A stretch of 64,000 nt of DNA from NCBI RefSeq assembly GCF_004365175.1, contig NZ_SOCE01000001.1, positions 3,417,403-3,481,402 on the forward strand, given 5' to 3'. Origin of the DNA: Kribbella voronezhensis. GTDB taxonomy: Bacteria > Actinomycetota > Actinomycetes > Propionibacteriales > Kribbellaceae. Position numbers and translations under genes: made by a program. Shown piece after piece: positions 1-64,000 of the stretch. How positions within the stretch are numbered: position 1 is the first letter of the stretch; each line of letters begins with the position of its first letter. The notes under the pieces were generated by a model that had not been told where the DNA came from, did no database searches, and was given only the letters and a program-made list of their open reading frames with translations.

Positions 1-841
1 AGCGCTCCTCGTCACCGCCGTACCGAAACCGCAACTCGGTAAAGCAAACGCCCGTCTCTGGGCGACCGGCACGATCTTCAACCAGCTCGGTGGTCCACCC
101 ATCGGCGCACTCCTCTTCGCGATCGGCAGCGGAGTGCCGCTGATCCTGGACGCCATCACCTTCGCCGCGGCCGCCGCCTTGATCGCTCGCGTCGCCAGCC
201 GCCCGCGGACCGGCTCCGCACTCCGCCCTCCGCTGTGGACCGGGGTCCGGGAGGGGATCCACTGGCTCTGGAACCACTCTGGAGTACGCACCCTCGCCTG
301 CGCGATCCTCGTCATGAACATCACCTTCTGCGCTGCCTTCGCGACCTGGGTGCTGTTCGCCCGGGAGCGGCTCGGCCTCACCGATACGCAGTACGGGCTG
401 CTGGTCTCGGCCGGTGCGATCGGAGCCGTCGCCGGCATGCCCGTGTACCACCTGCTCGAACCACGGGTCGGCAGCCTCACCCTCCTCCGGGCGGGCCTGG
501 TGATCGAAACGACTGTGCACCTCGTCCTGGCGCTCACGCGGAACCCGTGGGTCGCCGGTACGACGATGGCCGTGTTCGGCGTACACGCCGTCGTCTGGGG
601 CATCGTGTCGACCACCGCGCGCCAACTTGCTACTCCGGAGGCGCTGCTGGGCCGGGTGAACAGTGTCTACCTGCTCGCTTCAGTGGGAGGCGCAGCGCTC
701 GGGGCGCTGCTGGGCGCAGTACTGGCTCAGCGCTTCGGACTGGTTGCGCCGTTCCTGGTTGCGTTCGTAGCGATGGTCGCTGTGACTGCGGTGGCGTGGC
801 GACCGCTACGCCAGGTGTCTGTGCGGTCAGAGGCTAAATAG
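1..841 (+). CDS. MFS transporter, 5' end outside the window (partial)
   Basis: C-terminal part of a major facilitator exporter. The reading frame is open from the first base (frame 2) with no stop, so the true start lies upstream. The visible part begins in a cytoplasmic loop of the EntS/MFS_3 type, with a run like NQLGGPPIGALLF followed by hydrophobic helices, and about six or seven membrane segments remain. The substrate cannot be told. The next gene, 40 bases downstream on the same strand, is also an MFS protein, so this may be an efflux cluster. The internal GTG at 134 is not a credible start because coding similarity runs through it. Confidence 0.85.
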   Translation, partial: ALLVTAVPKPQLGKANARLWATGTIFNQLGGPPIGALLFAIGSGVPLILDAITFAAAAALIARVASRPRTGSALRPPLWTGVREGIHWLWNHSGVRTLACAILVMNITFCAAFATWVLFARERLGLTDTQYGLLVSAGAIGAVAGMPVYHLLEPRVGSLTLLRAGLVIETTVHLVLALTRNPWVAGTTMAVFGVHAVVWGIVSTTARQLATPEALLGRVNSVYLLASVGGAALGALLGAVLAQRFGLVAPFLVAFVAMVAVTAVAWRPLRQVSVRSEAK

Positions 842-843
842 GG

Positions 844-872
844 TTGGGCTGCTGGCGTCGGGTTGCTACGGT
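844..872 (+). promoter_or_regulatory. Probable promoter of the second MFS gene
   Basis: TTGGGC at 844-849 and TACGGT at 867-872 are separated by 17 bases. Transcription would begin about 879-882, right at the ATG at 882, and no ribosome-binding site is visible, so the message is probably leaderless. Inference from spacing only. Confidence 0.4.
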
Positions 873-881
873 CGTCGCCTC

Positions 882-2105
882 ATGCCCACCGCCACGGCCC
901 TCGGTCTGCCGAACATCCGCGGCCGGTTCCCGCTGCTCGCCGGATTGATGATCGACTCCTTCGGCGGCGGCTGTGCCGGTCCGCTGCTGCTGCTGTACTT
1001 CGTACGTGTCGCCGACATCCCACTGGGCACAGCCGGGGTGCTGCTCACCGTGGCGACACTCTTCTCGATCGCCGCACCCGCTGCGGTCGGCGTGGTGATC
1101 GACCGGGTCGGGCCGCGCAACCTGGTAGTAGGCGCCCAGTTCGCGCAGGGGCTCGCCTTCGTCGGCTTCTTCTTCGGCCGCTCGCTGTGGTTGCTGTTCC
1201 TCTGCGCACTGGTCACGACGACCGGACAGCGAGTGTTCTGGTCAGCGATCTTCAGTCTGCTCACGGACGTGTCCGACCCGGGCGACCGGGACAGGTGGTT
1301 CGGACTGGGCGGAATGATGCAGGCGGCCGGCTTCGGTCTCGGGGCGCTCGCTGCGGGTGCTCTGCTGAGCTTCGACGGCGACCGGCCGTTCCTGATCGCC
1401 ATGGCGGTGAATGCGGTCACCTTCTTCATCGCCGGTGTACTGCTGCTACGCCTCCACGTCGCACACTCCCGTAAGGCGGCTGCCGAGGCGGGCGGCGGCC
1501 CGGCGCCTCTCCTGCGCAAGGACAAGGCGTTCCTGGTGCTGATCGGGGCCAACACGGTACTGGCTCTCTGCACGATGCTGCTCGGCGTTGGGCTACCGGT
1601 GTACGTGACCGAGGCGCTGCCCGCTCCGAAGTGGATCGTCGGAGTCCTGCTGGCCGCGACGTCCGTAGTACTGGCTACAGGGCAGACGCTGGTGGTGCGG
1701 CACACGGAGAAGCGCCGGAAGACCCATGTGCTCGTGCTGGCCGGACTGTTGTGGACAGTCTGGGGTGTGTTGATGGCTGGACTGCTCCACCTTCCCGCCG
1801 GCCTCGTGGTGCCGGGCCTGGTGCTGGCGACGATGGTGTTCGCCGCTGCCGACGTACTGCATGCGGCGACTGGCAACGCACTGGCGGCCGCCGTCGCGCC
1901 GAAGGTGGGGCATGGGAAGTACTTGTCCTACTGGCAGTACTCATTCACCTTCGCGAGCGTGCTGGCACCCGGCTTCTTCGCCCAGTTGTTCGAGGTACGG
2001 CGTGAGTTCCCGTGGCTCGCGATCTCGCTGCTGGCCCTGCTCGCGGCGGGGACGATCGTCGCGCTCGAGCGGGTTCTTCCGCACGCGGCTGTCCGTCGCG
2101 ACTAG
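882..2105 (+). CDS. MFS transporter (407 aa)
   Basis: Twelve-helix-type major facilitator protein of normal length. It shows paired hydrophobic helices, the loop 2-3 signature region (GVVIDRVGPRNLVVG, resembling the GxxxDRxGR motif A), and a second half beginning about residue 210. It is probably a small-molecule or drug exporter; no substrate can be inferred. The ATG at 882 is preceded by a plausible promoter but no Shine-Dalgarno sequence, suggesting leaderless translation. It lies in tandem with another partial MFS gene. Confidence 0.88.
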   Translation: MPTATALGLPNIRGRFPLLAGLMIDSFGGGCAGPLLLLYFVRVADIPLGTAGVLLTVATLFSIAAPAAVGVVIDRVGPRNLVVGAQFAQGLAFVGFFFGRSLWLLFLCALVTTTGQRVFWSAIFSLLTDVSDPGDRDRWFGLGGMMQAAGFGLGALAAGALLSFDGDRPFLIAMAVNAVTFFIAGVLLLRLHVAHSRKAAAEAGGGPAPLLRKDKAFLVLIGANTVLALCTMLLGVGLPVYVTEALPAPKWIVGVLLAATSVVLATGQTLVVRHTEKRRKTHVLVLAGLLWTVWGVLMAGLLHLPAGLVVPGLVLATMVFAAADVLHAATGNALAAAVAPKVGHGKYLSYWQYSFTFASVLAPGFFAQLFEVRREFPWLAISLLALLAAGTIVALERVLPHAAVRRD

Positions 2106-2293
2106 TACCGTCCGGGTCGGGCGGGCGCACCGAGATTTCCTGGCAGGAGTTGTCGGATCCGGAACGTACTGTTCGTAGACAGGTGAATGGGGCCGATCGA
2201 GGGCGCCACAGGCAAGAGACAAGGGAGTCACGCGATGACGCGTCCGCGGTGCCTAGGTCACACGAATCCGTCGCACCTGACCGAGGAGGCGTT

Positions 2294-2959
2294 GTGAAGC
2301 TCCTTCTCACGTCCGGAGGCGTCACGAACGACAGCATCCACGATGCGCTGGTCGAACTGCTGGGCAAGCCGATCTCCGAGTCCCGTGCGCTCTGCATCCC
2401 CACGGCGCAATGGGGCCATCCGATGTTGGGGCCCGCCTCGGTGCGGGGCTTCATCGCCGGCGAACCTCCGCGGCATATGACCAGCATGGGCTGGGCATCC
2501 GTGGGCGTCCTCGAACTCACCGCGCTGCCCAGCATCGGCGAGGAGCGGTGGGTGCCGTGGGTCCGCGAGGCCGACGTGTTGCTGGTGGACGGTGGCGACA
2601 CGACGTACCTGTGCCATTGGATGCGGGAGTCAGGGCTGTCGGAGCTCATGTCGTCGCTGCCCGAGACGGTCTGGTTAGGGCTCAGCGCCGGCAGCATGGT
2701 GATGACACCGCGGATCGGTGACGACTTCGTCAACTGGCCATCCGCCCCGGACGATCGCGCGCTCGGGGTCGTCGACTTCTCGATCTTCCCGCATGTTGAC
2801 CACGAGCAGATGCCGGACAACACGATGGCCGAGGCGGAGAGATGGGCCGCCGGCATCGGCGGTCCGGCCTACGCCATCGACGATCAGACCGCCATCAAGG
2901 TGGCCGACGGGACCGTGGAGGTCATCTCCGAAGGACACTGGAAGGCCTTCCCCGGGTAG
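2294..2959 (+). CDS. Peptidase E-like protein (S51 family, 221 aa)
   Basis: Member of the S51 (aspartyl dipeptidase, class I glutamine amidotransferase-like) fold. The nucleophile motif is GLSAGSMV, the conserved DGGDTTYL segment precedes it, and FPHVDH supplies the usual histidine region. Family members cleave Asp-X dipeptides or have unknown substrates, so the specific reaction is uncertain. The GTG at 2294 is chosen because GGAGG lies just upstream (2284-2288) and the protein then starts with the canonical MKLLLTSGG-like strand; the same frame is open further upstream without a good start. It contains one TTA leucine codon (2675-2677), rare in such genomes. Confidence 0.85.
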   Translation: MKLLLTSGGVTNDSIHDALVELLGKPISESRALCIPTAQWGHPMLGPASVRGFIAGEPPRHMTSMGWASVGVLELTALPSIGEERWVPWVREADVLLVDGGDTTYLCHWMRESGLSELMSSLPETVWLGLSAGSMVMTPRIGDDFVNWPSAPDDRALGVVDFSIFPHVDHEQMPDNTMAEAERWAAGIGGPAYAIDDQTAIKVADGTVEVISEGHWKAFPG

Positions 2960-2993
2960 CCGTCGACTGACTTGTCAGTGATTGTTGCATCAC

Positions 2994-3009
2994 TCGAACA
3001 GGTGTTCTA
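2994..3009. promoter_or_regulatory. LexA (SOS) box-like sequence
   Basis: TCGAAC-AGGT-GTTCTA differs at one base from the actinobacterial LexA box consensus TCGAAC-N4-GTTCGA. An ATG follows at 3010 but opens only four codons before TAG. No recognised SOS gene is adjacent; the nearest downstream gene starts at 3205. It may be a relic of a lost DNA-damage gene or a live site. Confidence 0.45.
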
Positions 3010-3204
3010 ATGTCCATCCTGTAGCTCGCGGATCCACCACTTGCCACCCAAACCTTCGTCCTCCCGGCCGAACCTCCCACCACCGATGTGGACGGCCGAT
3101 CCGGACGACGGCCGCCCGGGCAGTGAGGGCCCGGGCTGTGGATCCGTCGACCACAGATAGAACTGACACGGACTGTTGAGGTGGTGCAAACACAGGAGGA
3201 CACC

Positions 3205-3798
3205 ATGTTGTACGAGCATCGCGGCCGGCGACCGGTCGTGCCGGAATCCGCCTACGTGGCACCGTCGGCAGTGCTCTGTGGAGCAGTTGTGCTGGGCGAA
3301 GGCAGCAGGGTCCTGCATGGGGCCGTGCTGACTGCCGAGAACGGCGAGGTTCGCCTCGGAGAAAACAGTGTGGTGATGGAGAACGCCCTGGTCCGCGGCC
3401 GGGCCGACCATCCAGCGCTCATCGCCGACGCGGTCCTGGTCGGTCCACATGCCCACGTGAACGGCGCCACGGTCGAGGAAGAGGTCTTCATCGCCACGGG
3501 CGCCGCGCTGTTCCCAGGTTCGGTAGCCGGCGCGCGCTCCGAACTGCGGATCAACAGCGTGCTCCACGTCAACTCGCGACTGGAACCGGGCACGGTCCTG
3601 CCGATCGGCTGGATCGCGGCCGGCGACCCGGCTCAGCTCTTCTCGCCCGACCGGCACGAAGAACTCTGGGCGGTCCAACGCGAGCTCGACTTCCCCGGCA
3701 CGGTGTACCGCGTTCCCCGAGGCACCTCGATGCGCGAAATCATGGCCCGCCAATCCCAGTACTACGGAGCCCACCTGGACGACACCCCTGTGGATTGA
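3205..3798 (+). CDS. Gamma-carbonic-anhydrase-like hexapeptide-repeat protein (197 aa)
   Basis: Left-handed beta-helix protein of the gamma-carbonic anhydrase/PaaY/YrdA family. It starts with PESAYVAPSAV and has imperfect hexapeptide repeats through about residue 140. Histidines that could bind metal are in RADHP and GPHAHVNG, matching the family's three-His site in position. It is expected to be a cytoplasmic trimer; carbonic anhydrase activity is not assured, since many members have no known activity. The ATG at 3205 is preceded by AGGAGGA (3194-3200). The C-terminal 55 residues form the usual helical tail. The 245-base upstream gap contains a LexA-like box. Confidence 0.85.
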   Translation: MLYEHRGRRPVVPESAYVAPSAVLCGAVVLGEGSRVLHGAVLTAENGEVRLGENSVVMENALVRGRADHPALIADAVLVGPHAHVNGATVEEEVFIATGAALFPGSVAGARSELRINSVLHVNSRLEPGTVLPIGWIAAGDPAQLFSPDRHEELWAVQRELDFPGTVYRVPRGTSMREIMARQSQYYGAHLDDTPVD

Positions 3799-3826
3799 GC
3801 GGAGCCAGCACGAGTGGACGACAGTC

Positions 3827-4732
3827 TCAAGGTCCGGCGAGCGGGGACTCGAGGGTGTACTGACGGAGGTGGCCTGGAGGTTGGGCTGCGCAGGTCATGC
3901 GGGCATCGATGGTGACGGTGTGGGCCGCGACCTCGACCAGGAGGGGGTTGTCGTCAGAACCGGTGAGGGTGACCCGCCAGCGGGCGGGACCGGACTGCTG
4001 GACGGCGAGCGGGCGGAGGGCACCGACGGCAGTCGAGTGGCCAGCTGCTCGGGCGAAGTGTTGCGCGGCCTGGGTCGGGGCGGTGACGGCACCACTGCCC
4101 CGGAAGTACTCCGGGACGACAAAGCCTTCGTCGTACTGCTTGGCCAAGTCGACCGCCTGCGACTGCGAGACGTGACCGTAGAAGAGGCTGTGCGGGAGGA
4201 GGACGACGTTCGCGGCGAAGCGGTCGCCGCCGACGTGGCTGCACTCCCAGGTCCGCTCGGGATAGGCAGCCGAGAGGGCTGCCGCAATCGGCCGGCCCCG
4301 TACGGCGCAGCACGCGTCATGGCGACCGTGGGTGCAGACGAGATAGATCGGTTCGCTACTCGGCTCACCCTCGACCCGACCGGCCAGCACGTCCAACAAC
4401 TGCTCGTCCGCCGACAACGAGCCCCAGCGCACCGACTCCCGCCCCGGCCGGCTGTCCACCATTGCCCACCGACGGGGAGCGGTCCGATCAACCCGCCCGT
4501 ACCGCCGGATCAGTACCGGCCGGATCCCCGCCTCACGACACACCCGAGCAACCTCCGCCCCGAGCGCACCGGCCGCGCCCCCGAGAGAGTGGAGCGCCTC
4601 ACGTGCCCACGAGTCGTGGCTTTCGATCAGGAGCCAACGCTCAGCCGGAGGCGCCGAAGCCATCAGCAGGTCGCCGCGTCGTTCGGCGGTTGCCGCACAA
4701 CCGGTGTCCGGCTGATACCTCGCCTCACTCAC
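3827..4732 (-). CDS. Sucrase/ferredoxin-like (Apd1-type) iron-sulfur protein (301 aa)
   Basis: Member of the sucrase/ferredoxin-like family (Suc_Fer-like; Apd1 in yeast), thioredoxin-fold proteins that bind a [2Fe-2S] cluster. The key block is C133-T-H135-G-R-H138-D-A-C141-C142 followed by AVRGRP, then HVGGDRFAAN about residue 165. The name sucrase is historical and does not imply sugar cleavage. It starts 16 bases after the stop of the JmjC/cupin gene and is probably the last gene of a three-gene unit (6484 to 3827). A plausible role is electron transfer to a partner, for example reducing the non-heme iron of the hydroxylase, but that is inference. Confidence 0.85.
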   Translation of the reverse strand: MSEARYQPDTGCAATAERRGDLLMASAPPAERWLLIESHDSWAREALHSLGGAAGALGAEVARVCREAGIRPVLIRRYGRVDRTAPRRWAMVDSRPGRESVRWGSLSADEQLLDVLAGRVEGEPSSEPIYLVCTHGRHDACCAVRGRPIAAALSAAYPERTWECSHVGGDRFAANVVLLPHSLFYGHVSQSQAVDLAKQYDEGFVVPEYFRGSGAVTAPTQAAQHFARAAGHSTAVGALRPLAVQQSGPARWRVTLTGSDDNPLLVEVAAHTVTIDARMTCAAQPPGHLRQYTLESPLAGP

Positions 4733-4748
4733 GGCAGCTCACAACAGC

Positions 4749-6014
4749 TCACTGCGAGCTGGCGACGACAACAGCTTCGGTCATCAACCGTCGGACAAGC
4801 ACGAGCTGATCGGCCTCATCCAGTCCCGGCAACTCACCGACCCGGACCACCTCGCCCGAGCAAGCCCTGGCGACCGCGTCGCTAGTTGCTGCGGGCAACG
4901 AGATCGTGCGGTCCGGAAGCTGCAGGAGCACCGGATCACCCGGGACGAGCCGAAAACGCAGACCCGCGCGCAAGCGAACCGCAGTACCGACGGCAAGTGA
5001 CGTGATGGCTGCTGCGTGAGCCAGGGGCCCCAACGGCGCAGGACGGTTGCCGGACCACGTGCGACGGCGCAGACGGGTTGCGAGCTCGTCGGCCGACGCA
5101 GTACGGATCTGCTCGGTCAACAACGGCACGACCTTCTCCAACTGCTGGGCAACTTGCTCCGGATCACCAGAGTCGAAGCCGAGCGGTAGAGCGGTCCGCA
5201 GCTCGGCCTCGTTCGCCGCGAGCGCGGCCAACTCCTGCGCGAGAAGGTAGCGAGTGAGCGTGTGCAGCCCCACGGTCAGGTGCGCACTGACTCCACCAAG
5301 AGCTTTGGCCGAGTGCAGGAATCCTCGCGGCACATACAGCGCATCGCCGGGACGCAGTACTGCGTCTACCACCGGCTCCTGATCGCGAGCAGCTGCAGCA
5401 ACGGCAGCGGAGTGATCCGTCCAAGGCTGGTTCCGCAACGGGTCCACATGCACTGGAGCATGAACGGTCCAGTGCTTCTCACCAGCCACTTGCAGCACGA
5501 AGACGTCATGTACGTCGTAGTGCGCAGCGAACCCCTGCGACTGCGGCGGTGTGATGTATGCGTTGATCTGCACCGGATGACCAGCTTCGACGGACAGTTG
5601 CGTAGCAAAGTCGACCAGCGGCGGCCAAGTGCGATGGAGTGCTTGCAGTACGACGGTGTGCCCGCTGGCGAAGAGCGCGGAGACCTTGTCGTCGCGCACC
5701 TGGTCACCGATCTCCGCACCGACCCCAGCTGCCCCCGTGAACTGGCTGTCGCCGACAACCGAGCCGTCCTTGGCGATGCGCAGGAACGGCGTACGGAGTC
5801 CGCGGCGTGACAGGAGCTCGTCGGCTGCTCCCAAGCTGAACAGGTCGGCAAAGCCGCCGGCAGGGACGTCCGGAGCAGGTGACAGCAGCGCCTGGGTGCC
5901 CCAGTAGTTGGCGGCAAACTCTTCGAGGTCACCGGTCACACAGCGCCGGAGAGCCGGGCAGCCGTCCGACGGCTGCCCGTCCGATCGTTGCCCGGTCTCC
6001 GGCTGGGTGTTCAC
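4749..6014 (-). CDS. JmjC/cupin-4 family 2-oxoglutarate-iron oxygenase (421 aa)
   Basis: Cupin-4 (ribosomal oxygenase ROXA/MINA-like) protein. The iron triad is H165-x-D167 (in AHYDVHD) and H234 (in PRGFLHSA), with PGDALYVP before the second histidine. Known relatives beta-hydroxylate Arg, His, Asp or Asn in proteins. The C-terminal 150 residues form the winged-helix-like extension of ROXA proteins. I place the start at GTG 6014, which overlaps the TGA of the upstream repeat gene as GTGA; a TTG one codon earlier is also in frame. This coupling and the single-strand arrangement suggest that the Asp-rich repeat protein encoded just upstream is a substrate or partner. Being a general ribosomal oxygenase is the alternative. 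Confidence 0.85.
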   Translation of the reverse strand: MNTQPETGQRSDGQPSDGCPALRRCVTGDLEEFAANYWGTQALLSPAPDVPAGGFADLFSLGAADELLSRRGLRTPFLRIAKDGSVVGDSQFTGAAGVGAEIGDQVRDDKVSALFASGHTVVLQALHRTWPPLVDFATQLSVEAGHPVQINAYITPPQSQGFAAHYDVHDVFVLQVAGEKHWTVHAPVHVDPLRNQPWTDHSAAVAAAARDQEPVVDAVLRPGDALYVPRGFLHSAKALGGVSAHLTVGLHTLTRYLLAQELAALAANEAELRTALPLGFDSGDPEQVAQQLEKVVPLLTEQIRTASADELATRLRRRTWSGNRPAPLGPLAHAAAITSLAVGTAVRLRAGLRFRLVPGDPVLLQLPDRTISLPAATSDAVARACSGEVVRVGELPGLDEADQLVLVRRLMTEAVVVASSQ

Positions 6015-6484
6015 CAACTGCCGGAGTTCCCGCTCGCACCGCCGTCGGCACCACCGTCTGTGGCACTGGGATCCGCACCGCCGTCGGCAGGCCCTTCGCC
6101 GCCACTACCGGCACCACCGTCAGCACCGCCATCACTGACGCCTTCCGAGGCGCCACCGTCGGCCGGTCCCTCGGAACCGCCGCCACCCGCGCCACTGTCC
6201 GCGCCGCCATCGGCACCGCCGTCACTCACACCGGAGGAAGCACCGCCGTCCGCGGGACCCTCCGCGCCGCCGTCGGCGCCACCGTCGTGCGCACCGGCCG
6301 CTGCCCCGCCGTCAGCCAGTCCTTCGTCGGAACCGCCCGAGTTGCCGTACTGCCCGCCATCGCCGGCGCCACTGTCAGCGCCACCATCGGCACCACCGTC
6401 GTGCGCACCAGGTGTCGCGCCGCCATCGGCCAGTCCTTCGCCATCGCCGGACGAGGTCGTCATGTCGTCGTCGTTCAAACCCAT
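6011..6484 (-). CDS. Asp/Gly/Ala-rich tandem-repeat protein (157 aa)
   Basis: Unrecognised, highly acidic, low-complexity protein made almost wholly of Gly, Ala, Asp, Ser and Glu. After a 15-residue head (MGLNDDDMTTSS...) come five imperfect repeats starting at residues 16, 54, 75, 105 and 130. Each follows EG[LP]ADGGA-x5-DGGADGGA; repeats 1 and 3 carry a spacer rich in Gly and Ser. It has no Cys or Lys, one Tyr (46), one Trp (last residue) and no signal peptide or membrane segment. The ATG at 6484 is preceded by GGGAG (upstream in-frame codons lack support). Its TGA overlaps the GTG of the JmjC/cupin oxygenase, so the two are translated together. It may be a hydroxylase substrate, possibly a RiPP-like precursor; this is a hypothesis. 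Confidence 0.75.
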   Translation of the reverse strand: MGLNDDDMTTSSGDGEGLADGGATPGAHDGGADGGADSGAGDGGQYGNSGGSDEGLADGGAAAGAHDGGADGGAEGPADGGASSGVSDGGADGGADSGAGGGGSEGPADGGASEGVSDGGADGGAGSGGEGPADGGADPSATDGGADGGASGNSGSW

Positions 6485-6589
6485 GATGCTGCTCCCTTCG
6501 AGAAGTGCTTTCGGTGTATCCCCTGTGCGCAAAGTAGACCGGGCCTAAACCCCTGCCTCAGTTACAGCGAGCACTCGGTTGGGCAGCAA

Positions 6590-7615
6590 TCAGCCGAGCA
6601 CGTCCCGCCAGACCTTCAAGAACCCGTCCGTGACCGACTCCGGCCGGACCGCGATCCGCAACCACTCCGGACCGAGCCCCGGAAAAGTGTCGCCTCGCCG
6701 CACCGCATATCCCCGCTCCCGCAACGCCTCCCGGATCGCGGCCGCACCCTCTACTCGCACCAGCACGAACGGCCCACGCGGTACGCCGTACGTCGTTCCG
6801 TCGGTGCCCAAGCCGGCCAGCAGATAGGCCCGCTGGCGTTCGATCTCCAGCGCCGCCTGGGACGACTCGGCCATCGCACGCTCGTTGCTGCAAGCAATCG
6901 CGGCAGCCAACGCAGGAGTGGACACGGGCCAGTGCGGTTGTACTGCGGCCAGTTGCTCGACCAGCCCGGGCGCGGCGATCACGTAACCGATCCGAAGCCC
7001 GGCCAGACCCCAGGTCTTGGTCAGACTGCGGATCACGACCAGCCCAGGAATCGCGGCGCCGACCAGGGACTCCGGCTCCCCCGGCACGGCGTCCATGAAC
7101 GCTTCGTCGACGACCAGGATCCGGTCGGGGCGAGCGAGTTCCCGCAGGTCGTCGGCGGGATGCAGGACGGACGTCGGGTTGGTGGGATTGCCGATCACCA
7201 CGAGGTCGGCGTCGGCCGGGACCAGACCCGGTTCCAGGACGAAGCCGTTCTCGGGCCGGAGTACGACGCGATCGACGAGGTGACCGGCCGACCGGAGCGC
7301 TGACTCGGGCTCGGTGAACTGGGGATGGACGACCACCGGGTGCTTCGGGCGGAACGCGCGCGCGATCAGCACGAACGCCTCGGCAGCACCGGCGGTCAGC
7401 AGGATCTGCTCGGGCGCGCACTGGTGCCGGGCGGCGATCGCGGCGAGGGCAGCGTCCTGACGCGGGTACGCCGCGAGATCGGTCAGGCCGGCGCTGATCT
7501 CGTCGAGCAACCAGGGCGGCGGCGTACCGGCCCTGACGTTCACCGCGAGGTCGACCAGTCCAGCTCCGACCTCGAGGTCACCGTGATGCTCCAGATCAAA
7601 TCCGTCCACCGTCAC
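6590..7615 (-). CDS. CobC-like PLP-dependent aminotransferase/decarboxylase (341 aa)
   Basis: Fold-type I PLP enzyme of the histidinol-phosphate aminotransferase/threonine-phosphate decarboxylase (CobC, Rv2231c-like) group. Motifs: GNPTNPTS (Asn contacting PLP), VVDEAFMD (Asp to the pyridine nitrogen), and SLTKTWGLAGLRIGY with the Schiff-base lysine K200. In cobamide synthesis CobC makes aminopropanol phosphate from threonine phosphate; actinobacterial homologues may instead be aminotransferases. The rest of a cobalamin cluster is not in the window, although such genes often sit near mobA-like and nitrilase-like genes. The length is normal. It precedes the repeat-protein gene by 105 bases on the same strand but has no obvious link to it. 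Confidence 0.85.
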   Translation of the reverse strand: MTVDGFDLEHHGDLEVGAGLVDLAVNVRAGTPPPWLLDEISAGLTDLAAYPRQDAALAAIAARHQCAPEQILLTAGAAEAFVLIARAFRPKHPVVVHPQFTEPESALRSAGHLVDRVVLRPENGFVLEPGLVPADADLVVIGNPTNPTSVLHPADDLRELARPDRILVVDEAFMDAVPGEPESLVGAAIPGLVVIRSLTKTWGLAGLRIGYVIAAPGLVEQLAAVQPHWPVSTPALAAAIACSNERAMAESSQAALEIERQRAYLLAGLGTDGTTYGVPRGPFVLVRVEGAAAIREALRERGYAVRRGDTFPGLGPEWLRIAVRPESVTDGFLKVWRDVLG

Positions 7616-7653
7616 CCCAGGAGGCTAACCCGGCCGGCGAGGTGAGGGGCGGC

Positions 7654-8445
7654 TCAGCGTGGAGCGACGGTGTAGCGACGGTTCTGGAGGGAGGGGTTCT
7701 GAGTGCGGATGCGGGTCAGGCGGTCTGCGCTGATCTCGGCGGTGGTGTGTCCGTCTGCCTCACCGACAGCGGCGATCGCGATGCCTTGCGGGTCGATGAT
7801 CTGGCTCAGTCCGCAGTACTTCTTGCCGTTCTGTGCGGCCGCGACGACATAACAGGTGTTCTCGATCGCGCGGGCGGTGAGCAGGGTCGTCCAGTGATGC
7901 TCTTTGAGTGGACCGCGCACCCAGGCTGCCGGCACCGCGAGGATCTCGGCACCGGCATCGACCAGCGCCCTCGACAACTCAGGAAATCGCAGGTCGTAGC
8001 AGGTCATCAGCCCGACCTTGCGGCCGGCAATCTCGACCACGACCGGCGCCACATCACCCGGCGTCAGCTGATCCGACTCGCGATAGCCGAACGCGTCGTA
8101 CAGGTGGATCTTGCGATAAGCGCCGAGCAGTTCGCCGTCGGCAGCGACCGCGAGGAGCGTGTTGTACGGGCGCGCTTCGTCGCAACTGCGTTCGAACATG
8201 CCCGCCACGATCGCCGTACCGTGTTCGGCCGCGCTCTTGCGCAAGGTGCTGACGAACTCGCCGTCCAGCGGTTCGGCCAACGGCCCGACCGATCCGCCGT
8301 CCACGGCGAAGTCCGCCATCATCGCCTCGGGCAGGACGACGAGGTCCGGCTCGTCCCGCGCGGCCTCGGCGATCAGGCGCGCCAGCAGCTCACGGTTGGC
8401 GGCCTTGTCCTGCGTACTGGCGGTCTGCACCACGGCGATCTTCAC
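7654..8445 (-). CDS. Carbon-nitrogen hydrolase, nitrilase superfamily (263 aa)
   Basis: Single-domain amidase of the nitrilase superfamily (Nit/omega-amidase-like branch). The catalytic triad is visible: E40 in LPEAMM, K112 in YRKIHLYD and C149 in TCYDLRFPE. Substrates are probably small amides such as deaminated glutathione or 2-oxoglutaramate, but specificity cannot be read. I chose the GTG at 8445, so that the protein starts MKIAVVQTAS as in the family; the in-frame ATG six codons earlier is less likely. The MobA-like gene starts 44 bases away in the opposite direction. Confidence 0.88.
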   Translation of the reverse strand: MKIAVVQTASTQDKAANRELLARLIAEAARDEPDLVVLPEAMMADFAVDGGSVGPLAEPLDGEFVSTLRKSAAEHGTAIVAGMFERSCDEARPYNTLLAVAADGELLGAYRKIHLYDAFGYRESDQLTPGDVAPVVVEIAGRKVGLMTCYDLRFPELSRALVDAGAEILAVPAAWVRGPLKEHHWTTLLTARAIENTCYVVAAAQNGKKYCGLSQIIDPQGIAIAAVGEADGHTTAEISADRLTRIRTQNPSLQNRRYTVAPR

Positions 8446-8489
8446 CCCACCATGGTGCCGCATTCGGGCTGCTAGAACAGTCCCTGGCG

Positions 8490-9053
8490 ATGGCGCGGGA
8501 GACTGGGACCGTGGACTTCGATGCGGTGGTGCTGGCAGGTGGCGCGTCCGCGCGGTTCGGCGGCGTCGACAAAGCGCTCATCCAGGTGGACGGCATCACC
8601 TTGCTGGATCGGGTGCTGAAGGCAACCAATTCGGCGCGGTCGACCGTTGTGGTCGGCCCTGAGCGGCCCGTCTGCCGTCAGGTCGACTGGGCGACCGAGG
8701 ACCCACCGTCAGGCGGCCCGGTCGCGGGCATCGCCGCTGGATTCGGCAAGGGCGAATCGCCTTTGGTGGTTGTGGTTTCGTGCGACCTGCCTTGGCTGAC
8801 CGAGTCCGACGTCGCGACGCTGATCACGAACATCGGCGACCATGACGGATTCGGTCTCCGCGACAGCGGTGGCCGCGAACAACGCCTCGCCGCCGCATAC
8901 CGCCGTACTGCGTTGGCTGCGGCTCTCGAGGCGATCGGCGACCCCCGGAACCAGTCCGTACGCCGCCTGTTCGCCGGCCTCGACCTCGCTTGGAGCGACC
9001 CGACACCCGCCGCCGACGACGCGGACACCTGGACCGACCTGACCCCGCGCTGA
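8490..9053 (+). CDS. MobA-like molybdenum cofactor guanylyltransferase (187 aa)
   Basis: Nucleotidyltransferase of the MobA family, which transfers GMP to molybdopterin to make the guanine dinucleotide cofactor. It has the signature LAGGASARFGGVDKAL near the N-terminus, the PPSGGPVAGIAAG segment, and SCDLPWL (metal-binding Asp). It is cytoplasmic and of normal length. The start is uncertain between ATG 8490 and GTG 8511; GGGAG ahead of 8511 favours the shorter form. No other molybdopterin genes are in the window. Confidence 0.8.
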   Translation: MARETGTVDFDAVVLAGGASARFGGVDKALIQVDGITLLDRVLKATNSARSTVVVGPERPVCRQVDWATEDPPSGGPVAGIAAGFGKGESPLVVVVSCDLPWLTESDVATLITNIGDHDGFGLRDSGGREQRLAAAYRRTALAAALEAIGDPRNQSVRRLFAGLDLAWSDPTPAADDADTWTDLTPR

Positions 9054-9081
9054 CCGGTCGGCAGCCAGTACGGTGGCCTGT

Positions 9082-10059
9082 ATGCGAGCTGTTGTGTGTG
9101 AGGGCGCCGGCGGGGTCGAGGTCCTGAAGATCGGCGAGATCGCGGATCCGACGCCGGCCGTGGACGAGGTGGTCATCGACGTGGTCGCGGCCGGGGTGAA
9201 CCGGGCCGACCTGCTGCAGCGGCAGGGCCACTACCCGCCACCGCCCGGCGCACCGGGCACGCTCGGCCTCGAGGTGTCCGGCACGATCTCCGCGGTCGGC
9301 GCCGAGGTCGAGGGCTGGTCGGTCGGTGACGAGTGCTGCGCGCTGCTCGCGGGCGGTGGGTACGCGGAGAAGGTCGCCGTACCGGCTCCGCAGGTGATGC
9401 CCGTGCCGGATGGTGTGGACCTGATCAGTGCGGCCGCGCTCCCCGAGGTGGTGGCGACCGTGTGGTCGAACGTCTTCATGACCGCGCATCTCAAGGAAGG
9501 CGAGACCCTGCTGGTCCACGGCGGCGCGTCCGGGATCGGCACGATGGCGATCCAGCTCGGTGTCGCGCACGGCGCCCGCGTGCTCTGCACGGTGGGCAGC
9601 ACCGACAAGATGGAGTTCTGCACGCGGCTCGGTGCCGACGTGGCGATCAACTACAAGGAAGCCGAGTGGGCCTCGGTGGTCAACGAGGCGACGAACAAGG
9701 CCGGCGCGGACGTCATCCTCGACATCATTGGCGCGAAGTACCTGCAGGACAACGTGAAAACGCTGGCGTACGACGGCCGGCTGGTCGTGATCGGACTCCA
9801 GGGCGGTAACAAGGCCGAGCTCGACCTCGGCCGGTTGATGAGCCGTCGCGGTTCGATCACCGGCACCGGCCTGCGGGTCCGGTCCGTCGAGGAGAAGGGC
9901 CGGATCATCGCCGAGGTCGTCGGCCACGTCTGGCCACTGGTCGCCGCGAAGAAGGTCCGCCCGATCGTCCACCGCACCTTCCCCCTCGAGGCCGTCGCCC
10001 AGGCCCACGAGTCCCTCGAACAGTCCGCCCAGACCGGCAAGGTCCTCCTCACCCTCTGA
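9082..10059 (+). CDS. NAD(P)H:quinone oxidoreductase, PIG3/zeta-crystallin type (325 aa)
   Basis: Zinc-independent medium-chain dehydrogenase/reductase. It has the GroES-like N-terminal domain (PGTLGLEVSGTISAVG) and a Rossmann domain with LVHGGASGIGTMAIQL as the NADPH loop. Zinc ligands of alcohol dehydrogenases are absent. The C-terminal LLTL ending and the length match the PIG3-like quinone oxidoreductases. I use ATG 9082 over GTG 9073, because TACGGT at 9069-9074 lies 7 bases before it and no ribosome-binding site is seen, consistent with a leaderless message. It converges with the TetR gene, their stops separated by one base. Confidence 0.88.
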   Translation: MRAVVCEGAGGVEVLKIGEIADPTPAVDEVVIDVVAAGVNRADLLQRQGHYPPPPGAPGTLGLEVSGTISAVGAEVEGWSVGDECCALLAGGGYAEKVAVPAPQVMPVPDGVDLISAAALPEVVATVWSNVFMTAHLKEGETLLVHGGASGIGTMAIQLGVAHGARVLCTVGSTDKMEFCTRLGADVAINYKEAEWASVVNEATNKAGADVILDIIGAKYLQDNVKTLAYDGRLVVIGLQGGNKAELDLGRLMSRRGSITGTGLRVRSVEEKGRIIAEVVGHVWPLVAAKKVRPIVHRTFPLEAVAQAHESLEQSAQTGKVLLTL

Positions 10060-10060
10060 A

Positions 10061-10636
10061 TCACGCCTCGGGACGAACCAGGCGGCGGACGATCCGGGCG
10101 GTGACGGCATCGACGTCGTACCGGCGGCCCGTGCCGGGGGTGAGCTGGTCGAGGACGAGACCGTCGATGGCGAAGTGCAGCAGCCGCACTTCCTCGGCGC
10201 CTCCCGGCAGACCGGCCTGGACGTGGAACGACACGTCGGCATCGAACCCCTGCCTCAGCGTGCGCGACAGGATCTCGTGCAGACCCTGATTCCGCGCCGC
10301 TTCGAGGCGTAGCTCGAACAGGGCGAGCGAGAGCTCCGGTCGACCGAGGAGTCGCTCGACGATGTAGCGCACGTAGTCGACGACGAGGTCGATCGACGGC
10401 TCGCGCTCGGCAAGCGGCGCGAGCACGGCCTGATCGGGTGCGAGGCGCTCGAAGATCCGCTCACCGAGGGCGCCGAGCAAGGCGTCGCGGGTGCGGAAGT
10501 AGTTCGACGCCGTCCCCGCGGGCAGCCCGGCGGCAGCGTCGACCGCCCGATGGGTCAGACCGCGAGCGCCTGACTCGGCCAGTACGGCGAGACCCGCGTC
10601 GGCCAGTTGGATGCGACGTTCCGGATTCCTGGGCAC
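10061..10636 (-). CDS. TetR/AcrR-family transcriptional repressor (191 aa)
   Basis: N-terminal TetR helix-turn-helix: ESGARGLTHRAVDAAAGLPAGTASNYFRTRDALL is the recognisable region (about residues 20-53), followed by a helical ligand-binding domain. It is divergent from the VOC-family gene at 10710, with a 73-base intergenic region holding an inverted repeat, so it probably represses itself and that gene. The ligand is unknown. The start ATG at 10636 is just before the conserved N-terminus. Confidence 0.88.
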   Translation of the reverse strand: MPRNPERRIQLADAGLAVLAESGARGLTHRAVDAAAGLPAGTASNYFRTRDALLGALGERIFERLAPDQAVLAPLAEREPSIDLVVDYVRYIVERLLGRPELSLALFELRLEAARNQGLHEILSRTLRQGFDADVSFHVQAGLPGGAEEVRLLHFAIDGLVLDQLTPGTGRRYDVDAVTARIVRRLVRPEA

Positions 10637-10660
10637 GTTGACAAGCCTAGCAGCTGTGAA

Positions 10661-10694
10661 CTACAACTGTCGTGGTTAACAACAACAACTGTAG
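10661..10694. promoter_or_regulatory. Candidate operator between the tetR and VOC genes
   Basis: CTACAACTG (10661-10669) and CAACTGTAG (10686-10694) form an imperfect inverted repeat. ACAACTGT also occurs twice in direct orientation (10663 and 10685), 22 bases or two helical turns apart, with GTTAAC at the centre. The position between divergent promoters fits a TetR operator. Confidence 0.5.
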
Positions 10695-10709
10695 TAGTCA
10701 GGAGAACGA

Positions 10710-11126
10710 ATGCAACCCGCAGCCTTCGGGGCGACCGTGGTCACCTCCCGCCCGGCGGAGGTCGCCGCCTTCTACCAGGAGCACCTCGATCTGCAGATCA
10801 CGGTCGACCTCGGCTGGTTCATCTGCCTACGCCGCGGCGACGCGAGCTGGGAGCTCGCCATCGCCCAGCGCGGCCACGAGTCGGTGCCGGCCGCGGTGTC
10901 GGCGACCAAGGACAGCACCAACGTGTTCGGCTTCGTCGTCGAGGACGCGGACAAGCTCGCCCAGTCACTGACCGAAGCCGGTGTCAGGCTCGAGGGCGAG
11001 GTGATCACAGAGCCCTGGGGCCAACGTCACTTCTTCGTCCGGGACCCGGAAGGCACCTGGATCGACGTCATCCAGCTGGTGGCACCCGACCCCGCCTGGC
11101 TGGCCGCCAACACCCCCGCCTCCTGA
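10710..11126 (+). CDS. VOC-family (glyoxalase/bleomycin-resistance fold) protein (138 aa)
   Basis: Small protein with two beta-alpha-beta-beta-beta units typical of the vicinal oxygen chelate fold. It starts MQPAAFGATVVTSRPAEVAAFYQEHL and ends in RDPEGTWIDVIQLV, the hallmark C-terminal strand. Such proteins are glyoxalases, dioxygenases or drug-binding resistance proteins; the role here is unknown. A ribosome-binding site (CAGGAG) precedes ATG 10710. It is probably controlled by the divergent TetR repressor, which makes a resistance or detoxification role plausible. Confidence 0.85.
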   Translation: MQPAAFGATVVTSRPAEVAAFYQEHLDLQITVDLGWFICLRRGDASWELAIAQRGHESVPAAVSATKDSTNVFGFVVEDADKLAQSLTEAGVRLEGEVITEPWGQRHFFVRDPEGTWIDVIQLVAPDPAWLAANTPAS

Positions 11127-11138
11127 CACACCGGGACA

Positions 11139-11175
11139 TTGACCTGCGGATACTGAGTATGCATACTCAGTATCT
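11139..11175 (+). promoter_or_regulatory. Promoter and 26-bp perfect palindrome controlling the PadR-ABC operon
   Basis: TTGACC (11139-11144), a 17-base spacer and CATACT (11162-11167) form a promoter whose start point falls at the ATG at 11176. A perfect 26-base palindrome spans 11149-11174 (half site GATACTGAGTATG) and covers the -10 element. The arrangement indicates a leaderless message and direct autorepression by PadR. Confidence 0.7.
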
Positions 11176-11757
11176 ATGTCGATCAAGCACGGGTTGCTCG
11201 CGTTGCTGCGGACGGAAGCCAAGTACGGCTACCAGCTGCGCGGCGAGTTCGAGGCCGCCACCGGCGCCACCTGGCCACTGAACATCGGGCAGGTCTACAC
11301 CACCCTGACCCGCCTGGAGCGCGACGGCCTGGTCGCCGCGGCTCCAGGCGAGGGGGACGGCGACGGGAGATCGATGTACGAGATCACCGACGCGGGCCGC
11401 GCGGAGCTCACCAACTGGTTCGAGACGCCGGTGACGCGGGAGTCGCGGCCGCGGGACGAGCTGGCGATCAAGCTCGCCCTCGCGCTCGCCGTACCAGGCG
11501 TGGACGTGACCGCGGTGGTGCAACGACAACGCAACTCCACGATGCAGGCCCTGCAGGAGCTGACCCGGCTGAAGCGCCAGAGCGCCGACGGCGACATCTC
11601 CTGGCGGCTCGTGCTGGAGTCGATGATCTTCGCCGCCGAGGCCGAGATCCGCTGGCTCGACCACTGCGAGGCGATGCTGTCGCGCCACCAGAAGTCCCAG
11701 CCTGCCAAGAGCTCCACGCCCAAGCAGCAGAACACGACCCCGGGGGTCAGACGATGA
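11176..11757 (+). CDS. PadR-family transcriptional regulator (193 aa)
   Basis: Winged-helix PadR repressor: N-terminal MSIKHGLLALLRTEAKYGYQL, then LNIGQVYTTLTRLERDGLV as the recognition helix and wing, and a helical dimerisation domain from about residue 90. The Lys-Ser-rich tail is not conserved. It is the first gene of an operon with the ABC ATPase (4-base ATGA overlap) and permease. PadR proteins of this type respond to drugs or antimicrobial peptides and regulate the adjacent transporter; that is the likely role here. The ATG lies one base after a perfect palindrome, so translation is probably leaderless. Confidence 0.9.
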   Translation: MSIKHGLLALLRTEAKYGYQLRGEFEAATGATWPLNIGQVYTTLTRLERDGLVAAAPGEGDGDGRSMYEITDAGRAELTNWFETPVTRESRPRDELAIKLALALAVPGVDVTAVVQRQRNSTMQALQELTRLKRQSADGDISWRLVLESMIFAAEAEIRWLDHCEAMLSRHQKSQPAKSSTPKQQNTTPGVRR

Positions 11758-12473
11758 ACGCCATCCTGGACATCCGCAACCTGACCCGGCAACACGGCAC
11801 CGGCGACCAGGCAGTGCACGCCCTTCGTGGCGTCGACCTGTCCGTCGCCGCCGGCGAACTGGTCGCGGTGATGGGCCCGTCGGGCTCCGGCAAGTCCACG
11901 CTGCTCACCTGCGCGGGCGGACTCGACCAGCCGACCAGCGGCGAGATCCTGATCGACGGCAACGACCTCGCCACGCTCAGCCGCAACGCCGTCGCCGCGC
12001 TGCGCCGGCGCCGGATCGGCTACGTGTTCCAGGACTTCAACCTGATCCCTGCCCTCACCGCGGCCGAGAACGTCGCGCTTCCGCTCGAACTGGACGGCAC
12101 CCGTGCCCGCACCGCCCGCAAGTACGCCGAAGCTGCCCTGCTGGAGGTGGCCATCCCCGAGCTGGCCAACAGGTTTCCCGACGACATGTCGGGCGGTCAG
12201 CGACAGCGGGTGGCGATCGCCCGGGCGATCGTCGGTGATCGGCGGCTCCTCCTCGCCGACGAACCGACCGGAGCCCTCGACTCCGACACCGGCGAGGCCG
12301 TCCTCCAACTCCTCCGCGACCGCTGCGACCAGCACGGCATCGCCGGCGTCCTCGTCACCCACGAGGCCCGGCACGCCGCCTGGGCGGACCGCGTCGTCTA
12401 CCTGCGCGATGGTGTCCTGGTAGGCCAGGCCGGCCCGCTGCCCGAAGCCGACGTACTGCTGGAAACCCACTGA
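11754..12473 (+). CDS. ABC transporter ATP-binding protein, LolD/MacB type (239 aa)
   Basis: Cytoplasmic ATPase of the type that pairs with FtsX/MacB-like permeases. Walker A GPSGSGKST, Q-loop in YVFQDFNLIP, signature MSGGQRQRVAIARAI and Walker B LLLADEPTGALD are all intact. It overlaps the PadR gene by 4 bases and the permease gene by 1 base. With the permease it probably removes lipophilic compounds or peptides from the membrane, or acts as a mechanotransducing export/resistance pump. Confidence 0.92.
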   Translation: MNAILDIRNLTRQHGTGDQAVHALRGVDLSVAAGELVAVMGPSGSGKSTLLTCAGGLDQPTSGEILIDGNDLATLSRNAVAALRRRRIGYVFQDFNLIPALTAAENVALPLELDGTRARTARKYAEAALLEVAIPELANRFPDDMSGGQRQRVAIARAIVGDRRLLLADEPTGALDSDTGEAVLQLLRDRCDQHGIAGVLVTHEARHAAWADRVVYLRDGVLVGQAGPLPEADVLLETH

Positions 12474-15163
12474 TGGCGAAGCACTGGGGCACGGCCCTGC
12501 GCATAGCCCGCCGTACTGCGCTCCGCTCGCCAGGCCGCACCGCCTTGATCGCCGCCCTGATCGGGCTGCCGGTGATGACCGCCAGTTGGCTCGGGATGAT
12601 CTCGCTCAGCATGTCCCCGAAGGGCGAGGCACTGGCGACGGAACAGATCGGCAGAGCCGACGCGCAGGTCGTCGTCACGCCGCACCGAGCGGTCAAGCTG
12701 GACAACCAGCAGGACATCGACGGCAGCTACCTCTACAGCGAGGATCCCGCGGCCGATGATCAGCGCGATCCCAACACCGTCGACGTCTCGAAGCTGCTTC
12801 CCGCCGGTACGACGATCGCGGTCCGGACCGCTTCGGTCACCACGGCCACCATCGCGACGACCGGCTCGGCATCGGCCAACTACCCGGTCGCCGTGGTGGA
12901 CTCCACCGGCGGCCTGTCGGCGGGAACCTACCGGCTCGACAGCGGTCGGTTGCCAGAAGCAACCAATGAAATTGCCCTGAGCCCGCAACTCGCCAAGCAC
13001 CTCGGACTGCTCACCGACGGGAAGCTCGAGCCGGACGCCGAAGTCTCGACCCATGACGGTCCGAGCTACCAGGTGGTGGGAATCGCGACGACGCCGAGCG
13101 CCACCAGGAGCCTGTCGATCTGGGCGCCACCGGGTTCGCCCTTGAGCCGGGTCGGCGCGGACGCCGAACTGCGCTACGTGGCAGACCTGCCGGACGGCAC
13201 GAATCTTCAAGCCCTGCAGGAAAAACTGCTCAGCCAGGGCGTAGTCGTCACGCCGCGGGCGGCCATCGTCCACCCGGGCCCCAGCAACGTCTCGTACGGC
13301 GGTGGCGGAAGCGCCGCCACGATGCTGGTGATCGGCTTCGGCGTCCTGGAGATCGTCCTGCTCGCCGGTACCGCGTTCGCGGTCAGCGCTCGACGCCAGA
13401 CGCGGACACTCGGTCTGGTCATCGCGGCCGGCGGCACTCCTGCCGACGTACGGCGGATCGTGCTCGCCCAAGGCGTCGTCATCGGTCTCGCCGGGGCCGG
13501 TGGCGGAATCGCGGTCGCGGTGGTGGCGATGGTCGCCGGGAAGCCGCTCTGGGAACTGCTGTTAGCACGACTGATCAGCGACATCCAGTTCCCGGTCGGC
13601 CGACTCGTGGTGGTCGGCGTGATCGGCGCCGTCGCCGGGGTGCTCGCCGCCGTAGTACCGGCTCATTCGGCTGCCAAGCAGTCGCCGATGGCGGCGCTGG
13701 CCGGACGATTCGCGTCCGCGGGGACCGGAGTACGACTGCGGCGGCCCGCGTTGTTCCTGGTCGCGGGCGGCGTCGCCTCCGTGGTCATCGGTACCAGTTG
13801 GATGGCGACGGTCTACGCGAAGCATCAGAAGGAAGCGGCCGGTGATCCAGGCGCCTACCAAGGCGGAATCACGCCGGAGCAGCCGATCGCCCTGATCTTG
13901 CTCGGGATCACCTGTGTGATCGCCGGCCTGGTCTGGGTGCTGCCGAACCTGATCGCGCGGGCCGCGACCATCGGCCGTGCGCTGCCGCTGAGCGGGCGGC
14001 TCGCGCTCCGCGACGCTGCGCGGCACCGGCATCGCACCGGGCCGGCCGCGGCCGCGATCATGATGTCGGTGGCCGGTACGGCGGCGATGGCCTTCGCGCT
14101 GGCGAACTCCTTCGCCGCGTCGGCCCAGGACTACGTACCGACCGGGCGCGACGGCGACGCCGTCATCCGGTTCAACGGCGACAACACGGGCACCGGCGAC
14201 ACCGGGACCGTGATCTGGACCGCCGCGCTGGAGCGGAACGTCGCGGACGCCCTGCCGACCAAGAGCATCAACCGGCTCGGACCGGTGAGCCCCATTGGCG
14301 CAAAGCCGGAGCGTCAGGGCCCGCAGGGCCAGTTCGTCTACACGGAGCCGCTGGTGGCGTTTCCCCTCGGCCTCTCCGGCCAGGACGCTGACATGGCGGC
14401 TTCGCCGCTCCTGGCGGTCGATCCGGACTTCATCGCAAGCCTCGGCGGCAACGGAGCCCAGGTGGCCGCAGACCTTCGCGCCGGGAAGATCGTCGTCGAG
14501 ACGCAGGGATTCGCAGGCGATCAGGCCCGACTGGGCAGGTGGACCGACAAGCCGTCCGCGAAGGACAAGAAGATCGCGGTCAGCACACGGAAGCCGTCGC
14601 ACGAACTGGCCGCCTTCAGCCGGCAGGCGCTGGTCGGCACCGAAACGGCCAGAACGCTCGGCACGATCAACGTCCAGCAGGCCCATCTCGCACTCACCCG
14701 CGAGCCGACCGAGGCCGAACTCCGGACCGCGCGGAACTTCCTCGGCGCCGAGAGCGCCTTGAAGATCGAGAAGGGTTACCAGAGTCCGGCCGACGAGGCG
14801 CTGGTCATCCTGCTCTCGGTGGCCGCGGTGGTGACGCTGCTCGGCGTCGCGATCGCCGTCTCGCTGTCGGCCGCGGAGGGACGGGCCGATCTCGCGACCC
14901 TCGCGGCGGTCGGGGCCAAACCGCGCCAGCGCCGCAATCTCGCGGCCGCGCAAGCCTGGCTGATCGGCGAACTCGGCTGCCTGCTCGGGGTGTTCGTCGG
15001 TGCCCTCTACGGCTACACGGCGCGGGTCGCCTTCGGTTCGCCGTACTTCGCGATCCCCTGGCGCGAACTCGGCGGCATGGTGGTGCTGATCCCGTTGTGC
15101 GCGGCGTTGCTCGCCTGGCTGCTGACCCGCTCCCGGCTACCGATGGTCAGCCGCATCGACTGA
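12473..15163 (+). CDS. ABC transporter permease, FtsX/MacB-like (896 aa)
   Basis: Large permease with an N-terminal membrane helix, a large extracytoplasmic region (about residues 45-275), three helices of a first FtsX domain (about 285-400), a second helix group and external domain (about 480-760), and a final FtsX triplet (about 780-890). This double-FtsX layout is common in actinobacterial PadR-linked exporters. The ATG overlaps the ATPase stop (TGATG). An in-frame TTA leucine codon occurs at 13562-13564, which in Streptomyces would place expression under the bldA tRNA; whether that holds here is unknown. Confidence 0.9.
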   Translation: MAKHWGTALRIARRTALRSPGRTALIAALIGLPVMTASWLGMISLSMSPKGEALATEQIGRADAQVVVTPHRAVKLDNQQDIDGSYLYSEDPAADDQRDPNTVDVSKLLPAGTTIAVRTASVTTATIATTGSASANYPVAVVDSTGGLSAGTYRLDSGRLPEATNEIALSPQLAKHLGLLTDGKLEPDAEVSTHDGPSYQVVGIATTPSATRSLSIWAPPGSPLSRVGADAELRYVADLPDGTNLQALQEKLLSQGVVVTPRAAIVHPGPSNVSYGGGGSAATMLVIGFGVLEIVLLAGTAFAVSARRQTRTLGLVIAAGGTPADVRRIVLAQGVVIGLAGAGGGIAVAVVAMVAGKPLWELLLARLISDIQFPVGRLVVVGVIGAVAGVLAAVVPAHSAAKQSPMAALAGRFASAGTGVRLRRPALFLVAGGVASVVIGTSWMATVYAKHQKEAAGDPGAYQGGITPEQPIALILLGITCVIAGLVWVLPNLIARAATIGRALPLSGRLALRDAARHRHRTGPAAAAIMMSVAGTAAMAFALANSFAASAQDYVPTGRDGDAVIRFNGDNTGTGDTGTVIWTAALERNVADALPTKSINRLGPVSPIGAKPERQGPQGQFVYTEPLVAFPLGLSGQDADMAASPLLAVDPDFIASLGGNGAQVAADLRAGKIVVETQGFAGDQARLGRWTDKPSAKDKKIAVSTRKPSHELAAFSRQALVGTETARTLGTINVQQAHLALTREPTEAELRTARNFLGAESALKIEKGYQSPADEALVILLSVAAVVTLLGVAIAVSLSAAEGRADLATLAAVGAKPRQRRNLAAAQAWLIGELGCLLGVFVGALYGYTARVAFGSPYFAIPWRELGGMVVLIPLCAALLAWLLTRSRLPMVSRID

Positions 15164-15182
15164 TCAGGACCGATTCGTTGCC

Positions 15183-15350
15183 TCAGGCATCAATCGTGGC
15201 GAGCTCGGGACAGGCGATCGGCCAGGCCGGCGTACTGGTGATCCGCCGCCGGCCGCACTCGCAGCGCTGGTAGACGAGCAAGCCCTCGCTCACCCGGTGG
15301 GCCGATTCGACACTCCATCGATGCCGGTGGACTTCAGCTGTGGTGGTCAT
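15183..15350 (-). CDS. Small Cys-rich hypothetical protein (55 aa)
   Basis: Short protein beginning MTTTAEVHRHRWSVES with a C-x-C-G-R-R-R motif (RCECGRRR) in the middle and a further Cys near the end, reminiscent of a small zinc-binding knuckle. Similar short proteins are widespread in actinobacteria but I know no function. The ATG at 15350 is preferred over an in-frame start 12 codons upstream, which would overlap the promoter of the divergent CGNR gene. Confidence 0.6.
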   Translation of the reverse strand: MTTTAEVHRHRWSVESAHRVSEGLLVYQRCECGRRRITSTPAWPIACPELATIDA

Positions 15351-15375
15351 GGATCCATCGTGATGTAATGCCATT

Positions 15376-15903
15376 GTGCATCTCAACCCTTACGGCGCCG
15401 ACGCGGTCCTGCTCGCCGTCAACCTGGTCACCAACCCGGCCCGTACGCCGAACGAGCTGGCCGAGCGCTGCGAGGAGAGCGGCGTCGAGAGTCGCCTGGT
15501 CCGTACCCGGTCGGTCACCGAGGCGGACCTGGCCGCAGTACGCATTGCGCTCGACGAGTGGCTTGCAGTAGTCGATGCGCCGGACGAGGAGACCAGGGTG
15601 CAGCTGGCCAACGAGATGCTGGCCAAGTACACCGAGCATCCGCGGCTGACGAACCACGCCGGCGACGGTTGGCACATGCACTACCGGCCGGACGACGTAC
15701 CGGTCGGGCGACTCGTCGCCACACTCATCAGCACCGGCACGGCACTCCACTTGGCCGGTCGCGGAATCACCCGACTGGGCCGCTGCAGCACAGACGGCTG
15801 CGACAACGTGTACGCCGACCTGTCGCGTGGCGGGCGCCAGCGATACTGCAGCCCTGCCTGCGCCAACCGGGACGCCGTTCGCCGGCATCGCTCCAAGCAC
15901 TAG
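15376..15903 (+). CDS. CGNR zinc-finger protein with ABATE domain (175 aa)
   Basis: Actinobacterial putative transcription factor. The N-terminal ABATE-type (alpha/beta) domain starts MHLNPYGADAVLLAVNLV, and the C-terminal zinc finger reads RCSTDGCDNVYAD...RYCSPACANRDAVRRHR, giving four Cys (C-x4-C and C-x3-C pattern) plus the CANR signature. The family is thought to bind DNA or act in stress response but is poorly characterised. GTG 15376 has TGTAAT 7 bases upstream and no ribosome-binding site, hinting at a leaderless message. It is divergent from the 55-residue protein. Confidence 0.85.
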   Translation: MHLNPYGADAVLLAVNLVTNPARTPNELAERCEESGVESRLVRTRSVTEADLAAVRIALDEWLAVVDAPDEETRVQLANEMLAKYTEHPRLTNHAGDGWHMHYRPDDVPVGRLVATLISTGTALHLAGRGITRLGRCSTDGCDNVYADLSRGGRQRYCSPACANRDAVRRHRSKH

Positions 15904-15973
15904 TCCCCGCGCTGCTTCGCTGACCGAAGCTGGGCCACCGAAAGCGATAGGAGCAGGGTTCTAGGATGGGGGG

Positions 15974-16582
15974 ATGAGTGAGAGCAGCAGCGAGAGCCAG
16001 GGAATGCCGATGGCCGGCGCCCAGACCGAGGACGGCAAGGTCCTGATCGTCGGTCCGGACGGCATGGCCGTCGAGGGGCCACCGCGCGGCGAGAACGAGG
16101 ACCGTCACGACGACGAGCCGCGCTCGGTGACCGAACTGGTCGAGCAGCCGGCCAAGGTGATGCGGGTCGCGAACATGATCCGCCAGCTGCTCGAAGAGGT
16201 GAAGTCCGCGCCGCTCGACGAAGCCTCCCGCAACCGGCTGCGGTCGATCCACGAGGCGTCGATCAAGGAGCTGGAAAGCGGCCTGGCGCCCGAGCTCGTC
16301 GAGGAGCTGGAACGGCTCAGCCTGGACTTCACCGAGGACAGCACGCCCACCGAGGCCGAGCTGCGGATCGCGCAGGCCCAGCTGGTCGGCTGGCTCGAAG
16401 GCCTGTTCCACGGCATCCAGACCGCTCTGTTCGCCCAGCAGATGGCCGCCCGCCAGCAGCTCGAGTCGATGCGCCGCGCGCTGCCCGGCGGCCAGCAGGT
16501 ACCGCAGGAGGAGGGTCCCTTCCCGGGCGCTCCGCAGGCCGGCAACACCGACGGCCCCGGCAGTGGCGGGATGTATCTCTGA
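15974..16582 (+). CDS. bpa: Bacterial proteasome activator Bpa/PafE (202 aa)
   Basis: Homologue of the ATP-independent proteasome activator Bpa (PafE, Rv3780), a dodecameric ring that opens the 20S core and passes unfolded proteins such as HspR. The central four-helix region runs from about residue 55 to 165 (VTELVEQPAKVMRVANMI ... QTALFAQQMAARQQL). The C-terminus GMYL corresponds to the GQYL docking motif that inserts into the proteasome alpha pockets, with Tyr at the penultimate position kept. Its presence implies a mycobacterial-type 20S proteasome elsewhere in the genome. The disordered acidic N-terminus is typical. TAGGAT lies 7 bases before the ATG. Confidence 0.9.
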   Translation: MSESSSESQGMPMAGAQTEDGKVLIVGPDGMAVEGPPRGENEDRHDDEPRSVTELVEQPAKVMRVANMIRQLLEEVKSAPLDEASRNRLRSIHEASIKELESGLAPELVEELERLSLDFTEDSTPTEAELRIAQAQLVGWLEGLFHGIQTALFAQQMAARQQLESMRRALPGGQQVPQEEGPFPGAPQAGNTDGPGSGGMYL

Positions 16583-16605
16583 CGCCTGGGAGAAAACCTG
16601 GCGTT

Positions 16606-17418
16606 TCAGCCCGCGAACAGCTCTTCGAGGACGGTGGCGACACCGTCCTCGTCGTTTGCCGGGCAGACGACATCCACCATCGCGAGGACTTCCGGGTGCG
16701 CGTTCGCCACGCCGTACGAGGTGCCGGCCCAGGCGAGCATCGGCAGATCGTTGAGCGAGTCCCCGAACGCGATCGTCTCGTCGGCCGCAATCCCTTGTTC
16801 TGCGGCGAAATCGGCCAGCATGGTGGCCTTCGAGACGCCACTGGCAGAGATCTCCACCAGGCTGTGGCCGCCGCTGTGACTGGCCGCGACGCGGTGCCCG
16901 ACCAGTGGGCTGATCCTGGCCAGCAGGTCGTCGGAGTGCCAACTGGGGTGGCGCACGAGGAGTTTGGCGGCCGGTTCGGCCAGTAGTTCCTCGAGTTCGG
17001 CGACCAGCGTGTCAGCGGGAGTGGGCCATCGGTTCAGGTATCTCGGTTCCTGTCCGTAACGGTTCGATCGCTCGATGGCGAACTCCACCTCGGGGATCTC
17101 CGTCCGGATCGCCCGGGCGACCTCCAGCGCGATCGCCGGATCGATCATCCGCGTCCGGATCGCCTTGCGCTGAACGACGTCGTAGAGAATGGCGCCGTTG
17201 GCAACGATCGCGACACCGTGCGCGCCGACCAGGTCGGCCAGGTCGTGCAGCCACCGAGGTGGCCGGGCGGTGACCATCACGAAAACACTTCCGGCTTCCT
17301 GGGCCGCGAGCACCGCGGCCTTGGTCCGCGGCGAGATGGTGCGGTCGTCGCGTACTAAGGTTCCGTCAAGATCTGTCGCGATCAGACGCGGCGGGCGGGG
17401 CGTTCTCTGCTCGGGCAC
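16606..17418 (-). CDS. HAD-superfamily hydrolase, Cof/YidA-like (270 aa)
   Basis: Type IIB HAD phosphatase. Motif I is ATDLDGTLV (nucleophile and acid/base Asp), motif II is MVTARP, a Lys lies in SGVSKATML and motif IV is AFGDSLNDLPML. Relatives dephosphorylate sugar phosphates, FMN or pyridoxal phosphate; the substrate is unknown. GTG 17418 is used, giving VPEQRTPRPP before motif I; a longer in-frame start lies upstream but reads non-conserved sequence. A second HAD gene of the same class lies nearby next to serS. Confidence 0.87.
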   Translation of the reverse strand: MPEQRTPRPPRLIATDLDGTLVRDDRTISPRTKAAVLAAQEAGSVFVMVTARPPRWLHDLADLVGAHGVAIVANGAILYDVVQRKAIRTRMIDPAIALEVARAIRTEIPEVEFAIERSNRYGQEPRYLNRWPTPADTLVAELEELLAEPAAKLLVRHPSWHSDDLLARISPLVGHRVAASHSGGHSLVEISASGVSKATMLADFAAEQGIAADETIAFGDSLNDLPMLAWAGTSYGVANAHPEVLAMVDVVCPANDEDGVATVLEELFAG

Positions 17419-17887
17419 CAGGCCACCGTATCCCGTCCTCGACGCGGCCCTAATACCCTCCCGGGACCTCTTTGCGCAACCATTTGGACATCGCTTTCCA
17501 TGCAATCTGATTGACCGTTGAACAACGTCACCAGACCGTTACGGCAGGATGCTGCAAAGGCAGCTAGTTCCCCTGCGCAGCAGGGTTTGTGCGTGATTTC
17601 ATGCGGTGGTCTAGCGGGAACCGGGGGCGATTCATCCGCGTCGTACGCCTGTTCCGGATCGCAAGATCTGGTGCAGCCCCATCCCGGCGAACAGCGTCGC
17701 GGAACTGATGCTGAATTTGGTGCAACCAAATCCACATCAGCGACGTCAACAGTAATGGATCGGTGCGTCTCGCGCCGGACGACAGGGTGGGTCGGCAACA
17801 GACGGGTCGGTCCATCAGCTAGTGGGCTCGAAGGTTCGAACGTCATTAACCGTTCGTTCACGCGAGTCCTGGAACTTGGGGAGCCAC
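17419..17887. other. 469-base divergent intergenic region
   Basis: No credible gene. It contains a perfect inverted repeat ATTTGGT-GCA-ACCAAAT (17715-17731) and CGAACG-N8-CGTTCG (17837-17856), the latter about 32 bases before the whiB start and able to overlap its promoter. Both are candidate regulator sites for the WhiB-HTH gene. The AT content is higher than in the coding neighbours. Confidence 0.5.
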
Positions 17888-18529
17888 ATGACTGTCAACA
17901 GCGCCACGATAGCGGGGCAAGGGAGCAGCGTCTCCCGAGCGGCTGTCGACACATCTTCCACCATGGAAGGGGCCATGACCGGCTGCGGTGCTCGGACGGA
18001 CATCTTCCAGCACCGCTTGATGGAAGAGCCACCACCTGCCTCCGCCACCCGGCGGACCAGGGAGCGCTACGAGCAACTGGTCCGCGAGGCCAAGGCGCTC
18101 TGCGCATCCTGCCCGCTGTTCACCGACTGCCTGTTCAGCGCGGTCGCCGAGCACGATGTCAGCGGTTTCGTCGCCGGGACCACGGCGGCGCAGCGCAGGT
18201 CGATGCGTAACCTGCTGGACGTCGAGGTGCAGGCCGACGACTTCGACCAGCTGGCCGGCGCCCGGGGGACGCGCCGCCCGGTGAGCCACGAAGAAGTACT
18301 ACGCCTGCGGACGCAGTACCCGAACGACAGCCTCGAATCCCTGGCCATGCGGCTGGGATGCTCGCTGTCGACGGTGAAGCGCCACCTGCGCAGGGCCCGG
18401 CGCGGCCAGAGCCCCGCCAGCAAGGCCCCGCGTCGCCGCCCGGAGGTCAGCGCCGTCCTGGACGCGTTCGACGCCGTGGTGGACCAGCCCTGCCAGGCGC
18501 CGCGACCCGGCACCACCCGCGTCGCCTGA
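17888..18529 (+). CDS. WhiB-family regulator fused to a C-terminal helix-turn-helix (213 aa)
   Basis: WhiB-like iron-sulfur protein. The four cluster cysteines are C33, C72, C75 and C81 (C-x38-C-x2-C-x5-C), followed by SGFVAGTT in place of the usual G[IV]WGG turn, so the tryptophan is missing. Unusually, residues about 140-180 add a helix-turn-helix (SLESLAMRLGCSLSTVKRHLRRARRG) like sigma region 4 or LuxR domains, with a basic tail. Wbl proteins usually work by binding sigma A; a built-in DNA-binding domain suggests direct promoter binding. ATG 17888 has GGGGAG upstream. The long regulated upstream region fits a control gene. Confidence 0.85.
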   Translation: MTVNSATIAGQGSSVSRAAVDTSSTMEGAMTGCGARTDIFQHRLMEEPPPASATRRTRERYEQLVREAKALCASCPLFTDCLFSAVAEHDVSGFVAGTTAAQRRSMRNLLDVEVQADDFDQLAGARGTRRPVSHEEVLRLRTQYPNDSLESLAMRLGCSLSTVKRHLRRARRGQSPASKAPRRRPEVSAVLDAFDAVVDQPCQAPRPGTTRVA

Positions 18530-18583
18530 GAAAACCTGAACATCGGCACCTGATACTCGGCCCGCCAGCGGACTATCAGCAGC

Positions 18584-18625
18584 GAAGGCCCGAATCCCCT
18601 GCGGTCGCAGGAGGTTCGGGCCTTC
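18584..18625. terminator. Bidirectional hairpin terminator
   Basis: GAAGGCCCGAA (18584-18594) pairs perfectly with TTCGGGCCTTC (18615-18625), and CCTGCG/CGCAGG extends the stem inside. It lies between the convergent whiB-like and HAD genes. Confidence 0.75.
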
Positions 18626-18688
18626 GGCCTGTCCGGGGGACCATTCCATCAGGATCGAACAGCTGGTCCGGTCGTGCTTTGTGCGTTA

Positions 18689-19489
18689 CTAGAACCAGCG
18701 GTTGAGAACAGCGGCTACGCCGTCGTCCTGGACCGACTTGGTCACCTCGTCGGCGGCCACCTTCACCTCGTCGGGCGCGGAACCCATCGAGATGCCGAGC
18801 CCCGCGTAGACGAGCATCTCGATGTCGTTGCGCCCGTCGCCGATCGCCAGCAGATCGGCCGGGTCCAGGTCGTACTGCGCCAGCGCGACCTTCAGGCCGG
18901 TGCTCTTGTCCACGCCCTCGGGTGCGATGTCGAGCCAGGCCGTCCAGCCGACGAAGTAGCTGACCCCATGCAGCCCGAGCCGTCCGGCCAGGTCGACGAA
19001 GTCCGCCTCGGACGCCTCCGGATCGCGAATGATCAACCGGGTCACCGGTTCCGGCGCGAGCTCGGCGTCGCTGACCACGCGGATCGCCGCACCGGTGCCG
19101 AGATCGCCGTCCGGGAACGGCGCGGTCACCCGGTAGCCGTGGCGGCCCTCGCCGTGCTCCTCGACCGCCATCCGGGCGTTCGGAGCGTGCTCACGCACCG
19201 ACGCGATCACCGTCGACGGATCGAAGGTGCGCTCGTCGACCACCTCGCCGCTGGGATAACGGACGGTCCGCGCGCCGTTGCTGGCGACAACCAATCCGTC
19301 CCGCAGGCCGAGCAACTCGGCCACCGGCTTGGTGGTCTGGTAGGCCCGGCCGGTGGCGAGGATGATCGGCACCTGGCCGGCCGCCCGGCGTACGGCGTCG
19401 ATCACGGCCGACGAGATCCGCTCGTCGTGGTCGATCAACGTCCCATCGATGTCGAGGGCAACGGCCTTGGGCCGCCAGCCGTCGATCAT
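18689..19489 (-). CDS. HAD-superfamily hydrolase, Cof-like (266 aa)
   Basis: HAD phosphatase with motif [13 protein letters not shown], motif II ILATGR, a Lys in [11 protein letters not shown] and motif [14 protein letters not shown], and a large C2-type cap. It probably acts on a small phosphorylated metabolite. Its ATG overlaps the serS stop by 4 bases (ATGA), so it is translated with seryl-tRNA synthetase; this serS-HAD pairing is common in actinobacteria. It is related in type but not closely identical to the HAD gene at 16606. Confidence 0.88.
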
Positions 19490-20760
19490 CTGGCCACCGG
19501 TTCGAGAACGTCACGGCCACCGACGTACGGCCGCAGCGCCGCCGGCACCCGGACCGAACCGTCCGCCTGCTGGTGCGTCTCCAGGATGGCGACGAGCCAG
19601 CGGGTGGTGGCCAGCGTTCCATTCAGCGTCGCGACCGGGCGGGTCCTGCCCTCGGCGTCGCGGTGCCGGATGTTCAGCCGGCGGGCCTGGTAGTCGGTGC
19701 AGTTCGAGGTCGACGTGAGCTCGCGGTACGCGCCCTGGGTCGGCACCCACGCCTCGCAGTCGAACTTCCGGTACGCCGACGTGCCGAGGTCACCGGTCGC
19801 GGTGTCGATCACCCGGTAGGCCAGTTCCATCTTGTCCAACATCTCCTTCTCCCAGCCGAGCAGCCGCTGGTGTTCGGCTTCGGCGTCCTCGAGGCTGCAG
19901 TAGGAGAACATCTCGACCTTGTCGAACTGGTGGACACGGATGATCCCGCGGGTGTCCTTGCCGTGCGAACCGGCTTCCCGGCGGTAGCAGGACGACCACC
20001 CGGCGTACCGGACCGGACCGTCGGACACGTCGATGATCTCGTCCATGTGGTAGCCGGCCAGCGGGACCTCCGACGTACCGACCAGGTAGAGCTCGGGCTC
20101 CTCCAGGCGGTAGACGTCGTCGTGGGCGTTCAGGTAGCCGGTGCCGCCCATCACCTCGGGCTTGACCAGGGTCGGCGTGATCATCGGGGTGAAGCCGTTC
20201 TCCACCGCCTGGGCGATCGCCAACTGGAGCATGCCGAGCTGGAGCAGCGCGCCGACGCCCTTGAGGAAGTAGAAGCGCGCGCCGGAGATCTTCGCTCCGC
20301 GCTCCATGTCGATCGCGCCCAGCAGTTCACCGAGCTCGAGGTGGTCGCGGGGCTCGAAGCCCTCGGCCGCGAAGTCGCGCGGCTTGCCGATCTCCTCGAT
20401 GACGACGAAGTCCTTCTCGCCGCCGACCGGGGCCTCGTCGGAGACCAGGTTCGGCAGGCCGCGGGAGAGCTCGTCGAAGCGCGCCTCGGCCTCGTTCGCC
20501 GCGGCCTCGGTCGCCTTCACCTCGGCGGACAGCGTCTTGGTCCGCTCCAGCAAGGCGGTCCGCTCGTCGCCCTTGGCCTGGGCGACCTGCTTGCCGAGCC
20601 CCTTCTGCTCGGCGCGCAACGATTCGAACGCCGCGATGGACGATCGACGATCACCGTCGGCCGCCAGCACCTGGTCGACCAGGTCGGTACTCTCGCCACG
20701 CTTGGTCAGGGCCGCACGGACGACATCGGGGTTCTCACGGAGCAATTTGGCATCGATCAC
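19486..20760 (-). CDS. serS: Seryl-tRNA synthetase (424 aa)
   Basis: Class II aminoacyl-tRNA synthetase charging tRNA-Ser. The N-terminal [20 protein letters not shown] leads into the long antiparallel coiled coil (about residues 30-100). Motif 2 is [18 protein letters not shown] with the HQFDKVE block, and motif 3 includes [13 protein letters not shown]. The GTG at 20760 gives the standard N-terminus; the frame stays open upstream but without family sequence. It is followed by an overlapping HAD phosphatase gene. Confidence 0.95.
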
Positions 20761-20835
20761 ACCGGAAGAGTATCGGGGCGTGTCTGAACCGGCGAAGTCT
20801 ATTCGGGATGATGGGCTGGCACCAGCCGGGCAGAC

Positions 20836-22455
20836 ATGCGTTTTCGAGGGGGTTTCGAGCGGCCGATGAATCATCATCCACCCAGTCAGCTCGGCCGTGC
20901 GCTCACGGTGGTGCTGGGTGTTCTCCCGTTCACGATCATCACCTTGCTGGTCTTCGGCGACTGGCCGCCGCTGCGCCGCTGGGACCTGTCGGTCGCCGCC
21001 GAGATCGCGGAGTACGGCGCTGCGCACCAGAACGTCGTGAGGTTCTGGGAGATCGTTGCTGCGATCACTGTGCCGTGGACCGCGCGCGGGATCATCGTGG
21101 TGGTGGCGGCGTATCTGTGGCACCGCCGGGCGCGGCTGCTGGCTCTCTGGCTGGTGGTGTCAGCGGGGGCCGAGCTAGGGCTGGCGCAGGCCGTGCAGCA
21201 CATCTTCGACCGGCCACGACCCGCCCAGATGCTCGTCGAGGCGGACGGCGGGTCATACGTGTCCGGCCACGCCACCGCTGCCTTCGTGCTCGCCGGCGCG
21301 CTGGGCGTGGTGCTGCCGTCCGTGCGCGGCTGGCGGCGGCGGTTTCGCCTGCTGGTCACCCTGCCGACCATTGCCGTCGTCTGGATCGTCTCGGTGGACC
21401 GCGTCGTCCTGGACGTGCAGTACGTCTCCGATGTCCTCGGCGGCTGGGCCCTCGGCCTCGCGATCCTGACCGCCACTTCCATCGGCTTCGGCCTCCGGCC
21501 CGGCCTGCGCCGCCGCAGGCGACGGACCGTCGCCGACGGCGACTGGTCCGCACCACCGCGCGCGGCGGTGATCGTCAATCCGATCAAGGTCGGCGACGGA
21601 GTCGCGTTCCGGCGAAAACTCACCCGGGCGCTGGCCCTCCGCGGGTACGACGATCCGCTCTGGCTGGAGACCCGGATCGACGACGCCGGGAACGCGATGG
21701 CCAAGCGGGCGATCGAGAACGAATCGGACCTGGTCCTGGTGGCCGGCGGCGACGGCACGGTCCGGGTGGTCTGCGCGGCACTGGCCAACACCGGCATCCC
21801 GGTCGGCGTGATCCCGGCGGGAACCGGCAATCTGCTGGCCCGCAACCTGCACATCCCGCTCGATCTGGACGACGCCCTGGAACGGATCCTGGACGGCCGG
21901 GACCGCCGGATCGACCTGGTGACGGTGCGCGGCGACGGGCTCGACACCGACCGGTTCGCGGTGATGGCCGGCCTCGGCCTGGACGCCGCGATCATCTCGG
22001 AGGCGCCGCCGCACCTGAAAGCGCAGATCGGCTGGACGGCGTACCTGGTCTCGGCGGCGAAGAACATCAACCATCCGTCTGTACAGGTGCGGATCAAGCT
22101 GGACGACGCCGAGCCGGTGGAGCGCAGGGTCCGCACCGTCGTGATCGGCAACGTGGGCATGTTGCAGGCGAACATCCCGCTGCTGCCCGACGCCCGGCCC
22201 GACGACGGCCTGATCGACGTGGTGGTGATCGCGCCGCGCCGGGTCACGCAGTGGCCGCTGGTGTTCTGGCGGGTGATGACCCGGACCAAGCGGACCGAGA
22301 TGTACCTCGAACGCTTCACCGGCCGGAAGGTGGAGATCACGGCGGCAGTGGCCGTCCAGCGTCAGCTCGACGGCGACGGGATCGGCCCGGGCCGGTCGCT
22401 CACGGCCGAGGTCGAGCCGGGCTCACTGGTGGTCCGGGTCCCCAAGCGCCGGTGA
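20836..22455 (+). CDS. Fusion of PAP2-type phosphatase domain and diacylglycerol kinase-like lipid kinase (539 aa)
   Basis: The N-terminal half is a membrane PAP2-fold domain with about five helices. Its motifs are degenerate: QHIFDRPRP has Gln121 where Lys is expected, SGH at 143-145 is kept, but [12 protein letters not shown] has Gln195 where the nucleophile His should be (D199 kept), so it may lack phosphatase activity. The C-terminal half (from about residue 245) is a DAGK catalytic domain with GGDGT at 304-308 and [12 protein letters not shown], as in YegS/BmrU and sphingosine kinases. It probably phosphorylates a membrane lipid. ATG 20836 and ATG 20866 are both possible starts. Its 3' end overlaps the convergent DUF4446 gene by 33 bases. 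Confidence 0.87.
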
Positions 22456-22941
22456 CGCCTCCTTGCGGAGCGTCTCGATCGCCTCTTCCTCCTCCGGCGA
22501 CAGCTTCGAATCGCTCTCGAAGCCGGAGACCTCTTTGGCGTACGAGCGGGCGTCGTTGCGGCTGTTGATCGAGGTGAGGACGACGCCGTCGCCGTTGTCG
22601 TCGAGCAGCGCCATCGACCAGGACAGCCGGCCGCCCATGTCGCCGTACGCGTCGTAGCGGACGACGGCGAGGTGCTGCAGCGTCTCCCGCAGCTCGCTGC
22701 GGGCGTCCTCCAGTTCCTTGCTGAGCCTGCGCAGCTCGGACTTCACCGTGCCCGGCTTCTGCGGCTCCTGGAACTGTGGCTCGGCTTGCTGCTGCGGTGC
22801 CGGGACAGGGCTCGCAGGCAGCTTCTGCGTGGTCTTGGGAGCACCGGACTGCGCCCGGAGCGCCTGGATGGCGAACACGAGGGCCAGGACCGCCACGAAC
22901 AGGGCGGCGATCCCGAAAGCACCGGCTAACGTCGAAGACAC
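22423..22941 (-). CDS. DUF4446-family membrane-anchored protein (172 aa)
   Basis: N-terminal membrane helix (about residues 8-30), a Pro/Gln-rich linker, a short coiled coil (KSELRRLSKELEDARSEL) and the conserved DUF4446 block VVRYDAYGDMGGRLSWSMALLDDNGDGVVLTSI. Family function is unknown; it occurs in Gram-positive bacteria, often near chromosome-partition or serS genes. It converges on and overlaps the lipid-kinase gene by 33 bases, so the two transcripts can pair at their 3' ends. Confidence 0.85.
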   Translation of the reverse strand: MSSTLAGAFGIAALFVAVLALVFAIQALRAQSGAPKTTQKLPASPVPAPQQQAEPQFQEPQKPGTVKSELRRLSKELEDARSELRETLQHLAVVRYDAYGDMGGRLSWSMALLDDNGDGVVLTSINSRNDARSYAKEVSGFESDSKLSPEEEEAIETLRKEASPALGDPDHQ

Positions 22942-23065
22942 GGGTGGCAGCCTAATGGCTCACGGTGGCGCAATCAGCATCAGCGCGGGTGATCAGGCGG
23001 ATGCACTGCGTGAGAACGACAGGTCCGAATCGGTGATTTCCTGCTGGGCCACGTAGATTCGCAGC

Positions 23066-23782
23066 GTGACTCATTTGCCTGACCCAGGTCCGCAACCAGG
23101 CGTGCACGATCTCGGCTACGCCCGGCTCGACACCGACCGGCTGGAGCGCACCGGCGACGCCGAGGTCGTCTACGGCGCCGGCAAAACGCCCACTCAGGTC
23201 GTCGAACTGCTCCGCACCCTGCACGACACCCACCCCGATCACGCCGTGCTCGCGACCCGCTTGACCGTCGAGGCACAGGAAGCCGTCGCGGCCGCCTTGC
23301 CGGAGGCGGTCGTGGATCCCGTCGGCCGTACTGCGGTGCTCGGCTCACCGCCGGTACTACGCGGCACGGTCGCCGTGGTTGCCGCTGGTACTTCGGACGC
23401 GCCGGTCGCGGCGGAGGCTGCGACTACGGTGCAGGTCTTCGGAGCCGGCGTGGACCTGATCACCGATGTCGGTGTCGCCGGGCTGCACCGGATTCTGGGA
23501 GTGCGTGAGCGACTGGACGCCGCCGACTGCCTGATCGTGGTGGCCGGGATGGAAGGTGCGCTGCCCAGCGTTGTCGGCGGGCTCGTCGGGGTGCCGCTGG
23601 TCGCAGTACCGACGTCTGTCGGGTACGGCGCTTCCTTCGGCGGGGTGGCTGCGCTGCTGGGGATGCTCAACTCGTGTGCGCCGGGAGTGACCGTGGTGAA
23701 CATCGACAACGGGTTCGGGGCCGGGGTGTTCGCGGCTCGGGTCGCGCGCCGCGCGGCACCGGCGGAGGTGAAGACGCAGTGA
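23066..23782 (+). CDS. larB: LarB, nickel-pincer cofactor biosynthesis protein (238 aa)
   Basis: Homologue of LarB (AIRC-like fold), which carboxylates and hydrolyses nicotinic acid adenine dinucleotide to start the nickel-pincer nucleotide cofactor of lactate racemase. Conserved features are VVYGAGKTPTQ near residue 35, VVAAGTSDAPVA, the VIVVAGMEGALPSVVGGLV-like segment and the glycine-rich PTSVGYGASFGG loop. The GTG start at 23066 follows a short gap. It overlaps larC by 4 bases (GTGA). Confidence 0.9.
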   Translation: MTHLPDPGPQPGVHDLGYARLDTDRLERTGDAEVVYGAGKTPTQVVELLRTLHDTHPDHAVLATRLTVEAQEAVAAALPEAVVDPVGRTAVLGSPPVLRGTVAVVAAGTSDAPVAAEAATTVQVFGAGVDLITDVGVAGLHRILGVRERLDAADCLIVVAGMEGALPSVVGGLVGVPLVAVPTSVGYGASFGGVAALLGMLNSCAPGVTVVNIDNGFGAGVFAARVARRAAPAEVKTQ

Positions 23783-25110
23783 GGGTCGCCTGGATCGACT
23801 GCTCCGCCGGGGCCTCGGGCGACATGCTCCTCGGTGCTTTCCTGAGCGCCGGCGCAGACCGTGAACTCGTGAACGCTGCAGTGCGCGCGGTAGACCCGTC
23901 CCTGTCGGTGACCGTCGAACAGACCAGCCGCCACCAGATCGCCGCCACCAAGGCATCGGTCCGAGTCGACGGCGAACTGCACCCCGAGAACTCAGCTCCT
24001 TCGTCGCCGGCCGGGGAACAGTCGCCTGCTGCCGCCGGAAGCGAGGTCGGCCACGGGCATGGGCACGACGAGGCTGGGCACGGCCACGGGCATGACCAGG
24101 TCGGGCATGGGCATGGACATGGCGGGGGTGGTGGTGGGCCGACGCGGACGTGGGCTGCGGTTCGGGAGTTGATCCAGGGTGCTGAGCTGGCGGATGCCGT
24201 GCGGGAGCGGGCCCTGGACACCTTCGCCCGGTTGGCTCGGGCCGAGGCGGCTGCGCATGGGGTCGAGCCGGATGCGGTGCATTTCCATGAGGTCGGCGCG
24301 CTCGATGCGATCGCCGACATCGTCGGGGTAGCGGCGGCATCTGTCTCGTTGGAGCTCGACCGGATCGTGGTTTCGACGATCTCGCTCGGTGGCGGGCGTC
24401 AGGTGCGCGGGCAGCACGGCGGCATCCCGGTGCCCGGCCCCGCGGTACTGCATCTGCTCGCCGAAGCGGACGCTCCGGTCGTCGGTGGCACCGCGCCGTA
24501 CGAGATGACCACGCCGACCGGGGCCGCGTTGCTGTCCTCGCTGGCCGACGAGTTCGGGCTGATGCCGCCGATGCGGATCCAGCAGACCGGCGTCGGCGCG
24601 GGCGGGCGGGACCCGATCGAGGTACCGAACATCGTCCGGGTGGTGATCGGCGAGTCCGTCGAGCAGCCCGGCACCGAGGTCGTCTACGAGACCAATGTCG
24701 ACGATCTGGATCCGCGGATCTGGCCGCAGGTGCTGGCGCGGCTGATGGAGGCCGGCGCGGCGGACGCGTGGCTGACCCCGATCCTGATGAAGAAGGGGCG
24801 GCCCGCGCACACCCTCTCGGTGCTGGTGAGCCGGCCGAACGCCGAGGTCGTCCGGGCGGTGATCCTCGCCGAGACGTCGGCGATCGGGCTCCGCGAGTTC
24901 GACATCCGCAAGCATGCGGCCGACCGGGAGTTCGCCAGTGTCGACGTCGACGGACAGCGGATCCACGTCAAGATCGCCCGGTACGGCGGTCAGGTGGTCA
25001 ACGTGCAACCGGAGTACGACGACGTCGTCGCGGCCGCGTCGGTGCTGAAGCGCCCGGTGAAGAACGTGCTGGCCAAGGCGATCGCCGCCGGCCACGACCT
25101 CTGGAGCTAG
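23779..25110 (+). CDS. larC: LarC, nickel insertion protein for the pincer cofactor (443 aa)
   Basis: CTP-dependent nickel insertase that completes the nickel-pincer cofactor. It starts MRVAWIDCSAGASGDMLLGAFL. A histidine-rich stretch about residues 91-117 alternates Gly-His and is a likely nickel store. The C-terminal half has VYETNVDDLDPRIWPQVL and MKKGRPAHTLSVL. In lactobacilli larC is split by programmed frameshifting; here it is one frame. The GTG at 23779 overlaps the larB stop. Neither larE nor larA is in the window, so the cofactor user is encoded elsewhere. Confidence 0.92.
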   Translation: MRVAWIDCSAGASGDMLLGAFLSAGADRELVNAAVRAVDPSLSVTVEQTSRHQIAATKASVRVDGELHPENSAPSSPAGEQSPAAAGSEVGHGHGHDEAGHGHGHDQVGHGHGHGGGGGGPTRTWAAVRELIQGAELADAVRERALDTFARLARAEAAAHGVEPDAVHFHEVGALDAIADIVGVAAASVSLELDRIVVSTISLGGGRQVRGQHGGIPVPGPAVLHLLAEADAPVVGGTAPYEMTTPTGAALLSSLADEFGLMPPMRIQQTGVGAGGRDPIEVPNIVRVVIGESVEQPGTEVVYETNVDDLDPRIWPQVLARLMEAGAADAWLTPILMKKGRPAHTLSVLVSRPNAEVVRAVILAETSAIGLREFDIRKHAADREFASVDVDGQRIHVKIARYGGQVVNVQPEYDDVVAAASVLKRPVKNVLAKAIAAGHDLWS

Positions 25111-25424
25111 CGGCCGGAGTACGGCGGGGCGAAGAAGACGAGCAGGGCCAGGTCCTCGGTGATGTCGACGAAGCGGTGTTCTTCCTCGGCCGGGACGAAC
25201 AGCACATCACCGGGACCGACCTGCTCGGATCCGCTCGGCGTCACGAAGGTCGCCCGGCCGGTGGTGACCACGTAGATCTCGTCCTCGTGATGCGGCGCCT
25301 GGTCGTCGACCGCGCCCGCGAGCAGCGAGTACGTCCCCACCGACAGCGATTCGGTCCGCAGATGTTCCGCGAAGTGATTCGGCTCTGCCTTGTGGAAGAC
25401 GCCCGCGCCTGACAGCTTCTGCAT
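25107..25424 (-). CDS. Small cupin-domain protein (105 aa)
   Basis: Single conserved-barrel cupin. Motif 1 is HHEDEIYVVTTGRATF (G-x5-HxH-x3-4-E type: HHEDE) and motif 2 is PGDVLFVPAEEEHRF, giving the usual His/Glu metal ligands. It may be an enzyme or a ligand sensor; no substrate can be inferred. It converges on larC with a 4-base overlap. Confidence 0.82.
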   Translation of the reverse strand: MQKLSGAGVFHKAEPNHFAEHLRTESLSVGTYSLLAGAVDDQAPHHEDEIYVVTTGRATFVTPSGSEQVGPGDVLFVPAEEEHRFVDITEDLALLVFFAPPYSGR

Positions 25425-25434
25425 CCGGGAGATG

Positions 25435-26994
25435 CTAGTGCGCCGCGGCCTTCTCCGTCACGGCTTTGGCCTTGCGTTTCGGCCAGTCGTACGGCCACCA
25501 GCGGGCGCCGCCGCGGCGGGCCCAGACGATCAGGCCGATCAGTACGCCGAGCTCGATCGCGGGGCAGATCGTGTCCCGCAACCGGGCGCTGAACCACTCC
25601 AGCGAATCGGACAACGACGCCGCCACCTGGCGCGCGTTGGGATCGCGGCCCGGCACGTACGCGATCGCGAGCATCGTCGTCCGGATCACCATCAACTTGT
25701 CGACCTTGGACGCCGCCACGGCCGCCAGCGCGACCCAGGCGATCAGGTCGTACCAGGGCAGCGAGTACATCGCGGTGAGCAGCCAGGCGATGGCGTAGAT
25801 CGCCGTGTACCGGATGGCGTCCGGCGTCCGGTCCTCCGGGTGCGTCTGCGGCACCAGCGACTTCGGGAACACCTGCGACAGCAGGATCGCCACCACGATC
25901 AGCCCGACCCAGGAAGCGATCGCGAGCAGCGTGCGGACCAGTGCGCCGGGGAGGAACAGGTCGAAGAGGCTCAGGATCACCTTGTGCGGCGTGCCGGTCG
26001 AGATGAACGACGTCTGCGACCGGGCCTGCTGGAACGCTTGCAGCCCCACGATCGAGTACAGGCCGGCCATCGAGACGGCGCCGCCGAGGCAGAAGAAGAT
26101 CGCCCGGCGCCGATCGGCGCGCAGCGACCAGAGCATCGCGACGCCGACCAGCCCGATCGACAGCTTGGTGCAACCCGCGACGCCGAGCATGATCCCGGCC
26201 CAGAACACATGCCGCCGGAAGAGCACGAGCGCCCAGACCGCGAACATCACCGCGATCGCGTCGTTGTGCGCACCGGCCAGCACCGACCACAGCACCAGCG
26301 GGTTGGCCATGCCGACCATGACGACGCGGCGTTGGCTGACCGGATTCGAACCGACCAGCTTGAGCAGCAGCAGTCCGGTGACGATCAGGCTGATCGCCAC
26401 CGACAACTGGAGCATCCACACGGTCAGCTGCATCGAGTCGCCGCCGACCCAGGAGGAGAACCACTGGATCCAGGTGGCGATCGGCCCGTACACACTCTTC
26501 GCGCCCTGCCAGGGCCGCTCGGTCGCCGCGATCACCGGGTCGTAGCCGAGCCGGATGGTGTCGGCCGGCGCGGTCGTGTACGGGTTGCCGCCGAGCGACA
26601 TGATCCGCCCGTACGCCGCGTAGATCAGCACGTCGCCCGAGGCCATCGGCGGGACCAGCGTGATGGCCGCCGTCGTACCGATGCCTAGGGCAACCAATCG
26701 GCGGACGCCCGGCGCCCAGCCGGCTTTGAGCGCACGGGTCGCCAGGTACACGCCGTACCCGCCGAGCAGGATCGCGACGTAGATCATCACCGAGACGAGC
26801 CAGTCGTTCGGCTTGGTGTCGAACCAGTACGACGGGAGCCAGGCGTGCCGGTTGGTCAGGGTCAGGACCACCACGGACGGGCCGAGGAGTCCCGCGGCGA
26901 CGATCAGCACCGTCGAGGCGAGGTACAAGGCGATCGCGCGGCGGCCGTCTCGCAGCGCGGCCGGCTGTTGCTCTACGACTGCGTCGGTGCTCAT
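25435..26994 (-). CDS. GT-C fold polyprenol-phosphate mannosyltransferase-like membrane protein (519 aa)
   Basis: Integral membrane protein with about 11-13 helices. The segment ASGDVLIYAAYGRIMSLGG followed by NPYTTAP resembles the MptA/MptB alpha-1,6-mannosyltransferases and related GT87 enzymes that use polyprenol-phosphate mannose on the outer face of the membrane; the Asp in SGDV is the likely catalytic residue. The C-terminal basic tail is cytoplasmic. The ATG at 26994 overlaps the stop of the upstream glycosyltransferase by 4 bases, and the two probably act in the same lipoglycan or glycan pathway. Confidence 0.8.
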   Translation of the reverse strand: MSTDAVVEQQPAALRDGRRAIALYLASTVLIVAAGLLGPSVVVLTLTNRHAWLPSYWFDTKPNDWLVSVMIYVAILLGGYGVYLATRALKAGWAPGVRRLVALGIGTTAAITLVPPMASGDVLIYAAYGRIMSLGGNPYTTAPADTIRLGYDPVIAATERPWQGAKSVYGPIATWIQWFSSWVGGDSMQLTVWMLQLSVAISLIVTGLLLLKLVGSNPVSQRRVVMVGMANPLVLWSVLAGAHNDAIAVMFAVWALVLFRRHVFWAGIMLGVAGCTKLSIGLVGVAMLWSLRADRRRAIFFCLGGAVSMAGLYSIVGLQAFQQARSQTSFISTGTPHKVILSLFDLFLPGALVRTLLAIASWVGLIVVAILLSQVFPKSLVPQTHPEDRTPDAIRYTAIYAIAWLLTAMYSLPWYDLIAWVALAAVAASKVDKLMVIRTTMLAIAYVPGRDPNARQVAASLSDSLEWFSARLRDTICPAIELGVLIGLIVWARRGGARWWPYDWPKRKAKAVTEKAAAH

Positions 26995-27746
26995 TGCGGC
27001 GGCTTCCGCGAAGGAAGGGCACGCCGGGCGGCGAGCGCGCGCCGTACGTGCAGGAACTGGCGAGCTCGATGCAGTTGTCCACGCCAGTCGGTGCCGGTGG
27101 CGCGATGCCGCACTTCGATCGGCACCTCGATGATGCGGAATCCCTTGCGCCCCAGGTCGACACTCAAGGCGGTCTCGACACCGAAGCCACTGGCCAGCGG
27201 AAGCGCCGCCTCGAAGGCCGTGCGGGTCATGCACCGCTGCCCGGACAGCGGCTGCTCAGGCGCCCAGCCGGTCGCCTGCTCGATCCCCGACCGGGCCAGC
27301 CGTACGACGAATCCGTGCCCGCCGGCCTTGCTGCCGTCGGCGCGGACCTGAGCGGGCAACGTCCCGATCGTCATGTCCGCGCGGCCGGCCACGACCGGCT
27401 CGATCAGTGGCTCCGCGCCGGTCGCGGAATCGGTCAGATCGGCGTCCAGGAAGAGCAGTGTCCGCGCTCGCGCGCCGTCCCGCTCCGCGACGGCCGCCGC
27501 CCCCGTCTCCATCGCCGCCGCCTTCCCCCGGTTTCGTTCGTGCCGTACGACGATCGCTCCGGCCTGCTCGGCAGCCGCCGAAGTGCCGTCGGTGGACCCG
27601 TCGTCGACCACGACGACGAGGTCCACACCGGCGATCTTCTGCACCGCGGCCACGGTCGCGGCGATCCGCTCGGCCTCGTCCTTCGCCGGGATCACGCAGG
27701 CGACAGCGCCAACGGGCTCGACGGGAGGCAGCTCAGTACCGGACAC
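26991..27746 (-). CDS. GT2-family glycosyltransferase (251 aa)
   Basis: Cytoplasmic GT-A fold enzyme. [20 protein letters not shown] starts the nucleotide-binding half, [12 protein letters not shown] is the nucleotide-contacting motif and LFLDADLTD is the metal-binding DxD-type motif. It resembles glucosyl-3-phosphoglycerate synthase or polyprenol-phosphate sugar synthases, but lacks membrane helices. It is translationally coupled to the membrane mannosyltransferase downstream and could provide its lipid-linked or acceptor substrate (inference). Confidence 0.85.
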
Positions 27747-27916
27747 AGCACCGCAGCCTAGTTGTTCCCGAGCCGATCGCCGTCCTCAGCACCACCCGGC
27801 TGTGGATATCTCGTCCTTTCGAACGATCAGCCGGGAGGCTGTGGACAACCTCGGCCCTGCCGGCGGACTTCGGTGCATCTTCTCTGGCAGAACCGAAAGG
27901 AGCCGCCATGAACGGA

Positions 27917-28519
27917 TCAGGAACGAGTGCGGTCGTAGAGCAGCGTGAGGGCCCCGGACTCGGTGGGCGTGGAGTCCGACAGCTGCCAGGAGGTGGCCGG
28001 GATGCCGTCCTCGAAGAGCCGGGCGCCGCCGCCGACCAGCTCGGGGGCGAGCGTGATGCTGAGCCGGTCGACCTCGTCGGCCGCGAGCAGCGCGCGGATG
28101 ACGCTGCTGCTGGCGAGGACGATGATGTCGCCGCCCGGCTCCGCGCGGAGCTGCTTCACCACACCGGCCGGGTCGGCGTCGACGAACCGCGAGTTCTGCC
28201 AGGGGGATTCGGTCAGGGTGGTCGAGAAGACGACCTTCTCGACCTCGTTCAGCCACTTCGAGAAGGCGCGGTCCTGCGGGGCGGCGTTCTCGTCGTCGGC
28301 GACCGCCGGCCAGAAGCCGCCGAAGCCCTCGTAGTTCTTCCGCCCCAGCAATGCGGTGGTGGCGGTGCTGGTCACCCGCGTCATGTGGTCGCGGGCCCCT
28401 TCGGTGATCGCGTGCGGAACGATCCAGCTCATGTCGTAGTCGCCACCGGCGCCGTTGACCCGGCCGTCGAGCGAGAGCGTGATGTTCGCGGTCACCGTGC
28501 GGGTGTTCTGCTGCGTCAT
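27917..28519 (-). CDS. Dihydrofolate reductase-family protein (RibD C-terminal type, 200 aa)
   Basis: Member of the bifunctional deaminase-reductase C-terminal/DHFR-like family (YyaP/YwjB relatives). [19 protein letters not shown] is the conserved N-terminus and [15 protein letters not shown] the NADPH-binding motif, with [14 protein letters not shown] toward the C-terminus. These proteins are usually not true folate enzymes and substrates are unknown. ATG 28519 has GGAGGA upstream; in-frame sequence further upstream is non-conserved and runs toward the divergent arcA promoter. Confidence 0.87.
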
Positions 28520-28762
28520 GTCGGTTCCTCCGGTTCGGGACCCCTTCGCGGCGTCCTCTTGACCACAATCCTGTCGGCGCCGCCGGGGCAGAACATCGGC
28601 CAGCTGGCCGATATCCCCCTGCCGGTGGCCGACCTGGCGCCCGCGAATTGGAGATCCGGAGAAATTGTCGGACAATCAGACAGAATCACGGCGTCCCGGC
28701 GGTTACGGCGGTGCTGCCGTAGCTTGGTGGGACGATCCGGTGTCGGACGAGAGGGTAGGGGC

Positions 28763-29962
28763 ATGACTGAGGCGTATGGCATCGACAGCGAGGTCGGGCC
28801 GCTGCGGACCGTGATGCTGCACCGGCCCGGGAACGAGCTCCGGCGGCTGACCCCACGCAACAACGACAAGCTGCTGTTCGACGGCATCCCGTGGGTCGGT
28901 CGCGCGCAGGACGAGCACGACGCGTTCGCTCAGGCGCTTCGCGACCGCGACGTCGAGGTGCTCTACCTCGGCGAGCTCCTCACCGAGGCCCTCAACGACT
29001 CCGGTGCTCGCGCGGCCGCCGTCCAGGGCGCAATCGAGGACCTCCGGCTCGGCGACACCCTGCGCGAATACCTCCGTACGGCGTTGGCTTCGCTCGACCC
29101 GGCCGCACTGGCCGAGGCGCTGATGGCCGGCGTCCGGAACGACGAGGTGCGGGCCGGTGGTCTGGTCACCTCGCTGCTCGCCGACGAGGACTTCCTGATC
29201 GATCCCCTGCCGAACCTGCTCTTCACCCGGGATTCGAGCGTCTGGATCTCGGACTCGGTCGCGGTCACGTCGCTGGCCATGCCTGCGCGGGTTCGCGAGA
29301 CCCAGCTGACCGAGCTGATCTACAAGTACCACCCGCGGTTCGCCGGTGCGGACAAGGTGTACGACCACACGCTCGAGCACGTCGAAGGCGGTGACGTCCT
29401 GGCCCTCGGTCCCGGCGTTCTGGCCGTCGGTGTCGGCGAGCGGACCACTCCGGCGGGTGTGGAGCGGCTGGCCCGGCGCGTCTTCGCGAAGGGGCTCGCG
29501 CACACCGTTCTCGCCGTGCCGATCGCCCAGCAGCGCGCGACCATGCACCTGGACACCGTCTGCACGATGGTCGACGTCGACGCGGTGCTGATGTATCCGA
29601 ACATGGCGGAGGAGATGCGCGCACTGGCCGTCACCACCGACGGCGAGGAATTGCACGTCGCGGAGCCGGAGCCGTTCCTGGTCGCGGCGGCGAAGGCGCT
29701 CGGGATCGACACGCTCCGGCGGATCGACACCGGCCTCGACCCGGTCACCGCCGAACGCGAGCAATGGGACGACGGCAACAACACCCTCGCGCTCGCTCCC
29801 CGGGTCTGCATCGCCTACGAGCGAACCGTCGAGACCAACGCCCGCCTCGAGGAGTCCGGCATCGAGGTCATCCGCATCTCCGGCTCAGAACTGGGCTCCG
29901 GCCGAGGCGGCCCCCGCTGCATGTCCTGCCCGGTCCTCCGAGACCCCCTGACCACCCCCTGA
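28763..29962 (+). CDS. arcA: Arginine deiminase (399 aa)
   Basis: Hydrolyses arginine to citrulline and ammonia, the first step of the arginine dihydrolase pathway. Conserved elements are [18 protein letters not shown], the [10 protein letters not shown] block (substrate-binding Asp), [10 protein letters not shown] (catalytic Glu/Asp region), [11 protein letters not shown] (catalytic His) and [17 protein letters not shown] with the nucleophilic Cys near the C-terminus. The size is normal. The ATG at 28763 gives the family N-terminus. Carbamate kinase and ornithine carbamoyltransferase genes are not adjacent, as is common in actinobacteria. Confidence 0.93.
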
Positions 29963-30005
29963 CCCCCTTCGAATCCCCAGAACCCCGAGAACCAACGAGG
30001 CCACC

Positions 30006-30061
30006 GCAGAACCCCGTCAGCGGAGTACCAGCTCTGACGGGGCATGCGTAGGCGGTTCTGC
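30006..30061 (+). terminator. Nested hairpin after arcA
   Basis: GCAGAACC (30006-30013) pairs with GGTTCTGC (30054-30061), and CCCCGTCAG (30012-30020) pairs with CTGACGGGG (30034-30042). The two stems share two bases, so they are partly alternative. It has no U-run. Probably the arcA terminator. Confidence 0.5.
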
Positions 30062-30224
30062 CAAGGCAAACACATGCCGGGTCTGACCCAGCTCGGGTAC
30101 GCGGTTCTGGCTGACCGGACTGATCGACATCGCAGGCTACGCGGTACCCGGGGGCTGGAGGCGGGCGTGTGAGATCGATTTCAGGGGGCGGTGAGACGGT
30201 CGACACGCGGAGTGAAATCGGGGG

Positions 30225-30253
30225 TTGTCGTCGGGGCGGGTTATGAGTACTCT
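30225..30253 (+). promoter_or_regulatory. Promoter-like element of the candidate small RNA
   Basis: TTGTCG (30225-30230), a 17-base spacer and TACTCT (30248-30253). The start point would be about 30260. Confidence 0.45.
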
Positions 30254-30259
30254 TCATGC

Positions 30260-30355
30260 CTAGGCCCAGGCCCTGTTGCTCCCCCGTCAGCAGGACTTGG
30301 GCCGTCCACGTGACAAAGGGCCCCTCGCGCGCAGCGAGGGGCCCTTTGTCTTGTT
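30260..30355 (+). ncRNA. Candidate intergenic small RNA, about 95 nt
   Basis: A promoter-like element is followed by a hairpin (GGCCCA 30263-30268 with TGGGCC 30298-30303; CCTG..GCT with AGCAGG 30289-30294) whose loop holds five C (30281-30285). Downstream is a 14-bp GC-rich hairpin (30315-30347) followed by a T-rich GTCTTGTTCT. No open frame of useful length occurs. The C-rich loop recalls the actinobacterial 6C RNA, but only one such loop is seen, so I do not assign that family. The evidence is structural only. Confidence 0.5.
30315..30347. terminator. Strong intrinsic terminator hairpin
   Basis: AAAGGGCCCCTCGC (30315-30328) pairs perfectly with GCGAGGGGCCCTTT (30334-30347) around a 5-base loop. 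T-rich sequence follows on the plus strand. It can also end the minus-strand SEC-C gene transcript. Confidence 0.8.
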
Positions 30356-31324
30356 CTAACGGATCGTCAACTGCCGGCTCGCCAGCCCGGCGCGCGCGGC
30401 CCGCTCCTCGGTGCTGAGCGACGCCTCGGTCGCGAGCGCCTTGTCCAGCGCCGCCGCGAAGTCCGCGACCGGCTTCTCCAGATCGGCGGCCTCGGCGTCG
30501 GCCGGCAGTTCCCAGACCGGAGCCAGTACGCCGAGGGCGCGGAACGAACCGATCAGGCGGCTTCCCTCCACCAGCGACGACGAGCCCGCGGCGTGCAGGC
30601 GCGCCAGTGCGTCGAGCAGCGTGTCCTCCGCATGCGGCAGCACCCAGCGCAGGTACCGACGGTCGCCGATCTGCGTCCAGTACGCCGCTTCAACCGACTG
30701 CAGTCGCACGGTCGGGGCGGCAGCGGCGTTCGCCCGCTCCAGTCCGGCCGCAACCTCGCCGGTCGGGTCCTCGACGTTCTCACCGACCCAGTAGTCGAAG
30801 CCGTCGTGGACCTTGACCTCGATCGGCTTCGAGGTGTCGATCAGATCTTGCAGCCGCGGGCCGTCCTTGAGGAGGTCGCCGAGCTGGATCGGGTTCCCCG
30901 GCTCCGTTGCCAGCGCCGCGGTGATCGCGTGGCCGAGGTCGCGGCTCGGGTCGCCGGTCGAGGCGTGCGTCTGCAGGCCGATCCAGATCGTCTCGTCGTC
31001 GCGGACCAGGCCCGGCATCGCCATCGGCAGCAGGGTGACCAGGTTGACGGTGCGGCCCTTGTGCTCACCGGTCAGCGTGACCTCCGCCGTACCGGCCGGG
31101 ACGATCTCGCGGAACGCGATCAGGTCACACTCGGCCGGCAGCCCCTCGAACGGGCGGACCACGAAGCTGTCCGCCGCCTGGGCCTGCTCACGCCCGTGGC
31201 ACTGCTTGAACCGCTTGCCGGAGCCGCACGGGCAAGGCTCGCGCGGGCCGACGTCGACGAGGTCGGCCGGGTCCAGCGTGACGGTCGTGGTGTTCTTGGC
31301 GCGGTTGCGCGACTTCTTTCCCAT
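30356..31324 (-). CDS. DUF5926-family protein with N-terminal SEC-C zinc motif (322 aa)
   Basis: A SEC-C metal-binding motif lies at the N-terminus (C31-P-C33-G-S-G-K ... C42-H43), the zinc knuckle that SecA uses to bind SecB and ribosomes. The remaining 270 residues match the actinobacterial DUF5926 family, of unknown function, in length and layout. The basic start MGKKSRNRAKN suggests nucleic acid or ribosome contact. It is the gene next to the RsbW-like kinase, separated by 38 bases. Confidence 0.85.
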   Translation of the reverse strand: MGKKSRNRAKNTTTVTLDPADLVDVGPREPCPCGSGKRFKQCHGREQAQAADSFVVRPFEGLPAECDLIAFREIVPAGTAEVTLTGEHKGRTVNLVTLLPMAMPGLVRDDETIWIGLQTHASTGDPSRDLGHAITAALATEPGNPIQLGDLLKDGPRLQDLIDTSKPIEVKVHDGFDYWVGENVEDPTGEVAAGLERANAAAAPTVRLQSVEAAYWTQIGDRRYLRWVLPHAEDTLLDALARLHAAGSSSLVEGSRLIGSFRALGVLAPVWELPADAEAADLEKPVADFAAALDKALATEASLSTEERAARAGLASRQLTIR

Positions 31325-31362
31325 GCCCGCAGTCTTGCAGGATCTCCGGCCGGGCAGTTAGT

Positions 31363-31779
31363 TCAGCCGGGGACGACGGCGTAGACGGTACGCCGGGTGG
31401 CCGCCGTCCGGACGCCCCATTCCGAGCTGAGCACGTCGACGATCGCCAGGCCGCGGCCGCCGATCGATTCCGGGTGCGCCTCGCTGACCCGGCGCGGCTC
31501 GGTGTCGCCGCAGCCGTCGGTGACCTCCAGATGGATGCCTGCCTTGTCGATCCACCAGGTGGCCCGGACCTCACCGGCCGGCAGCGCGGGTGCGTACCGG
31601 ATGGCGTTCGAGAGCAGCTCGGACAGCACCAATTGCGCGTCGTCCAAGGCATTCCCGGCGACCCGGTACCGCTTCAGATAGCCGGCCAGACGGCGGCGGG
31701 CATCCGCTACCGCGGACACTTCGTGCGGCAGTACGACGTCCACAACACTCACGTCGGCGGGCAAGGTCGCAGAGGACAA
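31363..31779 (-). CDS. RsbW-like ATP-binding protein (anti-sigma factor type kinase, 138 aa)
   Basis: GHKL-fold serine/threonine kinase of the RsbW/SpoIIAB kind. The N box is LVLSELLSNAIRYA, the G1 box is VTDGCGD and the G2 box is IGGRGLAIVD. Such stand-alone kinases in actinobacteria bind sigma factors or phosphorylate anti-anti-sigma proteins in stress and development. The substrate is unknown because no sigma factor or STAS partner is adjacent. The AT-richer 225-base region upstream (31780-32004) probably holds its promoter. Confidence 0.87.
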   Translation of the reverse strand: MSSATLPADVSVVDVVLPHEVSAVADARRRLAGYLKRYRVAGNALDDAQLVLSELLSNAIRYAPALPAGEVRATWWIDKAGIHLEVTDGCGDTEPRRVSEAHPESIGGRGLAIVDVLSSEWGVRTAATRRTVYAVVPG

Positions 31780-32004
31780 GCAGGGTCTCCTCAGTCAATG
31801 GAACAGCACTCAGACATCTGCCCCCGATCCGGTCGGCGAAAACACCCTTTGGTATTCCGTTACACAGTGGCGCGCCAGATCACACATTTAGCGAAGAAAC
31901 TGAGATATAACCACCAGAATGGAACGTCCAAATAACCGTGTGCATTCAATTGATCACACAGCCGGACCGTCAACCGCGGTGATCTCAGAACTCTCCGCAA
32001 CCGG

Positions 32005-32874
32005 CTAGCGGCGGGCCCGAAGCCGATCCTTGAGCGTTTTGCGCTGCTCGGGCTGCGCCGAGGGGGCGTCCGCGGGATCCTCCGCGAGGACCTCCAGGGC
32101 CAGCTCCGGACGGTCGCTGATCAGGGCGTCGACGCCGATGTCGCGGCAGTGCCGGACATCCTGCTCGGTGTTCACCGTCCAGACGTGCACCTGATGACCG
32201 TGCTTGTGCGCTCGGTCGACGTACTCCGGGTGGGCGGTGACGATGTCCAGACTCGGACCCGCGTACGAGACGCCGGTCGGCAGCGAGCCGTCCCGGAACC
32301 GCAGCGGTACCCGATCCATCAGCAGCACGGTTCGTAGACCCGGCGCGAGTACCCGCATCCGGCGCAGTGACAGCCAGGAGAAGCTCATCACCCTCACCGG
32401 CGACTCCGAGCCGACCTTCGGGTGCGCCCAGCCGAACCGGTCGAGCATCTCGATCAGGCGGCGCTCCACCAGGCCGGCGTACCGGGTCGGGTGCTTGGTC
32501 TCGATCGCCAGCTCCAGCGGCCGGCCGGCGTCGTACACGGTCGCCAGCAGTTTCTCCAGCGTCAGCACCTTGGTCATGTCCGAGTCGGGCAGCTCGGCCT
32601 CGTCGTCGAGTTCGGCCCACGGGTTCTTCCACGAGCCCCAGTCGAAGCTGTCGAGCTCTTCGAGGCTCATCGTGGACAGCACGCCGCGACCGTTGGAGGT
32701 CCGGTCGATCCGGCGGTCGTGCACGCAGACCAGATGACCGTCGGCCGTCAGCCGGATGTCGCACTCGAGCCCGTCCGCCCCGGCCTCCACCGCCCGACGG
32801 TACGCCGCCAGCGTGTGCTCGGGACTGACTTCACTCGCGCCACGATGGGCCACCACTGCTGGGCGTCTCCCCAT
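32005..32874 (-). CDS. Glycerophosphodiester phosphodiesterase (289 aa)
   Basis: GDPD-family TIM barrel. The N-terminal VVAHRGASEVSPEHTLAAY carries the catalytic His and Glu region, LECDIRLTADGHLVCVHD the metal-binding Glu/Asp and second catalytic His, and LELAIETKHP a further metal Glu. It hydrolyses glycerophosphodiesters to glycerol-3-phosphate and an alcohol. It has no signal peptide. ATG 32874 is used; the frame remains open far upstream only because the adjacent repeat region contains no stops. Confidence 0.9.
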   Translation of the reverse strand: MGRRPAVVAHRGASEVSPEHTLAAYRRAVEAGADGLECDIRLTADGHLVCVHDRRIDRTSNGRGVLSTMSLEELDSFDWGSWKNPWAELDDEAELPDSDMTKVLTLEKLLATVYDAGRPLELAIETKHPTRYAGLVERRLIEMLDRFGWAHPKVGSESPVRVMSFSWLSLRRMRVLAPGLRTVLLMDRVPLRFRDGSLPTGVSYAGPSLDIVTAHPEYVDRAHKHGHQVHVWTVNTEQDVRHCRDIGVDALISDRPELALEVLAEDPADAPSAQPEQRKTLKDRLRARR

Positions 32875-33372
32875 ACCGAGAACTCTGGCACGCCGCCGCC
32901 CACCACGAATACAGCCACGCCTCTTTTTGGGAAACCGATTACACCAACAACACACCCGAGTACGCCATGCGCTCGCGAGACCAAGCCCCGGTCTTGGGCA
33001 ACGGCTACACCAGCGGGGCGAGCAGCAGCTGATGGGCTTGACCTTCCAGAGCGGGATGTCGCAGCGGAGGTGTGTGCGCTGGGTCGGGGGGCGTGGTGGG
33101 CCGCGGGCGGCGTGGTGGGGCGGGGGCGGCGCGGTGGGCCGGGGGCTGGTGGGTCGGGGGGGACGTGGTGGATCGGGGGACGTGGTGGGCCGGGGGCTGG
33201 TGGGTCGGGGGGGGACGTGGTGGATCGGGGGACGTGGTGGGCCGGGGGCTGGTGGGTCGGGGGGGACGTGGTGGATCGGGGGACGTGGTGGGCCGGGGGC
33301 TGGTGGGTCGGGGGGACGTGGTGGGTCGGGGGACGTGGCGGGTCTGGGGGCGTGGTGGGTGACGATGTGGGG
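32875..33372. other. 498-base intergenic region with G-rich repeats
   Basis: No credible gene, though several frames are open owing to extreme base composition. It holds a G-rich tandem repeat (33136-33340) and flanking degenerate G-rich sequence from about 33065. Confidence 0.6.
33136..33340. repeat. Four copies of a 51-52-bp G-rich tandem repeat
   Basis: GGGCCGGGGGCTGGTGGGTC recurs at 33136, 33187, 33239 and 33290 (period 51-52 bases), with the remainder of each unit reading GACGTGGTGGATC and GGGGGACGTGGT. Many runs of four to eight G on the plus strand could form G-quadruplexes. It lies directly upstream of the quinone oxidoreductase gene at 33373. Confidence 0.85.
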
Positions 33373-34350
33373 ATGGAGATGCGGGCGGTGGTGCTGGACG
33401 GGCCGGTGGCGGCTGGGGAGTTGCGGGTTTCGCGGGTGGAGGTGCCGGAGCCGGAGGTCGGGTGGGTGCGGATCAAGGTGGAGGCGTTCGGGCTGAACCG
33501 GTCCGAGTACCACCTGCGGGCCGGGCTGGCGACCGGGGCGAAGTTTCCGATCATTCCGGGGATCGAGGCGGCCGGGACAGTGGATCTGGCGCCGGGTGGC
33601 GAATTCTCGCCCGGGCAGCAGGTGGTCGCCATGATGGGCGGAATGGGCCGGCAGTTCGACGGCGGCTATGCGGAGTACACCGTGGTGCCGGCCGGCTCGG
33701 TGATCCCGGTGCAGACCGACCTCGACTGGGCCACGCTCGGCGCCCTGCCGGAGATGCTGCAGACAGCTCACGGATCGCTGCACACCGGGCTGGGGATCGA
33801 GCCAGGGCAAACGTTTTTGGTGCGTGGCGGCACCTCGTCTGTGGGTGTCGCGGCGGCGGTTCTCGCCAAGGACTTCGGGCTGACCGTCCTCTCGACCACC
33901 CGTAACCCCGACCGGCTGGACCTGCTGCGGGACCTCGGCGTCGACCATCCGCTGCTCGACGACGGAAACATCGCGGAAAACGTGCGGAAAATCGTTCCCG
34001 ACGGCGTACACGCGGCGCTCGAACTCGTCGGCACGAACGTCCTGCCGGACACCCTGAGGGCAACCGCCGTCCACGGCACGGTCTGCTTCACCGGCATGCT
34101 GAGCGACGCGTGGACGATTCCGGACTTCTATCCGATCGGCTATCTCCCCAACGGCGTGCGCCTGACCGCGTACGGCGGCGAGAGCAGCGACCTGCCGGCG
34201 GAGGCATTCCAGCGGTACGTCGACCTCGTCGCCGCCGGCCGGCTGCCGATTCGCATCGACCGCGTCTTCGCGATGGAGGAGATCGCCGAAGCCCACCAGG
34301 TCATGGAAACCGGCCAAGCCGTCGGCAAACTCGTCGTCCGCATCAACTGA
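33373..34350 (+). CDS. Zinc-independent quinone oxidoreductase-like MDR protein (325 aa)
   Basis: Medium-chain dehydrogenase/reductase with a GroES domain (GLNRSEYHLRAGLA, IIPGIEAAGTV) and an NADPH-binding loop (FLVRGGTSSVGVAAAVLA). No structural or catalytic zinc ligands are seen. The C-terminal IAEAHQVMETGQAVGKLVV is standard. The substrate is unknown; quinone or enone reduction is likely. ATG 33373 follows GATGTGGGG, which serves as a weak ribosome-binding site, immediately after the G-rich tandem repeats; in-frame upstream sequence is repeat-derived. Confidence 0.87.
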   Translation: MEMRAVVLDGPVAAGELRVSRVEVPEPEVGWVRIKVEAFGLNRSEYHLRAGLATGAKFPIIPGIEAAGTVDLAPGGEFSPGQQVVAMMGGMGRQFDGGYAEYTVVPAGSVIPVQTDLDWATLGALPEMLQTAHGSLHTGLGIEPGQTFLVRGGTSSVGVAAAVLAKDFGLTVLSTTRNPDRLDLLRDLGVDHPLLDDGNIAENVRKIVPDGVHAALELVGTNVLPDTLRATAVHGTVCFTGMLSDAWTIPDFYPIGYLPNGVRLTAYGGESSDLPAEAFQRYVDLVAAGRLPIRIDRVFAMEEIAEAHQVMETGQAVGKLVVRIN

Positions 34351-34380
34351 CCCGTACTGCGCTAGGCGATCAGGTACTCC

Positions 34381-34416
34381 TCCCGCCCCGGCCGACCGCC
34401 AGCGGCCGGGGCGGGA
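34381..34416. terminator. Strong hairpin between convergent genes
   Basis: TCCCGCCCCGGCC (34381-34393) pairs perfectly with GGCCGGGGCGGGA (34404-34416), a 13-bp GC-rich stem with a 10-base loop. It separates the oxidoreductase from the minus-strand sulfur operon. Confidence 0.7.
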
Positions 34417-34461
34417 AGACGCAACGATTGCAGCTCTCTAACCCGGGGTGGAGTGGGTCGG

Positions 34462-35799
34462 TCAGGCTGTTGCTTGGTGCAACAAGTTGGTGCGGGCGGG
34501 TGGGCGGGGGAGGTTGTAGTGGTCGCGGAGGGTAGTGCCGGTGTACTCGGTGCGGAAGAGGCCGCGGTGCTGGAGGATCGGGACGACGTGGTCGGTGAAG
34601 GCCTCCAGGCCGGAAGGGAGGACGGCGGGCATGATGTTGAACCCGTCGGCCGCGCCGGCGTCGAACCACTCCTGGATCGCGTCGGCCACCTGTTCCGGCG
34701 TACCGCTGAAGGTGCGGTGGCCGCGGCCACCGCCGAGCCGACCGATCAGCTCGCGAACGGTCAGCTTCTCCCGGCGGGCGAGCGTGACGATCAAGGTGTA
34801 GCGGCTCTTCGCCCCTTCGATCTCGTCCTCGTCCGGTAGGTCGGCCGGCAACTGCTGGTCCAGCGGCAGGTCTTCGGCCTTCAGCTTGAGCGTCTTGGCC
34901 AATTGGTCGCGGGCGTACTCCGGCCGGATCAGCTCGTCCAGCTCGCGTTCGGACCGCAACGCCTCCTCGACCGTGCCGCCGATCACCGGCACGATGCCCG
35001 GCAGGATCTTGATCCCGTCCGGGTCCCGCCCGACCGCCGCGGTACGCGCCTTCAGATCGGCGTAGAACTCCTGCGCATCCGCAAGCGTTTGCTGTGCGGT
35101 GAACACCGCCTCGGCATACCGCGCCGCCAGCCCCTTGCCGTCCTCGGACGAGCCGGCCTGGACGATCAGCGGGTGGCCCTGCGGGGAGCGCGGCAGGTTC
35201 AGCGGACCGCGGACCTGGAAATGCCGGCCGACATGGTCGATCGGGTGCACCTTGTCGTTGTCGCCCCAGACGCCGGACTCCTTGTCGGCCAGCGTCGCGT
35301 CGTCCTCCCAGGAGTCCCAGAGCTTGAACGCGACCTCGAGGAACTCCGCCGCCCGGTCGTACCGTTCGGCGTGCGCCGGCTGGTCGGCCAGGTTGAAGTT
35401 CTTCGCCGCCTCGGGTCCTGCTGTGGTGACCACATTCCAGCCGGCCCGTCCGCCGCTGACGTGATCCACACTCGCGAAACGCCTGGCCAGGTTGAAGGGA
35501 TCGTTGTACGTCGTGGAGGCCGTCGCGATCACCCCGAGCTTCGAGGTCACCGCGGCGATTGCCGTCAGCAACACCGTCGGTTCCAGCGATCCCGCCGGAC
35601 GCCGGCCGACATTCCCGAACAGCACCGGCGAGTCGGCAAAGAAGATCGAGTCGAACTTTCCGCGCTCCGCGATCCGGGCCAGGTTCTGGTAGTGCGTCAC
35701 GTCCGTGTTCGCGAGCGGGTTGCTCTCCGGCAGCCGCCACGACGCCTCGTGGTGCCCGGTACTCATCAGAAACGCGTTCAGGTGCAACTGCCGGGTCAT
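34462..35799 (-). CDS. FMN-dependent monooxygenase, NtaA/SnaA/DszA family (445 aa)
   Basis: Luciferase-like two-component monooxygenase of the NtaA/SnaA/SoxA(DszA) group. HLNAFLMSTGHHEASWR is the typical start, with FDSIFFADSPVLFGN, NVVTTAGPEAAKNFN and GHPLIVQAGSSEDG as diagnostic blocks. These enzymes use reduced FMN from a separate flavin reductase to cleave or oxidise organosulfur or chelating compounds. It is the last gene of an operon with an SsuABC-like importer and a flavin reductase, so it probably desulfurises an imported organosulfur compound. The ATG overlaps the ATPase stop by 4 bases. Confidence 0.88.
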   Translation of the reverse strand: MTRQLHLNAFLMSTGHHEASWRLPESNPLANTDVTHYQNLARIAERGKFDSIFFADSPVLFGNVGRRPAGSLEPTVLLTAIAAVTSKLGVIATASTTYNDPFNLARRFASVDHVSGGRAGWNVVTTAGPEAAKNFNLADQPAHAERYDRAAEFLEVAFKLWDSWEDDATLADKESGVWGDNDKVHPIDHVGRHFQVRGPLNLPRSPQGHPLIVQAGSSEDGKGLAARYAEAVFTAQQTLADAQEFYADLKARTAAVGRDPDGIKILPGIVPVIGGTVEEALRSERELDELIRPEYARDQLAKTLKLKAEDLPLDQQLPADLPDEDEIEGAKSRYTLIVTLARREKLTVRELIGRLGGGRGHRTFSGTPEQVADAIQEWFDAGAADGFNIMPAVLPSGLEAFTDHVVPILQHRGLFRTEYTGTTLRDHYNLPRPPARTNLLHQATA

Positions 35800-36536
35800 A
35801 GCGACACTCCCAGGGCATCGAGTAGGCGGGAACGGACAGCGGCGAATCCGGGATCCGCCGGCGAGCGAGGCGTGGACAACTCGATCGTCTCGGTCGCGAC
35901 GATGCGGCCCTCGTCGAGCACGATCACGCGATCGGCAAGCACGATCGACTCGTCGACGTCGTGAGTGACGAGCAGTACCGCGGGTTGGTGCGCGGCGCAG
36001 AGCTTGCGCAGCAACGCGTGCATCTTCAACCTGGTAAGGGCATCCAGCGCACCGAACGGCTCGTCCGCGAGCAACAACTCGGGCTCACGGACAAGCGATC
36101 GCGCCAAGGCGACTCGCTGCTGCTCGCCACCGGACAGCTCACTCGGCCAAGCGTTCTCGCGCCCTGCGAGCCCAACTTCGGCAAGACTTTTCCGCCCCCG
36201 TTCCTCAGCGCCGGACAACCCGAGTACCACATTGTCGAGAACACGGGCCCACGGCAACAACCGTGAATCCTGGAAAACCACAGAAACGTTTTCCGGTACG
36301 ACGAGGTCGCCGCTGCCCGCCACGCCATGGTCCAGCCCGGCCAGCGCCCTGAGCAACGTGCTCTTGCCGGAGCCGCTCTTTCCCAACAGGGCAACGAATT
36401 CACCGGGCTTGATGGCGAGGTCGAGTTCGTCGAGCACCACCCGGTCGGCGTACCGGCGTACCAGGCTTGTCACTTCGACCGCGACGGTGGTGTCGCGGGT
36501 CAGCGTTGTCGTCAGTCCGCCAGTGTGCGTCGCCAT
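35796..36536 (-). CDS. ABC transporter ATP-binding protein, SsuB-like (246 aa)
   Basis: ATPase of the nitrate/sulfonate/taurine importer family. Walker A LLGKSGSGKSTLL, signature ELSGGEQQRVALARSLV and Walker B LLLADEPFGALD are intact, with LLVTHDVDESIVLADRVIVL at the H-loop. It couples to the permease, whose 3' end overlaps it by 25 bases, and to the monooxygenase by a 4-base overlap. Confidence 0.9.
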   Translation of the reverse strand: MATHTGGLTTTLTRDTTVAVEVTSLVRRYADRVVLDELDLAIKPGEFVALLGKSGSGKSTLLRALAGLDHGVAGSGDLVVPENVSVVFQDSRLLPWARVLDNVVLGLSGAEERGRKSLAEVGLAGRENAWPSELSGGEQQRVALARSLVREPELLLADEPFGALDALTRLKMHALLRKLCAAHQPAVLLVTHDVDESIVLADRVIVLDEGRIVATETIELSTPRSPADPGFAAVRSRLLDALGVSL

Positions 36537-37366
36537 GTCAGCGCCCTCCTCTGAATCAACCGGACGGCACCGTCGGAGAGCAGACCGAGCACCCCGTAGA
36601 GCACCAGCCCGACGATGATGATGTCGGTCTGTCCGTAGGTGCGGGCCAGTTCCATCATGTAGCCGATTCCGCTGGTGGAGTTGATCTGTTCGACCACCAC
36701 GAGCGACAGCCAGGCAGCCGTCACCGCGAACCGGAGTCCGAGCAGAAAACCCGGCAAGGCACCCGGCAACACCACTTTCCGCACGAACTCCGGGCGGGAC
36801 AGGCCGACAGTTTGCGCGAGTTCGACGTACCGGCTGTCGATCGTGCGGAGGCCGTTGTGGGTGTGGAGGTAGATCGGCACGAAGACGCCGAGCGTGATGG
36901 TGGTGATCTTCATCGATTCGCCGATGCCGAGCCAGAGGATCAGCAGCGGCAGCAGCGCGAGGGACGGGATCGCCCGCTTGATCTGGATCGGGCCGTCGAG
37001 GATCGCTTCACCGATCCGGCTGAGGCCGGACAGCAGCGCCAGGACGACGCCGAGCGCGATGCCAAGCCCCAGACCGGCGGCTGCGCGCTGGGCCGACGTC
37101 AGCAGGTTCGACTGGAGCCGGCCGTCGGCAATCAGGTCGCCGGTCGTGGTGACGACCGTCCAGGGCGCGGACAGCACCCGCGGATCGAGCCAGTCGACGG
37201 CGGACCCGATGCTCCAGATCGCCAGCAACAGAACAGGGCCGATGGCCGCGCCGAATCTGATCGGCTTCCCCGGACCGAGCCGGCGCCGACGGCGTACGGG
37301 GCGGGTGGCAGCCGACGCGCGCTCTTCGGCCCGTACGCCGGTCAGCGTCGCCAACTGGCCGCTCAT
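36512..37366 (-). CDS. ABC transporter permease, SsuC-like (284 aa)
   Basis: Membrane subunit of a sulfonate/taurine-type importer with about six helices. The inner-membrane EAA-type loop is TVGLSRPEFVRKVVLPGALPGFLLGL, which contacts SsuB-like ATPases. The N-terminus carries a basic RRRRR stretch. ATG 37366 overlaps the TGA of the substrate-binding protein by 4 bases; the frame is open further upstream only across that gene. Confidence 0.9.
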   Translation of the reverse strand: MSGQLATLTGVRAEERASAATRPVRRRRRLGPGKPIRFGAAIGPVLLLAIWSIGSAVDWLDPRVLSAPWTVVTTTGDLIADGRLQSNLLTSAQRAAAGLGLGIALGVVLALLSGLSRIGEAILDGPIQIKRAIPSLALLPLLILWLGIGESMKITTITLGVFVPIYLHTHNGLRTIDSRYVELAQTVGLSRPEFVRKVVLPGALPGFLLGLRFAVTAAWLSLVVVEQINSTSGIGYMMELARTYGQTDIIIVGLVLYGVLGLLSDGAVRLIQRRALTWRRTLAD

Positions 37367-38445
37367 CGGCCGGCTCCGGCGGCCTTGATGGCATCGGCGG
37401 CCACCGACTGGAAGCGCAGGTCGTACAGGTCGGCGGCCTTGATCACCGGCTTGCCGAGTTCGGCCGCCAGCAGGTCGATCGTCTCCTGGTGCCGAGTGAT
37501 CGCGTCGCTCCAATTGGCGCTGATGTCCGGGCGGCCGGCGTTGTCGACGAGCCACTGCCCATCGGCGGCGGAGAGGCCCTGGTCCTTCACGTAGTACCCC
37601 GCGATCCATTCCTTCGGGTGCTTGTCGATCCAGTCCTGCGCGACACCCCAGGCGGCGACGTACGCCCGGATCGCTGCCGCCTTGCCGGCGTCCTCCAGCG
37701 ACTCGGTCTGCACGTACAGGTGTCCGGCGTCGTCCCGCAGGCCGTGCGGAATCGTGGTCGCCCCGTCCTTGCCGTACTTCGTCAGGTACCGCTTGATCTG
37801 TACGCCGCCGATCGGGGCGACCTCGACCTGCTTGGCCGCCAGCGCATTCGTGTACACGTCGCCGGTGCTGGGCAACTCGATGAGCTTGACGTCGTCCTTG
37901 GTCAGGCCGGCCTTCTTCAGCACCTTGAGCACCAAGGCGCCCTGGGCCTGGCCGGGACTGAAAGCGATCTTCTTGCCGCGGAGATCGGTCAGCGTCTGCA
38001 CGTTCGCGCCGGGCGCCACACCCAGTTCGTAGATCGGGTGCTTGATCGGGTCCTGCCGGAACTTGGAGGCGACGATCTTCACGTGCAGCCCGGTCCACGT
38101 CGCGTGGATGGACGGGATCTCGGCGACCGAGCCGACGTCGAGCGCGTGCGCCCGGAAGGCCTCGATCGTCTGCGGACCACCGCTGAGGTTGGCGAACTGG
38201 ACGAAGGACGAGACCTTGTCCAGTTGGCCGGACAGCTCGAGCGCCTTCTGGGTGGTGGGATCGCCGACGACGATCTTGGCGCCCGCGGGCACGGTGGTCG
38301 GCAGGGCGGCGTCGAGGGCGAGCTTGGGGCCGGTACCGGCCTTGGCGTCGCCACCGCAGCCGGCGAGCACCAGGGCGGCGGCTGCGGCGACCGCCGCGAT
38401 CGCGCCGGCGCGCAGTCTTCTGCGGGTATTTCGGGTGGTGGACAT
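37363..38445 (-). CDS. Substrate-binding lipoprotein of an organosulfur-type ABC importer (360 aa)
   Basis: SsuA/TauA-like periplasmic-type binding protein. The lipobox LVLAGC places the lipidated Cys at residue 30, after a twin-Arg-containing basic start and hydrophobic core. The mature protein has the two-lobe NMT1-like pattern (LRGKKIAFSPGQAQGALVLKVL is the characteristic first-lobe helix). It probably delivers sulfonates or other organosulfur compounds to the SsuC-like permease. It lies 79 bases after the flavin reductase gene. Confidence 0.9.
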   Translation of the reverse strand: MSTTRNTRRRLRAGAIAAVAAAAALVLAGCGGDAKAGTGPKLALDAALPTTVPAGAKIVVGDPTTQKALELSGQLDKVSSFVQFANLSGGPQTIEAFRAHALDVGSVAEIPSIHATWTGLHVKIVASKFRQDPIKHPIYELGVAPGANVQTLTDLRGKKIAFSPGQAQGALVLKVLKKAGLTKDDVKLIELPSTGDVYTNALAAKQVEVAPIGGVQIKRYLTKYGKDGATTIPHGLRDDAGHLYVQTESLEDAGKAAAIRAYVAAWGVAQDWIDKHPKEWIAGYYVKDQGLSAADGQWLVDNAGRPDISANWSDAITRHQETIDLLAAELGKPVIKAADLYDLRFQSVAADAIKAAGAGR

Positions 38446-38524
38446 GACGGAGTCCCTCTCAGATCAGGGCTGACAGAAGGTCGAGGTGAGGTCGGCCGAC
38501 CGACGCGGTGTGGTCGGCGCGAAG

Positions 38525-39079
38525 TCAGGCTGGGCGGTTGGTGGTGGCGTAGCGGCCGTCGTGGTAGAGCAACGGGTCGTGTTCGCGGCGTTCGGCGTGG
38601 GTGGCGAGGCGGGCCACGACGATGTGGTGGTCGCCGACCGCGAACCGGTGCTCGACGAGGGCGCGCAGGTAGCTCGGAGCGTCGTCCAGGACGGGCTCGC
38701 CGGTCCGCAGCCGCGACCAGCGGGTCGGTTCGGCGAACCGGTCGATGCCGCTGGTCGCGAACCGGCCGGCTATGTCGTGCTGGTCGGCGTCGAGGAAGTG
38801 GATCACCAGGCTGGTCGCCTTGCTGACCGTCGGCCAACTCGATGCCGTGGTGGCGATCGAGAAGGACACCAGCGGCGGCAACAGGCTGACGGACACCAGC
38901 GAGGTCGCCGTGAATCCGACCGGACCGTGACCTGAGTCGGCGGTGATCACCACGACGCCGGCGGCGTGCCGACGGAAGACAGAACGGAAAACGTTTGCGT
39001 CGACGGCCTTCTCGTCGAGGCGGTCGGGCACCACGGAAAGCCGGGTGTTCTGGGCAGGATCGAGCGCGTGGACGGACAT
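38525..39079 (-). CDS. Flavin reductase, HpaC/ActVB-like (184 aa)
   Basis: Short-chain NAD(P)H:flavin oxidoreductase. FRSVFRRHAAGVVVITAD, GFTATSLVSVSLLPPLVSFSI (FMN-binding) and a C-terminal HHIVVARLATHAERREHDPLLYHDGRY match the flavin reductase-like domain. It supplies reduced FMN to the monooxygenase at the end of the operon. The ATG at 39079 has GAGGGAGAG upstream. The 149-base leader before it carries the leader-peptide stop and possible attenuator structure. Confidence 0.9.
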   Translation of the reverse strand: MSVHALDPAQNTRLSVVPDRLDEKAVDANVFRSVFRRHAAGVVVITADSGHGPVGFTATSLVSVSLLPPLVSFSIATTASSWPTVSKATSLVIHFLDADQHDIAGRFATSGIDRFAEPTRWSRLRTGEPVLDDAPSYLRALVEHRFAVGDHHIVVARLATHAERREHDPLLYHDGRYATTNRPA

Positions 39080-39228
39080 GTCTCTCCCTCGGACAGGGCA
39101 GGGACGACCGGCAGCGGACAGGCAGGGACACCGCGACCGGGCGAAGGGATGTCAGCTGGCCGGAACGGGCCGCTGTACGGCGTACGGTCTGGCGCGGGAG
39201 GCTCGGAAGCGGCCCGGTCCAGGAGGCG
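39080..39228 (-). promoter_or_regulatory. Leader region between the leader peptide and the flavin reductase
   Basis: GC-rich 149-base segment transcribed after the leader peptide, containing several C- and G-rich blocks able to pair (for example CAGCGGCCCG near 39176 on the opposite strand). It probably acts as an attenuator coupled to translation of the leader peptide. Exact stems were not resolved. Confidence 0.35.
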
Positions 39229-39348
39229 TCAGCGACAGGTGGCGCTGGAGGTGCGCATCTGGTCGATGACGCGGCGGCGGGTGAGCAGACAACTGACCAG
39301 CACCGGCAGCGGAGCGCCGCCGTGAACCCGGGCCGAAGTCGTCGTCAT
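39229..39348 (-). CDS. Leader peptide of the sulfur operon (39 aa)
   Basis: Small open frame whose C-terminus, LLTRRRVIDQMRTSSATCR, matches the actinobacterial putative-leader-peptide pattern RR-x-[VI]-D-x-x-R-x-x-S-A-x-C found ahead of sulfur-assimilation genes. It has two cysteines (20 and 38), the last just before the final Arg and stop. Ribosome stalling at Cys codons when cysteine is scarce would report sulfur status to the downstream flavin reductase/ABC/monooxygenase operon. The ATG at 39348 is preferred; GTG starts within the frame are possible. TTGTC occurs twice upstream (39390, 39382), possibly within a promoter. Confidence 0.7.
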   Translation of the reverse strand: MTTTSARVHGGAPLPVLVSCLLTRRRVIDQMRTSSATCR

Positions 39349-39491
39349 GTCAGCAACTGTCTCATCAAAGTCGACTGGACAACTAGACAATCTCGCCATC
39401 CGGGACACCCGCCCACAATCGCCCGCTTCATGGGACACGGCGACGACTGGGCGCGCGGCGGAGGTGAGGGTCGGGCTCACAGGATTCGGTA

Positions 39492-40007
39492 GTGGTGCGT
39501 TCTACTGGCGTGATGGTTTCGGAGCAGGTGCAGCTGCCGCCCTTTCAGGCGCTCATCGACGAGCACTGGCGGGACGTGATCCGGCTTGCCCGCGCGCTGG
39601 CGGGAGCGGTCGACGGCGACGACGTCGCGCAACGCGCCTGGGAGAAGGCGTTCGCGGCGTACCCGGGGCTGACCTCGGCGCGGAATCTGCGCAGCTGGCT
39701 GCTCACGATCACGGCCCGCTGCGCCACCGACGTGCACCGCGCCCGCAAACCGCAGACCCCACTCGATGACGCGCCGCCGATCGCCGTAGCCGGACCCGAT
39801 GCCGCCGAGTGGCCCGATCCCGATCTCTGGCGAGCCGTGAACGAACTGCCCGAACGACAACGGCTCGCTGTCACGTTGAAGTACGTCGGCGACCTGGACC
39901 ACCACGGCGTGGCCGCCGCTCTGGACACCACGCCCGCCGCATCCCGCCGACTCGTCAGCGATGCGCTCACCACCTTGCGCGACAAACTCGGAGTACACCA
40001 TGTCTGA
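39492..40007 (+). CDS. ECF-type RNA polymerase sigma factor (171 aa)
   Basis: Sigma-70 family protein with region 2 (LIDEHWRDVIRLARALAG...DVAQRAWEKAF) and region 4 (NELPERQRLAVTLKYVGDLDHHGVAAALDTTPAASRRLV), joined by a short linker. It lacks region 3. No anti-sigma gene follows; the overlapping downstream gene is an alkylated-DNA repair protein, so the factor may control alkylation or DNA-damage responses. The start is uncertain (GTG 39492 or ATG 39513). The upstream region is shared with the divergent leader-peptide gene. Confidence 0.85.
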   Translation: MVRSTGVMVSEQVQLPPFQALIDEHWRDVIRLARALAGAVDGDDVAQRAWEKAFAAYPGLTSARNLRSWLLTITARCATDVHRARKPQTPLDDAPPIAVAGPDAAEWPDPDLWRAVNELPERQRLAVTLKYVGDLDHHGVAAALDTTPAASRRLVSDALTTLRDKLGVHHV

Positions 40008-40569
40008 TCTCGAGAGCCGGCTCAGCCGCCTCGCCGTACCTGCCACCGCCCGGCCGCCCGTCCTGCCCACCGCCGACGTCGCCTACGCCTTGCACGACAC
40101 CCCGATCGGCAGGCTGCTGCTGGCCGTCGCAGGCGGCCGCGTCGTCGCCAGCTCGTTCGGTGACGAAGAGACCGTGACGACCCGGCTGGCCCGGGCGATC
40201 TCCCCCCGCGTACTACGTCAGCCTGGCGCCCTGGACGACGTACGCCGCCAGCTGGACGAATATCTCGACGGTCGGCGGCACTCCTTCGACCTGGAAGTGG
40301 ACCTGACGCTGGCCAGCCCGTTCCAGCGACTCGTCCTGAGCGACCTGCCGCTGCACACCAGCTACGGCCACACCACGACGTACGGACAGCTCGCGGGCGA
40401 GATCCACAAGCCGAAGGCAGCTCGGGCAGTCGGTACGGCGCTCGGCGCGAACCCGCTGTGTGTCGTGCTGCCCTGCCACCGGGTGATCGGCGCCAACGGA
40501 AACCTGACCGGATACGCCGGCGGCCTGGAAGCGAAACGTTTTCTGCTGAATCTTGAATCGAAAAGCTGA
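40000..40569 (+). CDS. ogt: Methylated-DNA-[protein]-cysteine S-methyltransferase (189 aa)
   Basis: Repairs O6-alkylguanine by suicidal transfer to Cys159 in the LPCHRVIG motif. The C-terminal half shows SPFQRLVLSDL, TTTYGQLA and NGNLTGYAGGLEAKR. The N-terminal 30 residues (MSDLESRLSRLAVPATARP...) form an extension not needed for repair. The ATG overlaps the sigma factor by 8 bases, so the two are translationally coupled, in the place usually held by an anti-sigma gene. It could therefore report DNA alkylation to the sigma factor (hypothesis). Confidence 0.92.
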   Translation: MSDLESRLSRLAVPATARPPVLPTADVAYALHDTPIGRLLLAVAGGRVVASSFGDEETVTTRLARAISPRVLRQPGALDDVRRQLDEYLDGRRHSFDLEVDLTLASPFQRLVLSDLPLHTSYGHTTTYGQLAGEIHKPKAARAVGTALGANPLCVVLPCHRVIGANGNLTGYAGGLEAKRFLLNLESKS

Positions 40570-40610
40570 GTTTTCCTTCGCCGCCCGCGCGGCATTTACA
40601 CTCGTCGGAC

Positions 40611-40656
40611 AAGAAGAGGCAGGCCCCCAGTGTGGAGTGGGGACCTGCCTCTTCTT
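40611..40656. terminator. Bidirectional hairpin terminator
   Basis: AAGAAGAGGCAGG (40611-40623) pairs with CCTGCCTCTTCTT (40644-40656), with CCCC/GGGG extending the inner stem. The A/T-containing outer stem serves both the ogt gene and the convergent methyltransferase. Confidence 0.8.
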
Positions 40657-40730
40657 GACTGCTTCATTTTCCCTGCCTGGTCAGGGGTTCTCGCGCCCTG
40701 GGCCGACCGGTTCGACGGTGCCGAAAGATA

Positions 40731-41411
40731 TCAATTGTTGGCGGGTTGGTGGATTTCCAGAATGAGCCGGCGGCGGCCGCCCCAGTCGCGTTTGTAGACC
40801 TTGAAGTCCTCGATGCCGGCCGCGGCGCAGAGGCGGCCGTAGCTGGCTTCGTCGTGGATGAAGTGGACGCTGCTGGTGCCGAAGTGTTCGGTGGTGACGA
40901 TGCGGTGTTCGGGGCCCTGGCGGATGCCGTTGGCGATCTCGGAGGCGGTGGCGGGTCCCCAGATCGGGCCCTCGATGACGGCGAGGCCGCCGGGCCGGAG
41001 TACGCGGCAGATCTCCCAGATCGTGGACATCTGCTCGTCCTCGGCGAACAGCTCGTGGAACGCCGTCCACAGGCAGATCACCGCGTCGAAGGAGTCCGAC
41101 TTGTAGGGCAGGTCCGTCATCGAGCCGATCGCCCAGTCGATCGAGAGCTCCTCCTCGGCGGCTTTCGCCCGGCCGGCCTCGATCAGGTTCGGGGAGATGT
41201 CGAGGGCGCGGACCACCTTGCCGGCGCGACGCAGCGGCAGGCTGACGCGGCCGTAGCCGCAGCACAGGTCCAGCACCGACTCGCGGCCGTCGAGGAGCTC
41301 CTCGACGGCCTTGACGACGGCGGCGTCACGTTCGGGCGTGGTGCGACTGGCTAGCCCCTCGACCCCGAGTTCTTCGTACTCGGCCCGGCTGCGCAGTGCA
41401 GAGTTCAGCAT
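40731..41411 (-). CDS. Class I SAM-dependent methyltransferase (226 aa)
   Basis: Rossmann-fold methyltransferase (methyltransferase-11/25 type). Motif I is SVLDLCCGYGRVSLPL, the acidic loop ALDISPNL binds the ribose of SAM, and VICLWTAFHELFAEDE and VLRPGGLAVIEGP are post-motif strands. The acceptor is unknown. ATG 41411 gives MLNSALRSRAEYEELG as the start; the frame is open upstream but without family sequence. Confidence 0.87.
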   Translation of the reverse strand: MLNSALRSRAEYEELGVEGLASRTTPERDAAVVKAVEELLDGRESVLDLCCGYGRVSLPLRRAGKVVRALDISPNLIEAGRAKAAEEELSIDWAIGSMTDLPYKSDSFDAVICLWTAFHELFAEDEQMSTIWEICRVLRPGGLAVIEGPIWGPATASEIANGIRQGPEHRIVTTEHFGTSSVHFIHDEASYGRLCAAAGIEDFKVYKRDWGGRRRLILEIHQPANN

Positions 41412-41449
41412 TGCGTAAGTATCCCGGCACTGCTGGGTCACTGTCAGTA

Positions 41450-42796
41450 TCAGGTGCCAGATCGAGACCCGACCGCTTCCTTGCGACCCACCCGGCCGAA
41501 CACGACGGCGGCCAGCATCGACACGACGATGGACGTGTACGTCGCGCCGAGCCAGCCCGGAACCGCGTGTCCGTTGAAGATCTCGCCCTGCAGGTCCAGC
41601 CAGAACGGCGACCAGCCGTCGACCGTGCCGGGGTTCACCAGCTGATAGGCGACGAAGCCGAACACCCAGGCCACCGTGGGTTGCCAACGGAACCGGGCCG
41701 TGTCGGAGACGTCCCACCGCATCTTGCTGACCACGAAGAAGTCGGCGATAGCGACCGCGAACAAGGGGATGAAGACGGACCCGATCAAGTAGAGGAACTG
41801 CGTGTAGTTGCCCAGGTCAACCAACAGCGCGAGACCCGTGGCCAGGACGCCGATGGCGACCGAGATCCAGCGGCGGTCGATGTGCCCGATGAGGTTGTGG
41901 GCAGCCATCGTGGTGGAGTACACGTTCGCGTACGCCTCGTCGACCTCGTCCACCAGCAGGACGAACAACGCGATCGCGCCGGCCGGCAAGGTGACCAGCG
42001 CTGTGATGACGTCGGTGCTGTTGGTCTGCAGAGTAGCGACGGCGAGCACACCCAACGCGTAGTACACGATTGCCGCGAGACCGTAGCCGAGTGCGGAACC
42101 GCCGAAGGCCGCCTTGTTCGTGCGCGAGTGGCGCGTGTAATCGGCGGCGAGCGGTGCGAACGAGACGACCCCGGCCGCCGCGAGGTCGACGGCAGGCCAG
42201 AAGCCGAACACCTCGTCCTGCGGCAAGGAGTGCACCGGCTTGCTGAGTACGGCGACGAACAGGTAGATCGACGCGATCAGCACCAGCCAGACCATGAACT
42301 TCCGCAGCAGTTTCACGCTGCCCAGCGGGCGAACCGCCATCACCGTGGCGATCGCGCCGGCCAGCAGCACGAACACCCAGCGCCAGCGTTCGCTGGTCAC
42401 CGCGACCGCGGCCTGTGAGATCACGATGATCTCCATCGTGGCCCAGCCGACGTTCTGCGCGATGTTGAGCACCGTCGGCGCCATCGAGCCGCGCCGGCCG
42501 AACAGCCCGCGCAGGCAGGTCATCGCCGGCGCACCCGTCTGCGAACCGAAGACGGCCGCACCACCGAGCACCAGGGCGCCGATCCCGCAGCCGACCACGA
42601 CGGCCAGCAGGCCCTTGACGAGCGAGCCTGTGTACGCCGCGACGAGGGCCCCCGTCACCGGTCCGAACAGCGAGATCCCGAAGTTGCCCCAGAGCGTGAA
42701 CTGGTCGAGGAAGCCCAGCGTGCGCGGGGCATCGGTGGTGAGGACGAGCGGCGCCTCGGTCTTGCTCTGGGCATCACGAACGGCAGTTGTGGTCAT
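41450..42796 (-). CDS. NCS1-family permease under TPP control, CytX-like (448 aa)
   Basis: Twelve-helix cytosine/purine permease family (CodB, CytX). TLWGNFGISLFGPVTGALVAA is helix 1 and GSMAPTVLNIAQNVGWATMEI covers helices 2-3. A TPP riboswitch lies immediately upstream, so the substrate is most likely a thiamine precursor such as hydroxymethylpyrimidine (the CytX role) and not cytosine. The ATG at 42796 is 8-10 bases after a GGGAGCAGG that forms the end of the aptamer, so ligand binding should hide the ribosome-binding site. It is a single-gene unit. Confidence 0.88.
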   Translation of the reverse strand: MTTTAVRDAQSKTEAPLVLTTDAPRTLGFLDQFTLWGNFGISLFGPVTGALVAAYTGSLVKGLLAVVVGCGIGALVLGGAAVFGSQTGAPAMTCLRGLFGRRGSMAPTVLNIAQNVGWATMEIIVISQAAVAVTSERWRWVFVLLAGAIATVMAVRPLGSVKLLRKFMVWLVLIASIYLFVAVLSKPVHSLPQDEVFGFWPAVDLAAAGVVSFAPLAADYTRHSRTNKAAFGGSALGYGLAAIVYYALGVLAVATLQTNSTDVITALVTLPAGAIALFVLLVDEVDEAYANVYSTTMAAHNLIGHIDRRWISVAIGVLATGLALLVDLGNYTQFLYLIGSVFIPLFAVAIADFFVVSKMRWDVSDTARFRWQPTVAWVFGFVAYQLVNPGTVDGWSPFWLDLQGEIFNGHAVPGWLGATYTSIVVSMLAAVVFGRVGRKEAVGSRSGT

Positions 42797-42802
42797 CGTG
42801 AC

Positions 42803-42898
42803 CTGCTCCCTACGCCGGCATTACCCGGTCAGGTTCATGCGGTCGGCGACCCTGCTTGTCGCCCTCTCAGCCCGCAATACGGTGCGAGCTCCCGCGGA
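42803..42898 (-). promoter_or_regulatory. TPP riboswitch (THI element)
   Basis: On the minus strand the conserved segments appear in order: GCGGGAGCTC, GCGGGCTGAGAGGG, a variable P3 arm, GACCGCATGAACCTGACC, GGGTAATGCCGGCGTAGGGA. The last block overlaps the ribosome-binding site of the NCS1 gene, indicating translational control. Confidence 0.95.
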
Positions 42899-42926
42899 GG
42901 TTTGTTACCGCGTCAACGATAACGCG

Positions 42927-43583
42927 TCATTCGCCTTGGCTACACCTGCGGATGTACGCGGCCAGCTCCCGCCCGTTGGTGAGCACCGGCAGATGTGACC
43001 CACTTGGCAGCGTCCAGGCCTCGCCATGCGCCTCGTCTGCCACCTGCTGCACCCACTGCGGCGGCGCGAGTCGGTCATGTTTGGACCGTACGACGATGAT
43101 CGGTGCGCGCAACTCCGATAGCGCGGCGGCCATGTCGTAGTGCTGCGCCGCCGCTATCGCTCGTGCCATCGATGGGAAGCCGGTGCGGAAGTACTGCCGT
43201 GCGAGCGTCGGCACGAGGCGCGGCGGGTCCCAGATGGCCGACGCTGTCCAGCGGGCGGCCAGGGTCGCCCAGCCCGCGGTGTTGCGATCTCCACTCGGTC
43301 CGACAAGCACCAGCGCTTTCGCTAGCTCAGGGTGAGCTATGGCCGCGGCTACTACGATCTGGCAGCTCGCCGAGTGACCTACTAGGACGGCTGGACTCTC
43401 TTTGATCCGTACTACGAGGCGCTCGGCCAGCGCGGAGGTGCTCAGATCAACACCCCGCGGCGCGCGTTCGCCGTACCCGGGCAGTGTGACTACCTCGTAC
43501 TGCGTGTCGAGGTACTCCACAGTCGGCGCGTAGGACTCAGGACCGAGTCCCAGTCCGGGCACCAGGACTACGGGAGTCGTCAT
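42927..43583 (-). CDS. Alpha/beta hydrolase (218 aa)
   Basis: Small alpha/beta-hydrolase. LVPGLGLGPES carries the oxyanion region, VGHSASCQIV the nucleophile Ser elbow, VRSKHDRLAPP the acid Asp and LPSGSHLPVL the His. The substrate is unknown; esterase or lactonase activity is possible. ATG 43583 overlaps the stop of the upstream Pro-rich membrane protein by 4 bases. The promoter side of the TPP-controlled gene lies just beyond its 3' end. Confidence 0.85.
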   Translation of the reverse strand: MTTPVVLVPGLGLGPESYAPTVEYLDTQYEVVTLPGYGERAPRGVDLSTSALAERLVVRIKESPAVLVGHSASCQIVVAAAIAHPELAKALVLVGPSGDRNTAGWATLAARWTASAIWDPPRLVPTLARQYFRTGFPSMARAIAAAQHYDMAAALSELRAPIIVVRSKHDRLAPPQWVQQVADEAHGEAWTLPSGSHLPVLTNGRELAAYIRRCSQGE

Positions 43584-44440
43584 TCCCAGGGTGGGCGGTC
43601 TGGAGCCGCTTGCACGACTGGGTTCGGCACTGCCGGCTTCAGCTCGCGGTACCCGAGTGCGAAGCCGACTGCCAGCATCAGCAGCCCAGTGCCACCCCAG
43701 CCGTACGCCGTGGGTAGGCGGTCCAGTGAGTCGTCCACGGACCCCATCCCGGTCGACAGCACCATCACGAACCACACCAGCAGGGGAATGAGCGAGACAG
43801 CGACCAGGCCGAGACCGATCAGCTCTATCGGGTCGGGCTCGCGGCCGGCCTTGCGGCGGTTCAGGAAGTCCCGCAGCCACATACCGAGTGCGGCCAGGCC
43901 CACCACGACGATCAGTAGCTGGCCGATGGTGTCGATGACATCTGTGCGCAGTGGGTGGTTCAGTGGTGAGCCGGGAAGCTGAGCGATCTCCCGGATCGAC
44001 ACGCGCTGCACCGAGATGACCAGGAGTCCGTAGACGGCCGCGATCACAGCGGCTAACAGGACGACCCGGGCCGCGCGAGGATCACGCCGTACTGCAGGCT
44101 GCTGGTCACGGCCGTACGTCGGTAGCTCGCGCGGCTGTGGGTGCGCGGGTGAACCGTACGGACTGCCGGGACGGTAGCCGGGCGGCTGGGAGTAGCCGGG
44201 GGCGACGGGAGGCTGTTCGCCGTACGGGGTGGGCGCGTACTGGCCGCCTGGGTATTGCTGGCCTGGGTACTGCTGGCCCGGGTACGGCTGCTGGCCTGGG
44301 TACTGCGGGGGTGGTTGCTGGCCGGGCGGGGCGGAGTACGGGCTGTTGCCGCCGTACGGGACCGGGTCGGCGTAGTGCTTCTGCTCGGGCTCGTCGTGGT
44401 CGTCGCCGCGCCCGTAGGTGGGGAACTCCGGTGACGACAT
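43580..44440 (-). CDS. Pro/Gln/Tyr-rich membrane protein (286 aa)
   Basis: Residues 1-115 are disordered and contain repeats of P-G-Q-Q-[PY]-P (for example PGQQYPGQQYPG) and Pro-Tyr-Gly motifs. Then come four predicted membrane helices (about 124-145, 165-190, 205-230, 250-268) and a short tail. This layout is common in actinobacterial envelope proteins of unknown function. It is translationally coupled to the hydrolase gene. Confidence 0.75.
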   Translation of the reverse strand: MSSPEFPTYGRGDDHDEPEQKHYADPVPYGGNSPYSAPPGQQPPPQYPGQQPYPGQQYPGQQYPGGQYAPTPYGEQPPVAPGYSQPPGYRPGSPYGSPAHPQPRELPTYGRDQQPAVRRDPRAARVVLLAAVIAAVYGLLVISVQRVSIREIAQLPGSPLNHPLRTDVIDTIGQLLIVVVGLAALGMWLRDFLNRRKAGREPDPIELIGLGLVAVSLIPLLVWFVMVLSTGMGSVDDSLDRLPTAYGWGGTGLLMLAVGFALGYRELKPAVPNPVVQAAPDRPPWE

Positions 44441-44503
44441 CGCTGCTCCCTCGGCTCGGCCCTCGGTGGTGGCTGCTGCTCTCAGGTTCTCACGGCGGGG
44501 GCG

Positions 44504-45352
44504 TCAGGTCGCTTTGATGGTCGGCCAGGCGTTCGGGAGGCAGCCGGCCAGGCCCTTGGTCTGCTGCAGCATCACCGGCGCCGGCGTGTTCTTCTGCGCG
44601 CAGGTGGAGTGGCCGTGGCCGAGCGCGTGGCCGACCTCGTGGTTGACCAGGTAGCTGCGGTAGAGGTCGACTTGGCCGGCATATGCGGGTACGGCGTACA
44701 TCCAGCGCTTGGCGTTCAGCACCACGCGGTCCTCGACCCGGCACGAGACCTCGCCGCCGGTGACGAGCGGCAGGCAGAGCTTGTCGGTCAGCGTCGGCGT
44801 GGCGAGGATGATCCGCAGGTCGGCGTCGGGCTTGTCGGTCCGCTCGAAGCTGACCGGATGGATCGCCTGCCAGCCGCGCGGATCCGTCAACGTCCGGTGG
44901 ATCGCGGCCGCGACCGCCGCCCCGTTGACCGACAGGCCTTCCTCGATCTCGACGCGATAGGTCAACTTCTCCCGTACGCCGTTCGCCTTGCTGAACCCGG
45001 CGACCACGGCGAGCCGCCCGGTCGATACGGTGACGTTCGGCTTCGACCCCTTCGGCGCCCTGGTCAAGGTCGGTGCCGGCCGCAACGGCGTCGTGAACGT
45101 TGCCGTCGGCACCTGAGTGGGCGTCACCGCCGGCGCGTCGGCCGGCGCGCTCGCGACCACCCGCCGATCCTCCGCCCCGAACTGCGACGCCAGATTCTGC
45201 TGCCGCCCGGTCTCCGGATGCACCACCATCACTACTCCGAGCACAGCCAACGCAGTCACCGAGAACCACTGCGCCCGATAAGACTTCCGCCGACAGTGCC
45301 GCCCCCCGCGCACACCACCCCCACGACGCTGCCCTCTCCGCCCGGTGCCCAC
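44504..45352 (-). CDS. DUF3152 zincin-like secreted or anchored protein (282 aa)
   Basis: Membrane anchor at about residues 29-46 after a basic start, a Thr/Pro-rich linker (50-100), and a C-terminal domain with VNHEVGHALGHGH, the extended zinc-binding HExxHxxGxxH motif of metzincin-type proteases. Three Cys pairs (LCLP, SCRV, TCAQ, GCLP) are available for disulfides. DUF3152 proteins are actinobacterial and proposed metalloproteases; the target is unknown. An external location is expected. Confidence 0.85.
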   Translation of the reverse strand: MGTGRRGQRRGGGVRGGRHCRRKSYRAQWFSVTALAVLGVVMVVHPETGRQQNLASQFGAEDRRVVASAPADAPAVTPTQVPTATFTTPLRPAPTLTRAPKGSKPNVTVSTGRLAVVAGFSKANGVREKLTYRVEIEEGLSVNGAAVAAAIHRTLTDPRGWQAIHPVSFERTDKPDADLRIILATPTLTDKLCLPLVTGGEVSCRVEDRVVLNAKRWMYAVPAYAGQVDLYRSYLVNHEVGHALGHGHSTCAQKNTPAPVMLQQTKGLAGCLPNAWPTIKAT

Positions 45353-45502
45353 GCTCAGACCCTATCCACTCCAAACCGTTACCTAAACCCCAGAGTCTTC
45401 TCGCCTGACTGGACGTTGCCTGTGCGCCGCCACGGCCTGGGCTGCTCGTAGTACGAAGGAACTCGCCGTACGGGGTCCGGGGGCGGCTCTACGCTCGGGT
45501 GG

Positions 45503-46411
45503 ATGACCTCGTCTGTGCCGCTGCGGATCGATCGGATCGGGCGATGGTTGAGGGTTAGCGACGTTGCCGTCGTGCGGCGAGCTGCGTTGGTGGGTGGGCG
45601 GACGTCGCCTCGGGTCGAGCGGGTGACACTCCGGTACTCCGGTGGTCGGGCTGAGGTGGTCGCAAAGCGGGCGACGCCGGGTGAGGTGATGGCTCTTCGG
45701 AGTCTGGACGTCGACGATCCGGTCTTTCCTGAGTTGATCGATTCCGGGATCGACAGTGGCGGCCCTTGGATTGTCACGCCGTTCGAGTCCGGCGGAGCGA
45801 TCGGGTGGGCGTCCGAGCCGCCGGCAGCCGTGTACGCCGCTTTGGCGCGCCTGCATCTGCGGCACCTCGGTCGTACCGATGAACTGCCGCCGGAGATTCC
45901 TCGGGTGGACGATGCTTTCCTTCGCTCAGCCTTCACCAGCTACGCCCCGAGTTGCATAGCCCGCGCCGCCCGCCAGGCGCCCCATCCGGTTCACGCTCGA
46001 GCGCTGGACCTCCTCCGACGCTTCACCGACGACGAGGGGCTACGGATCGGCCTGCAACTCCTCCCCCCGACCTTGATCCACGGCGACGTCTACGGCGACA
46101 ACGTGATCGCATCCCCCGAGTCACCGAAACTGATCGACTGGGGCAGCGCCCGAATCGGCCCGGCAATGCTCGACGTAACGATGGCGTCGAGACAAGCCGG
46201 CATCACGACGTACCGACAAACCTGGAAGGCACTGACCGGCACGCCAATGGACGAGTGGGAATCATCCATCAGCCAAGCTTGGGCGACCGCAGTAAACAAC
46301 GCCATCTTCATCGGCGCCGCCGCGGAACGCTCGGCAGATCTGGCCGAGCTGATGCTCATCGACGCGGAGGACTCAATAGAACGCCTCGGCAACCATCTGT
46401 CGCACCGCTGA
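45503..46411 (+). CDS. Phosphotransferase of the APH/choline kinase-like family (302 aa)
   Basis: Protein-kinase-like small-molecule kinase. The catalytic loop is LIHGD195VYGDN200 (H193-G-D195) and the metal Asp is D212 in KLIDWGSARIGP. VVAKRATPGEVMAL corresponds to the ATP-binding Lys region. The family phosphorylates aminoglycosides, macrolides, homoserine or cell-wall precursors; the actual substrate is unknown and resistance should not be assumed. The promoter region is 150 bases and shares space with the divergent DUF3152 gene. Confidence 0.82.
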   Translation: MTSSVPLRIDRIGRWLRVSDVAVVRRAALVGGRTSPRVERVTLRYSGGRAEVVAKRATPGEVMALRSLDVDDPVFPELIDSGIDSGGPWIVTPFESGGAIGWASEPPAAVYAALARLHLRHLGRTDELPPEIPRVDDAFLRSAFTSYAPSCIARAARQAPHPVHARALDLLRRFTDDEGLRIGLQLLPPTLIHGDVYGDNVIASPESPKLIDWGSARIGPAMLDVTMASRQAGITTYRQTWKALTGTPMDEWESSISQAWATAVNNAIFIGAAAERSADLAELMLIDAEDSIERLGNHLSHR

Positions 46412-46575
46412 CGAAGCCCCCACGGACGACTTCGCATGAAGCGCATATTCGCCTGCGCGATGGACCTCCGTGCAGGCACTAGGCTCAGAGCCGAACGAAA
46501 CTGGCCGGAGCAGCAGCCGCGGGCCACACAGCGACGTGCGGATGCAGCTTCGGTCGAAGGCTTCTTGGGGGATGA

Positions 46576-47385
46576 ATGGCAGCCGGACAGGCCGAGTCGA
46601 ACGGCATCCTGGCGGCTGCTCTCCGCAAGGCAGACCGCGCGGCACCGCAGGCATCCGCACAATTGTTCGTCCGTGACGCTTCAACCGGTGCGAAGCCAGT
46701 TCTAGCCGTCGCGGACAACGGCAAGAGCTATTGGCTCAAGTGGCCGGGCAATCCGCACGGCAACCTGTCTCTGGCTCACGAACTGATCGTTGCACGCATA
46801 GGTCAACTGATCGGGGCACCAGTTCGCCCGACTCCTCTCGTTTACGTGGATCGGGCATTGGTCGAGTCCTATTTCATCGACGGCCAACGGTTGCCCAGTG
46901 GCCTGTACGTCGGCTCCGAACTCCTGCCCGACGTCGAAGAGCACACCTCGATCACCCGAGTAGCAAGGGATGGAAACGCTCAGCGTTTCGCGCACTATCT
47001 GGCTCTCTGGGACCTCTGCCTGGGCACCGATCTCCAACTTCTCTATCACCTGCCGGAGCATGACCAGGTGTGGTCGATCGATCATGGCCTCTGGTTCGAC
47101 AGTCTCGAAGGAGACTGGACACAAACCCTGCTATCGGGACGGATCAACGAGCCGTGGCCTTGGCCGGATGAGGTTCTGCCCAGAGGGCTCGACCGAAAGG
47201 CCCTCACGGCAGCAGCAAGCGCGGTGGCCGCCCTGACGATCGGAGATCTAGCCGGTGCCATCGGATCCGTGCCGCTAGAGTGGGGCATATCTGACCACGC
47301 TCTGTGCACCTTGGCCTTGTTCGTTCACGCTCGGCGTTCAACGGTGGCGAACAGGCTTCGGAATGCTGCGGAGCTGATGACATGA
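46576..47385 (+). CDS. HipA-like kinase-domain protein (269 aa)
   Basis: Resembles the HipA_2-type kinase-like proteins. SYWLKWPGNPHGNLSLAHELI holds the ATP-site Lys and conserved Asn/His, LWDLCLGTD152LQLLYH the catalytic loop and VWSID169HGLWF the metal-binding D-H-G. In HipA the catalytic loop also has an Asn at D+5; here that position is Tyr, so activity is uncertain. It overlaps the DUF3037 gene by 4 bases (ATGA). Local GC is nearer 60% by my count of two lines than the roughly 70% around it, which suggests acquisition. ATG 46576 follows GGGGGATGA. Confidence 0.75.
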   Translation: MAAGQAESNGILAAALRKADRAAPQASAQLFVRDASTGAKPVLAVADNGKSYWLKWPGNPHGNLSLAHELIVARIGQLIGAPVRPTPLVYVDRALVESYFIDGQRLPSGLYVGSELLPDVEEHTSITRVARDGNAQRFAHYLALWDLCLGTDLQLLYHLPEHDQVWSIDHGLWFDSLEGDWTQTLLSGRINEPWPWPDEVLPRGLDRKALTAAASAVAALTIGDLAGAIGSVPLEWGISDHALCTLALFVHARRSTVANRLRNAAELMT

Positions 47386-48260
47386 GAGGGGTCCGGGTGC
47401 GCTACGACTACTGGGTTGTCCGATATGTGCCGGACCCCGTTCGGGGCGAGTTCGTCAACATCGGCATCATCGCCGGCAAGGGTGACGACTGGTCCTTCCG
47501 TCGGGTGGGCAGTCTCAGTCGCGCCTCCCGGCTGGGTGGCGCCGCAAGTCACACCGACTCGTTCGTGAAGCGGATCGAGGATGCCATCGCATCGCGCCTG
47601 GACGCGGTCCAGGCGTTGATTCCCGGTACGCCTTCTCCCTCTTTCGGTCGCGGAGAAATCGAAGATCTCCGGGTCCGGATGAACAATCTGGTCCAACTGT
47701 CGGACTCGAAGCCGGTGCTGGCGAATACGGCGCGAGAGGCCGCTGACCTGGCATTCGAGTTGATGATCGTCGACTCGGACACCGACGTTCAGCATCGATC
47801 GCGAACTCGCGTCGTCCAGAAGCTTCGGCACGCATTCGAATTGCGACCTGAGCTCGTTGACCATGTGGCGCGATTCCATGTCGCGGCGGTGGGGCCGCAA
47901 GAAACCGGCATCGACTTCGCCGTCAGAGACGGTGTGGTTCACCAGCTGTCGCAGGTGTGGGCGTTCGACGTCAAGGACACGCGGCACCTGCAGACCCAGA
48001 TTCGTGCGTGGAACTACCTGATCGGTCTCCTCCGGATCGACGGCGGTACGCTCGCGAAGAAGGGGCGTCCCGGGGTCGAGATACCGTCCCGCGTCGAGAT
48101 CAATGCGGTCTTCACCCCTCCCACTACCGCCGACGGCGAGCGAGAGTTCGAGGTTGCCCGGGACGGCTGGCGCCGCCTGGGCGTAGAGGCGATCGCCTCG
48201 TCCGACTCGGAGAGCATCGTCGACGAGGCAGCTCGATTGCTGACGGCAAGTAGTTCGTAG
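47382..48260 (+). CDS. DUF3037-family protein (292 aa)
   Basis: Protein of the DUF3037 family. It starts YDYWVVRYVPDPVRGEFVNIGIIAG, the family's diagnostic block, followed by a mainly helical region and a mixed C-terminal half. The function is unknown. DUF3037 genes commonly lie next to HipA_2-like kinase genes, and here the two overlap by 4 bases, so the proteins probably work together as a toxin-antitoxin-like, stress or defence pair. ATG 47382 is fixed by the overlap. Confidence 0.8.
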   Translation: MRGVRVRYDYWVVRYVPDPVRGEFVNIGIIAGKGDDWSFRRVGSLSRASRLGGAASHTDSFVKRIEDAIASRLDAVQALIPGTPSPSFGRGEIEDLRVRMNNLVQLSDSKPVLANTAREAADLAFELMIVDSDTDVQHRSRTRVVQKLRHAFELRPELVDHVARFHVAAVGPQETGIDFAVRDGVVHQLSQVWAFDVKDTRHLQTQIRAWNYLIGLLRIDGGTLAKKGRPGVEIPSRVEINAVFTPPTTADGEREFEVARDGWRRLGVEAIASSDSESIVDEAARLLTASSS

Positions 48261-48587
48261 CAGCTTTGCGACGGGCTCGAGCTGATCCAGGTGTTCGCGC
48301 GCTTTGGCGTGAGGTGCTGTTTCGGCCGCCGACGGAGGTGGCTCTGACCTCAGCGGCACGCCGGGCATGCCTTCGCCAAGCCGCGACGGAGGAGCGGCGA
48401 ACTCGGGTGGGCGGGAGCGCCGACGCAGGAGGCGCGTGGGTGCGTTCCAGCGGACCTGGCTAGCTCTGGCTTCGGTGGGTGGCCGCGAATGCATTCATTG
48501 AGCCGCGACGGAGGAGCGGCGAGCCGGGGTGGGTGGGAGCGGCGACGAAGGAGCTGCGTGGGGGATTTGCCCGCAGCACAAGGAGTT
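48261..48587. other. 327-base intergenic region with direct repeats
   Basis: No credible gene. It contains two imperfect copies of a roughly 72-76-base sequence at 48365-48440 and 48491-48562. Confidence 0.6.
48365..48562. repeat. Two imperfect direct repeats of about 72-76 bases
   Basis: Both copies contain AGCCGCGACGGAGGAGCGGC followed by GA[AG]C-GGGTGGG-GGGAGC and end in GCGTGGG. Copy 1 spans 48365-48440 and copy 2 spans 48491-48562. The repeated Gs and GGAGC units look like a dispersed intergenic element and not a protein-coding duplication. Confidence 0.75.
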
Positions 48588-49781
48588 TCAGGCTGTGCGA
48601 GTGCGGAGGAATTTGCCGAAGTGGGGGACGGTGAAGGCGACGGTGCCGCGTTCGGCGGAGAAGACGAGGCCTTTTTTGATCAGGCCGTCTCGGGCGGGGG
48701 ACAGCGACTGGGGTTTGCGGCCGAGGGTGGTGGCTACTTCGGCGGTCGGGACGGGGCCGTCGTCGACGCCGATGCCGAGTTCGGCCATGGCTCGCATGTA
48801 TTCGCGTTCGGCGGGGGTGGCGCGTTCGTAGCGGGAGCCGAAGAAGCCGACGGTGAGTTCGCGGGATGCCTCGGGGGCTGCGACGGCGACGTCCTTGATC
48901 GTGATCGGGCTGGCGGGGGCGTGGTCCCAGGTGGCGTGGGCGAAGGCTTGGACGAAGTACGGGTAGCCGTCGGTCTGGGCATAGAGCTCGTCGAGCGCCT
49001 CTTCGTCGTACAACACGTCCTCGCTCTCGGCCGGGACCATCAGGGCACGGTCGCAGGCCTCGCGGGCGAGGCGGTCGACTCGGACGTAGCGGAAGAGGCG
49101 TTCGGAGTACGACTTCGAAGCGGACAGTACTGCGGGCAGGTGTGGCAGGCCGGCGCCGACGACGACGAGGGGCGCGCTCTGTTGGGAGATCTCGTGGCAG
49201 GCGGCGCACAAGGCGGAGAGGTCGTCGGCGCTGATGTCCTGCATCTCGTCGATGAACAGCCCGACGCCGACGGAGAGGTCGCCGGCGAGGTCGGCCGCGT
49301 CGGTGAAGAGTTCGATCAGGTCCATCTCGAGGTCGCCCGAGTCGGCGCGGCCCTTGGCGGCGGCGACGTCGACGGGTGGGTGCCAGCGGATGCCCTTGCG
49401 GTCGTTCTGGGCGGTGCGGAGCGCGAAGGCCTTCAGTACGGCGCTGAACTGGTCGACCCGGTCGTCGTCGCGGTGCCGGTGCCCGAGTTCGCGCATCGCG
49501 GTGTGCATCGCCTGCGCGATCGGCAGCCGGATGCTCTGGTCGGGGCGGGCCTCGATCTTGCCCGTGCCCCAGGCGCGTTTGATCGCCTGGCTGCGAAGGG
49601 TGTTCAGCAGCACGGTCTTGCCGACACCACGCAGGCCCGACAGCACCAGACTCCGCTCCGGTCGACCAGCGGCGACACGTTCGAGCACAACCTCGAACTG
49701 GCGTACCTCGGTATCGCGACCAGCCAGCTCAGGAGGCCGCTGACCAGCGCCGGGCGCATAGGGATTCCGGATCGGATCCAT
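48588..49781 (-). CDS. AAA/STAND-like ATPase with C-terminal winged helix (397 aa)
   Basis: P-loop ATPase related to the archaeal-type/ORC-like ATPases. Walker A is LSGLRGVGKT (Lys55), Walker B is GVGLFIDEMQDI, and VVVGAGLPHLPAVL holds sensor 1. Residues about 300-397 look like a winged helix ending in a conserved basic segment (LKxRG-type LIKKGLVFSAERGTVAFTVP). The function of such stand-alone ATPases is unknown; some are defence or regulatory genes. The ATG at 49781 is chosen because TAGAGT at 49794-49789 sits 7 bases before it (leaderless); a GTG three codons upstream is possible. It is divergent from the RelA/SpoT-like gene. Confidence 0.8.
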   Translation of the reverse strand: MDPIRNPYAPGAGQRPPELAGRDTEVRQFEVVLERVAAGRPERSLVLSGLRGVGKTVLLNTLRSQAIKRAWGTGKIEARPDQSIRLPIAQAMHTAMRELGHRHRDDDRVDQFSAVLKAFALRTAQNDRKGIRWHPPVDVAAAKGRADSGDLEMDLIELFTDAADLAGDLSVGVGLFIDEMQDISADDLSALCAACHEISQQSAPLVVVGAGLPHLPAVLSASKSYSERLFRYVRVDRLAREACDRALMVPAESEDVLYDEEALDELYAQTDGYPYFVQAFAHATWDHAPASPITIKDVAVAAPEASRELTVGFFGSRYERATPAEREYMRAMAELGIGVDDGPVPTAEVATTLGRKPQSLSPARDGLIKKGLVFSAERGTVAFTVPHFGKFLRTRTA

Positions 49782-49802
49782 GCATTCCACTCTATGAGCG
49801 CG

Positions 49803-49829
49803 TCTAGCGTTTTCCTTAGATTGACCTAG
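49803..49829. promoter_or_regulatory. Copy A of a 27-bp divergent-promoter motif
   Basis: TCTAGCGTTTTCCTTAGA and then TT-N2-CCTAG. It lies 22-48 bases upstream of the AAA gene start, over its -35 region, and matches copy B at 22 of 27 positions. It is a likely regulator-binding site. Confidence 0.65.
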
Positions 49830-49872
49830 CCGCCCCCAGAGCGTGTCGCTTCTCTGTCAAAGATCACCCGTC

Positions 49873-49899
49873 TCTAGCATTTTCACTAGATTCCCCTAG
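49873..49899. promoter_or_regulatory. Copy B of the 27-bp divergent-promoter motif
   Basis: TCTAGCATTTTCACTAGA (TCTAG-N8-CTAGA inverted repeat) and then TT-N2-CCTAG. It ends just before the -35 region of the RelA/SpoT-like gene, whose -10 is TATGGT at 49924-49929. It is 70 bases from copy A. Confidence 0.65.
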
Positions 49900-49935
49900 A
49901 CGCGGATATCAAGCCTTAGCCGCTATGGTCTGCGC

Positions 49936-50964
49936 ATGGGCGGGGTTGAGGTGCGGGAGTGGACCGTGCAGGCCGCTGGGCAGTACGAGCGGACGCATCA
50001 GCAGTACGTCGGTGGCGCGCGGAAGCTGGAAGCGCTGATCAACGAGCTGATCGGTGAGGAAGAGGGCATCAACTACCTCTCCGCGACCGCCCGGGCCAAG
50101 GAGCCTGAGTCGTTCCTGGCGAAGGCGTCGAAGCCGCATCCGGACGACCCGACCAGACCGAAGTACGACGATCCGCTGAACCAGATCACCGACCTGGTCG
50201 CGGCCCGGATCATCACCTTCCTGGTGGAGGCCGTGGACCGGGTCTGCGAGGTGATCGAGTCGGAGTTCGAGATCGTCGAGCACACCGACATGGGTGCGCA
50301 CACCCGGGCGCAGGGCGCGTTCGGGTACGCGAGCAAGCACTACCTGGTCCGGTTGAACGCGCATCGGCGCGAGCTGCCGGAGTACGCCGTACTGAAGAAC
50401 CTCACGATGGAGATCCAGGTCCGTACGGCGGTCCAGCACGCGTGGGCCGAGTTCGAGCACGACATCCGGTACAAGCTGGACATCCCGCCGGATCGCAAGC
50501 CCGAGTTCGACCGGCGGTTCCTGCTCGCGGCCGCGTTGATGGAGCTGGCGGACAACGAGTTCGCGGAGATCGACAAGCTGTACCGCGAGCTGGCGGCCGC
50601 CGAGCCCGACGCGGCGCCTATGGACCTCACCACGTCGACGCTGACGACGTACCTGACCAGGCGCTACCCGGACGCACCGCACGCCAAGACGAACCACTAC
50701 GCGTGGATCCTTGGGATCCTGGCCAAGCTGGGCGTGACGACGGAGGAGCAGCTGACAGAGCTGCTCCGTGGGATCGACAGCGCGGCAGTGCAGGCAGCGA
50801 TGACGCACCGGTTCCCTGCCGGCACGGTACGTCGGCTCGACGACGACCTGCTCGCGGCGAAGGGCCTGGAGTACGTGGACCTCTTCCCGGAGGAGGAGCG
50901 TCGGCAGAAGATCCTCCGCGGTCGCTACAAGGCTCTCGTCCGCAGTGGTCTGCTGGAGGGTTGA
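49936..50964 (+). CDS. RelA/SpoT-domain protein, (p)ppGpp synthetase-like (342 aa)
   Basis: Contains a RelA/SpoT nucleotidyltransferase domain without an HD hydrolase domain. ITDLVAARIITF corresponds to the GTP/ATP loop region, GYASKHYLVRL to the GYxSxHY motif, and MEIQVRTAVQHAWAEFEHDI to the ExQ(V/I)RT-W-E-H block. The C-terminal 120 residues are a helical extension of unknown role. It probably synthesises (p)ppGpp or a related alarmone, though some relatives instead modify RNA. TATGGT is 7 bases before ATG 49936, indicating a leaderless message. The divergent AAA ATPase shares its control region. Confidence 0.83.
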   Translation: MGGVEVREWTVQAAGQYERTHQQYVGGARKLEALINELIGEEEGINYLSATARAKEPESFLAKASKPHPDDPTRPKYDDPLNQITDLVAARIITFLVEAVDRVCEVIESEFEIVEHTDMGAHTRAQGAFGYASKHYLVRLNAHRRELPEYAVLKNLTMEIQVRTAVQHAWAEFEHDIRYKLDIPPDRKPEFDRRFLLAAALMELADNEFAEIDKLYRELAAAEPDAAPMDLTTSTLTTYLTRRYPDAPHAKTNHYAWILGILAKLGVTTEEQLTELLRGIDSAAVQAAMTHRFPAGTVRRLDDDLLAAKGLEYVDLFPEEERRQKILRGRYKALVRSGLLEG

Positions 50965-50989
50965 GCTGCGCCCGTACTGCGTACGTCGC

Positions 50990-51973
50990 TCAGCGCGGCC
51001 GTGGGTTCTGGCGTAGAAGGGCCGCTCCCAGCGGAGTCAGGACGTGCAGGAGGGTGGCCTGGTGGCGGCGACTGGCGATGAGCCCGCTGTCGCGCAGTAC
51101 GGTCAGGTGATGGCTTGCCGTAGGTGCACCGATGCCGACGCGACGGGCTATCTCACCGGTCGTCAGGCCCTCACTGGTCGCTTGCAGGACCGCGGCCCTC
51201 GTCGTACCGAGCAGGGCGGCTGTTGATGGCTTGGGCGGCTCGGTCTCGTCGCTGTCGGCCTTGTTGAGCAAGGGATAGCTCAGCATCGGCGGTAGCTCGT
51301 CGTCGGCCAGTGCGACGGGGTAGTGCCAGCAGAAGTAGGACGGCGAGAGCAGCAGGCCGCGGCCGGCCAGGTGGAGCGTCCTGTCGTACGGGTACTGCAC
51401 CTCGAGCACTGGGTACTGCCAGCGCATCAGGGGCCAATAGCTCTTGAGTAGCTGGTCGACGCCGCCGCGCATCAGCGCACGTGATCGCAGCGCCCGGTCG
51501 GCGGCGACCGCTGCTTGGATGCTCTCGTCGTGCGGCTCGATCACCTTGTGGTGGTAGGTGCGCAGCGCCGTGTCGAGTTCGGTTCGCATCTCGCCGGCGG
51601 CCAGCCGCTTGCCCCAGGAAGGGACGTGGTGGACGAGTGCCAGCGTCTTCAGTTCGCGGGTGACGCGCTCCGACGGCGTGGCGAGGACGGCGTCGATGCC
51701 GGCGTCGAGTCCCTCCAAGGCGGCGGGTGGAGTGAGGAAGTCGGGGAAGTAGGCCGCGCGGGGGAAGAGAGGCAGCAGGAGGTCGGTGACCATCCGTTGC
51801 AGGCTCTGATCGGTCAGGGCTTCCTGGGTGGACCGGTACCAGTGCGCGTACGCCCAGCGGCCGCGGCGGGTCTGCAGGCGGTCGAGGCTGTTGGTGATCT
51901 CCCAGAGCGGATCCGGCGTACCGGCGAGGCGAACCCGGGTCAGGTCGCGCTCGGTGAAGATGATCCGCAGCAT
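50990..51973 (-). CDS. ArsR-type winged-helix regulator with N-terminal DUF5937-like domain (327 aa)
   Basis: The N-terminal 240 residues (starting MLRIIFTERDLTRVRLAGTPDPLWE) form a helical domain typical of DUF5937-family regulators, and the C-terminus is an ArsR-like helix-turn-helix: TTGEIARRVGIGAPTASHHLTVLRDSGLIASRR. The ligand is unknown. The start ATG 51973 has GGGGACG upstream; in-frame codons upstream lack family sequence. It lies downstream of, and on the same strand as, the DHA2 exporter gene and probably controls it. Confidence 0.82.
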   Translation of the reverse strand: MLRIIFTERDLTRVRLAGTPDPLWEITNSLDRLQTRRGRWAYAHWYRSTQEALTDQSLQRMVTDLLLPLFPRAAYFPDFLTPPAALEGLDAGIDAVLATPSERVTRELKTLALVHHVPSWGKRLAAGEMRTELDTALRTYHHKVIEPHDESIQAAVAADRALRSRALMRGGVDQLLKSYWPLMRWQYPVLEVQYPYDRTLHLAGRGLLLSPSYFCWHYPVALADDELPPMLSYPLLNKADSDETEPPKPSTAALLGTTRAAVLQATSEGLTTGEIARRVGIGAPTASHHLTVLRDSGLIASRRHQATLLHVLTPLGAALLRQNPRPR

Positions 51974-52094
51974 CTCGTCCCCAGTCCTGCGCGTGTCGGC
52001 GATCCATTGCTGATCGTGCCCGCTCCAGCCGCCGGATGCACCGCCTTTCGACTCAGATCGAAGCCGCGTCCCCATCGGCCTGTCAAGGACGGGC

Positions 52095-53507
52095 TCAGGA
52101 GAACTCGTCGGCGACCTTGGCGGCGGTCGCTCGGGCGTAGGCGGTCGTGGTGAGCAAACCGAGCAGGAGGACCAGCAGGCCGCAGGTGGTGATGATGTAC
52201 CAGCAGAGGCGGGCCGCGGGGACGAAACTGGTCTCGAAGGAACTGGTCAGGCGAGCGGTCAGGACGGTGCCGACGATCGCGACGCCGAGGGACGCGCCCA
52301 CCTGGCGACTGGTGGAGGCGATCGCGGCCGCGACGCCTGCCTGGGACAGTGGCATCCCGGAGACGGCCGTGTTGGTGATCGGCGCGTTCAGCATGCCGAA
52401 GCCGAGGCCGAAGATCAGGTACCCGCCGAGCAGCACCGGGGTCGCAGTACTGTCCGTCAGCCGTGACAGCACCGGCCCGCTGACCGCCAGCATGGAACCG
52501 GCGATCACCAGCGGAATCCGCGCCCCGCGCGCTCCCACGATCCGCCCGGACAACGGCGCGAACACGACCGTCATCGCTGCCATCGGCAACGTCAGCAACC
52601 CGGCATGCAACGCCGAGAACCCGCGAACATCTTGTAAATAAAGGGAATTCAGGAACAGGAACCCGGACAGCGCAGCAAAGCCCGACACCGCGATCACCGT
52701 CGCCCCGGAGAACGGCAGGCTCCGGAAGAACCGCGGATCGAGCAACGGCTCCCGCCGGCGGTGTTCGTAGAGCACCAGCGACACCGCGGCGACCACCACA
52801 AGCCCGAAGCACCCCAGAATCAGCGGCGACGTCCAGCCCGCGGACCGCCCTTCGATGATGCCGTAGGTGAGCCCGACCAGCAGCAGGATCACCAGCACCT
52901 GGCCGACCGGGTCGATCCGGCGCGCCACGGCGGCCCGCGACTCCGGTACGAACAGCGCGGTGAGCAGTACTGCGACCAGCGCGACCGGCACGTTGATCCA
53001 GAAGATCGACCGCCAGCCCGCCGTGTCGACCAGGACACCGCCGACAACCGGCCCGACGGCCATGCTCAGCCCCACGACGCCACCCCAGATCCCGATCGCC
53101 TGGGCACGTTCCCGCGGAACCGGGAAGGTGTTGGTGATGATCGACATGGCGACCGGGTTGAGCATCGACCCGCCGATCGCCTGCAACATCCGGAACGCGA
53201 TCAGCAGGTCGACGCTCGGCGCGAACCCGCAGAGCAACGAACCCAGGCCGAACATCACCAGCCCGACCTGGAACGTCCGCCGCCGGCCGACCCGGTCGGC
53301 GGTCGAACCGGACACCATCAGCAGACTGGCGATCACCAGCGTGTAGGCGTCGATGGTCCACTGCAGTTTGGCCACCGAGGCGTTCAGGTCCGAGCGGATC
53401 GACGGCAGCGCCAGGTTCACGATGGTCGAGTCGAGCCCGACGATGAACAGACTCAGACAACAGATCGCCAACACCAGCAACCGCCGCCGCCGACTCAGTT
53501 CCGGCAC
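52095..53507 (-). CDS. MFS drug exporter, DHA2/EmrB-QacA type (470 aa)
   Basis: Fourteen-helix proton-driven exporter. LDSTIVNLALPSIRSDL is the diagnostic helix 1 motif (LDxTIVNVALP), GSTADRVGRRRTFQVGL motif A and GPVVGGVLVDTAGWRSIFWINVPV motif C. It is likely to export several drugs or a metabolite. The GTG start at 53507 has GGAAGG upstream. A perfect inverted repeat at 53521-53535 just upstream is a candidate operator, and the ArsR-like regulator follows downstream. Confidence 0.9.
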   Translation of the reverse strand: MPELSRRRRLLVLAICCLSLFIVGLDSTIVNLALPSIRSDLNASVAKLQWTIDAYTLVIASLLMVSGSTADRVGRRRTFQVGLVMFGLGSLLCGFAPSVDLLIAFRMLQAIGGSMLNPVAMSIITNTFPVPRERAQAIGIWGGVVGLSMAVGPVVGGVLVDTAGWRSIFWINVPVALVAVLLTALFVPESRAAVARRIDPVGQVLVILLLVGLTYGIIEGRSAGWTSPLILGCFGLVVVAAVSLVLYEHRRREPLLDPRFFRSLPFSGATVIAVSGFAALSGFLFLNSLYLQDVRGFSALHAGLLTLPMAAMTVVFAPLSGRIVGARGARIPLVIAGSMLAVSGPVLSRLTDSTATPVLLGGYLIFGLGFGMLNAPITNTAVSGMPLSQAGVAAAIASTSRQVGASLGVAIVGTVLTARLTSSFETSFVPAARLCWYIITTCGLLVLLLGLLTTTAYARATAAKVADEFS

Positions 53508-53520
53508 CCGTTCAGCCTTC

Positions 53521-53535
53521 CGTTCGATACGAACG
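53521..53535. promoter_or_regulatory. Candidate operator of the DHA2 exporter
   Basis: CGTTCG-ATA-CGAACG (53521-53535), a perfect 6-bp inverted repeat with a 3-base spacer, 14 bases upstream of the GTG start. The regulator is unknown; the ArsR-like protein encoded downstream is the obvious candidate. Confidence 0.5.
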
Positions 53536-53553
53536 TTGAAGACTGTACAACTG

Positions 53554-56500
53554 TTACCGGAGGCCGTAGCTGCGATAGATCGTCTGCGAGACCGTGTTGC
53601 CGTTCAGGTCGGTCGCGTCGACGTGCACGGTCAGGGCCTGGGTCGCCGCTCCCTTCAACGGCGTGAACAGCAGTACGTCGTACCCGCCGGCCGCCTTGAT
53701 CCCGCGCGCGTTCACCCAGGTCACGCCGTCGTCGTAGCTGACCTTCACTCTCACCGACCTGAACGCGGCCGTCTTCGGGTGCGCGGTCGCCTCGTAGTAC
53801 GGCGTGATGCGCAGCGTGCTGAACCCGCGCCGCACCTTGTTGTTCGCATCCGTGTCCGCCTTGTATCGCAGGTAGAGCAGTTGCTGCGGCGCACAAGGCC
53901 CGTCGGGCGTACCGTCGCTCCAGTTGCGCAGGCACTCGGTGTTGCCCATGTCAGCCGACGTGACCCGACCCGACGTGAAGGTCCACTCGGTGTGCTGCTT
54001 GGCTCCGTACTTGTACATCAGCGCAGAAGCGTCCGCCGCCTTGGACAGATCCCAGTCCGACACCAGCTTGTACTGCGCTGCTTCGGGCGCCAGCTCGTAC
54101 GCCGTCGTGCCCTTGTACGGCGTCGGCGGGATCACCGTGCCATCCCGCGACAGCGTGATCGTGCCGTTGGTGACGACCCTCGGAGACATACTGAACGGAC
54201 TGCTGCTCGTGTACGCCGGCAGCACGTTCAGCGTGTTGTCGTACCGGCAGGCGAAGCACCAGCCCAGATGAGACAGGTTGGTCGACGCGGGCGGCACCGT
54301 CGCGGGACCGATGCCTCTAGGTGCCACCAGCCAGGTCTCGGCCGGCATCCAGCCGGCGCGCAGGGTGGTGCGCAGTTCCTCGGTCTCGACCAGATCCTGG
54401 TTGACCGCCGCGCCCCGGACCCATTGCTGCCCCGGCTTGATCGGCCCGTAGAGCTCCTCCCGGCCGCCCGGCAACTGCAGCATGCCCGGGTAGAGGAACA
54501 GCTGGAACTCCCAGCTCGGATCGAACTTGGAGCCGACCTGCTCGACACCGGGCTTCGCCAGATCGGTCGGCTCGTCCGCGTGGTAGCTGGTGCTGATCCG
54601 CGCCAATTGCTTGTCGGTGAAGCGGTAGTCGAGCTTGGCCGGAATGCTGCCCTGCTCGGTCATCGCGACGTGGTAGATGTACGGCGAGACCGGCGTACCG
54701 ACCACGTTCACGGTGACCGGACCGGCCGCGAGCAGTTTGCGGAGCTGGGCACCTTCGACGTTGTCGATCCCGACCACCGGCAGATACGTCATCACGCTGA
54801 TCCCGGGGACTCCTTCACACAGCGGCCCGGGCTCCTCCAGTACGCCGACGGCGCCGGCCGCCCGGGCAGCCTGCAGATCCGCTTCGGGCAGTTCGCAGAC
54901 CGTGCGAGTGCCGTCGCCGATGCTGCGGGTCATCAGCACCAGCTTGCCGCGCAAGGCACCGGCCTCCGACGGCTCGATCGACTCGCCGACATCGACCACC
55001 GGAAGATGCCGGTAGGTGCCGTTGAAGGTCTTCTCGCCACCGAGGAAGTGCCAGTAGTTCGCGTTGAACCTCGTACCCCGGCCGTTGCGACTGTCCACGG
55101 ACAGCTCCACCGGCGTCTTCCCTCGCGTCGATTCGAACTTCAGGTACTGCGAACCGATGGTGACCGCCTTCGTCGGGCTGACGTACATCACGTCGTCGCC
55201 CCAGCCCGTGTTGGTGATCTCGGTGACCCAGTCGGAACGGTCGGCCGTCATCCGCTGGTACTTCAGGCCGCCGGCCTGCTGGCGACTGGGACGCTCCGTG
55301 CTGAACCGGATCGGCACCGCGTCCTTGTCGTCGAGGTCCAGGACGACCGGACCGTTGACGTTCACCTCGGGCTGGTAGAGCGCGACCGCCTCCCGGCGCC
55401 GCGACGCCAGCAGCCGGTTGGCGCCGGTGTTGATGCTCCAGTGACCGGGGGTGAGCTCGAGCGTGATCGTTGCCGAGTGGGCGTCGCCCGACGAGGGCAT
55501 CCAGACGTCGATCAGCGGCGTACCGGGCTGGTCGAGGTTGAACGCCTGGACCCAGGCGCCGGTCTCCAGCTCGCCGGTGGACTTCAGGTTGAGCTGGACC
55601 GGGTAGGTGAACGGAGTACGCCGGAAGCCCACCGGCGTACGTAGTTGCACGTCGCCGGACGTGGCGACCACCGCACCGGAGTACAGGCCTTCTGCCAGGC
55701 CGGCCGGGTTGAGCGTGACGTCGAGTGTCGCGGAGCCGTGCGCTGGGACCGTCAACTGCGACGGCATAGTCAAGGCGCTCGCGGCGTCCACACCGATCGC
55801 ACCGAGCTTGTGGCTGATGGTCAGGGTGATGTCGTTCGCGGAGTCGTTGCGGTAGGTGACCTGCTTCTTGTCCGCGTCGGTCCGGTTGTTGACCACCTTG
55901 GCGAAGTCGAGGTTGGTGGTCGTGCTGGTGACCTGCTGGCTGGTGGCGCGGACGAGGTCGACCCGGCCCGCACCCTGCTCGAACGCGTTGTACCCGTCGT
56001 CCTTGCTCGACGCCATCAGCGCCGCCTTGAGCTCGGGGCCGGTCCAGTCCGGGTGCTCCTGCGCGAGGATCGCGGCCGCTCCGGCGACGTGGGGCGTGGC
56101 CATCGACGTACCGGAGGCTGTCGTGTAGTGCTCGTCGACCGGCGTACCCATGGTCGTGCCGGCGGCACGGGCGGCCACGATGTCGGAGCCGGGCCCGGCG
56201 ATGTCCGGCTTCTCGACGCGGTCGTTGTAGAGCAACGGACCACGACTCGAGTACGACGCCAGGTGGTCGGCCTTGTCGACCGACGCCACCGTCAGCGCGG
56301 CCTCGGCGACACCCGGCGAGCCGATCGTGGACTTTCCCCCGGAATTGCCCGCCGCGACGACGAACAGGGTGTTCGTGGTGGCGCTGAGCTTGTCGACGGC
56401 CAGGGCGCCAGGATCCTGCGCCTCGTCGACAGGAGCCGGACCGCCGAGGCTGAGGTTGACGACGCGCGCACCCTGGGCGGCGGCCCACTCCATCCCGGCG

Positions 56501-57459
56501 ATCACATCGGACTCGTCGCCGAAGCCGGTGTGGTCGAGCACCTTGCCGATCAACAGCGAGACGTCGGGCGCCACGCCTTTGTACCTGCCGCCCGAGGCAG
56601 CACCCGTTCCGGTGATGATCGAGGCGACATGGGTGCCGTGGCCGAAGCCGTCGGCCACGCTCGGATCGCTGGTGAAGTTCTTCGAGACACTCACCTTGCC
56701 CTGCAGATCCGGGTGCGTCTCGTCGATGCCGGTGTCCAGGATCGCGACCTTGACTCCCTTGCCGGTGTACCCGGCGGCCCAGGCCTGCGGAGCGCCGATC
56801 ATCGGCACGCTCTGGTCCAGCGTCGCCCGGACCTTCCGGTCCAGCCAGACCTTCGCCACCGACCTGCTCAGCGCTGCCTTTCGGCCGGCAGCCGGCCGAG
56901 CCCCGATCGCCGCCCAGAACGCGGCGGCCTGCGACTTCGGCAGCTTGGTCGCCGTTCCGTGCAGGCTGGTCAGGTCGTGCGTCGGTGTGACACCCGGCAA
57001 CGCATCGGCAGAGCCGCGCACCTTGGCCAGTGGCACCGAACTCGCCATCTGCGTGATCAGCGGCAGCGTGCTGTCGGTCGCGTCCGCATAGCCGTTGGAC
57101 GCCAGGTAGCCGACGTCGAACAAAGTCGGATCGAGTACGCCGGACGCCAGATAAGGCATCGCGTCATCCGGTACCACGAGCGAGCGGTCCTTCTGCAGCC
57201 GGATCCGCACGATCGGCGTCGACCCGTCGGACCGGGTGGCCGCGGCCACCGACATCGCCGGCTCGCCCCCGGACGGGTCCGGAGTGAGCGTCACCTTGTC
57301 GCCGGTCACCAGGGTCACCGTCGTCGGCACGAGGGTGATCCGGGTCCCGGCAGGAACGGCCGGCGGAGTGGCGGCCGACGAAGGGCTGGCAGGCAGCACC
57401 AGGGCACCGGCCAGCAGTACTGCGCCGGTCGCGAGCGGGAGGGATCTAGCACGGTTCAT
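53554..57459 (-). CDS. Secreted subtilisin-like serine protease, S8 family (1301 aa)
   Basis: Large extracellular subtilase. The signal peptide is residues 1-29 (ALVLPASPSSAA), with a pro-region to about 205. The catalytic triad is D242 (AILDTGIDETHPDL), H274 (GHGTHVAS) and S452 (GTSMATPHVAGA), with the oxyanion Asn in AAGNSGG. The last 750 residues contain beta-rich domains, including a PA-like insertion about 850-930 (LYLPVVGIDN region) and Fn3-like repeats. Such proteins degrade extracellular polypeptides. The ribosome-binding site (AGGAGT) sits in a perfect ACTCCT-C-AGGAGT hairpin (57466-57478), which may limit translation. The divergent HTH gene at 57619 may regulate it. Confidence 0.92.
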   Translation of the reverse strand: MNRARSLPLATGAVLLAGALVLPASPSSAATPPAVPAGTRITLVPTTVTLVTGDKVTLTPDPSGGEPAMSVAAATRSDGSTPIVRIRLQKDRSLVVPDDAMPYLASGVLDPTLFDVGYLASNGYADATDSTLPLITQMASSVPLAKVRGSADALPGVTPTHDLTSLHGTATKLPKSQAAAFWAAIGARPAAGRKAALSRSVAKVWLDRKVRATLDQSVPMIGAPQAWAAGYTGKGVKVAILDTGIDETHPDLQGKVSVSKNFTSDPSVADGFGHGTHVASIITGTGAASGGRYKGVAPDVSLLIGKVLDHTGFGDESDVIAGMEWAAAQGARVVNLSLGGPAPVDEAQDPGALAVDKLSATTNTLFVVAAGNSGGKSTIGSPGVAEAALTVASVDKADHLASYSSRGPLLYNDRVEKPDIAGPGSDIVAARAAGTTMGTPVDEHYTTASGTSMATPHVAGAAAILAQEHPDWTGPELKAALMASSKDDGYNAFEQGAGRVDLVRATSQQVTSTTTNLDFAKVVNNRTDADKKQVTYRNDSANDITLTISHKLGAIGVDAASALTMPSQLTVPAHGSATLDVTLNPAGLAEGLYSGAVVATSGDVQLRTPVGFRRTPFTYPVQLNLKSTGELETGAWVQAFNLDQPGTPLIDVWMPSSGDAHSATITLELTPGHWSINTGANRLLASRRREAVALYQPEVNVNGPVVLDLDDKDAVPIRFSTERPSRQQAGGLKYQRMTADRSDWVTEITNTGWGDDVMYVSPTKAVTIGSQYLKFESTRGKTPVELSVDSRNGRGTRFNANYWHFLGGEKTFNGTYRHLPVVDVGESIEPSEAGALRGKLVLMTRSIGDGTRTVCELPEADLQAARAAGAVGVLEEPGPLCEGVPGISVMTYLPVVGIDNVEGAQLRKLLAAGPVTVNVVGTPVSPYIYHVAMTEQGSIPAKLDYRFTDKQLARISTSYHADEPTDLAKPGVEQVGSKFDPSWEFQLFLYPGMLQLPGGREELYGPIKPGQQWVRGAAVNQDLVETEELRTTLRAGWMPAETWLVAPRGIGPATVPPASTNLSHLGWCFACRYDNTLNVLPAYTSSSPFSMSPRVVTNGTITLSRDGTVIPPTPYKGTTAYELAPEAAQYKLVSDWDLSKAADASALMYKYGAKQHTEWTFTSGRVTSADMGNTECLRNWSDGTPDGPCAPQQLLYLRYKADTDANNKVRRGFSTLRITPYYEATAHPKTAAFRSVRVKVSYDDGVTWVNARGIKAAGGYDVLLFTPLKGAATQALTVHVDATDLNGNTVSQTIYRSYGLR

Positions 57460-57618
57460 GGGCGGACTCCTCAGGAGTTCATCCGATCAGGGCGTGCCGG
57501 GCACGGGCAGGGGCGGATGCGTCGGCATTGCCGAGAGTCGCCGAGCGCGATCAACGCTGTAAAGACGTTCGCGGGACCGGTCTAGGCCATTGACTGCAAT
57601 CGGCCATAGCCTGGCCCG

Positions 57619-58584
57619 ATGCTGGAGAGTCTCGGGATCGGCCCCGCGGAGGAGCGGCTGTACGCCGACCTGCTCGCCCACCCCGGCAGCACGGCCGAGG
57701 AGCTGGCCGGCCGGCATCCGAAGCTCCCCGAGTTGCTGGCCTCGCTGCGGGCCGGCCGGCTGATCCGGGACGACGACGGCCTCCTCTCGGCCGTCCCGCC
57801 CGCGCTCGCACTGCAGACCACCCTGGACGCGCAGCGACTCGAACTCGAGCGGGCCGCCGCCCGGGTTCGCGAACTGGATCGGTTGCACAGGGCAACACCG
57901 GATCCGTTCCGCCGCGCACCGGTCGAGGTCGTGCCCGGCGACGAGGCGCACGAGCGGCTCGGCGTCCTGCTCGCGGCGACCCAGCACGAGTTGCGCGCGC
58001 TCGACACCCCGCCGTACGGCAAGGTGCTGGAGCCGGCGGATGCCGAGCCCGCCGTGATGTCCCTGCAGCGCGGCGTGCGGCAGCGCATCGTCTACGACCG
58101 CGCCGCCGTCGGGGAGCACGAGCTGGACACGATGCTGCCGGGACTGGCCGCGGGTGAGGAGGCGCGGGTCGTCGGCGAGGTCCCGTTGCGGCTGTCGATC
58201 TTCGACGACCGGGCGGCCGCCCTGCCGCTGCGGGTGGGCCTGGTCCAGACCGAAGGGCTGCTCCTGGTCTGGCCGAGCAGCCTGCTCGATGCGCTGATCG
58301 CGCTGTTCGAGCGGGTCTGGGACAGCGCGCTGCCGCTGATCCTGGACGAGACCACGACGGCCGGCGGGGAGGCCGACGACGACCGGACCCTGATCGCGCT
58401 GCTGGCCGCGGGGATGGGTGACCAGGCGATCGCCCGGCACCTCGGCATCAGCCTGCGGACGGTCGGCCGCCGGGTCCAGCGGGTGCAGAACGACCTGAAC
58501 GCGGCGACCCGGTTCCAGGCGGGCGTCGCGGTCGGCATCCAACTGGCGGAACAGGGCCGGATCCACGGACCGAAAACGGTTTGA
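57619..58584 (+). CDS. TrmB-like/LuxR-type helix-turn-helix regulator (321 aa)
   Basis: The N-terminal 60 residues look like a TrmB-type winged helix (LGIGPAEERLYADLLAHPGSTAEELAG), the middle is a ligand-binding region and the C-terminus (about 250-320) is a LuxR-like helix-turn-helix (GMGDQAIARHLGISLRTVGRRVQRVQ). This TrmB-HTH layout is frequent next to secreted proteases in actinobacteria. It is divergent from the S8 protease gene and probably controls it. TAGCCT lies 7 bases before ATG 57619, so the message may be leaderless. Confidence 0.83.
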   Translation: MLESLGIGPAEERLYADLLAHPGSTAEELAGRHPKLPELLASLRAGRLIRDDDGLLSAVPPALALQTTLDAQRLELERAAARVRELDRLHRATPDPFRRAPVEVVPGDEAHERLGVLLAATQHELRALDTPPYGKVLEPADAEPAVMSLQRGVRQRIVYDRAAVGEHELDTMLPGLAAGEEARVVGEVPLRLSIFDDRAAALPLRVGLVQTEGLLLVWPSSLLDALIALFERVWDSALPLILDETTTAGGEADDDRTLIALLAAGMGDQAIARHLGISLRTVGRRVQRVQNDLNAATRFQAGVAVGIQLAEQGRIHGPKTV

Positions 58585-58611
58585 CGGGCCCCTCGCGCCC
58601 GCGCCTAGGCT
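58581..58611 (+). promoter_or_regulatory. Possible promoter of the ABC exporter pair
   Basis: TTGACG (58581-58586) overlaps the TGA of the regulator gene, and TAGGCT lies at 58606-58611, spaced 19 bases. The spacing is longer than ideal. Confidence 0.35.
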
Positions 58612-58668
58612 GGATGCATTCGCCTGGTCAGGTGTCTCGAAACCCCTCTATGTCTTCTTTGGGACGTC

Positions 58669-60432
58669 ATGTCGCTGCGCCTCATTCCCTTCGCCGACCC
58701 GGGTGTACCCGATACCCGGTCCGGCCTCCGACTCATTCTCTGGCTCGAACATCAGCAGCTCCGCGGGCAGGCGGTCGCGGTCGCCTGGGGCCTGGTGTAC
58801 TTCGGTGGCATCGCCGCCGCCCCGGTCTCGGTCGGCCTCGCCGTCCAGGCCGTGATCGACAGGTCCTGGCCGCGGTTGCTGCTGGCCGGTCTGCTGCTGC
58901 TCGTGATGGGCGCTGCCAAGGCCGGCGCCGACTCCTACTTCCACCGCGCCGTGGTGACCAACTGGATCGCTACGGCATCCCGCATCCAGCAGCTGATCTC
59001 GCGGAAGGCCGCCGAGCTCGGCTCGATGCTGACCCGGCGGATCGCCGCCGGTGAAGTGGTCGCCGTGAGCAGCGGCGACGTCGAGAAGATCGGCTGGTTC
59101 GTCGAGGTGCTCGGCCGGTTCACGGCCGCTCTGCTGACCTGCTTCGCCGTGGTGATCGGCCTGCTCTTCTACGAACCGCAGCTCGGCCTGATCGTCGCCG
59201 TCGCCGTCCCGGTGCTGGCTGTCTCGATCGTGCCGCTGATGGGTCCGGCCGAGCGCCGGGCCGACCAGCAGCGCGCCAAGGGCGGCCGGGCCACCGAGCT
59301 CGCCGCCGACACGGTCGCCGGCCTGCGCGTACTGCGTGGCATCGGTGGCGAGCAGCTCTTCCTCGACCGGTACCGCGAGGCTTCGCAGGAGTACCGGGCG
59401 AGCGCTGTCCGGTCGGCCCGGATGTGGTCGCTGATCGCGGCCCTGCAGGTGCTGCTGTTCGGTCTGTTCCTGGTGCTGATCGTCTGGTTCGGCATCCGGC
59501 TGGTGACCTCCGGACGGATCAGCGTCGGCGAGCTCGTCACGACGTACGGCTTCATCACCTTCATGATGGTGCCGCTGCAGACGTTCGAGGAGACGGCGAG
59601 CGCGTTCATCTTCTCGAAGGTGTCCGCACGTCGTGCCGCGCGAGTGCTCTCGTTGCGGCGTTCGGACGGCGACGCGGCGACGCTGGAAGCCCAGGTGCCG
59701 GCAGGTGACCTGTTCGACCCGATCACTGGGCTGTCCGTTCCGGCTGGGTCCTTCACTGCCGTGGTCTGCGGCAACCCGGACGCCAGTGGACGGCTGGCGG
59801 ATCGCCTGGGCGGTCACAGCCCCGATGCCGAACCAGGGCAGGCCTCTGTGCTGCTCGACGGCGTAGCGCTGGACGAGCTCCCGCTCGACTCGGCGCGGAC
59901 CGCAGTGCTCGTGCAGGACAAGGATCCGGTGCTGCTGTCCGGCACGGTCCGCGACCTGTTCGACGTACCGTCCAGTGGGGCCGTTTCGGTAGAAGCAGCG
60001 CTGGATGCTGCTCAGTGCGAGGACATCCTGGACGTACTGCGTCAGTCGCTGCCGTCAGGTGGTACCGATGCCACCCAGGCCGTGTTGACCGAGCGCGGCC
60101 GGTCACTGTCCGGCGGCCAGCGTCAGCGAGTCGCTCTGGCCCGCTCGCTGTACGTCGATCCGGCGCTGCTGGTGCTGGACGAGCCGACCAGTGCCGTGGA
60201 CGCGCACACCGAGGCCCGGATCGCCGACAGCCTGCGGTTGCTCCGGTCCGGCCGGACCACCGTGGTGTTCACGTCCAGCCCGTTGATGCTGGACCGTGCG
60301 GACCGGGTCGTGTTCGTTCCGGACGGCCGGGTCGAGGCAGTCGGCACCCATCACGAACTCATCAACACCAACAACAGGTACCGCGCGGTCGTCACCCGTG
60401 AGGACGAGCCAACCTACGAGGAGTCGGCGTGA
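58669..60432 (+). CDS. ABC exporter subunit A with degenerate Walker A (587 aa)
   Basis: Half-transporter of the ABC-B exporter type: six helices (about residues 35-300) then a nucleotide-binding domain. Walker A is destroyed: residues about 366-377 read CGNPDASGRLAD, with no GK[ST]. The signature LSGGQRQRVALARSL (about 480) and Walker B LLVLDEPTSAVD (about 500) are intact. It therefore supplies the signature motif to a composite site and depends on its partner for ATP hydrolysis. It overlaps the second subunit by 4 bases. Confidence 0.9.
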   Translation: MSLRLIPFADPGVPDTRSGLRLILWLEHQQLRGQAVAVAWGLVYFGGIAAAPVSVGLAVQAVIDRSWPRLLLAGLLLLVMGAAKAGADSYFHRAVVTNWIATASRIQQLISRKAAELGSMLTRRIAAGEVVAVSSGDVEKIGWFVEVLGRFTAALLTCFAVVIGLLFYEPQLGLIVAVAVPVLAVSIVPLMGPAERRADQQRAKGGRATELAADTVAGLRVLRGIGGEQLFLDRYREASQEYRASAVRSARMWSLIAALQVLLFGLFLVLIVWFGIRLVTSGRISVGELVTTYGFITFMMVPLQTFEETASAFIFSKVSARRAARVLSLRRSDGDAATLEAQVPAGDLFDPITGLSVPAGSFTAVVCGNPDASGRLADRLGGHSPDAEPGQASVLLDGVALDELPLDSARTAVLVQDKDPVLLSGTVRDLFDVPSSGAVSVEAALDAAQCEDILDVLRQSLPSGGTDATQAVLTERGRSLSGGQRQRVALARSLYVDPALLVLDEPTSAVDAHTEARIADSLRLLRSGRTTVVFTSSPLMLDRADRVVFVPDGRVEAVGTHHELINTNNRYRAVVTREDEPTYEESA

Positions 60433-62207
60433 AGCGCCCCGAGTACGACCCGGCAGCGCCGCAGGAAGCGGCTCGCCTGCCGGTAGCTCGCACCGCAACA
60501 GTGCGGGCGTATTTGAAGACCCTGTTCAAGCGGCATCGCCGTGCCTTCGGTTGGCTGACCCTGGTCAACGCGGTGGCGGCACTGAGCGGCATGGTCGGGC
60601 CGTGGCTTCTCGGCAACGTGGTGGAGAAGCTCTCGCACGGCAAGACGGACGTGGACCTTCCGTACGTCGTACTGGGCTTCGTCTGCGCGCTTGCCGTGCA
60701 GACGGTGTTCGTCCGGCTCACCCGGCTTCGCGGTGCGGTGCTGGGCGAGGAGATGCTGGCCGACCTGCGCGAGGACTTCCTCGTCCGTGCGGTCGCGCTG
60801 CCGCCCGGCGTACTGGAGCGAGCCGGTACCGGCGACCTGCTGTCCCGGATCACCACGGACGTGGACCGTCTCTCGCACGCCATGCGCGACGCGGTTCCCC
60901 AGTTGACGATCGCGGTGATCTGGGCCGGGTTGCTGATCGGCGCCCTGGTCGTGACCGCGCCGGAGTTGGCGGTCGCCGTGGTGATCGCGGCTCCGATCCT
61001 GATCATCGGGGGTCGCTGGTACTTCCGCCGCGCACCATCGGCGTACCGGTCGGAGGCGGCCGGCTATGCGGCGGTTGCGTCGGCGCTGGCCGAGACCGTG
61101 GACGCCGGCCGGACCGTGGAGACGCACCGGCTCGGTGACCGCCGGGTCGAGCTCGGTGACACCCGGATCGGCCAGTGGGTCGCCTGGGAGCGGTACACGC
61201 TCTACCTGCGGATGATCCTGTTCCCGGTGATCAACATGACCCACACGGTCGCGCTGGCCGCGGTCCTGGTGGTCGGCGGTGGCCTGGCGATCAACGGCTG
61301 GATCACCGTCGGCGCGCTCACCACGGGTGCGCTCTTCATCCAGATGCTGGTCGAGCCGGTCAACATGATGATCCGCTGGTACGACGAGTTGCAGGTGGCC
61401 CAGGTCTCGCTGGCGCGGCTGGTCGGCGTTCGCGAGGTCGAGGCGGCCGCTATCGGCGACGACACCGAGCCGGACGGGCGGACCGTGCTCGCCGACGAGG
61501 TCCGCTTCGGCTATCTGGAAGGCCGCGACGTGCTGCACGGCGTCACGTTGACGGTCGAGCCGGGGGCTCGGGTCGCGCTCGTAGGCCCTTCTGGTGCAGG
61601 GAAATCGACTCTCGGCCGATTGCTGGCCGGGATCTACTCGCCACGGTTGGGCGACATCACCCTGGGTGGTGCCGCGCTGGACCGGATGTCGGCCGAGCAG
61701 GTCCGCAGTCACGTTGCCTTGGTCAACCAGGAGCACCACGTGTTCGTCGGGACCGTCCGCGACAACCTGCGGCTGGCTCGTCCGACCGCGAGTGACGCGG
61801 AGCTGTGGACGGCGCTGCGGTCGGTCGACGCGCACGCCTGGGTGGCCGGGTTCGAACACGGCCTCGACACCGAGGTCGGTTCGGGTGGCGTCTCACTGAC
61901 TCCGGCCCAGGCCCAGCAGGTGGCGCTGGCCCGGTTGGTGCTGGCGGATCCGCACACGCTGGTCCTCGACGAGGCCACCTCGTTGATGGACCCGCGGGCC
62001 GCGCGGCATCTGGAGCGGTCGCTGGCCGGCGTACTGGAAGGCCGGACCGTGGTCGCGATCGCGCACCGGCTGCACACCGCCCACGACGCGGACGTGATCG
62101 CGGTCGTCGAGGACGGCCGGATCGTGGAGCTCGGCGGGCACGACGAACTGGTCGATGCCGAAGGCCCCTATGCGGCACTGTGGCACTCCTGGCACGGTGA
62201 CCGCTGA
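60429..62207 (+). CDS. ABC exporter subunit B with intact Walker A, altered signature (592 aa)
   Basis: Second half-transporter of a heterodimeric ABC exporter. Walker A GPSGAGKSTLGRLLAG (about 386-394) and Walker B TLVLDEATSLMD are intact, but the signature LSGGQ is replaced by LTPAQ (GGVSLTPAQAQQVALARL). The partner's intact signature pairs with this Walker A, giving one consensus and one degenerate ATP site. Start GTG 60429 overlaps the upstream stop as GTGA. The substrate is unknown; drug, lipid or peptide export is likely. Confidence 0.92.
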   Translation: MKRPEYDPAAPQEAARLPVARTATVRAYLKTLFKRHRRAFGWLTLVNAVAALSGMVGPWLLGNVVEKLSHGKTDVDLPYVVLGFVCALAVQTVFVRLTRLRGAVLGEEMLADLREDFLVRAVALPPGVLERAGTGDLLSRITTDVDRLSHAMRDAVPQLTIAVIWAGLLIGALVVTAPELAVAVVIAAPILIIGGRWYFRRAPSAYRSEAAGYAAVASALAETVDAGRTVETHRLGDRRVELGDTRIGQWVAWERYTLYLRMILFPVINMTHTVALAAVLVVGGGLAINGWITVGALTTGALFIQMLVEPVNMMIRWYDELQVAQVSLARLVGVREVEAAAIGDDTEPDGRTVLADEVRFGYLEGRDVLHGVTLTVEPGARVALVGPSGAGKSTLGRLLAGIYSPRLGDITLGGAALDRMSAEQVRSHVALVNQEHHVFVGTVRDNLRLARPTASDAELWTALRSVDAHAWVAGFEHGLDTEVGSGGVSLTPAQAQQVALARLVLADPHTLVLDEATSLMDPRAARHLERSLAGVLEGRTVVAIAHRLHTAHDADVIAVVEDGRIVELGGHDELVDAEGPYAALWHSWHGDR

Positions 62208-62232
62208 CACCCCTCCAATGGGAGAATGAGGC

Positions 62233-64000
62233 GTGCTGACCACGCTGCTCTCGCTGCCCACCGTCATGGCCTTCGATGTGGACAGCGAGGGTCGCCTGCT
62301 GATCGCGTACGACGGGAGTGGCATCCGTCAACTGCACGAGATCGGCCGGGACGGGAGTTGGCGGACTCTGACCGACCTCGCCGACACCGTCCGGGGCGCC
62401 CGGTACATCCCGGGCGCCCGCCGGGCCGTGATCGAGCACGACACCGACGGCAACGAGCGCGGCCAGTTGTCCCTGCTCGACCTGGAGGCGGACGGCCTTC
62501 CCGAGCTCGTCCCGCTCGTCCAGGACCCGGCGTACCTGCACCGGCTGATCGATGCCAGACCGGACCGAGTGCTGTTCTCCACCAACCGGCGCAACGACGT
62601 CGACTTCGACCTGGTCGCGCGAGACCTGGCAACCGGTGCCGACACGGTGCTGTACGACGGTGGCGGCTTCATGGGCCCGGTCGCGGTGTCACCGGACGAC
62701 CGCTGGGCACTGATCCTGATGGCCGGCGGCCCTGGCAACTCGGTCCAGTTGCTCCTGGTCGAGACGACCACCCAGGCGGTCACCGAGTTGACCGCCTTCG
62801 ACGCACCGAACTGTCAGGACTCGCCCAGCTGGCTGCCGGACTCGTCCGGGTTCGTGATCTCGAGCGACGCCGATCGTGACCGGATGGCCTTGCGGCGCTT
62901 CGACCTCGCGACCGGTAGCTGGAGCGATCTCCTGGTCGACGACCAGCGGGATCTGGCCGGTTGGAGCTGCCCGGACGGCGAGCACCTGCTGGTCGGCAGT
63001 ACTGAGGACGGCGAAGTCTCGCTTGCCCTGCACAGCCTGGCCGACGGTGCTCTGGTAGCGCCGATAGACCTTCCAGGAGGCGGCCTCGCTGCTCGGCAGA
63101 TAGGAGCGAGGGATCCGCTGTGGTCCGAGGACGGCAGTCATGCGGTGATCAACTACACCTCACCTGTGCAGCCGCCTGTGGTGGTCCGCTACACGCGCGA
63201 GACCGGCGGACTCCTGACCGTCGAGGCGCCCGACATGCCGGAGCTGCCGGCCGGTCTGGCACATCCCGAGAGCCACCGGGTGCCGAGTTCGGACGGCGAG
63301 CAGGTCCCGGTGTTCGTGTATCGCCCGGCCGACGGTGGTGACGGGTCGGCGGTCATCCACATTCACGGTGGCCCCGAGGCTGCCGCGATGCGGAGCTGGA
63401 ACGCGGTGATCGCCGGGCTCGTCGCGGACGGCCACACGGTCGTGGTGCCGAACGTGCGCGGCTCGGCGGCGTACGGGAGGCGCTGGTACTCCCTCGACGA
63501 CAAGCGGCTCCGGCTGGACTCGGTGGCCGACCTCGCTGCCATCCATGCCTGGCTGCCGTCGATCGGGGTGGACCAGAGCCGGGTCGCGCTCTTCGGCGGC
63601 TCGTACGGCGGCTACATGGTGCTCGCCGGACTCGCTTTTCAGCCGACGCTCTGGGCGGCCGGCGTCGACATCGTCGGAATCGCCTCGCTGGTGACGTTCC
63701 TGGAGAACACCTCCGACTACCGGCGGGCGGTCCGCGAGCGCGAGTACGGCACGCTGGCCGACGACCGGGACTTCCTGGCGGAGGCCAGCCCGCTCAACCG
63801 GGTGGACGACATCCGGGCGCCGCTGTTCGTCATCCACGGCGCCAACGACCCGCGCGTCCCGCTGTCCGAGGCGGAGCAGATCGCCGAAGCCCTGGCCAAG
63901 CGGGACATCCCCTGCCAACTGCTCGTGTACTCCGACGAGGGCCACGGCCTGGCGAAGCGCCAGAACCGCCTCGACGCCTACCCGAAGGCCTTCGCGTTCC
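62233..64000 (+). CDS. S9-family prolyl oligopeptidase-like serine peptidase, 3' end outside the window (partial, 589+ aa)
   Basis: Open from GTG 62233 to the window edge with no stop. The N-terminal part forms a beta-propeller-like region to about residue 360. The C-terminal alpha/beta-hydrolase domain has IHGGPEAAAMRSWN (oxyanion), LFGGSYGGYMVLAGL (nucleophile Ser), IHGANDPRVPLSEA (Asp) and YSDEGHGLAKRQNRL (His), the catalytic triad of dipeptidyl or acylaminoacyl peptidases. The cut is very near the end, since these proteins end within about 15 residues of the GHG block's following YPKAF. It follows the ABC exporter by 25 bases and may share its transcript. No signal peptide is seen, so it is cytoplasmic. 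Confidence 0.88.
   Translation, partial: MLTTLLSLPTVMAFDVDSEGRLLIAYDGSGIRQLHEIGRDGSWRTLTDLADTVRGARYIPGARRAVIEHDTDGNERGQLSLLDLEADGLPELVPLVQDPAYLHRLIDARPDRVLFSTNRRNDVDFDLVARDLATGADTVLYDGGGFMGPVAVSPDDRWALILMAGGPGNSVQLLLVETTTQAVTELTAFDAPNCQDSPSWLPDSSGFVISSDADRDRMALRRFDLATGSWSDLLVDDQRDLAGWSCPDGEHLLVGSTEDGEVSLALHSLADGALVAPIDLPGGGLAARQIGARDPLWSEDGSHAVINYTSPVQPPVVVRYTRETGGLLTVEAPDMPELPAGLAHPESHRVPSSDGEQVPVFVYRPADGGDGSAVIHIHGGPEAAAMRSWNAVIAGLVADGHTVVVPNVRGSAAYGRRWYSLDDKRLRLDSVADLAAIHAWLPSIGVDQSRVALFGGSYGGYMVLAGLAFQPTLWAAGVDIVGIASLVTFLENTSDYRRAVREREYGTLADDRDFLAEASPLNRVDDIRAPLFVIHGANDPRVPLSEAEQIAEALAKRDIPCQLLVYSDEGHGLAKRQNRLDAYPKAFAF

Follow-up and report, generated by a model that had tools for sequence, protein, structure and literature searches.

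In Kribbella voronezhensis, three genes on the minus strand encode a small Asp-rich repeat protein, a JmjC_2 (cupin-4) oxygenase and a Suc_Fer-like protein. They lie within the window analysed here, a 64,000-nucleotide stretch of contig NZ_SOCE01000001.1 (assembly GCF_004365175.1, positions 3,417,403 to 3,481,402). The first gene (6011..6484) starts with ATG at 6484, stops with TGA at 6011-6013 and encodes a protein of 157 aa. The protein begins with an N-terminal leader, MGLNDDDMTTSSGDG (6440..6484), that contains the conserved DDD(M/I)xT motif. It holds exactly five copies of EG[LP]ADGGA-x5-DGGADGGA, namely EGLADGGATPGAHDGGADGGA (6377..6439), EGLADGGAAAGAHDGGADGGA (6263..6325), EGPADGGASSGVSDGGADGGA (6200..6262), EGPADGGASEGVSDGGADGGA (6110..6172) and EGPADGGADPSATDGGADGGA (6035..6097). 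The C-terminal tail, SGNSGSW (6014..6034), ends with NSGSW or close variants in most Kribbella. When the whole window was read in six frames, DGGADGGA occurred five times, all in this protein. The last codons of the repeat gene read TGGTGA, so the GTG start of the oxygenase gene overlaps the stop as GTGA. The oxygenase gene (4749..6014) encodes 421 aa from GTG 6014 and matches Pfam JmjC_2 (PF08007, E 1.7e-27). The third gene (3827..4732) starts 16 nt after the cupin stop and encodes a 301-aa protein that matches Suc_Fer-like (PF06999, E 1e-21). The first-pass annotation, which had described the repeats, the overlap and the gene order, is correct in these details. A probable ribosome-binding site (GGGAG) of the repeat gene lies at 6493..6499, on the same strand, and is conserved in the Kribbella alignment as AAGGGAGCAGCA-ATG. 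Further upstream, at 6524..6565 (minus strand), an alignment of 27 upstream regions revealed an element conserved in Kribbella, GTAAC - GGGTTTA - CTACTTTGCGCACA, with TTTGCGCA present in 25 of 27 against 0.1 expected. It may be a promoter or an operator. Kribbella and the other genera have different upstream elements, hence there is no indication of one common operator, and no regulator could be named.

The repeat gene is under protein-level selection, since 24 synonymous and only 2 non-synonymous codon differences separate it from that of the sister species. It is found upstream of the enzyme in essentially all Kribbella genomes and in about 20 other genera, and the pairing is not a local one. 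Among 395 sampled Actinomycetes genomes, 67 have the enzyme and 55 encode a DGGADGGA-type protein. All 55 lie within the 67 (nominal Fisher p 6e-56), and the repeat protein is encoded next to the enzyme. Nearly every locus of the clade with enough upstream DNA has an Asp-rich ORF at this position, and an oxygenase kept without a repeat ORF was not found for intact loci of the clade, although some JmjC_2 paralogues have no such ORF. In other classes of the Actinomycetota, 20 of 20 loci have an Asp-rich ORF upstream as well. Here, a conserved N-terminal (D/E)(D/E)D(I/M)xT motif is combined with a hypervariable but always Asp-rich core, a leader/core pattern typical of RiPPs. The DDD(M/I)xT-type motif was counted in 102 of 129 and 22 of 24 precursors, with under one expected, although some of the starts were chosen by eye. 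Precursor lengths range from 45 aa, a minimal natural precursor in Pseudonocardia, to over 200 aa, and the ends are conserved. Precursor type follows the enzyme tree. In addition, one Kribbella has lost the repeat gene and keeps only remnants of the other two genes. An automatic count of ATGA/GTGA overlaps (15 of 102) depends on uncertain enzyme starts and is not used as evidence here. The invariant unit is the pair of Asp-rich protein and JmjC_2 enzyme. The Suc_Fer gene follows on the same strand in 123 of 144 loci and is missing next door in 21 of them (about 15%). Thus, it is frequent but accessory, which corrects the trio proposed in the first-pass annotation. Neighbour clustering found no recurrent gene besides the trio across genera. 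Other recurrent neighbours are confined to five genera or fewer and mostly reflect family-level synteny, and in this clustering no transporter or protease was conserved near the clade. Outgroup enzymes carry short precursor-like ORFs of 35-49 aa instead, and a prolyl oligopeptidase gene lies beside outgroup loci. Six precursors were compared with Pfam and NCBIfam models and gave no match beyond low-complexity hits to MSCRAMM Sdr/Clf adhesins far below their cut-offs, although the bias filter of HMMER may hide weak matches. No paper that we found describes the pair.

The enzyme is a NO66/MINA53/YcfD-type Fe(II)/2OG oxygenase. Profile searches and Foldseek both point to NO66 (Foldseek E 1.8e-28). 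The iron ligands H165, D167 and H234 as well as the 2OG lysine K180 are invariant in 168 sequences (144 + 24 enzymes). The lysine lies 15 residues after the first His, a spacing as in RIOX proteins (PMC6006756). However, the ribosomal oxygenases NO66 (RIOX1), MINA53 (RIOX2) and E. coli YcfD hydroxylate single His or Arg residues of ribosomal proteins that are encoded elsewhere (PMC9994133), while the enzyme described here is encoded together with an Asp-rich repeat protein. JmjC- or cupin-like enzymes that hydroxylate a ribosomal precursor peptide are known from biphenomycin-type RiPP pathways (BipG, PbsQ; PMC12707348, PMC12257519). These act on one ornithine in a small peptide and have MNIO, radical SAM and peptidase partners, whereas here the target would be many Asp residues and no such partner is conserved. 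A precedent for 2OG-dependent hydroxylation of Asp or Asn residues in proteins is given by AspH, acting on EGF-like domains, and FIH (PMC7278358, PMC6817910). Both are eukaryotic, AspH is not encoded with a dedicated substrate, and FIH is only a weak fold match. The model of the Suc_Fer-like protein is closest to thioredoxin-like [2Fe-2S] ferredoxins (Foldseek top hits 1m2a and 5abr, E 0.004-0.005, TM-score 0.67-0.70 to target). Its cysteines C133, C141 and C142 and the histidine H166 are invariant. Apd1-type bishistidinyl proteins (PMC11126956) appear to use two Cys and two His ligands with an HxGGH motif, a ligand set that is not matched here, because the second His, at position 170, is Asp or Cys.

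Taken together, the small acidic protein is most likely the dedicated substrate of the oxygenase, and we assign this reading a probability of roughly 0.68. In this view, a short N-terminal leader probably docks on the JmjC_2 oxygenase, as inferred from its conservation only, and is followed by the repetitive, Asp-rich core. The oxygenase, using Fe(II), O2 and 2-oxoglutarate, would hydroxylate many core side chains, most likely the beta carbon of Asp in A-D-G contexts. Asp is the only hydroxylatable side chain present in every core, since His is found in 1 of 24 divergent cores and Asn in 6 of 24. The result would be a multiply modified acidic polymer that is probably kept in the cell, or in some distant lineages a cleaved peptide. 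The thioredoxin-like [2Fe-2S] protein probably serves as redox partner, either keeping the iron of the enzyme ferrous or reducing iron bound to the product. However, nothing explains why a 2OG enzyme would need such a partner. The first-pass annotation had likewise proposed a substrate, perhaps a RiPP-like precursor or a multiply hydroxylated metal-binding polymer, and the gene pairing, the coding selection, the leader/core structure and the active-site residues support the substrate reading. In the absence of biochemical data, the role of the repeat protein as substrate, the hydroxylation itself, the choice of Asp, the electron donation by the iron-sulfur protein and any iron-binding function remain inferences. 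The nearest characterised relatives modify His or Arg, not Asp.

A special case of this model, which we consider tentative, is that the product is a ribosomally encoded, siderophore-like iron(III) chelator or iron store. Beta-hydroxy-Asp would supply the ligands, and a dedicated [2Fe-2S] protein of Suc_Fer or FhuF type would act as ferric reductase that releases the iron. Beta-hydroxyaspartate binds iron(III) in siderophores such as cupriachelin (PMC10484230), although these are small lipopeptides made by an assembly line, while the product here would be ribosomal and polymeric. The usual neighbour is a [2Fe-2S] protein of Suc_Fer type, and in an outgroup it is a FhuF_C [2Fe-2S] protein, FhuF itself being in all likelihood a ferric-siderophore reductase. 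On the other hand, no iron-regulatory site was identified upstream and no transporter is conserved nearby in the neighbour clustering. Where Suc_Fer is missing, neither FhuF nor another [2Fe-2S] gene was recognised in its place in the short flanks, as judged by eye from sequence only. Somewhat less likely, the Asp-rich protein might not be a substrate but a partner of the enzyme, such as a metal chaperone that supplies Fe(II), a solubility or localisation tag, or a regulator, while the enzyme modifies something else such as a ribosomal protein. Acidic repeats can bind metal, and the closest characterised relatives act on ribosomal proteins (PMC6006756, PMC9994133). However, a conserved leader with a hypervariable, length-variable repeat core fits a modified precursor better than a chaperone, NO66, MINA53 and YcfD have no apparent need for one, and the outgroup enzymes carry short precursor-like ORFs instead, some beside a peptidase gene. 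It is also possible, but rather doubtful, that the enzyme performs another oxidation on the core, for example desaturation, cross-linking or backbone cleavage, with electrons from the [2Fe-2S] protein. 2OG oxygenases also desaturate, halogenate and form rings (PMC9994133), and a redox partner is usually encoded next to the enzyme, yet all 2OG-oxygenase residues are kept and hydroxylation is the activity of every close relative with a known function. A non-coding or neutral artefact of GC-rich repetitive DNA, or a translation-coupling leader, as the stop/start overlap and the low complexity of the sequence might suggest, is very unlikely given the codon evidence, the conserved ends and the acidic composition kept across the phylum.

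Across the actinobacteria, a small protein made almost entirely of aspartate, glycine and alanine repeats is encoded right before an enzyme that probably adds oxygen to its aspartates, pointing to an undescribed and very widespread protein-modification system, possibly one that makes a metal binder. If this is true, it would add a class of leader-guided JmjC oxygenases and a natural source of multiply beta-hydroxylated Asp polymers, and it would provide a first function for many cupin-4 and Suc_Fer genes that are now annotated only by domain.

Organization of the three genes is exactly as described in the first-pass annotation, and all of its details hold. On the minus strand, a 157-aa protein with five EG[LP]ADGGA-x5-DGGADGGA units (6484-6011) is followed by a JmjC_2/cupin-4 gene that starts at GTG 6014 and overlaps the previous stop as GTGA, and then by a Suc_Fer-like gene from 4732. 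The best named relative is K. monticola, with an enzyme that is 96% identical. Compared to the sister species (locus L002), the repeat gene has 131 identical codons, 24 synonymous and only 2 non-synonymous differences, and DGGADGGA occurs nowhere else in the window in six frames. Codons for Asp, Gly and Ala are mixed, hence the repeat is kept at the protein level, and Tandem Repeats Finder detects only weak DNA repeats.

The pair of repeat protein and oxygenase is widely distributed. All 38 Kribbella genomes have at least a trace of the enzyme, and the intact Kribbella loci that we inspected carry the repeat protein upstream, with a shared start like MGL(N/S)DDDM(T/N)TSS and mostly the end NSGSW. 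The same arrangement is found in named genomes of Actinokineospora, Umezawaea, Amycolatopsis, Pseudonocardia, Saccharopolyspora, Actinomycetospora, Modestobacter, Blastococcus, Geodermatophilus, Motilibacter, Jatrophihabitans, Subtercola and others. In 395 genomes drawn from the class, 67 have the enzyme (E<=1e-60) and 55 have the repeat protein (E<=1e-8). All 55 are among the 67 and the genes adjoin (Fisher p 6e-56), however, related genomes are not independent and the p-value is therefore nominal. Nine of the twelve enzyme-positive, repeat-negative genomes were inspected. One has a plain DGGADGGA array, five have an Asp-rich ORF with the same leader but another core, two have a divergent acidic ORF, and one, a distant relative (genome G370), has none. 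Of the other three, two do show the repeat ORF at their loci (L117, L119), while in the last (genome G134) the enzyme match is cut by the contig end. Using an automatic filter, 112 of 121 clade loci have the Asp-rich ORF; seven of the other nine are cut by the contig end and the remaining two (L033, L034) do carry the repeat protein. The genes also appear to be linked by loss. In one Kribbella genome (G002, locus L249) the enzyme survives only as two fragments and Suc_Fer as a C-terminal piece, while the repeat gene is gone, indicating joint decay of the three genes. Across about 20 genera no other neighbour is conserved.

A phylum-wide sample gave further enzymes in other classes. We read twenty such loci and all have an adjacent, usually overlapping, Asp-rich or acidic ORF. 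Most of these carry the motif (D/E)(D/E)D(I/M)xT near the N-terminus (DEDIETV, DEEIETVW, DADIETV), the counterpart of DDDMTT in the window, while the core differs (DADGTDGDATDG, TDTDTTD, DQGVPGGTNGPRDAG). The motif is present in 22 of 24 divergent-core precursors and in 102 of 129 DGGADGGA-type ones, against fewer than one expected on shuffling, although for some divergent sequences the start codon was chosen by eye, which favours the motif slightly. One precursor (locus L271) combines the usual leader with an unusual long repeat core, SADGTDQGVPGGTNGPRDAG, that is not dominated by Asp. A conserved leader with a rewritten core is the usual signature of a modified precursor. More distant actinobacterial JmjC_2 enzymes (29-35% identity) often have a short precursor-like ORF upstream as well, of the type MDDNLFDVEVEDLPEVTSRDVTAGGDTDGTDGSSDFI in one family, LVVAVERLSEVQDRHDAEHSDSDGSDG in another (loci L235-L238 and L241, just upstream) and ARGATPSDGGGTGRSDGND in a third group. 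Among these distant enzymes, those at loci L228, L232, L234, L239 and L240 are preceded by a 35-38 aa precursor-like ORF ending DGTDGSSDFI or similar, and in the larger regions (L242, L247, L248) a prolyl oligopeptidase gene lies upstream and, in L242, a FhuF_C [2Fe-2S] gene downstream; this looks like a separate small RiPP family. Some of the JmjC_2 genes (L225, L227, L226; larger regions L243, L246) lie next to an aldo/keto reductase gene, with short ORFs ending SDGGGTGRSDGND or similar. Precursor type follows the enzyme tree (9 changes, shuffled mean 30). However, we could not see such an ORF at some JmjC_2 genes, namely at the second JmjC_2 paralogues of some Kribbella (L188-L190, 37-40% identical) and at loci L223, L224 and L179, thus not every JmjC_2 gene belongs to this system.

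A profile of 33 enzyme sequences hits NO66 at 8e-32, followed by MINA53, YcfD and YxbC, and the AlphaFold model (pLDDT 87) likewise matches NO66 best (Foldseek 1.8e-28). H165, D167, H234 and K180 are invariant in 144 clade and 24 outgroup enzymes. K180 lies 15 residues after the first iron His, exactly where the 2OG-binding lysine of RIOX proteins is located (PMC6006756). Thus, an active Fe(II)/2OG oxygenase is expected. The characterised family members hydroxylate His or Arg of ribosomal proteins (PMC9994133), but JmjC and cupin-like enzymes also hydroxylate RiPP precursors (PMC12707348, PMC12257519). The composition of the cores points to Asp as the modified residue, although this is inferred and not proven. 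Asp, Gly and Ala are universal in the cores, while His is found in 68% of the DGGADGGA-type cores but in only 1 of 24 divergent ones, Asn in 47% and 6 of 24, respectively, and Lys and Arg are sparse. Of the side chains with precedent for 2OG hydroxylation, Asp alone is always present.

The Suc_Fer gene follows on the same strand in 123 of 144 loci, and a few of the missing ones are contig ends. Its predicted structure (pLDDT 92.7) is closest to thioredoxin-like [2Fe-2S] ferredoxins. The candidate ligands C133, C141/C142 and H166 are invariant, however, position 170 is Asp or Cys and not the second His that Apd1 appears to carry. 2OG enzymes do not need a ferredoxin, and the protein might protect the Fe(II) state, perform a second redox step or reduce iron held by the product. 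The FhuF partner in an outgroup and the iron(III) affinity of beta-hydroxyaspartate (PMC10484230) make an iron-related role worth testing. Upstream of the repeat gene, Kribbella loci (L001-L030; 6524-6565 in the window) share a strongly conserved GTAAC - GGGTTTA - CTACTTTGCGCACA block of unknown function that is absent from other genera (TTTGCGCA in 25 of 27 regions, 0.1 expected). In 53 of 60 non-Kribbella loci a GGGTA-type element, often 45-65 nt before the start codon, is present against 11.9 expected. It seems to resemble the -10 element of sigB/sigF-type stress sigma factors, but this is a hint only.

Taken together, the gene arrangement in the first-pass annotation is confirmed and its interpretation of the repeat protein as a probable, perhaps RiPP-like, substrate of the oxygenase is strengthened. 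Although chemistry and purpose remain to be shown, we describe a dedicated, phylum-wide pair of an Asp-rich leader/core protein and a JmjC_2 oxygenase, usually accompanied by a [2Fe-2S] protein. In this reading the system works like a RiPP pathway with a single tailoring oxygenase, the product of which may be either a released peptide or a retained polymer.
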